This document shows, one piece after another, positions 1 to 38,861 of a stretch of 38,861 nt of DNA. The position numbers and the translations under genes were made by a program. The first letter of the stretch is position 1. Each line of letters begins with the position of its first letter. The notes below the pieces were generated by a model. It was not told where the DNA came from. It saw only the letters and a program-made list of their open reading frames with translations, and made no database searches. Where the stretch lies: NCBI GenBank assembly GCA_020049415.1, contig JAIFKV010000207.1, positions 1 through 38,861 of the forward strand, in the 5' to 3' direction. This DNA comes from Betaproteobacteria bacterium (GTDB lineage Bacteria > Pseudomonadota > Gammaproteobacteria > Burkholderiales > Thiobacillaceae).

Positions 1-16
1 GCGTTAAGAGATGTAC

Positions 17-45
17 TATGGATTAAATGGTCTAACCCCGGTTTC
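17..45 (+). repeat. Imperfect direct repeat, left copy, flanking the helicase-HNH gene
   Basis: A stretch starting TATGGATT and ending CCCCGGTTTC recurs at 2877-2904 in the same orientation. The two copies match at about 23 of 28 aligned positions with one single-base gap. The copies lie just outside the AT-rich helicase-HNH gene, so they could be the footprint of an insertion or a recombination junction. Imperfect matches of this length can arise by chance, so the link to mobility is inference. Confidence 0.4.
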
Positions 46-197
46 AGGCTTTAGCGCTCGGCAGCGGGGGCGATCAATATCCAACATGGAAACAATGATC
101 TGTCACCCAGTTTGCTCATTTCTGTTCTTGTTTGGTTTAAGGCGATTTGGATTTAAAAATGACTGCTTTTTCAATCTGGTACTTATAGGCTAATAAA

Positions 198-2777
198 ATG
201 AATTTATCATTTGATTTGAACAAGAGAAGAAATCTCAATCCTGCTTATATGCCGAAGGTGCCGTTTGAACATCAAAAAGATGCTTTTTTAAATTTGTCGA
301 AGTTATTTGATTTTGACCAAAAATCACATAAATCCGGCATATTGGTACTCCCGACCGGAGCGGGCAAGACATTTACTTCGGTCAATTGGATTTGTAGAAA
401 TGTCCTGCCCAAAAATATTAAAGTAGTCTGGCTGGCGCATACTTCTCATTTGCTGGATCAAGCTTATAAAACTTTCGTGGATAATTTATTGGAAGTGCAT
501 TCGCGTGACAGTGTAAACATCCGTGTAGTCTCAAGCGACCCGATGCATTCAAGCGCGGCATCTATAGAGTTGAGTGATGATATTGTAATAATCACGACAC
601 AAACTGCAATAAGTAACTGGAACTCGAAAGCGCTGGATGGCAAGGGCAATAAAGTAAAGACAGCATTTGAAAAATATATTATTAATTCAAAAAACTCCGG
701 GTTGTTTTTGGTGCTGGATGAGGCGCATCACGCGCCGGCTTACGGATGTAGAAACCTGCTAATTGGTGGAAGCAAAGATAAAATCGGAATTCGAGATGTA
801 TTGCCAAGTGTTAGTTTTCTGGGGTTGACAGCAACACCTACCTATAACGATGAAAGTAGACGAGGGTGGTTGTTCAACATATTCAATACCGAAATCTTCG
901 ACAAGAAGGGAATAATTTTTGAAGTAGAAAAGGAGGGGCTGATAAAGCAAGGGATTTTGGCGACGCCAAAATTTATTCAAAAAAACACGGGCAAGGAATA
1001 TGTTGTCGATGATCGGAATTATAACTACATCGTCAGGGAACATAACGACTTGCCCAGTGAGATTGTGGAAAGGTTGGCGAAAGACTCGGGTAGAAGCGAC
1101 CATATAGTTGCCGAGTATTTGAAGGGCCGAAAGACATATGGCAAGACAATTATTTTTGCGGACCGCTGGTATCAATGCATCTATCTGAAGGAAAAACTCA
1201 AGGAGAAAGGCGTCAAGGTTGATGCGGTCTATTCACATATTGAAGCTTCGGAAAAGACGACTGAAAAGAGAAATAGACGAACTCCAGTTGAAAATGCTGA
1301 GATTCTGGAGAAATTTAAAAATAATCAATTGGAGGTGTTGATCAACGTGAAGATGTTGACGGAAGGAACCGATGTTCCTGATGTCGAGACTGTTTTTATT
1401 ACACGACAGACGACAAGTTCGATTTTATTGACTCAGATGGTTGGCAGAGCCTTGCGGGGAAAAAGAGCCGGCGCGAAGCCGAACAAGGATGTCGCCAATA
1501 TCGTATTTTTTGTAGACAACTGGAGTCATATACTCAATTTTGCCTCTCCAGATGAAGAGGGATTGTCTGAAGACAGCGAAAGCAGAGTCAAGGGTCGTTA
1601 TCCTTTGCAATATATTGCTATCAGTTTGATAGAAGATTTATCGAGAAAAATTGACAGTGGTGTTGTTTTTTCTAGTCAGCCTTACCTTGATTCGATTCCA
1701 GTCGGTTGGTATGAAACAGAAGTGTTGATCGATGTGCAGGGTGAAACCAATGTCTATAAAGAATTCGTTATCGTCCATCAGAATACACAAGATAGTTTCA
1801 AAAAACTGCTTGAAGGTATTGATCGGGAGCTTTCGCCGATATGGGAAGATGAAAGTCTTGATCTCGAATCAGTGCAGTCAGAAATTGCAGATTGGGTTGT
1901 AAAGTATTTTGGGAGTGAAAAATATGGTGCGCATCAACGGTTCGACTTGGATATTATAAAAATTGCCCGGCATGTCGCTCAGGCCAAGGCGCAGCCAAAG
2001 TTTTATTCATTTGTTGAAAGAGATAAGCATGACTTGAGTCAGTTCGCCTTTGAAGTTGTGCGGCAGCGCATGGATGATTTGTCTATTGACGATTTGCTGA
2101 TTCAGGAATTTCAGTCATCAGAGCGACTCTGGCAGTCTTTTTACAGAGATTACAATCGTTTTGCTACTGCCTTTGATGCGCAGCGTAGGCGTGCAATTCA
2201 TCTGCTGAAGTATGGCAGCGCGCCTGGACTCACTCAGATTGCATTGCCTGAGCCTGTTGCAACGAACCGAGAGATGACCGAAAAAGAAAAAGAAATGGTC
2301 TTCAAGCGGGATAATTACAAATGTTTGTGCTGCGGGAAGGAAAAGACAGATGGCAAACGAATAAGGTTGGAAGTTGACCATATCATTCCGGTTAAGTTTG
2401 GCGGTCAGACTACATTTGAAAATTCGCAAACCTTATGTAGCGTATGCAATAAAGCAAAAGGCGTTAATGAAGTAAATTTCAAAATCTACAAAACGCCTTT
2501 GTCTGCACCCAAAGACGATATGGTTCTACTTGATATGGAAAACTCTGAATTTATTGAATGGGGTTTGCAGAGGGTTGTAAATCTTTTTTATCATTGTCAG
2601 GCGGTTTCTAATTTGAAAGTGGATGACAGGCCACGCAGCAAGCACCGCTTTCATTGGGAAGTCGAGTTATATAGCGGAAATCCTCCCGAATGGATTGAAG
2701 CGCATAGAGAAGCGCTTATAAATCACATTCACGATGTTTTTGGATACGAATTGCTCAAAGAGTTAACATTCAAGTAG
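198..2777 (+). CDS. Superfamily 2 helicase with C-terminal HNH endonuclease domain
   Basis: This 859-residue protein joins an SF2 (ResIII/DEAD-like) ATPase to an HNH nuclease. Visible helicase motifs are Walker A LPTGAGKT (residues 51-58), DEAHH (174-178), motif III LTATP (210-214) and motif VI QMVGRALRG (413-421). Residues about 440-690 are an unrecognised linker. The HNH part begins near residue 695 and shows C709-x2-C712, the catalytic-type D727-H728, and C747-x2-C750, typical of a zinc-stabilised HNH fold. Such fusions are expected to translocate on or unwind DNA and cleave it, and many relatives sit in defence or mobile loci. A defence role here is inference. The gene is clearly AT-richer than everything from 3092 onward, it has no good Shine-Dalgarno sequence before its ATG, and it lies between imperfect direct repeats, all consistent with recent acquisition. 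No partner gene is visible; the left neighbour is outside the window. Confidence 0.9.
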   Translation: MNLSFDLNKRRNLNPAYMPKVPFEHQKDAFLNLSKLFDFDQKSHKSGILVLPTGAGKTFTSVNWICRNVLPKNIKVVWLAHTSHLLDQAYKTFVDNLLEVHSRDSVNIRVVSSDPMHSSAASIELSDDIVIITTQTAISNWNSKALDGKGNKVKTAFEKYIINSKNSGLFLVLDEAHHAPAYGCRNLLIGGSKDKIGIRDVLPSVSFLGLTATPTYNDESRRGWLFNIFNTEIFDKKGIIFEVEKEGLIKQGILATPKFIQKNTGKEYVVDDRNYNYIVREHNDLPSEIVERLAKDSGRSDHIVAEYLKGRKTYGKTIIFADRWYQCIYLKEKLKEKGVKVDAVYSHIEASEKTTEKRNRRTPVENAEILEKFKNNQLEVLINVKMLTEGTDVPDVETVFITRQTTSSILLTQMVGRALRGKRAGAKPNKDVANIVFFVDNWSHILNFASPDEEGLSEDSESRVKGRYPLQYIAISLIEDLSRKIDSGVVFSSQPYLDSIPVGWYETEVLIDVQGETNVYKEFVIVHQNTQDSFKKLLEGIDRELSPIWEDESLDLESVQSEIADWVVKYFGSEKYGAHQRFDLDIIKIARHVAQAKAQPKFYSFVERDKHDLSQFAFEVVRQRMDDLSIDDLLIQEFQSSERLWQSFYRDYNRFATAFDAQRRRAIHLLKYGSAPGLTQIALPEPVATNREMTEKEKEMVFKRDNYKCLCCGKEKTDGKRIRLEVDHIIPVKFGGQTTFENSQTLCSVCNKAKGVNEVNFKIYKTPLSAPKDDMVLLDMENSEFIEWGLQRVVNLFYHCQAVSNLKVDDRPRSKHRFHWEVELYSGNPPEWIEAHREALINHIHDVFGYELLKELTFK

Positions 2778-2876
2778 CGTTGTTGACCGTCATTATTTTG
2801 GCCACAATGTTTTTCGAGGCTATTCATCATCATTATGGCTGGTTTGAGGGCGATACCAAATAGCTGTGAAGATCAG

Positions 2877-2904
2877 TATGGATTGAGTGGTTTTCCCCGG
2901 TTTC
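2877..2904 (+). repeat. Imperfect direct repeat, right copy, flanking the helicase-HNH gene
   Basis: This is the partner of the copy at 17-45, sharing TATGGATT at the start and CCCCGGTTTC at the end. It begins exactly 100 bases after the stop codon of the helicase-HNH gene. Together the two copies delimit a segment of about 2.86 kb whose base composition differs from the rest of the window. Confidence 0.4.
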
Positions 2905-3034
2905 CCTTGCGGATAGTTGTTTGACCGTGATGAATGCGGGTCACTCAGAGCCACTTTCCAATCTATATTAAGTGAACTGGCATCGCTTGTTTTTCTACCA
3001 CTTGATGCGCGCTATGCTGGATGTCGGTATACAT

Positions 3035-3055
3035 GGTGCGCACGGCGCACCCTAC
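3035..3055 (-). repeat. REP-like hairpin repeat, copy 1 (minus orientation)
   Basis: GGTGCGC-ACG-GCGCACC forms a perfect 7-bp stem with a 3-base loop, followed by CTAC. Read on the minus strand it is the GTAGGGTGCGC... type of short intergenic palindrome. The same stem occurs at 3658-3678 in the opposite orientation and at 24630-24648 inside yejF, so it is a dispersed repeat and not a single chance hairpin. Confidence 0.7.
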
Positions 3056-3091
3056 AATTCGGCGGTTATTTCACGTTGAAGAGAACTGAAG

Positions 3092-3661
3092 ATGAGTAAC
3101 GATGAAGTCGTTGCCGCGATGCGGCAGTGGGTCGAACAGGCGGTGATCGGGTTGAATTTATGCCCGTTCGCGAAATCGGTGTATGTGAAGAATCAGGTGC
3201 GCTTTGTGGTCAGCCAGGCCAGACATCTGGATGGATTTCTTGAAGATCTGGACCGGGAGCTGGATTTTTTGGCGGCGGCGGACCCGGCTGAAGTCGATAC
3301 CACGTTGTTGATTCACCCGACCTTGTTGCCGGATTTTCTTGATTTCAACGACTTCACCATCATTGCCGAGGCGGCGGTGGCGGAGCATGAACTGGAAGGC
3401 GTGATTCAAGTGGCCAGTTTCCATCCGCGTTTTCAGTTTGCCGATACCGAGCCGGATGACATCGGTAATTACACCAACCGGGCGCCGTTCCCGACTTTGC
3501 ATTTGATCCGTGAAGAGAGCTTGGCGCGCGCTGTCGAGGCGTTTCCGGATGCGGAAGAAATCTTCGGGCGCAATATCGAAACGTTGAAAAAACTCGGCTT
3601 GGTGGGTTGGCGCGCGTTGGGTTTGGCAACGCCCCCCGTTGATGCGGCGAATAAAGCGTAG
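3092..3661 (+). CDS. DUF1415 family protein
   Basis: This 189-residue soluble protein matches the DUF1415 family. It has the N-terminal WVEQAVIGLNLCPFA block (about residues 13-27), the central IQVASFHPRFQFA block and the NRAPFPTLHLIREES block. The biochemical role of the family is not known to me; the conserved Cys, His and Arg residues suggest a small-molecule or metal site, which is inference. The ATG has only a weak purine-rich stretch upstream (GAAGAGAACTGAAG). The stop codon TAG lies inside a REP-like repeat (3658-3678), and an inverted copy of that repeat sits 37 bases before the start, so the gene is bracketed by a repeat pair. The downstream gene is convergent. Confidence 0.85.
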   Translation: MSNDEVVAAMRQWVEQAVIGLNLCPFAKSVYVKNQVRFVVSQARHLDGFLEDLDRELDFLAAADPAEVDTTLLIHPTLLPDFLDFNDFTIIAEAAVAEHELEGVIQVASFHPRFQFADTEPDDIGNYTNRAPFPTLHLIREESLARAVEAFPDAEEIFGRNIETLKKLGLVGWRALGLATPPVDAANKA

Positions 3662-3678
3662 GGTGCGCCGCGCGCACC
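3658..3678 (+). repeat. REP-like hairpin repeat, copy 2, possible bidirectional terminator
   Basis: GTAGGGTGCGC-CGC-GCGCACC contains the same perfect 7-bp stem as copies 1 and 3. It overlaps the stop codon of the DUF1415 gene and lies 10 bases from the end of the convergent small gene at 3689. In that position it may end transcription from both sides, although there is no T-tract. Confidence 0.7.
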
Positions 3679-3688
3679 TTCTGTCGAT

Positions 3689-3877
3689 TCAGTCTGTTGC
3701 GCCGGTTGGAGTCGGATCGGCGCTTCCTTCTGCGGCGGGTTCGGTTTCCATTTCGTCTTCAACGTCATCGGCTTGAAGGTTTTCGCCTGATTTGCGTTGC
3801 AGCAGTTTTTCCTGTTTTTTCTGTTTTTTGGCCAGTTCCTTCTGGCGTTTTTCGAATGCGTAGTTGGGTTTTGCCAT
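3689..3877 (-). CDS. Small lysine-rich conserved hypothetical protein
   Basis: A 62-residue protein beginning MAKPNYAFEKRQKELAKKQKKQEKL, a very basic predicted helix (residues 8-30), followed by an acidic, Pro/Ala-rich tail. Short proteins with this MAKPNY-FEKRQKELAKK start are, from memory, common conserved hypotheticals in beta- and gammaproteobacteria. The start is supported by AGGAACG about ten bases upstream. The function is unknown; a nucleic-acid or ribosome contact would fit the charge but is inference. It runs convergent to the DUF1415 gene and divergent from the methyltransferase at 3967, with 89 bases between the two starts. Confidence 0.75.
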   Translation of the reverse strand: MAKPNYAFEKRQKELAKKQKKQEKLLQRKSGENLQADDVEDEMETEPAAEGSADPTPTGATD

Positions 3878-3966
3878 GAGCGATCCGTTCCTGATGCGGG
3901 TGAAGTAGGCTGGTAGCGTAACCCAGAAGCTGGCAAGCCAAGCGCAACGTTTTTTATGAGGTAGGC

Positions 3967-4839
3967 ATGGCGAAGACGAAATTCCCGCGCATTTCAGCTG
4001 GCACGATCCCGGCGCCGGTTGCGCCGATGGCGGAAATCAAGCCCGGTCAATCGGTTGAGTTGCTGAAGGAACTGCATATCCTGACGCGTGATGGAAAACT
4101 GAATCAGGACAGTCGGCGCAAGCTGAAGCAGGTTTATCACCTGTATCACTTTATCGAACCGCTGCTGGATGAGGTGATGGCGGAGCAGGGCGATTTGACG
4201 CTGGCCGATCATGGCGCGGGCAAGTCTTATCTTGGCTTCATTCTTTACGATCTGTTTCTGAAGGATCGTCAAAGCGGTCAGGTGTTCGGCATTGAAACGC
4301 GTGCGGATCTGGTCGAGAAGTCGCGCGAGCTGGCTGCTCGTCTGGAATTTCAACGTATGTCGTTTCTTGATCTGTCGGTTGAGGCGTCGATTACTTCGAC
4401 CGCATTGCCGGATCGAATCGATGTCGTTACCGCACTGCATGCGTGCAATACCGCTACCGACGATGCGATTCGTTTTGCACTGCAAAAGCAGGCCAGGTTC
4501 ATTGTGCTGGTGCCGTGTTGCCAGGCGGAAGTGGCGACGCTGCTGCGCCAGAACAAGAACGCGTCATTTGCGAAAACGTCGCTCTCCGAGTTGTGGCGGC
4601 ATCCCATCCATACCCGCGAATTTGGCAGCCACCTGACCAATGTTTTCCGCTGCTTGCAACTGGAGTCGCACGGTTATCAGGTCAATGTGACCGAGTTGGT
4701 TGGTTGGGAACACTCGATGAAGAACGAGCTGATCATTGCGCGTCGTCACGCTGGCGCGCGTGGAAACGCGCGACAACGGCTACAGGACATTCTGCGGGAA
4801 TTGAATCTGGAAGAATTGACGCCGCGCTTTCTGTATTGA
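3967..4839 (+). CDS. Class I SAM-dependent methyltransferase (Methyltransf_32-like)
   Basis: This 290-residue protein resembles the Methyltransf_32 group (relatives of METTL25 and GSTCD). The SAM-binding motif I is LADHGAGKSYLGFILYD (about residues 78-94), followed by the acidic FGIETRADLVEKS motif. ALHACNTATDDAIRFAL and VPCCQAEVA (about 158-190) are the family's later hallmarks. The substrate is not known; RNA or protein modification is commonly proposed for relatives. An N-terminal segment of about 65 residues precedes the catalytic fold. The ATG follows a GAGGTAGGC purine stretch. The amrS gene runs convergent, ending 20 bases away. Confidence 0.8.
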   Translation: MAKTKFPRISAGTIPAPVAPMAEIKPGQSVELLKELHILTRDGKLNQDSRRKLKQVYHLYHFIEPLLDEVMAEQGDLTLADHGAGKSYLGFILYDLFLKDRQSGQVFGIETRADLVEKSRELAARLEFQRMSFLDLSVEASITSTALPDRIDVVTALHACNTATDDAIRFALQKQARFIVLVPCCQAEVATLLRQNKNASFAKTSLSELWRHPIHTREFGSHLTNVFRCLQLESHGYQVNVTELVGWEHSMKNELIIARRHAGARGNARQRLQDILRELNLEELTPRFLY

Positions 4840-4858
4840 GATGAGCCGTTGGCGCGGT

Positions 4859-5971
4859 CTAAGCCATTCTGGCCATTGCGACCGGTATGCGTTGGGCGCC
4901 GAAGTGTCGCTCGAAGTGGCTGAAACGTCCGGCGATCGCGTGGCCGCAATGCGGGCAGTGGCCGCTGTCGTCGAGATGGTAAGCGGGGATTTCGTACCAG
5001 TCGCGCACGATCAGGGCGGCTTTGCAGTTTGGGCAAGACGTGGTGCCGCCGTCGCGGTCATGCACGTTGCCGGTATAGACGTAGTGCAAACCGGCATCGA
5101 GGGCGATTTTGCGAGCGCGATGCAGAGTTGCCGGCGGCGTCGGCGGCAGGTTGTCCATTTTCCAGTCGGGATGGAAGGCGGTGAAGTGCAGGGGTACGTC
5201 GGGGCCAAGTTCGCGCGCGATCCATTCCACCATGGCATGAATTTCCGCATCGCTGTCGTTCAGGGTGGGAATCAGCAGGGTAGTGATCTCGAACCAGGTG
5301 GTGGTTTCGCGTTTCAGATAAATCAGCGAGTCGAGCACCGGTTGCAACTGGCCGGCGCAATATTTGACGTAAAAGTCGTTGCTGAAGCCCTTCAGGTCGA
5401 CATTGGCGGCATCCATCGCGGCGTAGAACTCGCGCATCGGTTCCTGATGAATGAAGCCGGCGGTGACGGCGACCGTCTGAATGCCGAGTTGGTGGCAAGC
5501 GGCTGCGGTGTCCAGGGCGTACTCGGCGAAGATGACCGGGTCGTTGTAGGTGAAGGCGACGCTCTTGCTGCCAAGTTGTTGTGCCACTTGGGCAATTTTC
5601 TCCGGACTGGCGGATTCCATCAGCCGGTCCATGTCTTTTGATTTGGAAATGTCCCAGTTCTGACAGAATTTGCACGCCAGATTGCAGCCGGCGGTGCCGA
5701 AAGACAGCACGGAACTGCCTGGATAGAAGTGGTTGAGCGGTTTTTTCTCGATCGGATCGACGCAAAAGCCGGAACTGCGGCCATACGTGGTGAGGACCAT
5801 TTCGCCATCTTGCATCTTGCGCACGAAGCATGCGCCGCGTTGGCCTTCGTGCAGTTTGCAGTCACGCGGGCAGAGGTCGCATTGAATGCGGCCATCGTCG
5901 AGCCGATGCCACCAGCGGGCGGGAAAATGACTTTCAGGCAGGGTGTGCCCCTGGTTGATGCCGATGTTCAT
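4859..5971 (-). CDS. amrS: AmmeMemoRadiSam system radical SAM enzyme AmrS
   Basis: This 370-residue radical SAM enzyme belongs to the AmmeMemoRadiSam system. It shows the radical SAM motif C96-x3-C100-x2-C103 in TAGCNLACKFCQNW, which binds the catalytic [4Fe-4S] cluster. Preceding it is an N-terminal Cys block (C31, C34, C38, C48), and two C-terminal CxxC pairs (SCPNC and HCPHC) look like a zinc ribbon. I chose the ATG at 5971 because AAGGAGGA precedes it by seven bases and the family begins near here; the frame stays open to 6022. It overlaps the end of amrA by 38 bases, so translation is likely coupled. Its substrate is not established to my knowledge; clustering with MEMO1- and AMMECR1-type proteins suggests one shared pathway. 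Confidence 0.92.
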   Translation of the reverse strand: MNIGINQGHTLPESHFPARWWHRLDDGRIQCDLCPRDCKLHEGQRGACFVRKMQDGEMVLTTYGRSSGFCVDPIEKKPLNHFYPGSSVLSFGTAGCNLACKFCQNWDISKSKDMDRLMESASPEKIAQVAQQLGSKSVAFTYNDPVIFAEYALDTAAACHQLGIQTVAVTAGFIHQEPMREFYAAMDAANVDLKGFSNDFYVKYCAGQLQPVLDSLIYLKRETTTWFEITTLLIPTLNDSDAEIHAMVEWIARELGPDVPLHFTAFHPDWKMDNLPPTPPATLHRARKIALDAGLHYVYTGNVHDRDGGTTSCPNCKAALIVRDWYEIPAYHLDDSGHCPHCGHAIAGRFSHFERHFGAQRIPVAMARMA

Positions 5972-6542
5972 GATTTTCCTCCTTGAATTTTTCGACCCGG
6001 TAACGCGACAGGCGCAGATCATTTGCCCAGAAGTCCGCCGTCAAGCCGGCTTTTTGTTTTAAATGCGCCATGAATTGACGCGGTTCCGGCAGTTGTTCCC
6101 AGACTTGCGGCAAAAAGGTGGCGCGATGTCGGCCGTATTCCAGAATGACGCCATCAATGTTGGGGCGGAGTTGAGACAAGGCGTCCGCCTCGTTGCCAAA
6201 AATCATCGGCTCGGCGGAGGACAGAATCGAGACTTCAATCTGTGTGGCGGCGAGTTCTTTCAGATTCAGCGGCGGGAAGCGGGGATCCTGGAATGCGGCC
6301 GCGCGTGCATTGGCTTGCAAATCCGCCAGCAGGGGGCGTTGCGCCGACAAACTGCCGATGCAACCGCGCAACTGGCTTTGCCCGTTTTCGTCGCGCTGGG
6401 TCAGGGTGACGAAGACCGCGCCGGGCTCATCCAGCCAATCCGGATGCGGTAAAGCGATGCAGGGTTCGCCGAATTCGGCGGCGAGGGCGTTACGCGCCAG
6501 CGCGATCAGGAGTCGGCCTTGTTCAGTGCTGTGTGTTTTCAT
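5934..6542 (-). CDS. amrA: AmmeMemoRadiSam system protein A (AMMECR1 domain)
   Basis: A 202-residue AMMECR1-type protein. The family signature LRGCIGSL is present (about residues 58-65), and the fold continues through DPRFPPL and the VEVSILS-type strand (here IEVSILSSAEPM). The C-terminal LPQVWEQLP block is also typical. Human AMMECR1 is a disease-linked protein of uncertain biochemistry; the bacterial role is likewise not established. GGAG precedes the ATG. The gene overlaps amrB by 20 bases and amrS by 38, so the three form a tight operon read from 7332 to 4859. Its extreme C-terminus (HEHRHQPGAHPA) is dictated by the overlap with amrS and is probably not conserved. Confidence 0.92.
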   Translation of the reverse strand: MKTHSTEQGRLLIALARNALAAEFGEPCIALPHPDWLDEPGAVFVTLTQRDENGQSQLRGCIGSLSAQRPLLADLQANARAAAFQDPRFPPLNLKELAATQIEVSILSSAEPMIFGNEADALSQLRPNIDGVILEYGRHRATFLPQVWEQLPEPRQFMAHLKQKAGLTADFWANDLRLSRYRVEKFKEENHEHRHQPGAHPA

Positions 6543-7332
6543 GTTGAGGCTCCACTAAAGCAAACGCGCCATAACCGACGACCCGGCTACGATCTCCGGC
6601 GGTATCACCGGAATTGCGCATATCGAGCAAGTGCGGCACCAGGCCGCGTCGTTTTGCCGCCAGCATCAAGCCATTGATCGGATTCGCGCCGCAGGCTTGT
6701 TCGCCCACCAGATGGCTGTTCAGATTGAGGATGGCGTTGGCGGTGGCGGCGTCGACCTGTCTGGCTTCGGTGTAGGGCAGGTAATGCGAGAGATCGGAAC
6801 TGACCACGATCAAGGTTTCATCGCCGCCCCAAAGTCGATCCAGCACTTCCGCCACCGCTTCCGCCGATGCGCCGCCAACCGCCAGTGGAACCAGCGAAAA
6901 ATCGGCTAGAACGCTTTGCAGGAAGGGCAGATGCACCTCCAGCGAATGCTCTTCGGCATGGGCGGCGGCGGAGATGCTGACTTGCGCCAAATCAGTGATG
7001 GCCTCTATGCCGGCTTGATCGAGCGGCACCTCGCCCAACGGCGTCGCGAAGGCGGAAACCGTTGGCAAGGCCAGTCCCTCTACCCAAACCCGATGCACCG
7101 GCCCCAGTAATACGACGCGGCGGATAATTGTGCGCAAGGGCTTCAACAGGGCATAGGCGGAGGCGGCGATGGGGCCGGAATAGATGTAACCGGCGTGCGG
7201 CACAATCAACGCCTTCGGTCTAAATGGCGCGGCGTGTGCGTGATCAAAACATTCCTTCAATATCCCGCGCAAGACTTCGGGTTGGGCGGGATAAAACATG
7301 CCGGCAACGGCGGCGGGTCTGACCTTCATCAT
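6523..7332 (-). CDS. amrB: AmmeMemoRadiSam system protein B (MEMO1 family)
   Basis: A 269-residue MEMO1-family protein, structurally related to class III extradiol dioxygenases. Visible motifs are VPHAGYIYSGP (about residues 44-54), LLGPVHRVW (74-82), HSLEVHLPFLQ (about 128-138) and VVSSDLSHYLPY (about 177-188). These carry the His residues that form the metal-site pocket in the family. GGGAGAG precedes two tandem ATG codons; I take the first. It is the first gene of the amrB-amrA-amrS operon and is divergent from ispD, with 66 bases between the two starts, so that gap must hold both promoters. Metal identity and reaction cannot be read from the sequence. Confidence 0.92.
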   Translation of the reverse strand: MMKVRPAAVAGMFYPAQPEVLRGILKECFDHAHAAPFRPKALIVPHAGYIYSGPIAASAYALLKPLRTIIRRVVLLGPVHRVWVEGLALPTVSAFATPLGEVPLDQAGIEAITDLAQVSISAAAHAEEHSLEVHLPFLQSVLADFSLVPLAVGGASAEAVAEVLDRLWGGDETLIVVSSDLSHYLPYTEARQVDAATANAILNLNSHLVGEQACGANPINGLMLAAKRRGLVPHLLDMRNSGDTAGDRSRVVGYGAFALVEPQHENTQH

Positions 7333-7398
7333 TGCACTCTCCCTTGAAAATGACTGTCCTCACTTAAAATCTAGGGCACTTCTACTCGCTTACAAGTT

Positions 7399-8076
7399 AT
7401 GTCTCGATATTTCGCACTGCTGCCCGCCGCCGGGGTGGGCGCTCGAATGGGCGCTGAACACCCCAAGCAATATCTCGCTATCCATGGTCAGCCGATGATC
7501 TGGCACGCCATCCGGGCGTTTGAACGGCACGCCAAGATAGATCGAATTTTTGTGGTGATCGCAGCGCAAGACGGCTGGTGGGACAGCTACGACTGGTCGG
7601 CGTTCCGCAAGTTGACGCTGTTCAGGTGCGGTGGCGCGACGCGCGCGGAGAGCGTTCTCAATGGTTTGCGTGCCGCTGCCGCCCTGCTCGATGCGGATGA
7701 TTGGATGCTGGTCCACGACGCCGCCCGGCCCTGCCTGTCGCAAAAATTGCTCGATAAACTGCTGACCGAACTCGCCGCCGATGCGGTAGGGGGCATACTC
7801 GCCGCGCCGGTGGCGGACACCTTGAAACGCGCCACCGACGCCGGTCGCATCGCCGAAACCGTTCCACGTGCCGGCCTTTGGGGGGCGCAAACACCGCAAA
7901 TGTTTCGGCACGCCTTGCTGCAACGGGCGCTGGAGAACGTCGCTGTCGAAGTCACCGACGAAGCTTCTGCCATTGAAGCGCTGGGCTTTTCGCCGAAGCT
8001 GGTTGAAAGCGATTTGACCAATTTGAAGGTGACTTATCCGCGCGATCTGGACGTGGCGGCATGGTTGTTGGGCTGA
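7399..8076 (+). CDS. ispD: 2-C-methyl-D-erythritol 4-phosphate cytidylyltransferase
   Basis: This 225-residue enzyme makes CDP-methylerythritol from MEP and CTP, the third step of the non-mevalonate isoprenoid pathway. The nucleotide-binding loop LLPAAGVGARMGAEHPKQY lies at residues 7-25. GGATRAESVLNGL and VHDAARPCLS (about 75-115) are the standard MEP and CTP contacts, and VTDEASAIE is the conserved C-terminal motif. The length is normal. In many proteobacteria ispD is followed by ispF; here alanine dehydrogenase follows instead, so ispF must lie elsewhere. TAAAAT at 7365-7370 with TTGAAA at 7344-7349 is a weak candidate promoter (15-base spacer). Confidence 0.95.
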   Translation: MSRYFALLPAAGVGARMGAEHPKQYLAIHGQPMIWHAIRAFERHAKIDRIFVVIAAQDGWWDSYDWSAFRKLTLFRCGGATRAESVLNGLRAAAALLDADDWMLVHDAARPCLSQKLLDKLLTELAADAVGGILAAPVADTLKRATDAGRIAETVPRAGLWGAQTPQMFRHALLQRALENVAVEVTDEASAIEALGFSPKLVESDLTNLKVTYPRDLDVAAWLLG

Positions 8077-8109
8077 AGTTGAAGCCGAAAGGCAGCGAAG
8101 GGGGGCGTG

Positions 8110-9186
8110 ATGCAGATTGGCATTGTCAAAGAAATCAAGGATCACGAATACCGCGTTGCCGCGACCCCGGCCGGGGTGGCCGCGCTGGTCGCGGCGGGGC
8201 ATCGTGTTCGCGTTGAAAGTCGGGCGGGCGCGGCAATCGGCTACGCGGATGCGGCATATCAGGCCGCCGGGGCGGAATTGACCGATACCGAGGGGGTTTA
8301 TCGCGCCGACCTGATTTTCAAGGTGAAAGAACCACAAGCAGCGGAAGTCGCGCTTCTGCGTCCCGGGCAATGGTTGTTCTGCTATTTGCATCTCGCGGCG
8401 GCGCCCGGTTTGGCGGCCGAGTTGATGCGCGGCGGAGTCAATGCCGTTGCTTTCGAAACCGTGCTCGACGCGGCTGGCCGCACCCCCTTGCTGGCGCCGA
8501 TGTCTGAAATCGCCGGTCGTTTGGCGATTCAGGCCGGCATGCAGGCGCTGGAAATGAAAAACGGCGGGCGTGGCGTGCTGCTTTCCGGCGTGCCCGGCGT
8601 GCCGCCGGGGAAGGTGTGCATTCTCGGTGGTGGCGTCGTCGCGGCCAATGCCGCTCGTATCGCCATCGGCATCGGCGCCGATGTCACCTTGCTCGACCTC
8701 GATGCAAACCGCCTGCGCGCTTTCGATGTGCAATATGGCGGACGCCTGAAAACGCGCTATTCCAATGCCGCCAACATCGGCGAATGTGTGGTGGACGCTG
8801 ATCTGGTGGTCGGCGCGGCGTATGTGCTGGGTCGCCGCGCACCGCGATTGTTGACGCGTGAATTGATTCGGTCGATGCCCGCCGGCGCGGCTTTGGTCGA
8901 TGTCGCGATCGACCAGGGCGGCATCAGCGAAACGTCACATGCGACGACGCATAGCGCACCTTTCTACATTGAAGAAAACGTCGTGCACTACTGCGTCGCC
9001 AACATGCCCGGCGCGGTGGCGCGCACCGCCAGTCTGGCGCTGGCGGAAGCCACTCTGCCCTATTTGTTGAAGCTGGCGGCGAATGCAGACGCCGCGCTGA
9101 AGGCAGATGCCGGCTTCGCCGCCGGCTTGAATATCAGCGCCGGCCGCGTTGTACATCCGGGGCTGGCGGTGGATCTGGGGTTCTGA
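8110..9186 (+). CDS. ald: Alanine dehydrogenase
   Basis: A NAD-dependent alanine dehydrogenase (L-alanine to pyruvate plus ammonium) of 358 residues, slightly shorter than the usual 370. It begins with the family's MQIGIVKEIKDHEYRVAATP. The substrate-binding Lys sits in FKVKEPQ (about residue 72) and the catalytic His in YLHLAA (about residue 94). A glycine-rich NAD site VCILGGGVVAANAARIAIG follows near residue 172. The frame has a GTG (8107) directly before the ATG (8110); I prefer the ATG because of the purine run AAGGGGGG just upstream and the family start. It lies 30 bases after ispD and may be co-transcribed. Transhydrogenase alpha-subunit relatives share the fold, but the length and motifs favour Ald. 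Confidence 0.9.
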   Translation: MQIGIVKEIKDHEYRVAATPAGVAALVAAGHRVRVESRAGAAIGYADAAYQAAGAELTDTEGVYRADLIFKVKEPQAAEVALLRPGQWLFCYLHLAAAPGLAAELMRGGVNAVAFETVLDAAGRTPLLAPMSEIAGRLAIQAGMQALEMKNGGRGVLLSGVPGVPPGKVCILGGGVVAANAARIAIGIGADVTLLDLDANRLRAFDVQYGGRLKTRYSNAANIGECVVDADLVVGAAYVLGRRAPRLLTRELIRSMPAGAALVDVAIDQGGISETSHATTHSAPFYIEENVVHYCVANMPGAVARTASLALAEATLPYLLKLAANADAALKADAGFAAGLNISAGRVVHPGLAVDLGF

Positions 9187-9225
9187 TCACCCTGAACAAC
9201 CTGATGTCTCATGCGCAGAATCATC

Positions 9226-9247
9226 GAAGGGTGGATAAACACAGCGC
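9226..9247 (+). repeat. Degenerate AGGATGG-type repeat
   Basis: GAAGGGTGGATAAACACAGC resembles the left arm of the inverted repeat at 28869-28888 (AGGATGGATAAAGCGCAGCG), differing mainly by one substitution early and one small gap. It is a plausible decayed copy of the same dispersed family, lying between ald and the CDGSH gene. Confidence 0.35.
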
Positions 9248-9314
9248 ATTCTCCTTGTTTAATCCTGTCGAATACGCCGAGCATTTTGCTTTTGCCGCCC
9301 CATGCCAGGCAGGC

Positions 9315-9353
9315 TGATAGTATTATCCGCTACCCGACAATTTTGGTCGGGTA
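9315..9353 (+). promoter_or_regulatory. Extended -10 promoter with IscR type 1-like operator
   Basis: A perfect 8-bp inverted repeat, TACCCGAC (9331-9338) and GTCGGGTA (9346-9353), is separated by AATTTTG. Compared with the E. coli IscR type 1 consensus as I recall it (25 positions, half-sites ATASYYGACT and AGTCRRSTAT around RWWWY), the stretch 9330-9354 agrees at 22 of 25. It starts immediately downstream of a possible extended -10 element, TGATAGTAT (9315-9323), so a bound repressor would cover the transcription start. The ATG of the CDGSH Fe-S protein is 20 bases further on. Control of an Fe-S protein gene by an Fe-S-sensing Rrf2 regulator is biologically sensible; no iscR gene is in the window. 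Confidence 0.6.
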
Positions 9354-9372
9354 TTAACCAGAGGATTAAAAA

Positions 9373-9612
9373 ATGAGTGAACCCGTTGTCGCAGGCAAGG
9401 ACCCGATCGAAGCCAATCTGGAAGCAGGTCAATATTATTGGTGCAGTTGCGGCCGCTCGAAAAACCAACCCTTCTGCGATGGCTCGCATGCCGGCACCGA
9501 TTTCAAGCCGATGCCGTTCAAAGTCGAAACGTTGACCCAGGTCTGGTTGTGTACCTGCAAGCATTCCGCCAATCCGCCTTACTGCGATGGTGCGCATGAG
9601 TTGCTCGATTGA
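9373..9612 (+). CDS. Double CDGSH iron-sulfur domain protein
   Basis: A 79-residue protein with two mitoNEET-type CDGSH motifs. The first is C24-x-C26...C35-D-G-S-H39 and the second is C60-x-C62...C71-D-G-A-H75. Each three-Cys one-His set is expected to bind a [2Fe-2S] cluster that can be redox-active or transferable. The second motif has Ala in place of Ser, a common variant. AGAGGA precedes the ATG by about eight bases. The gene stands alone, with its own candidate promoter and an IscR-like palindrome upstream and a hairpin downstream, suggesting an independently regulated single-gene unit. Exact function in bacteria is unsettled; Fe-S storage, transfer or redox sensing are the usual proposals. 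Confidence 0.92.
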   Translation: MSEPVVAGKDPIEANLEAGQYYWCSCGRSKNQPFCDGSHAGTDFKPMPFKVETLTQVWLCTCKHSANPPYCDGAHELLD

Positions 9613-9620
9613 TCGTGTTC

Positions 9621-9648
9621 TGCCGTGTCGAACCAGGCCGACATGGCA
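9621..9648 (+). terminator. Candidate terminator hairpin after the CDGSH gene
   Basis: TGCCGTGTCG and CGACATGGCA pair over ten positions (one G-U) around an 8-base loop, nine bases after the stop codon. No clear T-tract follows, so it may act with Rho or only stabilise the mRNA end. Confidence 0.45.
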
Positions 9649-9678
9649 ATAGACGTGCCGATTTAACTGTTTTCGACG

Positions 9679-9708
9679 TTGTCCGCGCCCTTGCGGGTGG
9701 CGGATAAT
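9679..9708 (+). promoter_or_regulatory. Candidate sigma-70 promoter for the rnf operon
   Basis: TTGTCC (9679-9684) and GATAAT (9703-9708) are separated by 18 bases and lie about 23 bases before the rnfA ATG. GCGGGT (9693-9698) and ACCCGC (9720-9725) form an inverted repeat across the -10 and leader, which might be an operator; this last point is speculative. No good Shine-Dalgarno sequence precedes rnfA. Confidence 0.45.
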
Positions 9709-9730
9709 TGCGGCGAAAAACCCGCCCCTC

Positions 9731-10306
9731 ATGGAAAACTACCTTCTTCTCCTCATCGGCACGGTGTTCGTGAACAACATCGTCTTGTCGAAAATTCTTG
9801 GCCTGTGCCCGTTCATGGGGGTTTCGCGCAAGCTGGAAACCGCCATCAGCATGGGGGCGGCGACGACTTTCGTGCTCACCCTGGCCTCCGGCGCGAGCTA
9901 TTTGATCGACACTTATCTACTTGGCCAGGAACTGTCCTATTTGCGCACCTTGTCATTCATCGTGGTGATCGCCGGCATCGTCGGGTTTACCGAGATGTTT
10001 ATCAAGAAAACCTCGCCGGTGCTGTTTCGCGTGCTGGGCATTTACCTGCCGCTGATTACCACCAATTGCGCGGTGCTCGGCATTCCGCTGTTGAATGTGC
10101 GTGAACAACACAATTTCATCGAATCCCTGTTTTACGGTCTCGGCGGCGCGCTCGGCTTCAGTCTGGTTCTGGTGTTGTTCGCCGCGATGCGCGAGCGCCT
10201 GGAAGCCGCCGATGCACCCACGCCGTTCAAAGGCGTCAGTATCGCCATGATTACCGCCGGCCTGATGAGTTTGGCGTTCATGGGTTTCGCCGGATTGATC
10301 CGCTAG
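9731..10306 (+). CDS. rnfA: Rnf electron transport complex subunit A
   Basis: A 191-residue integral membrane protein of the Rnf (Rsx) complex, which couples ferredoxin:NAD+ electron transfer to ion movement or, as Rsx in E. coli, keeps SoxR reduced. It has about six hydrophobic segments. The signatures [18 protein letters not shown] (residues 16-33) and [17 protein letters not shown] (about 109-125) carry the Cys residues that, in RnfA/E and NqrD/E structures, bind a [2Fe-2S] cluster at the subunit interface. It opens the operon rnfA-B-C-D-G-E-nth, and its TAG stop overlaps the GTG start of rnfB by one base. Confidence 0.95.
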
Positions 10307-10854
10307 TGATTACCGCGATTTTCGTCATGGCGGCAATCGGCCTGCTGCTCGGCGGCATCCTCGGCTGGGCGTCGATCAAATTTCGCGTTGAAGATGATCC
10401 GCTGGTGGAAAAGATTGATGCCATTCTGCCGCAAACGCAATGCGGCCAATGTGGCTTTCCCGGCTGCAAACCGTATGCCGAAGCGATCGCAAAAGGGGAG
10501 GCTGACATCAATCAATGTCCCCCGGGTGGCGCCGAAGGCGTCAAACGCCTGGCGGAACTGCTCGGCGTTGAAGCCAAACCGTTGGGTGAAGGTCTGGAGC
10601 CGAAACCCAAATCAGTCGCGGTGATCGACGAAAACACCTGCATTGGTTGCACTTTGTGCATCCAGGCCTGCCCGGTCGATGCCATTGTCGGCGCGGCCAA
10701 ACAGATGCATGTCATCGTTGCTTCGCAATGTACTGGTTGCGAACTCTGTCTGCCGCCGTGCCCGGTCGATTGCATCAGCATGCAAGTCATCAAGGAAGAT
10801 GTGCTGACCTGGAAATGGCGTTATCCGATCCACATGATGAAGCGCGCGGCATGA
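10306..10854 (+). CDS. rnfB: Rnf electron transport complex subunit B
   Basis: A 182-residue iron-sulfur subunit. One N-terminal membrane helix (residues 3-22) is followed by the RnfB four-Cys cluster motif C46-x2-C49-x4-C54-x16-C71. Two ferredoxin-type [4Fe-4S] motifs follow: C112-x2-C115-x2-C118-x3-C122 and C142-x2-C145-x2-C148-x3-C152. It is thought to accept electrons and pass them to the membrane subunits. It starts at GTG, overlapping the rnfA stop by one base, which implies translational coupling. Length matches short gammaproteobacterial-type RnfB, without the extra ferredoxin domains of some other Rnf B subunits. Confidence 0.95.
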
Positions 10855-10864
10855 GTTTGAAGCG

Positions 10865-12511
10865 ATGAGTCGAAAACTGTTCACCTTCAACGGCGGCGTG
10901 CATCCGGACGGCCACAAGGCGGTATCGAACGCGACGCCGATTCGCGCCATGTCCCTGCTGCCGCATTATGTGGTGCCGATGCGGCAACACATCGGTGCGC
11001 CGGCGCGGCCGATGGTCTCGATCGGCGATCAGGTGTTGCGCGGCCAGATGATCGGCGCGGCGGAAGGCTATGTTTCCACTGCCGTGCATGCACCGACTTC
11101 CGGCCGCGTCGTCGCCATCGATGCGCGCGCGGTGCCGCATCCTTCCGGTTTGTTCGACCTGGCGGTGGTGATTGAAGCCGATGGCGAAGATCAAGCGCTG
11201 GAATTTCAGCCGCTCGATTGGCGCAATCTCGACCCTTCCGCACTGCGCAATCGGATTCGTGACATGGGCCTGGCCGGCCTCGGCGGCGCGGTGTTCCCGA
11301 GTTTCATCAAGCTGAATCCAGGTGCGCAAAAAATTCATACCTTGATTCTCAACGGCGCTGAATGTGAACCCTGGATTACCTGCGACGACCGTTTGATGCG
11401 CGAGCGTGCGGCGGAAATCGTGCGCGGCATCGAAGTCATGCGGCATGCGTTGGGCTGCCGGACAACGCTGATCGGCATCGAGGACAACAAACCCGAAGCC
11501 CTGGCGGCGATGCGCGCGGCTGTGCCGGCGGATATGGAAGTTGTCTCGGTGCCGACGCTGTATCCCGGTGGCGGCGGCAAACAACTCACGTACACCCTGA
11601 CCGGCGTGGAAACGCCGACTGGCGGCCGTTCCACCGATGTCGGCATCCAGGTTTTCAATATGGGCACCGCATACAGTCTTTATCGCTCGGTCGAGTTGGG
11701 CGAGCCGTTGATTTCGCGGGTTGTTACGGTCACCGGCCATGTCGCTCAGGCTGGCAATTTCGATGTTCGCATCGGCACGCCGCTGAAAGACCTGCTGGCG
11801 GCGGCGGGCGGCGCGCTGCCGGGGGCGAGCGGTGAAATCGTCGGCGGCCCGATGATGGGTTTCGATCTGATGGACAGCGCCGCGCCTGTGACCAAGGCGG
11901 TGAACTGCCTGATCGTGAAGAATCCAAAACTGTTTCCGACCAAGCCGATCGAGTTGTCGTGCATCCGCTGCGGTGAATGCGCGCGCGCCTGTCCGGCCGA
12001 TCTGCAACCGTTCGAGATGTACTGGTATAGCCGGGCGAAAGATTTTGGCCGCGCGCAAAGCTACAACCTGTTCGATTGCATCGAATGCGGTTGCTGTTCA
12101 TTCGTTTGCCCGAGTCACATTCCGCTGGTCGATTATTTCCGCTTTGCCAAGGCGGAAATCTGGGAACGCGAACGGGAGAAATACAGCGCCGATCAGGCGC
12201 GTATCCGACACGAATTCAAGACCTTCCGGCTGGAGCGGGAGAAACAGGAAAAGGCGGATAAATTCGCCAAAGCGGCGGAAAAGTCACGCGAAGCCGCCGC
12301 CAGCGGCGCTGATGTAGTCGCCGATCCGGATGCGGAGAAGAAGAAGGCGATCTTGCAGGCGGCGCTGGAACGCGCCAAGAAAGCGAAAGAAGCCGTCACG
12401 CCGAAAAACACCGATAACCTGCCGCCGATGGTGCAAAAAGAAATTGATGAAATCGAAGCGCGCCGCAGCAAGGTCGAGGGAAACACCGAATCACAGGCGA
12501 GACATGAGTAA
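10865..12511 (+). CDS. rnfC: Rnf electron transport complex subunit C
   Basis: A 548-residue peripheral subunit carrying the NADH/FMN site and two [4Fe-4S] clusters. The N-terminal part contains a barrel-sandwich segment (residues 45-105), then GLGGAVFPSFIKL (138-150) and NGAECEPWITCDDRLM (163-178), which form the Complex I 51-kDa-like FMN/NADH fold. Cluster ligands are C366, C369, C372, C376 and C405, C408, C411, C415. The C-terminal 110 residues are charged and helical, rich in Lys/Glu/Ala, a variable tail typical of the family. It begins ten bases after rnfB. It ends in TAA at 12511, after which the operon is unusually loose (see 12512-12631). Confidence 0.95.
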   Translation: MSRKLFTFNGGVHPDGHKAVSNATPIRAMSLLPHYVVPMRQHIGAPARPMVSIGDQVLRGQMIGAAEGYVSTAVHAPTSGRVVAIDARAVPHPSGLFDLAVVIEADGEDQALEFQPLDWRNLDPSALRNRIRDMGLAGLGGAVFPSFIKLNPGAQKIHTLILNGAECEPWITCDDRLMRERAAEIVRGIEVMRHALGCRTTLIGIEDNKPEALAAMRAAVPADMEVVSVPTLYPGGGGKQLTYTLTGVETPTGGRSTDVGIQVFNMGTAYSLYRSVELGEPLISRVVTVTGHVAQAGNFDVRIGTPLKDLLAAAGGALPGASGEIVGGPMMGFDLMDSAAPVTKAVNCLIVKNPKLFPTKPIELSCIRCGECARACPADLQPFEMYWYSRAKDFGRAQSYNLFDCIECGCCSFVCPSHIPLVDYFRFAKAEIWEREREKYSADQARIRHEFKTFRLEREKQEKADKFAKAAEKSREAAASGADVVADPDAEKKKAILQAALERAKKAKEAVTPKNTDNLPPMVQKEIDEIEARRSKVEGNTESQARHE

Positions 12512-12635
12512 AACTTCTTATTTAACGGCGCGCCTTGACGGCTCACGTCGGCATCCAGCCGGCCGGCGCCGATGGACATTACGACATTACTTAACTGGAC
12601 TCCGGCGGTCGCCGGGGCTGCGGTGGTTTGAATGA
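12504..12635 (+). other. Non-canonical rnfC-rnfD junction with two small overlapping ORFs
   Basis: Every other rnf junction here overlaps or is within about ten bases, but rnfC and rnfD are separated by 120. Two small frames fill the gap. One of 43 codons (12504-12635) starts at an ATG inside the end of rnfC and stops at a TGA overlapping the rnfD start, so it could couple translation; its Arg-rich product looks like a shadow frame. Another of 19 codons (12571-12630) reads MDITTLLNWTPAVAGAAVV, which resembles the start of a membrane protein cut off by a stop. Neither can be called a gene. The segment may be a leader, a decayed gene remnant, or simple spacer. Confidence 0.3.
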
Positions 12636-13681
12636 TCGGCTCGCCTTACATCTTTGGCCGAAACTCCACCTCGCTGGTCATGCTCAAGGTCATGCTCGCG
12701 CTGATTCCCGGCATTGCCGCGCATGCCTGGTTTTTCGGCCCCGGCATCTGGGTCAGTCTGCTGTTGTGCAGCGCTTTCGCGCTGGGCTTTGAAACCTTGA
12801 TCCTGTTGCTGCGCGGCCTGCCGCTGAAACCGTTCCTGAGCGATAACTCGGCGCTGCTGACCGCTTGGCTGCTGGCTTTGTCGTTGCCGACGCTGGCGCC
12901 TTGGTGGCTTTACGCCGTCGGCATGTTGTTTGCCATTGTGGTGGCCAAGCAACTGTATGGCGGTATCGGCCAGAACCTGTTCAATCCGGCGATGGTCGGC
13001 TATGCGGCGTTGATCGTCAGTTTTCCCGTCTATATGACGCAATGGCCGGCGCCGATCGCTCTCGCCGACCACGCCCTGACTATTGTCGATGCATTCGATG
13101 TGGTCTTCGCCGGGCAGGGGGCGATCAGCCCGGATGCCTATACCTCGGCCACTGTGCTGGATACCTGGAAAACCCAGGTGCGCCTGGGTACGCCGGTCGA
13201 GACCATTCTGGCGCAACCGATGTTCGGCTGGGCGGGCGGCTTGGCTGGCAGACTCGGCGGCCAGGAAATCGTCGCTCTGATGTATTTCGTTGGCGGTTTG
13301 GCGCTGCTGAGCATTCGGTTGATTACCTGGCATATCCCGCTCGCTTTCCTCATCGGCGTAGCGGCCACTGCGGGGGTACTGCACCTGATCGACCCGACGC
13401 AACATGCCAGCCCGCTGCTGCACCTGCTTTCCGGCGGCGTCATGCTGGGGGCGTTCTTCATCGCTACAGACCCGGTCTCGGCCGCCTCGACGCCGCGCGG
13501 CAAACTGATCTATGCCGTCATGGCCGGTTTTCTGGTTGCCATCATTCGCGCTTTCGGCAGCTATCCGGATGGCGTTGCCTTTGCGGTTTTGTTGATGAAC
13601 ATGTGCGTCCCGTTCATTGATCACTTCACCCAGCCACGGGTGTTTGGCCATACCAGGACAGCGGCAAAGGACGCCAAATGA
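12632..13681 (+). CDS. rnfD: Rnf electron transport complex subunit D
   Basis: A 349-residue integral membrane subunit of the NqrB/RnfD family with eight to ten hydrophobic segments. The N-terminal GSPYIFGRNSTSLVMLKVM block and NLFNPAMVGYA (about residues 115-125) are typical. The periplasmic loop segment DAYTSATVLDTW has T174, the probable site of covalent FMN attachment, and GAFFIATDPVSAAST marks the later conserved helix. The start is fixed by an in-frame TGA directly upstream (12629-12631). No strong ribosome binding site is seen, which makes coupling to an upstream small ORF possible. It overlaps rnfG by four bases. Confidence 0.95.
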   Translation: MIGSPYIFGRNSTSLVMLKVMLALIPGIAAHAWFFGPGIWVSLLLCSAFALGFETLILLLRGLPLKPFLSDNSALLTAWLLALSLPTLAPWWLYAVGMLFAIVVAKQLYGGIGQNLFNPAMVGYAALIVSFPVYMTQWPAPIALADHALTIVDAFDVVFAGQGAISPDAYTSATVLDTWKTQVRLGTPVETILAQPMFGWAGGLAGRLGGQEIVALMYFVGGLALLSIRLITWHIPLAFLIGVAATAGVLHLIDPTQHASPLLHLLSGGVMLGAFFIATDPVSAASTPRGKLIYAVMAGFLVAIIRAFGSYPDGVAFAVLLMNMCVPFIDHFTQPRVFGHTRTAAKDAK

Positions 13682-14328
13682 TGAGTCCGGCGCTGCGTGA
13701 AACTGTTTCGACCGCGCTCACTTTGCTGCTTTTTTCGGTGATTGGGGCGGGCTTGCTGTCTGGCGCGTATACGTTGACGCGGCCCACCATCGCGCACAGC
13801 GAACAAGTCGAGAAGCTTGCGCTGGTGGCGCAAACCTTGCCGCCCGGCAGTTTTGATAACGACCTCATCGGCGATGCGCTTGCGTTGCCGGCGAATGCCC
13901 AGCTGGGGCTGAAGCGCCCGGGTTTCGCCTACGTCGCACGCAAGCAGCAGGTGGCCAATGCGGTTGTGCTCGAAGCCATCGCACCGGATGGCTATGCCGG
14001 CGAAATTCGTCTGCTGATCGGTATTCAAGCCGACGGGCGTATCTCCGGCGTACGGGTCACCGGGCATACGGAAACCCCCGGTCTGGGCGATTACATCGAA
14101 ATCGGGCGGAATCCGTGGATCAATCAATTCAACGCCAAAAGCCTCGCCAATCCGCCCGATGCGGCTTGGAAAGTGCGCAAGGATGGTGGCGCTTTCGATT
14201 ACCTCGCCGGCGCCACGGTAACCCCGCGCGCGATCATCAAGGCGGTCAACCGGGCGCTGCATTACTTCGAGAACAACAAGGCGCGATTGCTTGCGCCGGT
14301 GAAGATCAACCGCGCCGAGGAGAAATAA
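13678..14328 (+). CDS. rnfG: Rnf electron transport complex subunit G
   Basis: A 216-residue subunit with one N-terminal membrane anchor (residues 13-33) and a periplasmic FMN-binding domain. The motif FDYLAGATVTPRAI places the flavinylated Thr at T180; the preceding residue is Ala where Ser is more usual (SGAT). HTETPGLGD (130-138) is the other hallmark of the domain. FMN attachment at such sites is normally done by ApbE, whose gene is not in this window. The start ATG overlaps the rnfD stop (ATGATG against TGA), indicating coupling. Two tandem ATGs are present; the first is used here. Confidence 0.95.
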   Translation: MMSPALRETVSTALTLLLFSVIGAGLLSGAYTLTRPTIAHSEQVEKLALVAQTLPPGSFDNDLIGDALALPANAQLGLKRPGFAYVARKQQVANAVVLEAIAPDGYAGEIRLLIGIQADGRISGVRVTGHTETPGLGDYIEIGRNPWINQFNAKSLANPPDAAWKVRKDGGAFDYLAGATVTPRAIIKAVNRALHYFENNKARLLAPVKINRAEEK

Positions 14329-14329
14329 C

Positions 14330-15046
14330 ATGTCCAACTCTGACGCAGCCCTGACGCCTGGTCAGGTTGAAACAACGCCCGCCGGCAAAGGTCTGATGTC
14401 GCAGGAAACGCGGGACATCATCGTCAATGGCCTTTGGACGCAGAACCCCGGCATCGTGCAGTTGCTGGGACTGTGTCCGTTGCTGGCGATCAGCAACAAT
14501 GTTGTCAACGCGCTTTCCCTTGGCCTGGCGACGACTTTGGTGATGGCGGTGGCGAGTGGTTCAGTCGCGTTGGTGCGCAATTTCATCCCGCATGAAATCC
14601 GTATTCCCGCCTTTGTGCTGATCATCGCCGCGCTGGTCACTATCGTGGAACTGGCGATGCACGCCTGGGTGCCGGCGCTGTATATCGTGCTCGGGGTGTT
14701 TCTTCCGCTGATCACCACCAATTGCATCGTGCTGGCGCGGGTTGAAGCGTTCGCGTCGAAGCGTTCCACTGCGCATTCCATCCTTGATGCCAGCATGATG
14801 GGGCTGGGGTTGACCGCTGTGCTGGTGGTGCTCGGCGGGATGCGTGAAGCGATCGGCAAAGGCACGCTGTTTTCCGGCATCGATCTGATGCTCGGCCCGG
14901 TCGCCAAGGATTGGGTGATTCCGCTGGCGCATGATTACAGTGGTTTTCTGCTGGCAGTGCTGCCGCCCGGCGCTTTTATTGGTTTGGGTCTGCTGATCGC
15001 GTTGCGTAATCGAATGCAGATGCGGGATGGCGGTCGCGGCGGGTAA
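14330..15046 (+). CDS. rnfE: Rnf electron transport complex subunit E
   Basis: A 238-residue membrane subunit homologous to RnfA, with about six helices. NPGIVQLLGLCPLLAIS (about residues 39-55) and [18 protein letters not shown] (about 124-141) hold the Cys residues expected to share a [2Fe-2S] cluster with RnfA. The ATG at 14330 follows GAGGAG and gives a 22-residue polar N-terminal extension compared with the usual start near MSQETRDII (ATG at 14396). The upstream ATG has the better ribosome binding site, so I keep it. It ends nine bases before nth, the same order as in E. coli rsxABCDGE-nth. Confidence 0.95.
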   Translation: MSNSDAALTPGQVETTPAGKGLMSQETRDIIVNGLWTQNPGIVQLLGLCPLLAISNNVVNALSLGLATTLVMAVASGSVALVRNFIPHEIRIPAFVLIIAALVTIVELAMHAWVPALYIVLGVFLPLITTNCIVLARVEAFASKRSTAHSILDASMMGLGLTAVLVVLGGMREAIGKGTLFSGIDLMLGPVAKDWVIPLAHDYSGFLLAVLPPGAFIGLGLLIALRNRMQMRDGGRGG

Positions 15047-15054
15047 AAATTGCC

Positions 15055-15687
15055 ATGAACGCAACTCGCCGCCGTGAAATCTTCGAACGCCTCAAGGCCG
15101 CCAATCCGCAACCGACCACCGAACTCGTGCATCGCTCTGCTTTCGAGCTGTTGATTGCGGTGATGCTGTCGGCGCAAGCCACCGATAAAAGCGTCAACCT
15201 TGCCACCGCGACGCTATTCCCGCTGGCGGATACACCGGAAAAGATGCTGTCGCTGGGTGAAGACGGCGTTAAAGCCCACATCCGCAGCATCGGCCTGTAC
15301 CCGACGAAAACAAAAAATGTCCTCGCCACCTGCCAGATCCTGCTCGACAAGCATGCCGGTGAAGTGCCGCGCGATCGGGTTTCGCTGGAGGCTTTGCCTG
15401 GGGTTGGTCGCAAGACCGCCAACGTGGTGCTCAACACCGCGTTTGGTGAACCGACCATCGCCGTCGATACGCACATTTTCCGTGTCGCCAATCGCACCGG
15501 ATTGGCGCCGGGGAAAACCGTCGAGGAAGTCGAGCAGAAACTGCTGCGCAATGTGCCGGTCGAATTTCGACTTGACGCCCATCACTGGCTGATTCTGCAT
15601 GGCCGCTATATCTGCAAGGCGCGCAAGCCGGAATGCGCGGCTTGTCCGATCCGCGATCTGTGCGATTTCAAGGCCAAGACGACGTGA
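15055..15687 (+). CDS. nth: Endonuclease III
   Basis: A 210-residue bifunctional DNA glycosylase/AP lyase that removes oxidised pyrimidines. The helix-hairpin-helix LPGVGRKTANVVL (residues 114-126) contains the catalytic K120, and the second catalytic residue is D138 in VDTHIFRV. The [4Fe-4S] cluster is bound by C187, C194, C197 and C203. Its place at the end of the rnf operon is widely conserved, plausibly because both depend on Fe-S and redox state. The stop TGA overlaps a GTG that probably starts the following FIST gene. Confidence 0.96.
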   Translation: MNATRRREIFERLKAANPQPTTELVHRSAFELLIAVMLSAQATDKSVNLATATLFPLADTPEKMLSLGEDGVKAHIRSIGLYPTKTKNVLATCQILLDKHAGEVPRDRVSLEALPGVGRKTANVVLNTAFGEPTIAVDTHIFRVANRTGLAPGKTVEEVEQKLLRNVPVEFRLDAHHWLILHGRYICKARKPECAACPIRDLCDFKAKTT

Positions 15688-16781
15688 AAGCCGGCAGTGG
15701 CATCGCTCAGGGCCGCCAGGCAACGCCGGAATTAGCGGCGCAAGCGGTGCGGATGGCGATGCATGCCGCCGATCTGGAAATTGCGCAATCAGTGGTGTTG
15801 TATCTGAGCAGCGATTTTGCCCACAACCCGCAAGCCGCCATCAGCGCCGCCGCGCGCGCCGCACAATGCACCCAGATTGTCGGTTGCACTGCCGCCGGGG
15901 TTTTTACCGAAATAGACTGGGTGCTCGACGCCCCCGCCGCCGCCGCGTTGGTGCTGGGGGAGGGCGTTTGCCTGCAACCCGCACATGTCGACACGGCGCA
16001 AATTTTGACCTATAGCGCGCCGAATGCGCTTGATCTGGGCTGGTTGCAAAATAGTGCGCCACGCTACGGCGGCGTTTCCGGAGATGCCACCGGTCAGGGG
16101 CCTTTTTCCGTTTGGCAAAACGCCCGCATTCAAGCCAGCGGCCGCTGCGAGTTGGGCGTCAGTGGCGCGACGCTGCGGGTCGACTTTTCGCAAGGCATTC
16201 ATCCTCTGTCGCAGCCCGCCCGGCTCACCAAGGTGACGGGGCATGATGTGCAAAGCCTCGGTGGGATGACGGCAATGGCCAGCCTGGCGCGGCAGTTGCC
16301 GCTCAGCGTGCGTGCGCCGGAGCGTATTCCGACGCATCTGTTGATGGCTGGTATTCCGTATGGCGCGCCGGAAAACGCTGTGCGGGAAGGTCGTTTCCAT
16401 TTGCTGCCGGTGGTGGCGGTGAACAGCGATGATCAGTCCGTTACCATCGCCAGCCAACTCGAACCCGGCCTGGAGTTGTTCTGGGCGTTGCGCAAACCGA
16501 AAGCGGCGGCGGATGACATGGCCGCGATGCTGACCCGGCTAACCGAGAACAGGCCGACTGCGCCGCGCTTCGGTCTGATGTTTCCTTGCATGGGGCGCGG
16601 CCCGATGTTCTACGGCGGCGCGGATCGCGACCAGGAAATCCTTGCCCAGCGCTATCCCGGCCTGCCGTTCATCGGTTTTTATGGCAACGGCGAGATCGCT
16701 TATTTCGATGGCGCCAACCGACTCCTGCAATACAGCACGGTGCTGGCGCTGGGATTCGATGATGCGGCTGGTGCGGTTTGA
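15684..16781 (+). CDS. FIST N- and C-domain sensory protein
   Basis: A protein of about 365 residues with the FIST_N plus FIST_C architecture. VVLYLSSDF and QIVGCTAAGVF near the N-terminus belong to FIST_N; the C-terminal FPCMGRGPMFYGGADRDQEIL and PFIGFYGNGEIAYF are clear FIST_C features. FIST domains are predicted small-ligand (amino acid-like) sensors usually joined to signalling modules; this one is stand-alone. The frame is open back to an ATG at 15633 inside nth, but I favour the GTG at 15684, whose GTGA overlaps the nth stop and suggests coupling. It is convergent with radA, ending ten bases before it. Confidence 0.85.
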   Translation: MKAGSGIAQGRQATPELAAQAVRMAMHAADLEIAQSVVLYLSSDFAHNPQAAISAAARAAQCTQIVGCTAAGVFTEIDWVLDAPAAAALVLGEGVCLQPAHVDTAQILTYSAPNALDLGWLQNSAPRYGGVSGDATGQGPFSVWQNARIQASGRCELGVSGATLRVDFSQGIHPLSQPARLTKVTGHDVQSLGGMTAMASLARQLPLSVRAPERIPTHLLMAGIPYGAPENAVREGRFHLLPVVAVNSDDQSVTIASQLEPGLELFWALRKPKAAADDMAAMLTRLTENRPTAPRFGLMFPCMGRGPMFYGGADRDQEILAQRYPGLPFIGFYGNGEIAYFDGANRLLQYSTVLALGFDDAAGAV

Positions 16782-16791
16782 TTAGACGCTT

Positions 16792-18144
16792 TTACAGGCC
16801 GCGAAAGAACTCCAGCGCCTCGGCCAGACTCGCCACGCCGACCACTTGCATATCGGCAATCTTGCCTTTGGGTAAATTCCCTTTCGGGCACAGCGCCTGG
16901 GTGAAGCCCAGTTTGGCGGCTTCCTTCAAACGTTCCTGACCGCGTTGCACCGGGCGAATTTCGCCCGCCAGACCGATTTCACCGAAGACCGCCAGGCGAT
17001 GCGGAATCGGCTTGTTGCGCAGCGACGAAACCACCGCCATCGCCACCGCCAGATCCACCGCCGGCTCGGTGATCTTGACGCCGCCAACGGCATTCACAAA
17101 CACATCCTGGTCGTAGCACGCGATGCCGCCATGCCGGTGCAATACCGCCAGCAACATGGCCAGACGATTGCCATCGAGGCCGACGGTGAGTCGGCGCGGA
17201 TTGGGCGCATGCGAGGCGTCGACCAGCGCCTGGATTTCGACCAGCAAAGGGCGCGTGCCTTCCTGCGCGACAACCACGCAGGAGCCGGGCGCTTCGCGTT
17301 CGTCGCGGGTCAGAAACAGGGCGGATGGGTTCGATACGCCTTTCAGCCCCTTGTCGGTCATCGCGAAGACGCCGAGTTCGTTGACCGCGCCATAGCGATT
17401 CTTGAAGGCGCGCACCAGGCGGAAGCTGGAACTGGTATCGCCTTCGAAATACAACACGGTATCGACGATGTGTTCCAGCACGCGCGGGCCGGCCAGCGTG
17501 CCTTCCTTGGTGACATGGCCGACCAGCAGAATGGTGATGCCGGACTGTTTGGCGTGGCGCGTCAGTTCCTGGGCGCATTCACGCACTTGCGCGACACTGC
17601 CGGGCGCGGATTGGAGTTGATCGGTGTAGACGGTTTGGATCGAGTCGATCACCGCGACTTCCGGTCGCTCCGATTTGAGGCTGGCGAAAATCGCTTCCAG
17701 GCGGATTTCGGTCAGCAGCGGGATATCCGCATGCAGCCCCAGACGACGCGCGCGCAGGGCGATTTGCGCGGCGGATTCTTCGCCGCTGACATACAAAGTA
17801 CGGCAGCGGGTGCTGAGTTCCGCCAGCGCCTGCAATAACAAGGTGGATTTGCCAATGCCGGGATCGCCGCCGATCAGCACTACACCGCCGCCGACCAGAC
17901 CGCCCCCCAGAACGCGATCGAATTCGGCCAGCCCGGTCGTCAGTCGCGGTGTATCGATCGCCTGCACGGCGGAAAGTCGGACCACTTCACCGCTCGCCGC
18001 CAGGGCTTGAAATCGACTCGGCTTGGCATCGAGAACGGATTCGGTCAGCGTGTTCCAGGCCATGCAATGCGGGCACTGGCCTTGCCATTTGCTGGTTTGT
18101 CCGCCACAAGCGGAACAAATATAAGTGGTGGTATTTTTTGCCAT
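16792..18144 (-). CDS. radA: DNA repair protein RadA
   Basis: A 450-residue RecA-like ATPase involved in recombination and branch migration of repair intermediates. It has an N-terminal zinc finger (C10, C13, C24, C27), Walker A GGDPGIGKST (92-101) and the RadA-specific KNRYG motif (248-252; KNRFG is more usual). The C-terminal Lon-like domain includes DVFVNAVGGVKITEPAVDLAVA. The length is normal. It starts at ATG 18144, facing away from the flavoprotein gene at 18344, so the 200-base gap holds both promoters. Confidence 0.96.
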   Translation of the reverse strand: MAKNTTTYICSACGGQTSKWQGQCPHCMAWNTLTESVLDAKPSRFQALAASGEVVRLSAVQAIDTPRLTTGLAEFDRVLGGGLVGGGVVLIGGDPGIGKSTLLLQALAELSTRCRTLYVSGEESAAQIALRARRLGLHADIPLLTEIRLEAIFASLKSERPEVAVIDSIQTVYTDQLQSAPGSVAQVRECAQELTRHAKQSGITILLVGHVTKEGTLAGPRVLEHIVDTVLYFEGDTSSSFRLVRAFKNRYGAVNELGVFAMTDKGLKGVSNPSALFLTRDEREAPGSCVVVAQEGTRPLLVEIQALVDASHAPNPRRLTVGLDGNRLAMLLAVLHRHGGIACYDQDVFVNAVGGVKITEPAVDLAVAMAVVSSLRNKPIPHRLAVFGEIGLAGEIRPVQRGQERLKEAAKLGFTQALCPKGNLPKGKIADMQVVGVASLAEALEFFRGL

Positions 18145-18343
18145 GCGGCCTTATAGCCGTCGATCACCCCAGCCGCAAGGCGGCCGACCACGCAGATGCG
18201 CAATTCCAGCCCGTTGCTTGCTCTGGTGGCTGGCTGGCCCATGCCATAACGCTTATCATGTTGCATGTTTTTCGCATTCCCTTCTCACCCTTGCCGGCGG
18301 CCTTTCCCGCAACTTTCGGCACACTTCTCGATCCAGGATCAAC

Positions 18344-19600
18344 ATGAAATGCGTGGATGATTTTCGCTTCCGCTTAGGCCAGCACGAGCTGGTTCCCCTC
18401 ATGATCGGCGGCATGGGTGTCGACATTTCAACCGTTGAATTGGCGTTGGAAGCGGCGCGTCTGGGCGGTGTCGGCCATATTTCCGATGCGATGGTGCCAA
18501 CCGTTATCGACCGTCATTTCAAGACCCGTTTCGTCAAGGACAAGCTCAAGCTGTACAAGGCCAATGTCACCAACCTGGCCGATAAATCGCTGGTCAAATT
18601 CCACTTGGGCGAACTGGAAGAAGCCACCCGCATGCATGTGCGGCGGGCGATGGATGCCAAACACGGTTCTGGCATGATCTTCATCAACTGCATGGAAAAG
18701 TTGACCATGAACGCGCCCAAGGAAACCTTGAAAGTGCGTTTGAATGCGGCGCTCGATGCGGGTATCGATGGCATCACGCTGGCGGCTGGTTTGCATCTGG
18801 GCTCGTTCGGCTTGATGGAAGAGCACGCAAGGTTCCGCGACGCCAAGATCGGCATCATCGTTTCCAGCTTGCGCGCGTTGCAGCTGTTCATTCGCAAAAA
18901 TGCGCGCACGCAGCGGCTGCCCGATTACGTGGTTGTCGAAGGCCCGCTGGCTGGCGGCCACCTGGGTTTTGGCATGGATTGGGCGAATTACGACCTGGCC
19001 TCCATCGTCGGCGAAATTCAGACCTGGTTGAAGGCCGAGCAGCTCGATATTCCGTTGATTCCGGCCGGCGGCATCTTCACCGGCAGCGATGCCACCGCCT
19101 ATCTGGAACAGGGCGCCGCCGCCGTGCAGGTGGCTACCCGCTTTACCGTGAGCAAGGAATGCGGTTTGCCCGATCCGATCAAGCAGGAGTATTTCAAGGC
19201 CGACGAGGACGACATCGAGGTCAACGGCATTTCACCGACCGGCTATCCGATGCGGATGATCAAGAGCAGCCCCGCCATTGGCGCCGGCACGCATCCCAAC
19301 TGCGAGTCGTTTGGCTATCTGCTCGACGCCAATGGCCGTTGCGCTTATATCGATGCCTACAACCGTGCGGTTGCCGAGCATCCGGGCGAAAAGAAAATCC
19401 GGGTATGGGATAAAACCTGCCTCTGCACCCACATGCGCGACTTCGATCTGTGGACTTGCGGCCATTACACCTATCGGCTGAAAGATACTTCGGTGAAACA
19501 GGAAGACGGCAATTACGCCCTGCTCAGCGCCGAGCATGTCTTCCACGATTACCAGTTCAGCAAGGATGGCAAGATCGCTTTGCCGGCCGCTCCGGGTTGA
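18344..19600 (+). CDS. Nitronate monooxygenase-like FMN flavoprotein
   Basis: A 418-residue TIM-barrel flavoprotein of the 2-nitropropane dioxygenase/nitronate monooxygenase superfamily (also related to FabK-type reductases). PLMIGGMGVDIS near the N-terminus, VVEGPLAGGHLGF (about residues 199-211), IPLIPAGGIF (about 236-245) and GAAAVQVATRF (about 257-267) are the FMN-phosphate and substrate-site motifs. I start it at ATG 18344 with AGGATC just upstream, because the 73 codons before it in the open frame run antisense to radA and are not family-like. The C-terminal 110 residues form an extra segment with several Cys, including TCLCTHMRDFDLWTCGHY, not found in minimal family members. The substrate cannot be inferred. 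Confidence 0.8.
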   Translation: MKCVDDFRFRLGQHELVPLMIGGMGVDISTVELALEAARLGGVGHISDAMVPTVIDRHFKTRFVKDKLKLYKANVTNLADKSLVKFHLGELEEATRMHVRRAMDAKHGSGMIFINCMEKLTMNAPKETLKVRLNAALDAGIDGITLAAGLHLGSFGLMEEHARFRDAKIGIIVSSLRALQLFIRKNARTQRLPDYVVVEGPLAGGHLGFGMDWANYDLASIVGEIQTWLKAEQLDIPLIPAGGIFTGSDATAYLEQGAAAVQVATRFTVSKECGLPDPIKQEYFKADEDDIEVNGISPTGYPMRMIKSSPAIGAGTHPNCESFGYLLDANGRCAYIDAYNRAVAEHPGEKKIRVWDKTCLCTHMRDFDLWTCGHYTYRLKDTSVKQEDGNYALLSAEHVFHDYQFSKDGKIALPAAPG

Positions 19601-19628
19601 TCCGGTCGCGGCGGTCTTGCGCCGGATC
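19599..19628. terminator. Possible hairpin between convergent genes
   Basis: GATCCGG (19599-19605) and CCGGATC (19622-19628) can pair across a 16-base GC-rich loop between the convergent flavoprotein and dnaQ genes. It overlaps the flavoprotein stop codon and has no T-tract, so this is only a weak terminator candidate. Confidence 0.3.
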
Positions 19629-19663
19629 GCCGCCGTCCGCGCATGGTCGGCGCGATCAAACTT

Positions 19664-20356
19664 TCACCACGTCAACGGCGTTTCGCTATTCTTGTTGAGT
19701 TCGGCCAGATAGGCGCTATGCAGCGCCAGCTCGGTTTCATTGGCGCGCAAGACCTTCAGCGCGCGCTGCGTGCCAGCCAGTCGTTGCGCCGCCGAGCCGG
19801 GCATCTTCGGGGTTGGCAGGATGTCGATGCCGAGTGTTTCCTGCCCCCGCGTCATCGCCAGATAAACCTCGGCCAGTAATTGTGCGTCCAGCAATGCGCC
19901 GTGAAAGGTTCGTCCGGCGTTGTCGATAAAGTAGCGTCGACACAGCGCATCGAGGTTGTTCTTCTGTCCGGGATGCAGTTGCTTCGCCAGTTTGAGGGTG
20001 TCGAGCACGCCGCAATAGCGCTTCATCGGGCCGTCATCCAGGGTCGCCAGTTCGGCATTCAGAAAGCCGATATCGAATGGGGCGTTGTGTATCACCAGTT
20101 CGGCGTCACGCACAAAATCGATGAACTCGGCGGTGATATCGGCAAAGCGGGGTTTGTCCGACAGAAATTCGCGACTGAGTCCATGCACCGCCAGCGCGCC
20201 GGCATCGATGTCGCGCTCCGGGTTCAGGTAGACGTGATAGGTGGCGCCGGTAATCCGGCGATTGAGAATTTCCAGCGCGCCAATTTCAATCACGCGATGC
20301 CCCTGCGCCGGGTCCAGTCCGGTGGTTTCGGTATCGAGAACGATTTGTCGACTCAT
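19664..20356 (-). CDS. dnaQ: DNA polymerase III epsilon subunit (3'-5' exonuclease)
   Basis: A 230-residue proofreading exonuclease of the replicative polymerase. Exo I is [11 protein letters not shown] (residues 6-16), Exo II is [17 protein letters not shown] (about 87-103), and Exo III is [15 protein letters not shown] (about 152-166), giving the DEDDh catalytic set. The C-terminal tail, which binds the alpha subunit in E. coli, is present. It follows rnhA directly (overlap of four bases, ATGA type), as in the conserved gloB-yafS-rnhA-dnaQ block of proteobacteria. Confidence 0.96.
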
Positions 20357-20811
20357 GCTTTTTTCACCCCTTCGTTCGCCAAGGCATCGGCGATTTCATT
20401 GCCGGGATGCCCGGCATGCCCTTTTACCCAGAACCACTCAACTTGATGCAGCGCCGCTTGCTCGGATAGCGCGAGCCATAAATCCTTGTTTTTTACCGCG
20501 CCGCCGGCAGCGGTTTTCCAGCCCCGGCGCACCCAGTTGGGCAGCCATTCGGAGATGCCTTTTTGCACATATTGCGAGTCGGTATGGACGCGAACCCGGC
20601 ATGGCCGATTCAGCGATTTCAAACCTTCGATCACCGCCATCAATTCCATTCTATTGTTGGTGGTGTCGCGTGCGCCGCCGCAAAGACGTTTCTCGTTCTT
20701 GCCGTAACGCATCAGCACACCCCAGCCGCCGAGGCCGGGATTGCCTTTGCAAGCGCCGTCGGTGTACAGGTCTACCGCTTGGGTTTCGTTTTCTGTGTTG
20801 CTATCGCTCAT
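20353..20811 (-). CDS. rnhA: Ribonuclease HI
   Basis: A 152-residue ribonuclease that cleaves RNA in RNA-DNA hybrids. Catalytic residues are D18 ([11 protein letters not shown]), E56 (NNRMELMAV), D78 (HTDSQYV) and D142 (GNEIADALA), with the assisting H132 in [10 protein letters not shown] take ATG 20811 as the start; the frame runs back to 20925, but those codons lie over the preceding methyltransferase gene and are not family-like. It overlaps the methyltransferase end by 11 bases and dnaQ by four. Confidence 0.95.
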
Positions 20812-21526
20812 GTTCGATTTTCTGAGATGAAGTTCTTGTAGGTTGTGCCCAAGCCGGGCGCGCGTGCCAGGCGGCGTCCCGTTTCGGCAAGATAACGCGC
20901 ATGCCATGCACGCGCTTGACCGCATGGATCAGATAAATTCCGCCGCCCAAAGCCCACCAGCGATCGCCCGCCGCTTCGAGAAAACCGAAACGCGTCAGCC
21001 AGGTGGCGCGATCGATCGGCGGGGCATAACAGGCCATTCTCCCGCCCACCAGCTCAAAACCCATCAGCGCCAGCCAGTCCTTGATCCGGGCGAGATGAAT
21101 GAAGCGGCCATGCCACGGATGCAAGGATCTGTTCTTGGCAAGCAGCGTGGTCGTGACGCGGCGTAATCCCCATAGACTCATCGGATTGAAGCCGCTGATC
21201 AACAGGCGTCCTTCCGGCCGCAGAACACGTTCAGCCTCGCGCAAGACTTGATGCGGATGCGGAGAAAACTCCAGTACGTGCGGCAGCGCCAGCAGGTCCA
21301 GGCTCTGACTGGCGATCGGCAGCATCTCGGGTGCGGCGCGGAGCGGGCCGGCATCGAGGCCGGCGCAGAAACGATGCGGCATCCGGTTGGCGCGCAGGAA
21401 GTCGGTGTCGCATTCCCCCATCTGCAGGGCGTGAAAGCCGAACAGGTCAATGCTGACCGCATCGAACCAGGCCAACTCATGGTCAAGTACATATTGGCCA
21501 AGATCGCTTTCATACCAGCGTTGCAT
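20801..21526 (-). CDS. SAM-dependent methyltransferase, YafS-like
   Basis: A 241-residue class I methyltransferase of the type found between gloB and rnhA in many proteobacteria (yafS in E. coli). [40 protein letters not shown] (about residues 75-115) is the Methyltransf_11 core; I shorten the quote by noting [12 protein letters not shown] and [14 protein letters not shown] as its halves. A typical glycine-rich motif I is not obvious, as in other YafS proteins. The substrate is not known. It is divergent from gloB, with 38 bases between the starts, so their promoters must overlap. Confidence 0.85.
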
Positions 21527-21564
21527 GGTTGACGCCCGCAGGCTACCTCACGTAAAAAACAACT

Positions 21565-22338
21565 ATGAAAATCGAAGCCATCCCCACCTTTCAAGATAAC
21601 TACGTCTGGGCCATACACAACGGCCATTCAGCCATTCTGGTCGACCCCGGCGAAGCGGCGCCGATTCTAACTTGGCTGAAGCAACGCGGCATGACCCCGC
21701 ACGCCATCCTGGTCACCCACCATCATCGCGACCATGTCGGCGGCATTGCCGAGTTGCTCGCCCGCTACCCGGTTCCCGTTCATGGGCCGGCGCGTGGCGC
21801 GGTGAACAGCCACCCTGCGTGCGAGGCTGAAATGTTGGAATTCGGTGCTATCGGCATGCGTTTCAGGGTCATTGAAACGCCTGGCCACACCCTGGACCAC
21901 GTTTGTTATGTCGGCCAGCGCGATGAAACCGCGCCAGCGCATTTGTTTTGCGGCGATACGCTGTTTTCTTGTGGTTGCGGCCGATTGTTTGAAGGCTCTC
22001 CGGCGGCAATGTATGCGTCGTTGAGTCGCTTGGCGCAACTGCCAGAAGACACGCAAGTTTATTGCGCGCACGAGTACACGCTGGAGAACATCGAATTTGC
22101 GTTTGCAGCCGAACCGGATAATCCGGAATTGCATGTCAGGCATGCCCAGGCTTTGGCGCTGCGTAAACTCGGCAAGCCCACTTTGCCGGTTTCTATGGGC
22201 ACAGAACGCGCCACAAATCCGTTTTTGCGCTGCGACTTGGACACCCTTGTTGTGGCGGCTTCGCAACATGTGAAAAAGCCCCTGAGGCCAGGCGCAGAAA
22301 CGTTTGCGGTGGTTCGAGCCTGGCGCGATGAGGTCTGA
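21565..22338 (+). CDS. gloB: Hydroxyacylglutathione hydrolase (glyoxalase II)
   Basis: A 257-residue metallo-beta-lactamase-fold thioesterase that hydrolyses S-lactoylglutathione in methylglyoxal detoxification. The metal motif THHHRDHVGG (about residues 51-60), ETPGHTLDHVCY (about 109-120) and CGDTLFSCGCGRLFEG (about 132-147) are all present, with HEYT supplying the late metal His. AVRAWRDEV closes the HAGH C-terminal domain that recognises glutathione. The length is typical. Confidence 0.96.
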   Translation: MKIEAIPTFQDNYVWAIHNGHSAILVDPGEAAPILTWLKQRGMTPHAILVTHHHRDHVGGIAELLARYPVPVHGPARGAVNSHPACEAEMLEFGAIGMRFRVIETPGHTLDHVCYVGQRDETAPAHLFCGDTLFSCGCGRLFEGSPAAMYASLSRLAQLPEDTQVYCAHEYTLENIEFAFAAEPDNPELHVRHAQALALRKLGKPTLPVSMGTERATNPFLRCDLDTLVVAASQHVKKPLRPGAETFAVVRAWRDEV

Positions 22339-22373
22339 GCCAGGGCGGAATGCGGGCTAAATCTTCAGCCGAC

Positions 22374-22403
22374 TTGATGGGGAAGTTAGGCTTGGGGTAG
22401 AAT
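22374..22403 (+). promoter_or_regulatory. Candidate sigma-70 promoter of mltD
   Basis: TTGATG (22374-22379) and TAGAAT (22398-22403) are separated by 18 bases in the 117-base gap between gloB and mltD, and start about 50 bases before the mltD ATG. This is the best promoter match in that gap. Confidence 0.45.
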
Positions 22404-22455
22404 ACATAATCACATCAATAACTTGCGATCTCTTCTTGAGGTTGCCGCCAACCGG

Positions 22456-23781
22456 ATGCCCCATTTGCTTCGATCTGCACTGCATTCCCTTGTCGCATTT
22501 TTCGGCGCGGCGGTCATCTCTACGTTCGCTGTTGCCGACGAGCCATCCAGCAGTCAGACCGGGCTGAAGATCAGTTATTCCATTGCCGCATTGCCACAAT
22601 TGGACACCGCTGCCGAGCATGACCTTTGGTCGCGTATTCGCAGCGGGTTCAAGTTGCCGGAGTCCGATCCGCGTCTGACGCGTTTGCATGAACAAAATTT
22701 TTCAAGAAATTCGACCCATATCGAACGTATCGCGGAACGCAGCCGGCCCTACCTTTTTTACATCGTCGAAGAAGTCGAGCGGCGCGGCATGCCGATGGAA
22801 ATCGCCTTGCTGCCGATGATTGAATCCGCATTCAATCCGCTTGCCTTGTCGCCAATGAAAGCCGCCGGTATCTGGCAATTCATTCCATCGACCGGGAAGG
22901 TCTATGGTCTTGAGCAAAATGCCTGGTACGACGGTCGTCGTGACATTCTTCAGGCAACCAACGCCGCGTTGGACTATTTGCAGAAATTACATGGCATGTT
23001 TGGTGACTGGGAGTTGGCGCTGGCGGCTTATAACTGCGGCGAAGGTTGTGTCGCGCGGGCTCAGTCGCGGGTCGCCGGAAATAGTTACAGTGCGATTCAT
23101 TTGCCGAAGGAAACGCGTAATTACTTACCCAAACTGATTGCTGTGCGCAATATCGTGCTAGATCCGCAACGTTTCGGCATCAAACTGGGAGATGCCCCGA
23201 ACGAGCCCTATTTCTTGCAGATCAATCTTGAGCATCCGATGGAAGCGCGCCAGGCGGCCCGTCTGGCAGAAATGAATCTGGAAGATTTTCTCTCGCTCAA
23301 TCCGGCCTTTCAACGCCGCGTCATTCACACGGATACGCAAAGCGTTCTTCTGTTGCCGACCGATAAAGTTGAAGTTTTTCAATTCAATTTCCACCAGCAG
23401 GGCGGGCAATATCGGTTGCAGAATTACGCCGCGCAGAAAGGTGAGAGCGCAAAAGGAATCGCCGAGAAATTCGGTGTGACGCTGAACTGGTTGAAGGAAA
23501 TCAACCCGTTGAAACTCAACAATGGCAAAGTGTCGAAGTCGCAAACCCTGGTTGTGCCGATGGCCAAGGGTAATATCGTGCCGATGCAACTTGGCGCAAT
23601 TACACCGACCAAGAAACCCGTCCGCAATGCTGTCATGCGTACGCATACCGTTCGCAAAGGCGATACCCTGGCGCGGGTGGCCAGACTCTATAACGTCAAG
23701 GTCGCCGATATTCGCCAATGGAACGACAACGCCGAGCCGCTGACGTTGGGCAGCAAACTGGCAATACCGCGCTCTAGCTAA
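22456..23781 (+). CDS. mltD: Membrane-bound lytic murein transglycosylase D
   Basis: A secreted lytic transglycosylase of about 441 residues. Residues 1-28 look like a signal peptide (hydrophobic AFFGAAVISTF, cleavage near AVA-D). The SLT domain has the catalytic Glu E123 in MIESAFNPLALSPMKAAGIW and the AAYNCGEG motif. Two C-terminal LysM repeats bind peptidoglycan (about residues 325-370 and 393-440; the second starts HTVRKGDTLARVARLYN). A TTG at 22423 would add 11 residues, but the signal sequence fits better from the ATG at 22456. mltD next to gloB is also the E. coli arrangement. It is convergent with yejF, six bases apart. Confidence 0.92.
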   Translation: MPHLLRSALHSLVAFFGAAVISTFAVADEPSSSQTGLKISYSIAALPQLDTAAEHDLWSRIRSGFKLPESDPRLTRLHEQNFSRNSTHIERIAERSRPYLFYIVEEVERRGMPMEIALLPMIESAFNPLALSPMKAAGIWQFIPSTGKVYGLEQNAWYDGRRDILQATNAALDYLQKLHGMFGDWELALAAYNCGEGCVARAQSRVAGNSYSAIHLPKETRNYLPKLIAVRNIVLDPQRFGIKLGDAPNEPYFLQINLEHPMEARQAARLAEMNLEDFLSLNPAFQRRVIHTDTQSVLLLPTDKVEVFQFNFHQQGGQYRLQNYAAQKGESAKGIAEKFGVTLNWLKEINPLKLNNGKVSKSQTLVVPMAKGNIVPMQLGAITPTKKPVRNAVMRTHTVRKGDTLARVARLYNVKVADIRQWNDNAEPLTLGSKLAIPRSS

Positions 23782-23787
23782 GCTTAA

Positions 23788-25620
23788 TCAAGCTCTGAAG
23801 GCCTTGCCGGGCGCCGAATCCAGCAACAACCGGGTGTAAGCGTTTTCTGGCTGGATGAGCAGTTTCTCCGCCGCGCCGGCTTCAACGATTTTCCCGCCCC
23901 GCATGACCGCGACCCGGTGCGCCAGGTAACTCACTACCGCCAGGTTGTGGGTAATGAACAAATAAGCCAGCCCATGTTTCCGCTGCAGATCGGCCAGCAG
24001 ATTGAGAATTTGCGCCTGTACCGAGACATCCAGCGCGCTGGTCGGTTCATCCAGAATCAGCAATTTCGGCTCTACCGCCAGCGCCCTGGCGATGGCGATG
24101 CGCTGGCGCTGACCGCCAGAAAATTCATGGGGATAGCGGCTGGCGGCATCTGCGGGCAGGCCGACCTGGTCGAGTAAATCGAGGATTTTCAGGTGCTGCT
24201 TTGGCGCTGGCAGCGACAGCAACGCAGCCATGCCTTCGGCCAGAATCTGGCCGACTTTCATGCGTGGGTTCAACGACGAAAACGGGTCCTGGAAGACGAT
24301 CTGCATTTGCGCGCGTTTACGCCGCAAGGCTTCGCCCCGCAGACCGGCAAGCGGCTCGCCGAGCAGACTGACCTGTCCCGCTGTTGGCTCGATCAAACGC
24401 AGAATCGCCCGTGCCAGCGTCGTTTTGCCGCAACCTGACTCACCCACCAGCGCCAGTGTTTCGCCGGCGGCAACCTGCAGGCTGACGCCATCCACCGCTT
24501 TCACATGACCGACGGTGCGTTTCAGCAAGCCTTGGTGAATCGGGAAGTGCACGGCGAGATCGCGCACTTCGAGCACCGGAAGAAGGGCGGCTGCGGAGGG
24601 CGTGTCGTGTGCACCGCTTGGCGTTATTTGGTGCGCATGGCGCACCCCGCTTGTTGGTGGTTGATCGGCTTCAGCCAGATGGCAGCGCGAAAAATGCCCG
24701 GGGGCAGCTTCATGGAAGGCCGGCGCTTCAACCCGACAACGCTCGAATACCGCCGCGCAGCGATCGGCAAATCGGCAACCTGTAAATACGCTATCCGGAC
24801 CCGGTACGCGACCGGGCAAGCTGTCCAGTCGTTCGCCGCGCCGATCCAGGCGCGGCAACACGGCAAACAGCTTTTGCGTGTAAGGATGCTTAGGCGTCGC
24901 ATAGAGGGCGTCGCTAGCGGCCCATTCGACAATCTGGCCGGCATACATCACCGCGACACGGTCGGCCATGTCGTGCGCCACGTCGAGATCGTGGGTGATC
25001 AGCAGCAAGCTCATGCCGCGTTGCAGTTGCAAGTCTTTCAGTAGTTTCAGAATTTGCGCTTGCACCGTCACGTCCAGCGCGGTGGTCGGCTCGTCGGCGA
25101 TCAATACCTCCGGCTCTCCCGCCAGCATCATCGCGATCAAGGCGCGCTGGCGCTGGCCGCCGGAGAGCTGGAATGGATACGAAGCGAGTTTTTCCCGCCC
25201 CAAACCCACCGCATCGAGCAAGCGGACGGCTTCTTCGGCGGCCGCCGCGCCGGTCAAGCCACGATGCGCCGACAGCGCCTCATCAATCTGCTCGGCCACC
25301 GTCATGACCGGGTTCAGGCTGGTTTGCGGCTCCTGGAATATCATCGCCAGACGGCCGCCGCGCACCTCACCCATCTCGGCTTCGGTGATGCCGAAAATAT
25401 CGGCATCGGCCAAGTGAACGCTGCCCGACGCCACCCGGCCGCCATCCGGCAACAAGCGCATCAACGCCAGCGCGGTCAGCGACTTGCCGCACCCGGATTC
25501 GCCCAGCAAAGCGACGCATTCGTTCGCGCCGATCTCGAAGCTGACGCCATCGACCGGTTTCAGAACGCGACCACTGGCGACAATTTCGACACGCAGGTTT
25601 TCAACGACAAGCCGATTCAT
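23788..25620 (-). CDS. yejF: ABC transporter ATP-binding protein, two fused ATPase domains (YejF-like)
   Basis: A 610-residue protein with two complete ABC ATPases, as in YejF of the microcin C/peptide importer YejABEF. Walker A motifs are at 40-47 and 393-400 (GESGCGKS and GESGCGKT); signatures are LSGGQ (152-156) and FSGGQ (500-504). After the first ATPase the oligopeptide-transporter tail GCRFADRCAAVFERC...C313 has the four-Cys arrangement that in Opp/Dpp relatives can bind an Fe-S cluster. The inter-domain linker (about 315-347) is low-complexity and contains residues 325-331 (GVRHAHQ), encoded exactly by a REP-like repeat (24630-24648). It is the last gene of the yejB-yejE-yejF set; 112 bases with an inverted repeat separate it from yejE. 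Confidence 0.9.
   Translation of the reverse strand: MNRLVVENLRVEIVASGRVLKPVDGVSFEIGANECVALLGESGCGKSLTALALMRLLPDGGRVASGSVHLADADIFGITEAEMGEVRGGRLAMIFQEPQTSLNPVMTVAEQIDEALSAHRGLTGAAAAEEAVRLLDAVGLGREKLASYPFQLSGGQRQRALIAMMLAGEPEVLIADEPTTALDVTVQAQILKLLKDLQLQRGMSLLLITHDLDVAHDMADRVAVMYAGQIVEWAASDALYATPKHPYTQKLFAVLPRLDRRGERLDSLPGRVPGPDSVFTGCRFADRCAAVFERCRVEAPAFHEAAPGHFSRCHLAEADQPPTSGVRHAHQITPSGAHDTPSAAALLPVLEVRDLAVHFPIHQGLLKRTVGHVKAVDGVSLQVAAGETLALVGESGCGKTTLARAILRLIEPTAGQVSLLGEPLAGLRGEALRRKRAQMQIVFQDPFSSLNPRMKVGQILAEGMAALLSLPAPKQHLKILDLLDQVGLPADAASRYPHEFSGGQRQRIAIARALAVEPKLLILDEPTSALDVSVQAQILNLLADLQRKHGLAYLFITHNLAVVSYLAHRVAVMRGGKIVEAGAAEKLLIQPENAYTRLLLDSAPGKAFRA
24630..24648 (-). repeat. REP-like hairpin repeat, copy 3, in frame inside yejF
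   Basis: GGTGCGC-ATG-GCGCACC has the same 7-bp stem as the intergenic copies at 3035 and 3658, followed by CC. It falls in the flexible linker between the two ATPase domains of YejF and keeps the reading frame, so it is apparently tolerated as coding sequence. Confidence 0.65.
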
Positions 25621-25652
25621 GCCGCGCCCCTCGATTCTGGATCGAGCATACC

Positions 25653-25723
25653 GATGCGGTTCGCAAGCTCACCGCATCCTGCGACTACCCGGTAGGTGGG
25701 ATGGGGTGAGTAACGAACCGCAT
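25653..25723. repeat. Paired inverted repeat (BIME-like) between yejE and yejF
   Basis: The arm GATGCGGTTCGCAAGCTCACC (25653-25673, continuing to 25682) is nearly the reverse complement of 25694-25723 (GGTGAG...CGAACCGCATC). The arms share an AGGATG-x-GGTGAGC-like core with the repeat at 28869-28936. It lies in the 112-base gap between yejE and yejF and could form a long hairpin in the mRNA, perhaps modulating yejF expression; the repeat is seen, the effect is inferred. Confidence 0.6.
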
Positions 25724-25732
25724 CGCGCCGTC

Positions 25733-26884
25733 TCATACGCGCCCCCGCGACTTCGGGTCGAGCGCATCGCGCACCTGATCGGCGAACAGATTTGCCGCCA
25801 ATACCAGCACGAACATGAACATGAAAGCGGCGGCCAGTTGCCACCACACCACCGGCTCGCGCGCCAGTTCCAGGCGCGCGCCGTTGATCATGTTGCCGAA
25901 GCTGATCATGCCCGGATCGACGCCGACGCCAACATAGGACAGCACGGCTTCCGCCAGCACCAGACCTGAGAAATCGATCACCACGGTTATCAATACCAGA
26001 TGCATGACGTTGGGCAACAAGTGGCGCAGCAGGATGCGGGCATCGGTAACGCCAAAAGCGCGCGCCGCCTGGACGAATTCGAGTTCACGCAGTTTCAGCG
26101 CTTCGGCGCGCAACAGCCGCGCCAGGCCAGTCCAGCCGGTGACCCCGAGAATCGCGCACAGCGCCAGCAAGCGCACATCGGAACGGGCGGCGGCGGTGTT
26201 GAACAGTTCGGCGTGCGCTTCAATCTGCACTTGCACCACCAGCACGGCGGCGGCGATCAGCAAGACGCCGGGAATGGAATTCAAGGTGGTGTAAAGATAT
26301 TGAATGGCGTCGTCGATACGGCCGCCGAAATAGCCGGCGGCAATGCCCAGGCTCAGCGCGAACGGCAGCATGATCAAAGTGGTCAGGCTGCCAATCAGCA
26401 AGCCGGTGCGGATCGATTTGAGCGAAAGGTAAAGCACGTCCTGACCGACCTTGTCGGTGCCGAGCAGATGCGTGCCGGGATATTTCAGCGGTGGATAGTC
26501 GCGCCGCTCGACACCATCCGGGCCTTGCAGGGTTTCCTTGGCGTAGAGATGCGTGGCCAACGGCGCCGAATAGGTTTTCTCGATATTCACCCGTAATGGC
26601 GTCAGTAGGGCGTCGAGGGCGGACAGCACCTCGCCGCTGTATTGCGCTTCTTGCCCTGGGGCGGTGGGTAATCGTTCGACATAGTGCATCGAATCGAGCA
26701 GGCCGATGCCGGTGTATAGGGCCAGAATCAGCGCGGTGACGAACCCCATGCGACTCGCCATGACTTGCCGCCAGGGCGCGCGAAAAGTGTCATTCTTGCG
26801 CGCCAGCCAGACCAGCGTCGCCACCGTCGCCAGCAGCAACAGAATCAGCGCATCGGACCAGAGCAGAACGGGCTTGATCAGCAT
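25733..26884 (-). CDS. yejE: ABC transporter permease (YejE-like)
   Basis: A 383-residue permease of the OppC/DppC type. It has an N-terminal membrane pair (LILLLLATVATLVWLA and MGFVTALILALYTGIGLLDS), then a large loop of about 90 residues outside the membrane. The LLGTDKVGQDVLYLSLKSIRTGLLIG block introduces the transport domain, and the EAA-type cytoplasmic loop is ALKLRELEFVQAARAFGVTD. The long loop before the LGTDKVGQD motif is typical of YejE. It starts four bases after yejB ends, so the two are certainly co-transcribed. Confidence 0.9.
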   Translation of the reverse strand: MLIKPVLLWSDALILLLLATVATLVWLARKNDTFRAPWRQVMASRMGFVTALILALYTGIGLLDSMHYVERLPTAPGQEAQYSGEVLSALDALLTPLRVNIEKTYSAPLATHLYAKETLQGPDGVERRDYPPLKYPGTHLLGTDKVGQDVLYLSLKSIRTGLLIGSLTTLIMLPFALSLGIAAGYFGGRIDDAIQYLYTTLNSIPGVLLIAAAVLVVQVQIEAHAELFNTAAARSDVRLLALCAILGVTGWTGLARLLRAEALKLRELEFVQAARAFGVTDARILLRHLLPNVMHLVLITVVIDFSGLVLAEAVLSYVGVGVDPGMISFGNMINGARLELAREPVVWWQLAAAFMFMFVLVLAANLFADQVRDALDPKSRGRV

Positions 26885-26888
26885 CGAT

Positions 26889-27866
26889 TCATTCCAGCCT
26901 CACGCGGGGGTCAGCCCAGGTGTAGGAAATGTCGGTCAGCACCAGACCGACGATATAAAGCAGTGAGCCAAGGAAAACCATGGAACGCACGATGGCGAAA
27001 TCCTGTGCCTGGATCGCATCGATGGTGTAACTGCCGAGACCGGGAATGCCGAAGAACGATTCGATGATCAGACTGCCCATGAACAGGCGCGGAATCACCA
27101 CCACAACGCCGGTGAGGATCGGAATCATCGCGTTGCCCAGCACATGTTTGAACAGCACGCGCAGATCGGACAAACCCTTGGCGCGTGCCGTGCGGACGTA
27201 ATCCTTGCCGATTTCCTCGATGAACAGCGCGCGATAAAACCGGCTGGAATCGCCGATGCCGCCGATCAGGCTGACCAGTACCGGCATCACCATGAACTTC
27301 CACGCCTCCAGCCCGGGCTGATAGCCGGAAATGGGAAACCAGTGCCACAGCTTGCCCATCAGGTACTGGCCGCCGATGACATAGAACAGGCCGGAAATCG
27401 ACATCAGCGCGACACACAGGATGACGCCGCCGGTATCCAGCGCGGTGCCGCGAAAAAACACCAGCAACAAGGCGAAGCTCAAGTAAGCCAGCAAGCCGAC
27501 CAGAAAGGTCGGCAACGCAATCGCCAGGCTGGGCCACATGCGCTGGCCGATCTCGCGGGCGATGTCGCGGCCGTCATCCGCCGCGCCGAAATCGAGCACG
27601 AACAGCTTCAGCGACTTCTCCACGAACAAGGTATCGGTGGCTTGTTCTATTCCCGCCGCCGCCGGATTGAAGAACAGCGGTTTGTCGTAGCCGTGTTCGC
27701 TCTTCCAGCGTGTAATCGCCTCCGCCGTCACATGCTTGGCGCCGAGGTGGATGCGCGCCATGTCGTCAGGCGTGTTGACCATGAAGAACAAGGCGAAGGT
27801 GAGCAGATTCACCCCGAGCAGGATCGGGATGGCATACAGCACGCGGCGCAGGATGTAGTTCAGCAT
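26889..27866 (-). CDS. yejB: ABC transporter permease (YejB-like)
   Basis: A 325-residue OppB/DppB-type permease. MLNYILRRVLYAIPILLGVNLLTFALFFMV is the characteristic N-terminal helix (ends quoted as MLNYILRRVLYAIPILLGV). The EAA loop is IGKDYVRTARAKGLSDLRVL, and FFGIPGLGSYTIDAI is the usual late motif. An insert of about 50 residues after helix 1 (AEAITRWKSEHGYDKPLFFNP) is typical of YejB. The substrate-binding partner yejA, often adjacent, is not found on either side in this window; upstream lies an unknown membrane protein 26 bases away. Confidence 0.9.
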   Translation of the reverse strand: MLNYILRRVLYAIPILLGVNLLTFALFFMVNTPDDMARIHLGAKHVTAEAITRWKSEHGYDKPLFFNPAAAGIEQATDTLFVEKSLKLFVLDFGAADDGRDIAREIGQRMWPSLAIALPTFLVGLLAYLSFALLLVFFRGTALDTGGVILCVALMSISGLFYVIGGQYLMGKLWHWFPISGYQPGLEAWKFMVMPVLVSLIGGIGDSSRFYRALFIEEIGKDYVRTARAKGLSDLRVLFKHVLGNAMIPILTGVVVVIPRLFMGSLIIESFFGIPGLGSYTIDAIQAQDFAIVRSMVFLGSLLYIVGLVLTDISYTWADPRVRLE

Positions 27867-27892
27867 GGCTGGAGCGGGCTAAGCGACTGTGC

Positions 27893-28315
27893 CTAAGAAC
27901 CTGCCGAGACAACCAGCAGCCCAAGCAATATCAGCAATACCGCATAGGGAAATGCTACCGTTGGGCGCAATGCGCTGGCGCCATATTCAACCAGCAGGCC
28001 GAGGATGCCGGGACGTGACGCCAGCCACTCGGAATGCAGTTGAAAAGCGGCAACTTCGCTTGTCCGCAGGCCTTGCTCCAGATGCAGAATTCGAACCCCC
28101 AAGCGCGCCTGAGCAGTGCGAAAAATGCCTTCTTGCAGCCACAACACCAATAACAACAAGGCAATTACTACCTCATGCAGCGCCAGTACGAAACCGATCA
28201 CGCACAGCACAATGGCCATCAGTTTGATGAGCAACGCGGTCTTTTCATATTGCTCGTAGTTGTTTTGCAGGGTGATCCATTCCTGGCCCGGAGGGCTGAT
28301 CTCTGAATTCGGCAT
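27893..28315 (-). CDS. Unknown small membrane protein
   Basis: A 140-residue protein I do not recognise. A short polar N-terminus is followed by two adjacent hydrophobic segments (about residues 27-62: ALLIKLMAIVLCVIGFVLAL and VVIALLLLVLWL), a soluble stretch of about 50 residues (RTAQARLGVRILHLEQGLRT...), and a final membrane helix near residues 118-138 (YAVLLILLGLLVVSAG). The soluble middle might be a short amphipathic helix at the cytoplasmic face. It starts two bases after the glutaredoxin-like gene and ends 26 bases before yejB, so it probably shares their transcript. Confidence 0.7.
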   Translation of the reverse strand: MPNSEISPPGQEWITLQNNYEQYEKTALLIKLMAIVLCVIGFVLALHEVVIALLLLVLWLQEGIFRTAQARLGVRILHLEQGLRTSEVAAFQLHSEWLASRPGILGLLVEYGASALRPTVAFPYAVLLILLGLLVVSAGS

Positions 28316-28317
28316 GA

Positions 28318-28704
28318 TCAGGCAAAGCGGGTGTTCAGATACTGGATGATCTGCGCCGACTCATACATCCATTCGGTTTTGCCCTGTGCATCGGTGATTT
28401 TCAGGCAAGGCACCACCGCTTTGCCACCGCCACGCAACAAGTCGGCTCGTATGGGGCCATCTGGTTGCGCATCCAGCAGTGGAATGTTGAGCGATAAACG
28501 CCGCATTTCACGCCTCACCTTGACGCAGAAAGGGCAGGTCTTGAATTGATACAGGGCTAGATCGCGGCATTCCGCGTCGATCCGGCTTTGCAATTCTGGC
28601 GCGCGCTGCAGTCCTTTGGGGGTGGTGACGAACTCCCAGAGCAGAATCAATGGGGCGATGACGACGCGGAGCGTCTTGAAAAACAGTCTGAAAAAAAACT
28701 TCAT
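28318..28704 (-). CDS. Membrane-anchored glutaredoxin/GST-N-like protein
   Basis: A 128-residue thioredoxin-fold protein. Residues 5-25 form a hydrophobic anchor. The redox motif TCPFC places the Cys pair at C57 and C60, followed by the cis-Pro motif AVVPCLKI and the C-terminal YESAQIIQYLNTRF, which is typical of glutaredoxins and GST N-domains. The likely role is thiol-disulfide exchange with glutathione at the membrane; the partner is unknown. No strong ribosome binding site is evident before the ATG. It heads a possible five-gene minus-strand transcript ending with yejF. Confidence 0.8.
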   Translation of the reverse strand: MKFFFRLFFKTLRVVIAPLILLWEFVTTPKGLQRAPELQSRIDAECRDLALYQFKTCPFCVKVRREMRRLSLNIPLLDAQPDGPIRADLLRGGGKAVVPCLKITDAQGKTEWMYESAQIIQYLNTRFA

Positions 28705-29016
28705 GGCGGTCCATGTCAGGCAATCAAAATAAGGTTCGGACTATGGCGATGCCTCGATTTCTGGTCAAGGCGGTCGTGGCACGAAATTAGCGCTTTAAAC
28801 TTGCGCTGTTGAAGAGTCGAGTTAAAGATCATCATGACTCGCACCACCCTTGATGATGAAACATGAGTAGGATGGATAAAGCGCAGCGCGCCCATCAAAG
28901 CGCAGCTACAGATGGCCGCTGCGCTTTGCCCATCCTGTTGAAACTTTGCTGGTCTGTTGCTTCACGTTAAATCTTTTCTCCGTTCCGCAAACAACGCCAC
29001 GCCCTGAGAACACGCC
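28705..29016. other. Divergent intergenic region between the glutaredoxin-like gene and pilU
   Basis: These 312 bases carry no convincing gene. They must contain the promoters for the glutaredoxin-like gene (minus) and pilU (plus). The dominant feature is the long inverted repeat at 28869-28936. Short ORFs on either strand lack ribosome binding sites and family likeness. Confidence 0.6.
28869..28936. repeat. Long inverted repeat of the AGGATGG family
   Basis: The left arm AGGATGGATAAAGCGCAGCG (28869-28888) and the right arm CGCTGCGCTTTGCCCATCCT (28917-28936) are reverse complements at 18 of 20 positions around a 28-base loop. The arms resemble the repeat near 25653-25723 and a degenerate copy at 9226. 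Paired, dispersed, intergenic palindromes of this form are typical of REP/BIME elements mobilised by RAYT transposases; no such transposase is in the window. Confidence 0.7.
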
Positions 29017-30159
29017 ATGTCCGCCGCCAGTCCTTACTTCACTTATCTCGTCGAGTTGTTGAAAACCATGTTGGATAAAGGCGCATCCGACTTGTTTATT
29101 ACCGTTGGCGCGCCGCCCTCGATCAAGGTCAATGGTGAATTGACCCCGTTCAATACCAAGCCAATAAGCCGTGAACAAGCCGATGAAATTCTGCGTTCGG
29201 CGATGAATGAAAAACAGCAAGCCGAATTTCGTGACAGCCACGAATGCAACTTCGCCCTTTCGCTCGACGGTATCGGCCGCTTTCGTGTCAACGCCTTTGT
29301 CCAGCGAGGCTCGGTCGGGTTGGTCGCGCGGCACATCAACACCGATGTGCCGACCATCAGTCAACTCGGTTTGCCCGCCGCTTTGGGCAAGTTGGTTCTG
29401 GAAAAGCGCGGCCTGATTCTGATGGTCGGCGCAACCGGTTCCGGTAAATCGACCAGCCTGGCGGCGCTGGTGAATCACCGCAACGAAAGCTCGCGGGGCC
29501 ATATCATCACCATTGAAGACCCGATCGAGTTCATGCATCCGCACAAGAAAAGCCTGATCATGCAGCGCGAGGTCGGGGTGGATACGGACAATTGGTTTGC
29601 CGCGCTGAAGAACACCTTGCGGCAAGCTCCGGATGTCATCTTGATCGGTGAAATCCGTGACCGCGAGACGATGGAATACGCCATCACCTTTGCCGAAACT
29701 GGTCATCTCTGCCTGGCCACGCTGCACGCCAACAACTCCAATCAAGCGCTGGATCGCATCATCAACTTCTTCAGCATCGATCGCCGGCCACAATTGCTGA
29801 TGGACCTGTCGCTCAACCTGCGCGGCATCATTTCACAGCGTTTGATCCCCAAGATCGATGGCGGCCGCGCGCCGGCCATCGAAATTCTGTTGAGCAGTCC
29901 GCTGGTGTCCGATCTGATCCACAAAGGCGAGGTGCATGAAATCAAGACCATCATGGCCAAATCGCGTGATCTGGGCATGTGTACCTTTGACCAGGCGCTT
30001 TACGACCTCTGCGCGGCGGGGTTGGTCGCGCCCGAAACAGCACTTCGCTTTGCCGACTCGCTGAATGGACTACGCCTGATGTTGAAAAACCTGATTCGCC
30101 GCCCGCTACCCAGCGACGCTGACGAAGCGGGCGATGATGGCGGTTTGTCGATCGTTTGA
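29017..30159 (+). CDS. pilU: Type IV pilus retraction ATPase PilU
   Basis: A 380-residue PilT-family ATPase. The N-terminal PAS-like domain begins with KGASDLFITVGAPPSIKVNG (residues 21-40). Walker A is GATGSGKST (138-146), the Asp box includes ITIEDPIEF (164-172), Walker B is VILIGEIRD (207-215) with catalytic E212, and the His box is TLHANNSNQALDRI. The length of 380 and the extended C-terminus fit PilU better than PilT (about 345), but only a tree would settle it. PilU assists PilT in pilus retraction for twitching and DNA uptake. No pilT is adjacent in the window. Confidence 0.88.
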   Translation: MSAASPYFTYLVELLKTMLDKGASDLFITVGAPPSIKVNGELTPFNTKPISREQADEILRSAMNEKQQAEFRDSHECNFALSLDGIGRFRVNAFVQRGSVGLVARHINTDVPTISQLGLPAALGKLVLEKRGLILMVGATGSGKSTSLAALVNHRNESSRGHIITIEDPIEFMHPHKKSLIMQREVGVDTDNWFAALKNTLRQAPDVILIGEIRDRETMEYAITFAETGHLCLATLHANNSNQALDRIINFFSIDRRPQLLMDLSLNLRGIISQRLIPKIDGGRAPAIEILLSSPLVSDLIHKGEVHEIKTIMAKSRDLGMCTFDQALYDLCAAGLVAPETALRFADSLNGLRLMLKNLIRRPLPSDADEAGDDGGLSIV

Positions 30160-30197
30160 GCGCAGCTTGAGCGAACCTTGAATAATCCAGGATCAAT

Positions 30198-31475
30198 ATG
30201 TATCTCGGTATCGACTTTGGCACTACCGGCGCGCGTGGTTGCGTAATTTCCCCGGGCGGGGAGATTGAGGACATGGCGCGCATCGATTTCGGCTGCCTGC
30301 CTGATCATGAAGCCGCCGCCACCTGGCGCGACACACTCTATTCTTTGATCGCCCAGATTCCGCTGGGCATGCGCAAACGCCTGCTGGGGCTGGCCATCGA
30401 TGGCACTTCCGCCAGCGTCCTGGCCTGCGACGAAGCGCTCAATCCCACCTTTCCGCCCATGCTTTACAACGATGCGCGCGCGACGGAAGAAGCCGCCCGC
30501 ATTCGCCTTACGGCGGGTGAACAACATCCCGCCGCCACCGCCACCTCCGGCCTGGCCAAGGTGATGTGGCTTAAAAAACACCTCGGATTGCAACGCGCCC
30601 GGCTTTACCTGAATCAGGCCGACTGGCTTTCCGCGCTGCTCTCCGGTAATCCGGTCAGCGACTACCACAATGCGCTGAAGATGGGGCTGGATCTGGAAAC
30701 CGGCCAATGGCCGGCCTGGGTCGAATATCTGGCCGATATCGACTACCTGCCGATTCCGGTGAAACCCGGTCAAGCGCTCGGTCTGGTCAGCCGCAGTCGA
30801 GCCCGCGATCTCGGCGTCAACCTGGATTGCCTGGTTCGCGCCGGCACTACCGACAGCATCGCCGCCTTCCTCGCCGCCGGTGGCGAGCAACCCCGACTAC
30901 CCGGCGAAGCAGTTACCTCGCTGGGCAGCACGCTGGTGTTGAAACTGCTGTCCGAAACGCGTGTCGATGCCGGCGAATATGGTGTTTATTCACACTGGTA
31001 CGGCCGCTACTGGCTGGCGGGGGGGGCATCCAATGCCGGCGGCGCGGTGTTGCGTCAGCATTTCAGTGACGACGAACTGATTGCGCTCTCGAAAGACATC
31101 AATCCCAATATTTCGACGGGCCTGGACTATTACCCTCTGCCTGGAATGGGCGAACGTTTTCCCTATAACGACCCCGTACGCCTGCCTCGTTTGGACCCGC
31201 GCCCCGAAAATCGACGTGACTTTCTGCACGCCATGCTTGAAGGCCTGGCCAATATCGAAGCGCTCGGCTACGCCAGACTTGCCACGTTGGGTGCTTCGCC
31301 GCTGAAATCCGTGGCAACGGCTGGCGGCGGTGCCAAGAACGCCGCTTACAGTCGGATTCGCGCCCGTTTGCTGAATGTTCCAGTGACCGAAGCGGCTGAG
31401 CATGAGGCCTGCTTCGGCAGCGCCCGCCTGGCCTGCCACGGCACGGACTTGTTCCCCGGCGGCGGCGATGTCTGA
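30198..31475 (+). CDS. FGGY-family sugar kinase, D-ribulokinase-like
   Basis: A 425-residue carbohydrate kinase of the FGGY family. MYLGIDFGTTGARGCVI is the N-terminal phosphate-1 motif, GLAIDGTSASVLACD (about residues 66-80) the second, and VRAGTTDSIAAFLAAGG (about 214-230) the central FGGY region. ATAGGGAKNAAYSRIRARLL near the C-terminus is the adenosine motif. At about 425 residues it is shorter than xylulokinase (near 500) and matches the compact group that includes the cyanobacterial and plant D-ribulose kinases. Ribulose as substrate is inference from size and motif resemblance. The start follows AGGATC. It overlaps the next gene by eight bases. Confidence 0.82.
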   Translation: MYLGIDFGTTGARGCVISPGGEIEDMARIDFGCLPDHEAAATWRDTLYSLIAQIPLGMRKRLLGLAIDGTSASVLACDEALNPTFPPMLYNDARATEEAARIRLTAGEQHPAATATSGLAKVMWLKKHLGLQRARLYLNQADWLSALLSGNPVSDYHNALKMGLDLETGQWPAWVEYLADIDYLPIPVKPGQALGLVSRSRARDLGVNLDCLVRAGTTDSIAAFLAAGGEQPRLPGEAVTSLGSTLVLKLLSETRVDAGEYGVYSHWYGRYWLAGGASNAGGAVLRQHFSDDELIALSKDINPNISTGLDYYPLPGMGERFPYNDPVRLPRLDPRPENRRDFLHAMLEGLANIEALGYARLATLGASPLKSVATAGGGAKNAAYSRIRARLLNVPVTEAAEHEACFGSARLACHGTDLFPGGGDV

Positions 31476-31974
31476 CGGCCTGTCGTGCGAATGTCGGATG
31501 CCGCTGCTTTGGCAAGCCGCAACATTTGATCCTGCGGCAGGCCAAAGCCTGATACACCAAGCCGCCGTCCTGCTGAGCGCGTTGAATCAGATCGAAAGCA
31601 TGCATGAGCAGGAAGCCGGCAGCCCGGAAAACCGCCGCCTGGATCGTATCGAAGCAAAACTCGATCTCACCTTGCTGCTGCTCGCCAGAACGCTGGAAAA
31701 CGGTTCGCCGACGGACAGCAAAATCGTCCAGCTCAGCCCTGCCGAGGCGTGCTGGCCCGATCCCGAACCGCCAGCGGAAGGAACCGCACTGATCGTCGAA
31801 TTTCGCCCCTCCGAAGCGCTGCCGCTAAATCTGAAAATCCCGGCTATTGCATTGAAACCTGAAGCGGGTCACGCCCGGGTGAGTTTCGCGGGGCTGGGCG
31901 AAGCGCTGGATGAGGCGCTTTATCAATTTGTCTTTCGCCGGCATCGGCAAGCGATCCGGGCGCGAACGGTTTGA
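31468..31974 (+). CDS. Atypical PilZ (tPilZ-like) cyclic di-GMP receptor protein
   Basis: A 168-residue protein resembling the atypical, oligomeric PilZ family. The long helix ENRRLDRIEAKLDLTLLLLA (about residues 54-73) is the conserved tetramerisation segment. A beta-rich PilZ-like region follows (ALIVEFRPSEALPLNLKIPAIAL), and the protein ends FVFRRHRQAIRART, also a family feature. The canonical c-di-GMP RxxxR plus D/NxSxxG motif is not evident, so ligand binding may be lost or different. I start it at ATG 31468, overlapping the kinase stop by eight bases; the frame is open back to 31402. Its position near pilU suggests a link to surface motility, which is inference. Confidence 0.65.
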   Translation: MSDGLSCECRMPLLWQAATFDPAAGQSLIHQAAVLLSALNQIESMHEQEAGSPENRRLDRIEAKLDLTLLLLARTLENGSPTDSKIVQLSPAEACWPDPEPPAEGTALIVEFRPSEALPLNLKIPAIALKPEAGHARVSFAGLGEALDEALYQFVFRRHRQAIRARTV

Positions 31975-31982
31975 CGGGAGGT

Positions 31983-32028
31983 AAAAAAATCACCCTGATC
32001 CCGGCGCGGGCCGGGGTTGACTCGGGAT
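31983..32028 (-). terminator. Candidate terminator of the SLAC1 gene
   Basis: On the minus strand, ATCCCG...CGGGAT (32028-32023 with 32003-31998) encloses CCGGC-CCGC-GCCGG, followed after about ten bases by a run of seven T (31989-31983). The distance from stem to T-run is longer than ideal. It lies between the convergent tPilZ and SLAC1 genes. Confidence 0.4.
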
Positions 32029-32037
32029 TACTGCGAT

Positions 32038-33000
32038 TTATTCCTCGACACAGATTTCCTGTCGTTTCACCGCCAGCGCGGTACGCACCAGCAATCCGGC
32101 AATGACCACAGTGGTAATGCCCAACAAAATGCCGGACAGGCGCAGGAAGAGCATGTTGCCGTTATGTTCGAACATTACCAGGCTGGCAATGGTGATGGCG
32201 GCGAGCGGGAATGAGTAAGCCCACCAGGACAAGAAAAACTTCAGGTTGGCGAAGTGGCGAATCTGGGTGAATAACAGCAGGGTGAAGAACAGCGCGGAGT
32301 GATAAAGAATTTGCGCGAAAGCATCCACCTCGCCGGTGAGTTTGACGTAGGAAATCAGACCGACGGCGGGCGGTGCGATGAGGATGAACAGCGTCGGCAT
32401 CAAGCGTTCCGGCATGCTGGCGTGGAAGATGACGCGATACAGGATGATGGTGAGCAGCGGCAGCCAGAACACCAGACCAATACTGAAAAAGAACCAGGAT
32501 ACGTCGACCGGCGCATGCGCCACTCCGGCGATCGGCACCAGAATGTTACCGACAACCGGAATGAACCAGGCCGGATTGAGATGCACGATCTCGAATTTGC
32601 TGTGATGCATCCATTGCGTGATGACATAGAGCGTCAGGATCAAGTGCAAACCAACACCGGTCAGCCACAGCAGTTTGGAGTAGGGCGCGCTGACCGGCAG
32701 CCAGGCGATGGAAAGCAAGATCAGTGAAATGCTGACCGCCGGCACGAAATGCATCTTCACCGGATGTGACCATTCCTTGTTCGCGGCAACTCGGAATTTG
32801 ATCACTTTTGCGGCATAGACGGCGGCAACCAGGGCGAATAAACCGGTTGCCAGCAACAGCAGCCAGGCGCTGGGGGTGATCGTCAGATTCAGGTTTTCCT
32901 CCGCTTTGCGCCAGGCCAATGTGAGGCCGGTCAGCCCCATGATCATGGCAAACCAGGCGACGGGGAAATGTGGCAAGCGGGAGTGAGCGGTTTCGGTCAT
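32038..33000 (-). CDS. SLAC1 anion channel family membrane protein
   Basis: A 320-residue membrane protein of the SLAC1/TehA (tellurite-resistance/dicarboxylate transporter) family. It has about ten hydrophobic segments, starting with FPVAWFAMIMGLTGLTLAW, and the family-like HLNPAWFIPVVGNILVPIAG and FWLPLLTIILYRVIFH segments. TehA-type proteins conduct anions such as chloride or nitrate, or small organic acids. The specific substrate cannot be deduced. It follows the DUF3365 gene by 66 bases with a strong hairpin between them, so its expression may be partly separate. Confidence 0.88.
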   Translation of the reverse strand: MTETAHSRLPHFPVAWFAMIMGLTGLTLAWRKAEENLNLTITPSAWLLLLATGLFALVAAVYAAKVIKFRVAANKEWSHPVKMHFVPAVSISLILLSIAWLPVSAPYSKLLWLTGVGLHLILTLYVITQWMHHSKFEIVHLNPAWFIPVVGNILVPIAGVAHAPVDVSWFFFSIGLVFWLPLLTIILYRVIFHASMPERLMPTLFILIAPPAVGLISYVKLTGEVDAFAQILYHSALFFTLLLFTQIRHFANLKFFLSWWAYSFPLAAITIASLVMFEHNGNMLFLRLSGILLGITTVVIAGLLVRTALAVKRQEICVEE

Positions 33001-33029
33001 GGTGGCGGGGGTTGACGGCGAGCGGGATT

Positions 33030-33057
33030 GTCGGAGCAGCCAGCAGGCCGCTCCGAC
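33030..33057. repeat. Perfect 8-bp inverted repeat, REP-like or terminator
   Basis: GTCGGAGC (33030-33037) and GCTCCGAC (33050-33057) pair perfectly around a 12-base loop in the 66-base gap after the DUF3365 gene. There is no T-tract on the minus strand. The GTCGGAGCGGC... composition resembles REP palindromes of other proteobacteria; it may act as an mRNA 3'-end stabiliser or attenuator before the SLAC1 gene. Confidence 0.55.
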
Positions 33058-33066
33058 GCGAAGGCG

Positions 33067-33642
33067 TTACAGCGATTTCTTGATAGAAAGAACGCCACGA
33101 ATCATGCCGGGGGTATAGCCGATGGCCTTGTCATCCGGATACTCGGCGGTGAGCCGGGCTTTGACATCGGGAGACAACTTGTCCTCGGCGCCATGACAAT
33201 TTGTACACATGGGTTGCATGACCAGCGCCTTGGCATAGCGGAAAACCTTGCCATCCGGGGTGTTCACGACGCTGTGTGTGTCGAGTGTTTCCGGCTTTTC
33301 GCCAGCCGCCAGACGTTGTTCCAGGCTGGCTTGCGCCTCGGTTTCCCAGGCATCTGGCACACCCTTCGGGTTGCGATTCTTCGGACTGACACGTTTGATC
33401 TGCATGCCGGTGCGCTGTGCCGCTTCGGCGGCGATCTTGGGCGCTCTTTCCTTGCAAACCCCGATCGCTTGCGCAGGACCGCCCGCAGTCATCGCCGTCT
33501 TCAGTTCGCCGCCCAGTGTTTGGATCAGGCCGCCAGCGGTGTTACGCGCCTCGTCCACTAATTGCGCGCTGTCTGGTGCGCTGGCGCAGCCTGCAAGCAG
33601 AAATAACGGAAGTACGGCGAGGGTGATGGTGTGATGTTTCAT
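33067..33642 (-). CDS. DUF3365 (Tll0287-like) c-type haem lipoprotein
   Basis: A 191-residue exported protein. Residues 1-19 (MKHHTITLAVLPLFLLAGC) are a lipoprotein signal with lipobox LLAGC, lipidated at C19. The mature part has the DUF3365/Tll0287-like fold: an N-terminal helix pair, CKERAPKIAAEAAQ, and the region VSPKNRNPKGVPDAWE. The haem motif MCTNCH lies near residue 145. Such proteins are suspected redox or gas sensors. I take ATG 33642 because AAGGAGG precedes it and the lipoprotein signal starts there; the frame is open to 33672. It lies 97 bases after the rhodanese gene. Confidence 0.88.
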   Translation of the reverse strand: MKHHTITLAVLPLFLLAGCASAPDSAQLVDEARNTAGGLIQTLGGELKTAMTAGGPAQAIGVCKERAPKIAAEAAQRTGMQIKRVSPKNRNPKGVPDAWETEAQASLEQRLAAGEKPETLDTHSVVNTPDGKVFRYAKALVMQPMCTNCHGAEDKLSPDVKARLTAEYPDDKAIGYTPGMIRGVLSIKKSL

Positions 33643-33739
33643 GAAGCCTCCTTGAGAATAAATTTCAAACATTGAAAAAAGTGTGGCGACAGGCTTGATA
33701 GTAACGGGTGATCATGGCAGCTCAAGTCGCTGGAATAGT

Positions 33740-34321
33740 TTACTTGGTGAAGTGGACCCTTTCCTTGTCGAGCTTGTAGCTCCATGGCATGCCGTTGTTC
33801 TTCCAGCCATTGACCACGCGTTTGCCCTTGTTGGGGCCGTCCTTCGCGGTGTCGCCCTCAAAGCCATCTACCACCGACCAGACATTGGTGTAGCCGTGCC
33901 GAGCAAGGAAGTTGGCACCCAGCGCGCTGCGGTCGCCGGAGCGGCAGATCAGCAGAATCGGGTCGTTTTTCTCGGTGCCTTTGTCCATTGCGCGGAGTTC
34001 GAACTGGGACAGGAAGTCAGGGTTCGGATTGCGGATATAAGTGCTCATCTTTTCGTCCCATTTGTCGTAGTGCATGATGCCAAAAGGCACCAACGCATCA
34101 ATACCGTCAGGGACGCCGACAAATAACTGTTCTTCCGGCGTGCGCAGGTCCAGGAACAGCACTTTGTCCTTTCCGTGCTTTTCCAGAAAGGCCGGAATCT
34201 CGCTGGATTCAAGATAAAGACCGAGTGTGGTGATCTTTATCTTGATCAAACTGGCGGGGTCTACCGCGTGTGAATTGAGGGAGAAAATAGCTAAAACGAG
34301 GCTGAACAGGAAACGGCGCAT
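33740..34321 (-). CDS. Periplasmic rhodanese-like protein
   Basis: A 193-residue rhodanese-domain protein with an N-terminal signal peptide (residues 1-19, cleavage after SHA). The active-site loop CRSGDRSALG has the sulfur-carrying C126, and FLDLRTPEE (56-64) is the N-terminal rhodanese motif. A DGIDALVPFGIMHYDKWDEK segment replaces the compact middle of minimal rhodaneses. It could transfer sulfane sulfur in the periplasm; the natural donor is not known. AAGGAG precedes the ATG. The adjacent haem lipoprotein and DUF302 genes suggest a shared redox or sulfur context, which is inference. Confidence 0.9.
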   Translation of the reverse strand: MRRFLFSLVLAIFSLNSHAVDPASLIKIKITTLGLYLESSEIPAFLEKHGKDKVLFLDLRTPEEQLFVGVPDGIDALVPFGIMHYDKWDEKMSTYIRNPNPDFLSQFELRAMDKGTEKNDPILLICRSGDRSALGANFLARHGYTNVWSVVDGFEGDTAKDGPNKGKRVVNGWKNNGMPWSYKLDKERVHFTK

Positions 34322-34363
34322 GTCGGACTCCTTGGTGTTGATGAGAATGTATCAGGCCTTGAA

Positions 34364-34753
34364 TCAGGCCTTCAGTTTGGCGATGACGCCGGCCAGGTGA
34401 CCTTGGGCGATCGTCATTGCGGCGGTGATGTCGGCATTGTCGGCCAACTTCGCGATGCTGCCAGGGTCTTGCAGAGCGATACGGGTGTTGCCGGGGGAGA
34501 TTTCATAAACACAGCAACCGCATGGCAACAGCGCACCCGCGTCGCGATCGGCTTCGATTACCGCTTTGGCAATGCCTGGCGCGCAAATTCCGAGCAGACG
34601 ATAAGGCGGGATTTCATGGTTGATCTTGGCCTTCATAATGGCTTGAACATCAACTTCCGAAACCACGCCCATCTTGGCTTCGGTCAAAGCGGTTTTCAGT
34701 TTTTCAATTGCCAGATCGATTGGCAGAGCAAGTTCGATGGTGTGTGCGTACAT
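34364..34753 (-). CDS. DUF302 family protein
   Basis: A 129-residue DUF302 protein. ALTEAKMGVVSEVDVQAIMKAK (ends quoted from residues 22-43), then YRLLGICAPGIAKAVIEADRD and ALLPCGCCVYEI are the family's three blocks, with a CGCC cluster near residue 79 that could bind a metal or undergo redox chemistry. The protein appears cytosolic because no signal peptide is visible. AGGACT precedes the ATG. The role of the family is unknown; it often sits near sulfur- or redox-related genes, and here it lies 42 bases before the rhodanese gene. Confidence 0.9.
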   Translation of the reverse strand: MYAHTIELALPIDLAIEKLKTALTEAKMGVVSEVDVQAIMKAKINHEIPPYRLLGICAPGIAKAVIEADRDAGALLPCGCCVYEISPGNTRIALQDPGSIAKLADNADITAAMTIAQGHLAGVIAKLKA

Positions 34754-34779
34754 GGAGAGTCCTGAAAAAAGTAAAAAAG

Positions 34780-35964
34780 TTATTGGGTTAGATAGGTCTT
34801 GACCAGATGCACCCAGTAACTGGAGCCCAGTGGCAGGATGGCATCGTTGAAATCGTAGCGTGGGTTATGCAACATGCAACCGCCTTCGGCAAGGCCGTTG
34901 CCGATCCAGACATAACAGCCGGGTTTTTCCCGCAGCATGTAGGAAAAGTCTTCCGCCCCCATCGAGGGCGCCGCCTCGGTGAGCACATTGGACGCACCTA
35001 TCAGTTTGCACAACACATCGCGACACAAGGCCGCTTCGGTCGGCGTGTTTACCGTTGGCGGATAGCCGCGCCGGTAATCCAGTGTTGCCTGAACGCCATG
35101 CGCGGAGGCAATGCCGGCGCAAAGCCCTTCCATGGCGGATTCGATTGCGTCTTCGACCTCCGGCTTGAAAGCGCGCACCGTGCCGCCAATACGCGCTTCC
35201 GCAGGAATGATGTTGTAAGCCTCGCCACCGGCGAAGAACTGGGTGATCGACAGCACCGCCGAGTCGAGTGGATCGAGTCTGCGACTGACCACACTTTGCA
35301 TCGCCTGCACCAGCGCCGCGCCAGCCAGCAGCGGGTCGCGGCCCTGATGCGGCATCGCCGCATGCGCGCCGTGACCTCGCAGCAGAACATCGAATTGATC
35401 GGCGCAGGCCATTACCGGTCCGCTATGCACGGCGAATTGTCCAGCCGGCAAACCAGGCCAGTTGTGCATGCCGAATACCGCATCGACCGGAAAAAGCTGG
35501 AACAATCCTTGTTCGATCATCACCCGAGCGCCGCCATCGGATTCCTCCGCGGGCTGAAAGATGAACACCACCGTGCCATCAAAGTCACACCCCCCCTGAG
35601 CGCATCGCGCCGCCAGATACTGCGCCGCGCCGAGCAACATCGCGGTATGGCCGTCATGGCCGCAGGCATGCATGCGGCCATCGTGCTTGGATCGATGCGG
35701 AAACAGATTCTGTTCACGTACCGGCAAAGCGTCCATGTCGGCGCGCAGCCCGATTGAACGGGTGCTATCGCCGCATTTGAGGACGCCAACCACCCCGGTG
35801 CCAGCCAGTCCGCGATGCACCTGGATGCCTTGCGCTTCAAGAAAAGCGGCGACTCGATCACTGGTGCGCTGTTCCTGAAACGCCAACTCTGGATGTGCGT
35901 GCAAATCATGGCGTAAATCCACCAATTCATCGCGTCGGGCGGAAATCTCGGGTAAGACTTGCAT
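34780..35964 (-). CDS. M20 family amidohydrolase (aminoacylase/hippurate hydrolase-like)
   Basis: A 394-residue metallopeptidase-fold amidohydrolase. It begins with the LVDLRHDLHAHPELAFQE motif, followed by GLRADMDALPV (about residues 72-82), HACGHDGHTAMLLGAA (about 100-115), FQPAEESDGGARVM (catalytic Glu near 140) and MGAEDFSYML near the C-terminus. These match the aminoacylase/hippuricase/IAA-amino acid hydrolase group; substrate is an N-acyl amino acid, identity unknown. GAGGAGG precedes the ATG strongly. It starts 12 bases after the SirB-like gene and ends 26 before DUF302. Confidence 0.92.
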   Translation of the reverse strand: MQVLPEISARRDELVDLRHDLHAHPELAFQEQRTSDRVAAFLEAQGIQVHRGLAGTGVVGVLKCGDSTRSIGLRADMDALPVREQNLFPHRSKHDGRMHACGHDGHTAMLLGAAQYLAARCAQGGCDFDGTVVFIFQPAEESDGGARVMIEQGLFQLFPVDAVFGMHNWPGLPAGQFAVHSGPVMACADQFDVLLRGHGAHAAMPHQGRDPLLAGAALVQAMQSVVSRRLDPLDSAVLSITQFFAGGEAYNIIPAEARIGGTVRAFKPEVEDAIESAMEGLCAGIASAHGVQATLDYRRGYPPTVNTPTEAALCRDVLCKLIGASNVLTEAAPSMGAEDFSYMLREKPGCYVWIGNGLAEGGCMLHNPRYDFNDAILPLGSSYWVHLVKTYLTQ

Positions 35965-35976
35965 ATATCGACCTCC

Positions 35977-36360
35977 TCAAGTGACGCCGGGAATGATCTG
36001 TTTGGTGATGGCCACCGCCATGATGTAGCCGAACATGCCGAGCGCGGCGATCAAGGCTTTGATGCGAATAGATTTTGTTTTGCCGGTCTTCAACGCAACC
36101 ACGCCAAAACCGATGTAGCCCAGCAAACCAACGATCTTCGCCAGCAACCAGGGTTGATCAAGCGGATTCATGCCTGCCACTACTAGCATCCCGATAGCCG
36201 CGAGCAGCAGAAAAGTATCGTTGACATGCGGCACGATGCGCGCCCAGCGGGCTTGCAGAAGCGGGGATTCAACCAGCATCCAGAATCCGCGTAACAAAAA
36301 CAGAATCAGCGTCAGATGGACGGTAGCGGTATGCAAGCTACGCAGGGAGGAATAGTCCAT
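35977..36360 (-). CDS. SirB family membrane protein
   Basis: A 127-residue membrane protein of the SirB2-like family with four hydrophobic segments. The start MDYSSLRSLHTATVHLTLIL, the RGFWMLVESPLLQARWARIVPHVNDTFLLLAAIGML pattern (quoted in parts: RGFWMLVESP and PHVNDTFLLL) and WLLAKIVGLLGYIGFGVVAL fit the family. The His and Trp residues recall small haem-binding or invasion-regulator membrane proteins, but function is not established. I start it at ATG 36360; the frame is open to 36444 without family likeness. Confidence 0.85.
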   Translation of the reverse strand: MDYSSLRSLHTATVHLTLILFLLRGFWMLVESPLLQARWARIVPHVNDTFLLLAAIGMLVVAGMNPLDQPWLLAKIVGLLGYIGFGVVALKTGKTKSIRIKALIAALGMFGYIMAVAITKQIIPGVT

Positions 36361-36782
36361 AGGTTGAAAATGATTGAACAGTGTGCAAAGAGGCGGAATT
36401 TTAACCCCGCCAGTTGAGACATTTTGCGTGTAGGGACAAAGCAATCCGCTAATCCTCCTGTCGAAATCTAGTCAATTAACGCATCAAGTTAATGTAATTT
36501 CATCAGAGTACTAACGAACTAGATGCTGCCAAAGGGAGTTTTCGGTTTGTCCACGGAAGCTGTGGATAAGTATGTGGAAAACCTGTCATCAAACTGCCCT
36601 AAAGCCTTGTGGCGTGTAGCCTCAAGCCTATGGCCTAAAAAATGAGCATATAATTATTCTTCTATTAATCAACTACTTAACTGTATTTTGTGATCTTGGC
36701 CCTGTTAGCCTTTGGCGTTATCTCTGTCAAGTACGGCAATGTGCATAAGTGGTTGCTTAAATGCTGTTCAAGACTTGATTCC
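36361..36782. other. Long non-coding, AT-rich region with DnaA-box-like words
   Basis: These 422 bases carry no convincing gene. Three DnaA-box-like words lie within 35 bases: TTGTCCACG (36547-36555, two mismatches to TTATCCACA), TGTGGATAA (36561-36569, an exact box on the minus strand) and TGTGGAAAA (36573-36581, one mismatch). A very AT-rich stretch follows at about 36636-36690. A small palindrome ATTAAC/GTTAAT is at 36475-36493. The pattern recalls a replication-origin or DnaA-regulated region, yet no dnaA, dnaN, gidA or rpmH gene is nearby, so this is a weak suggestion only. Confidence 0.35.
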
Positions 36783-37386
36783 TCACTCGATACGTGCATT
36801 ACAAGCAGTGTCTGGCGCAGCGACGGTATCGCCCAGCGGTGTATCGATACCGTCTTTCAATGCGTTCTCCTCAACTTTAACCAGCCAGTGGCGTCGAAAA
36901 AGCCAGACGCCAATCAGGCCTGATACGGCAAAAAGCACCACCGCCAGCGTCAAGGGTAGAACGGGGTCAAAGGTGACACCACTGCCAGCCAAGGCAAAGA
37001 CCACTGTTTGCGGCAAATAGCCCACCCCGGAACCGGCAAAGTAGGGCAATCCACGCACGCTGGACACGCCCGCCAACAAATTGTTGATTGCATTGCTGCC
37101 AACTGGGAGAAGATGAATCACCATCGCCATACTGAAGGTGTTCTGTTTCAGAAAGACATCAATTTTGCGGATGCGGCCGGCAAAGCGATGTTGTACCAAG
37201 CGACGTCCCATCCCGCGCGCATAGTAAAAAAGTCAAAGCGCAGCCTGTTACGGTGGCAAGCAACGCTAAAACGCCGCCTGCAATGAAGCCGAAGGCATAA
37301 CCGCCAAGAAACGCCACCACCAAGTGCGGAAAACCAATCGCGCAAGCCAGCGAACCAATCTGGCAATAAATCTTGCGTCGCGAATT
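36783..37386 (-). pseudogene. Frameshifted, N-terminally truncated TVP38/VTT-family membrane protein
   Basis: Two frames together read as a VTT (SNARE-associated, TVP38/TMEM64) protein. The first, from 37386, gives SLACAIGFPHLVVAFLGGYAF and FIAGGVLALLATVTGCALTF. The second, down to 36783, gives YYARGMGRRLVQHRFAGRI, then MAMVIHLLPVGSNAINNLLAG and FAGSGVGYLPQTVVFALAGSG. They join at a run of six A on the plus strand (37226-37231), where losing one base restores the frame. Upstream of 37386 the frame meets a TGA and the first part of the protein is missing. I infer a decayed chromosomal gene beside the integration site; a homopolymer sequencing error could explain the frameshift but not the missing N-terminus. 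Confidence 0.7.
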
Positions 37387-37482
37387 TCATATTGCATACG
37401 TGCAGGCCATGAAGCGTTGAAATTCGGCAGCGATTGTCATCAATCAAACTTGAATTTCTACCACGCAAGAATGCAATCAGCG

Positions 37483-38817
37483 CTAACGAACCTTGCCTTG
37501 AGCAGCCTGTACGTGTATTCTGCGCCGCCTTCCGGAGAGGTGGATGAGCGGTTTAAGTCGCACGCCTGGAAAGCGTGTGTAGGTTAATAGCCTACCGCGG
37601 GTTCGAATCCCGCCCTCTGGGCTAAATTGGCTGGTTTGGTCAGCTTTTTGGTCAGTTTTTCCTTCCCAGAAACGATCGACAGCCAGTCCGCCGGACTTTA
37701 TGTTTTCGTCTGGCATCCAACGTCCATAAACTCGTCGGATCATTCCCCAGTCGCTGTGCCCCATCTGCTGCGCAACCCACATCGGGTTTTCGCCGGCACT
37801 TAACATCATCGATGCGTAGGTATGCCGTGTCTGGTAGGGATAGCGATACCTGACTCCTGCTTTTGTGAGCGCATGCGCCCACAGTGATTTTCTGATGGGT
37901 TGGTCGCCGCCCCATCTTTCCAGAGTCCTCGGGTTCTGGAAGATTTCTTTCCCTTTCAGAAAGCTTGCTGCCTTCTGCTTTTTCAAAGCCTCCAGTGCTG
38001 GTGGTAGCAGTTTCACCGTCCGGGTGCCGGCACGGGTCTTAGTGGTTTCCGGGCCGGTTTTTCGGGCGGCGTTAGTGAGTGCGCGGCGCACATGGATACT
38101 GCACTTGATCCAGTCCACATCACCCCACTCAAGTGCGATCAACTCCGAGGTGCGTAGTCCGGTCCAGAAAGCAAACTGGATTAGGTTACGGCCTTGCCCA
38201 TCCAGGGCAGCAAGGATGGCTGTCTGTTCTTCAGCAGTGAATGGATCAACGTCCTCTGACTTCTTCGGCGGCTCTGCCTTTCGGTAGACCCATCCAGCCA
38301 GTGGGTTGCTCTCGATCAACTCATCCTCGAAGGCTTCCTGGAATGCAGCACGGAAGACGCTCAGGATGTTAGCAATGGCCTTGTTGCCTGCTGTAAGCTT
38401 GGCTGCCCAGGTCTTGATATCGATGCGTTTGATGTCAGCAAGATTCTTATGTCCAAATTCCGGTATCAAATGGCCGTTTACAACCTTGATGTAGCCGCCC
38501 AGTGTGCTGGCTTTGAGGTTGGGCTTGCGACGATCGAGCCAATCTTCCAGGTAGGTGGTAACTGAGAGCGCCATACCCGGCACGGCAGTGAGCATTGGCG
38601 CGCGCTTACTGGATGGAAAGGTAACTGCGTAATCGAATGTGCCTTTTTCGATGGCATCCAGAATGGCAGCACGGTGTTGCGCCGCTCGCTTTAGATTAGC
38701 GGGGCTGGGCTTGAGCTTGATGCGCTCCCGGCAGCGCTTGTCCTGGAAATAGAAGTCGATCTCGATGGATGTTTCCGAGGCCGCCCTAACGCCATCGTGG
38801 TTCCGCTCTCTGCCCAT
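37483..38817 (-). CDS. Tyrosine-type phage/island integrase
   Basis: An open frame of 444 codons. The N-terminal region (residues 1-65) looks like an arm-type DNA-binding domain (DUF3596-like), followed by a SAM-like core-binding domain (about 80-185) and the catalytic domain. Catalytic residues are R222 in WTGLRTSEL, K260 region, R331 in PYQTRHTYAS (Tyr328 stands where the first His of HxxR is more usual, as in close relatives), H354 in MGHSDWGM and the nucleophile Y364 in RRVYGRW. From about residue 399 onward (SPEGGIRTRG...) the codons are the antisense of tRNA-Ser and of DNA beyond it, so the natural C-terminus probably ends near residue 398 or differs in the excised form. The ATG at 38817 lies inside the end of the upstream excisionase-like gene. 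Confidence 0.9.
   Translation of the reverse strand: MGRERNHDGVRAASETSIEIDFYFQDKRCRERIKLKPSPANLKRAAQHRAAILDAIEKGTFDYAVTFPSSKRAPMLTAVPGMALSVTTYLEDWLDRRKPNLKASTLGGYIKVVNGHLIPEFGHKNLADIKRIDIKTWAAKLTAGNKAIANILSVFRAAFQEAFEDELIESNPLAGWVYRKAEPPKKSEDVDPFTAEEQTAILAALDGQGRNLIQFAFWTGLRTSELIALEWGDVDWIKCSIHVRRALTNAARKTGPETTKTRAGTRTVKLLPPALEALKKQKAASFLKGKEIFQNPRTLERWGGDQPIRKSLWAHALTKAGVRYRYPYQTRHTYASMMLSAGENPMWVAQQMGHSDWGMIRRVYGRWMPDENIKSGGLAVDRFWEGKTDQKADQTSQFSPEGGIRTRGRLLTYTRFPGVRLKPLIHLSGRRRRIHVQAAQGKVR
37493..37521 (+). promoter_or_regulatory. Candidate promoter of tRNA-Ser
   Basis: TTGCCT (37493-37498) and TATTCT (37516-37521) are separated by 17 bases and lie 12 bases before the tRNA, with a GC-rich discriminator (GCGCCGCC) as is usual for stable RNA genes. 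Each box matches its consensus at only four of six positions. Confidence 0.35.
37534..37621 (+). tRNA. tRNA-Ser (anticodon GGA), acceptor end altered
   Basis: The sequence folds as a class II tRNA. The D stem is GAT/GTC, the anticodon stem CACGC/GCGTG with loop CTGGAAA (GGA anticodon at 37568-37570), the long variable arm GTAGG/CCTAC, and the T stem GCGGG/CCCGC with TTCGAAT loop. The acceptor strands are GGAGAGG (37534-37540) and CCTCTGG (37614-37620). Five pairs form, but the two outermost positions are G-G mismatches where CC would be expected at the 3' side. No CCA is encoded. The change coincides with the boundary of the integrated element, so the 3' end was probably replaced during integration. 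Whether it still works is doubtful. Confidence 0.9.
37600..37618 (+). other. Probable attachment-site core (attL) in tRNA-Ser
   Basis: The T-loop to acceptor part of the tRNA (GGTTCGAATCCCGCCCTCT) is the usual crossover region for tyrosine integrases, and the integrase gene starts reading away from it. The pairing of the acceptor breaks directly after this stretch. The second att copy would be beyond the window, so the exact core is inferred. Confidence 0.4.
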
Positions 38818-38861
38818 TCCTTGTACCCCTCTATGTCGATCAAGATACGTCCGTCTGGTGC
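37619..38861. mobile_element. Left end of an integrated element at tRNA-Ser (incomplete)
   Basis: A tyrosine integrase and an overlapping excisionase-like gene lie directly inside the 3' end of tRNA-Ser, the standard layout of a prophage, integrative element or genomic island. The element continues past the right edge, so its type and cargo cannot be told. Base composition is moderately less GC-rich than the core genes. Confidence 0.75.
38691..38861 (-). CDS. Excisionase-like protein, C-terminal part (partial)
   Basis: A minus-strand frame is open from the window edge to a TAA at 38693-38691. Its first residues, APDGRILIDIEGYKEWAES, match the C-terminal part of small excisionase-like DNA-binding proteins encoded beside integrases (pattern APDGxxLIDxxxYxxW, from memory). 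The remaining residues are Ser/Arg-rich and overlap the integrase start by about 127 bases, so the conserved core ends early. The 5' part lies outside the window. An overlapping int-xis pair is usual in such elements. Confidence 0.5.
   Translation of the reverse strand, partial: APDGRILIDIEGYKEWAESGTTMALGRPRKHPSRSTSISRTSAAGSASSSSPAPLI

Follow-up and report, generated by a model that had tools for sequence, protein, structure and literature searches.

A predicted IscR type 1 operator upstream of a tandem-CDGSH protein gene in a Thiobacillaceae genome

IscR recognizes type 1 sites in its [2Fe-2S] form but not as the apoprotein, and in the holo form it represses isc, as described in sections of PMC3899308 and PMC4169559; in Klebsiella the type 1 box also serves activation (portions of PMC4169559). 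The E. coli type 1 consensus is given in PMC3899308 (excerpted text) as ATASYYGACTRWWWYAGTCRRSTAT. In the studied regulons of Caulobacter (PMC11475020), Klebsiella (PMC4169559) and Pseudomonas (PMC3899308), the sections consulted describe IscR as controlling iron and stress genes, and in Pseudomonas and Caulobacter it also controls its own operon (PMC3899308 and PMC11475020, in part); the Caulobacter IscR motifs, as far as that excerpt gives them, differ from the type 1 palindrome described below. Type 6 CISD proteins are defined by two PhiCxCxx(S/T)xxxPPhiCDG(S/T/A)H motifs about 20 residues apart (excerpt of PMC3174974), and the sections consulted of PMC3174974 and PMC5859297, which concern their structure and phylogeny, name no regulator for any bacterial gene of this type. 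The cellular role of bacterial tandem-CDGSH (NEET-type) proteins is likewise not stated in the portions of the literature consulted.

CDGSH is not mentioned in the main text of the Caulobacter IscR study (PMC11475020), the Klebsiella (PMC4169559) and Pseudomonas (PMC3899308) studies are not among the papers naming both CDGSH and IscR, the terms for an IscR regulon were not found in the main text of PMC5343134, and the consulted part of PMC11327457 held nothing bearing on IscR control of grx genes. According to the original prediction, bacterial double-CDGSH proteins were not known to have been described as part of the Fe-S homeostasis regulon, and none of the literature matches listed, among which subscription journals were thinly covered and RegPrecise lay outside the scope, placed a bacterial CDGSH gene under IscR. 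None of them dealt with an IscR regulon of the wider Thiobacillus family, for which the present analysis gives an outline. A conserved IscR operator would provide a regulatory handle on such a protein, indicating the condition for its synthesis (Fe-S shortage) and the partners made alongside it.

We analysed a window of 38,861 nucleotides, the whole stretch of DNA presented above. The 25-mer CTACCCGACAATTTTGGTCGGGTAT at 9330-9354 is in our judgement very probably (about 0.86) an IscR type 1 operator, through which holo-IscR would repress the adjacent CDGSH gene and Fe-S shortage would derepress it. Our analysis shows that the motif is there and exceeds chance, that the genome encodes a complete IscR, that iscR shares the motif and that the site is conserved before the orthologous gene in part of the family. 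Like the iscR type 1 operators of E. coli and P. aeruginosa, which overlap the promoter, the site is a 25-bp partial palindrome with a YYGAC-A/T-rich centre-GTCRR core, and it may likewise overlap its putative promoter; it differs from them in its near-perfect CCCGAC/GTCGGG arms, in its CDGSH target and, in this genus, in its position just past the -10.

The CDGSH gene and its candidate operator

Table 1. Features of the CDGSH locus in window coordinates
Feature	Position	Strand	Basis
IscR type 1 operator (predicted)	9330..9354	.	22/25 against the E. coli consensus; matrix; relatives
Left arm TACCCGAC	9331..9338	.	Inverted-repeat search
Right arm GTCGGGTA	9346..9353	.	Inverted-repeat search
-10-like hexamer TATTAT	9321..9326	+	Sequence; similar hexamer in close relatives
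AGGA, likely ribosome binding site	9362..9365	+	Read from sequence; 7 nt before ATG
Tandem-CDGSH [2Fe-2S] protein (type 6 CISD), 79 aa	9373..9612	+	PF09360; family profile
Promoter-like TTGTCC-18-GATAAT before rsxA	9679..9708	+	Promoter scan
rsxA (RnfA/RsxA), next gene	9731..10306	+	NF003481, 304.2 bits against a cut-off of 240

The gene beside the operator had been predicted to encode a double-CDGSH protein, and its product indeed contains two PF09360 stretches (78.3 bits, E=5.3e-22). The family profile of the protein matches 3tbn_A over 2-78 (E=1.3e-32) and also 6avj_A (CISD3). The two motifs, WCSCGRSKNQPFCDGSH and LCTCKHSANPPYCDGAH, lie 19 residues apart and agree with the type 6 definition. 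A glutamate synthase FMN-binding domain would make the protein type 5; PF09360 was the sole match in the 79 aa at E up to 0.001, and the protein is therefore assigned to type 6. It shares with the type 6 proteins of Magnetospirillum (MmCISD) and human (CISD3/MiNT) a short length and a pair of CDGSH motifs spaced by about 20 residues. Across 28 aligned rows neither motif varies in its Cys and His ligands, and [2Fe-2S] binding is predicted at both.

The arms of the operator form a perfect 8-bp inverted repeat with a 7-nt spacer, and the 25-mer agrees with the E. coli consensus at 22 of 25 positions; both statements of the original prediction were reproduced. Under a zero-order model with the composition of the window, the expected number of 25-mers scoring at least 22 is 0.0013 for the window and 0.12 for the whole genome of 3.7 Mb, and the next best matches elsewhere in the window reach 18/25. 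A weight matrix trained on 15 iscR sites and six other sites, with the CDGSH sites excluded, ranked 9330 at the top of the window with 25.0 bits, against 13.2 bits for the runner-up and a maximum of 17.4 bits in 30 shuffled windows. Among 17 distinct CDGSH operators, 15 scored above 17.4 bits and two fell below (L051, 16.8; L040, 15.6). The exact pattern CYCGAC-N7-GTCGRG has a single genomic occurrence (9333) and the reversed pattern has two, and CCCGAC-N7-GTCGGG with two mismatches gave 226 matches, against 258 for the control. Since the short core is outnumbered by its controls, the core alone is uninformative, and only the full 25-mer separates from the control.

Three bases separate the -10-like TATTAT from the operator, and 18 nt separate the operator from the ATG, so that the 20 bases given originally for this distance had to be corrected. 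The promoter was read by eye, as was a TAATAT/TAAGAT-like hexamer at the same position in close relatives; a simple promoter scan by consensus found no -35/-10 pair at 9321-9326. Transcription is expected to start at about 9333. The earlier description of an extended -10 element applies to an alternative hexamer, TAGTAT at 9318-9323, which has TGA before it, and does not apply to TATTAT, which keeps the register of the relatives and has no preceding TGn.

IscR and the conservation of the site

The genome (G000, 84% complete) encodes two Rrf2 proteins. The absence of IscR had been named beforehand as a finding that would speak against the operator; one of the two passes the IscR model TIGR02010 (211 bits against a cut-off of 207.55), and under a second IscR model, NF008110, it scores 181.6 against a cut-off of 275. 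Its gene lies between neighbors that we take to be cysE and iscS. The protein keeps C92, C98, C104 and H107 as well as the DNA-reading residues S40, Y41, E43, Q44 and R59, the roles of these nine key residues being taken from sections of PMC3899308 and PMC11475020.

A scan for the same palindrome before isc genes, suggested in the original prediction, found the same motif class at the iscR promoter of this genome, which carries ATAGTTGACCAAATTAATCGGGATT, and, by eye and with no score, a related palindrome before cysE. The iscR site is close to site B of P. aeruginosa iscR, ATAGTTGACCTAATTACTCGGATAA (PMC3899308, excerpted text). Of 32 family genomes chosen for the search, 28 yielded an IscR, and it was not found in G026 (58% complete), G028 (84%), G029 (77%) or G002 (93%). 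All 28 iscR upstream regions have a best 25-mer scoring 20-23; this is the kept ATAGTTGAC-type site in 26 of them, and L138 and L143 have a higher-scoring neighbor upstream of that site. G026, which has a CDGSH operator and in which IscR was not found, is a point against IscR as the reader of the site.

CDGSH relatives were found in 102 of 117 family genomes. We took 106 upstream regions of up to 150 nt from 101 genomes, positioned by match coordinates, and scored 105 of them; G012, whose upstream region was too short, and two weak partial matches of G001 were left out of the count. Rule-chosen start codons, used for other alignments, may err (in 76 rows, six lacked the motif and nine the start). 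The best 25-mer scored at least 20 in 19 regions, 19 in one, 18 in two and 17 or less in 83 (17-19 in five, 16 or less in 81). About 0.05 such sites are expected by chance across the 105 regions, as calculated from the per-site probability, and shuffling reached 20 in 1 of 1,800 cases for the family set (90 regions, 18 of them reaching 20) and in 2 of 1,560 for the named set (78 regions). Over 110 listed loci (523,566 bases), all 25-mers scoring at least 20 are found in front of CDGSH, with a single exception at L024:79. Four of the 20 site-bearing loci repeat genomes already counted. Of the listed loci from named genomes, 78 of 80 were scored; at least four reach 20, these four being contigs that we judged to come from genomes of the family set, and below 20 the matches listed include one Vibrio locus scoring 19 and one scoring 18.

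The site-bearing regions (at least 20/25) come from five genera: 12 of 21 regions in g1, the genus of the window, 1 of 1 in g5, 3 of 4 in g6, 2 of 5 in g7 and 1 of 1 in g11. No site at this level was found in g3 (0/1), g4 (0/2), g8 (0/4), g9 (0/8), g10 (0/50), which we judged to include Thiobacillus thioparus (DSM 505), or g12 (0/8), and 86 of the 105 family regions stay below 20/25. At the order level a CDGSH match was found in 55 of 200 genomes, and 53 of 54 regions outside the family stay below 20/25; the sole exception, L307, scores 20, and its genus-mate L310 scores 14. Since the site is missing from most regions of the family and the order, IscR control of the CDGSH gene is not general. 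The operator is conserved before orthologous genes within a limited range.

The placement of the operator varies between genera. In g1 it closely follows the -10-like hexamer. In g5, g6 and g11 its palindrome extends into this hexamer, in the forms TCGGGTATAATC (L036, L038, L042), TCAGGTATAATC (L039) and TCGGGTAAAATC (L040), and the g7 operator precedes GATAAT or CATAAT. The occurrence of one operator at one gene in three geometries argues that selection has acted on regulation and not on the shape of the local DNA or RNA.

Other predicted sites

We scanned the genome of the window and four relatives with the full 25-mer, allowing up to three mismatches, and obtained 40 sites, 8 in this genome and 32 in the relatives; the reversed pattern gave none in all five. 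Five sites precede CDGSH genes, one in each genome by choice, since carrying a CDGSH site was a condition for selecting the relatives. Five precede an ankyrin-repeat gene (5/5 genomes; L232 1501-1525 here, L247, L245, L252 and L267 in the relatives), 16-20 nt before the ATG like the CDGSH site, and four precede sodB (4/5 genomes). Three lie before clpX in the clpP-clpX gap (3/5 genomes; L236 1501-1525, L249 and L255), which suggests a clpX-proximal promoter under IscR. ClpX and ClpP pass their profile cut-offs; SodB, at 315.7 bits, stays below its own of 348. In the relatives, three sites precede a presumably glutaredoxin-like gene (MDIQKLIHEQVTSHPVVLYMKGTPQFPQCGYS.., or MDVQAIIHQQ.. in G030).

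Two sites precede a DUF255-like gene and one precedes iscR; the iscR of this genome is not on the list because its site has four mismatches. Eight precede other or unnamed genes, among them the gene for a 62-aa DUF2892-like protein in this genome and two DsrC/TusE-like genes in G030. Four are terminator-like sites (AAAGCCGAC..GTCGGCTTT) before a cobyrinate-synthase-like gene, and five lie inside one conserved ORF. The names DUF255, DUF2892, DsrC/TusE and cobyrinate synthase are our presumptive assignments. The ORF-internal and terminator-like sites, nine together, look accidental, and about a quarter of the 40 may not be operators. With the motif class found before iscR, before other genes and in 19 of 105 CDGSH upstream regions, the predicted place of the CDGSH protein in the Fe-S regulon is supported.

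Two of these groups have features of their own. At L235 (1495-1531) a longer palindrome, GCCGCCATACC..GGTATGGCGGC, is centered on the site before the DUF255-like gene, which may therefore act as a terminator or hairpin, either in place of an IscR site or in addition to one. The ORF-internal match scores 22-23/25 and is kept in 5/5 genomes (L233 1501-1525; L270 in G011, L253 in G017, L242 in G030, L251 in G031); it may reflect a conserved protein motif or an intragenic site.

Competing readings and the proposed mechanism

The second Rrf2 protein, whose gene adjoins one that we take to be SCO1, or an NsrR-like regulator could in principle read the palindrome instead of IscR. All 19 genomes examined, which were chosen mostly for carrying the site, hold at least one non-IscR Rrf2 protein, and co-occurrence therefore does not single out IscR. 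In an ungapped comparison the second regulator has A40, A43 and K44 where IscR has S40, E43 and Q44, and according to an excerpt of PMC3899308 an E43A IscR binds type 1 sites without a cluster. A relative of this regulator was read in 15 of the 19 genomes (16 loci taken, L299 falling outside the search pattern), and its own 15 upstream regions peak at a type 1 score of 16/25, carrying by eye short ACTC..GAGT or GACA..TGTC repeats beside the start codon, whereas the motif is present at iscR's own promoter in the 28 regions read. We rejected the second Rrf2 protein as the reader because the motif is missing from the 15 of its promoters that were read, and we consider control by this or another Rrf2-type regulator improbable. 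Chance resemblance can be practically dismissed: although the genome-wide expectation for such 25-mers is about 0.12, this one sits at a putative promoter, is kept in five genera and belongs to a pattern with 40 sites in five genomes against none for its reversal. It is also unlikely, if less so than a different Rrf2 reader, that the IscR operator mainly serves the downstream rsx genes with CDGSH as the first gene of their operon. Within the genus, nine loci (L018-L022, L024, L029, L031, L037), including this genome with 118 nt, have rsxA some 48-118 nt behind CDGSH, and no terminator-like site was found between the two genes here. However, the promoter-like TTGTCC-18-GATAAT intervenes and is seen by eye in four relatives as well (L019, L021, L022, L024), which weakens the operon reading; rsxA probably does not depend on the operator; operator-bearing L036 (g11), L039 (g6) and L042 (g5) have an extra ORF between CDGSH and rsxA; L029 has a close rsxA and no site of at least 20/25; and no rsxA occurs in the stretches of L025-L028, L030, L032 and L033, some of which end at contig ends.

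The palindrome might also act as RNA, without any repressor: an 8-bp stem-loop formed at the 5' terminus of the CDGSH leader would stabilize the transcript or adjust its translation. The leader stem here folds with -12.8 kcal/mol (z -2.85 against shuffles; z -3.25 in L024), and a sister group within the genus has a G+C-rich short-loop palindrome at this place that varies, judged by eye, through wobble-like and paired changes. On the other hand, in g5, g6, g7 and g11 the palindrome precedes or runs into the -10-like hexamer and would not be transcribed from there; the arms of L034 and L035 break without repair; L037 (z 0.64) and sister-group L032 (z -0.51) have no folding excess; the A/T-rich center matches IscR sites; and the same motif precedes iscR, sodB and others. 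Judged by eye from the rows listed, the palindrome is not consistently transcribed across relatives with its pairing kept by paired changes. An RNA hairpin was rejected as the common function on account of the four genera with the palindrome upstream of or in the -10-like hexamer, and has a small likelihood for this site, similar to that of another Rrf2 regulator; an RNA stem-loop is possible in g1.

The sister-group palindromes occur in L025 (G023), L027 (G029), L030 (G021), L032 (G024), and L033 and L048 (G025), with spacers of 3-5 nt, as in CCCGCC-AATC-GGCGGG. They may be leader hairpins that replaced the IscR site.

With an IscR type 1 operator as the preferred reading, a [2Fe-2S]-IscR dimer, encoded by iscR on another contig, would bind 9330-9354 when Fe-S clusters are plentiful. 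The bound site would cover the expected transcription start just past the -10, and CDGSH transcription would be blocked. Repression is expected because the site lies over the transcript start in g1 or in the -35/-10 space in g5, g6 and g11. When the cluster supply drops, through iron shortage or oxidants, IscR would lose its cluster and release type 1 DNA, and the CDGSH protein would then be made together with the Isc machinery, sodB, the ankyrin-repeat gene and clpX, and in relatives with the glutaredoxin-like gene. We infer the binding, the repression (from the position of the site) and the signal. Since a tandem [2Fe-2S] protein would be induced with sodB and, in relatives, the glutaredoxin-like gene, it may store, carry or repair Fe-S clusters under stress. 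A more tentative extension, doubtful on present grounds, sees in the CDGSH protein a factor dedicated to Fe-S stress and in its control by IscR the outcome of repeated selection, with three placements of the operator relative to the -10 and its loss or remodelling elsewhere; the protein would hold or pass labile [2Fe-2S] clusters, including that of IscR, and would thereby close a feedback loop.

Two further observations concern neighboring genes. In L036, L039, L042, L044 and L047, a conserved gene of about 125-130 aa (MPHALLADLVLIVHLGFILWVV..), probably encoding a membrane protein and presumably DUF2784-like, lies between CDGSH and rsxA. In the window, positions 4859-7332 hold three overlapping genes on the minus strand, which we take to encode an AmmeMemoRadiSam radical SAM protein, AMMECR1 and Memo.
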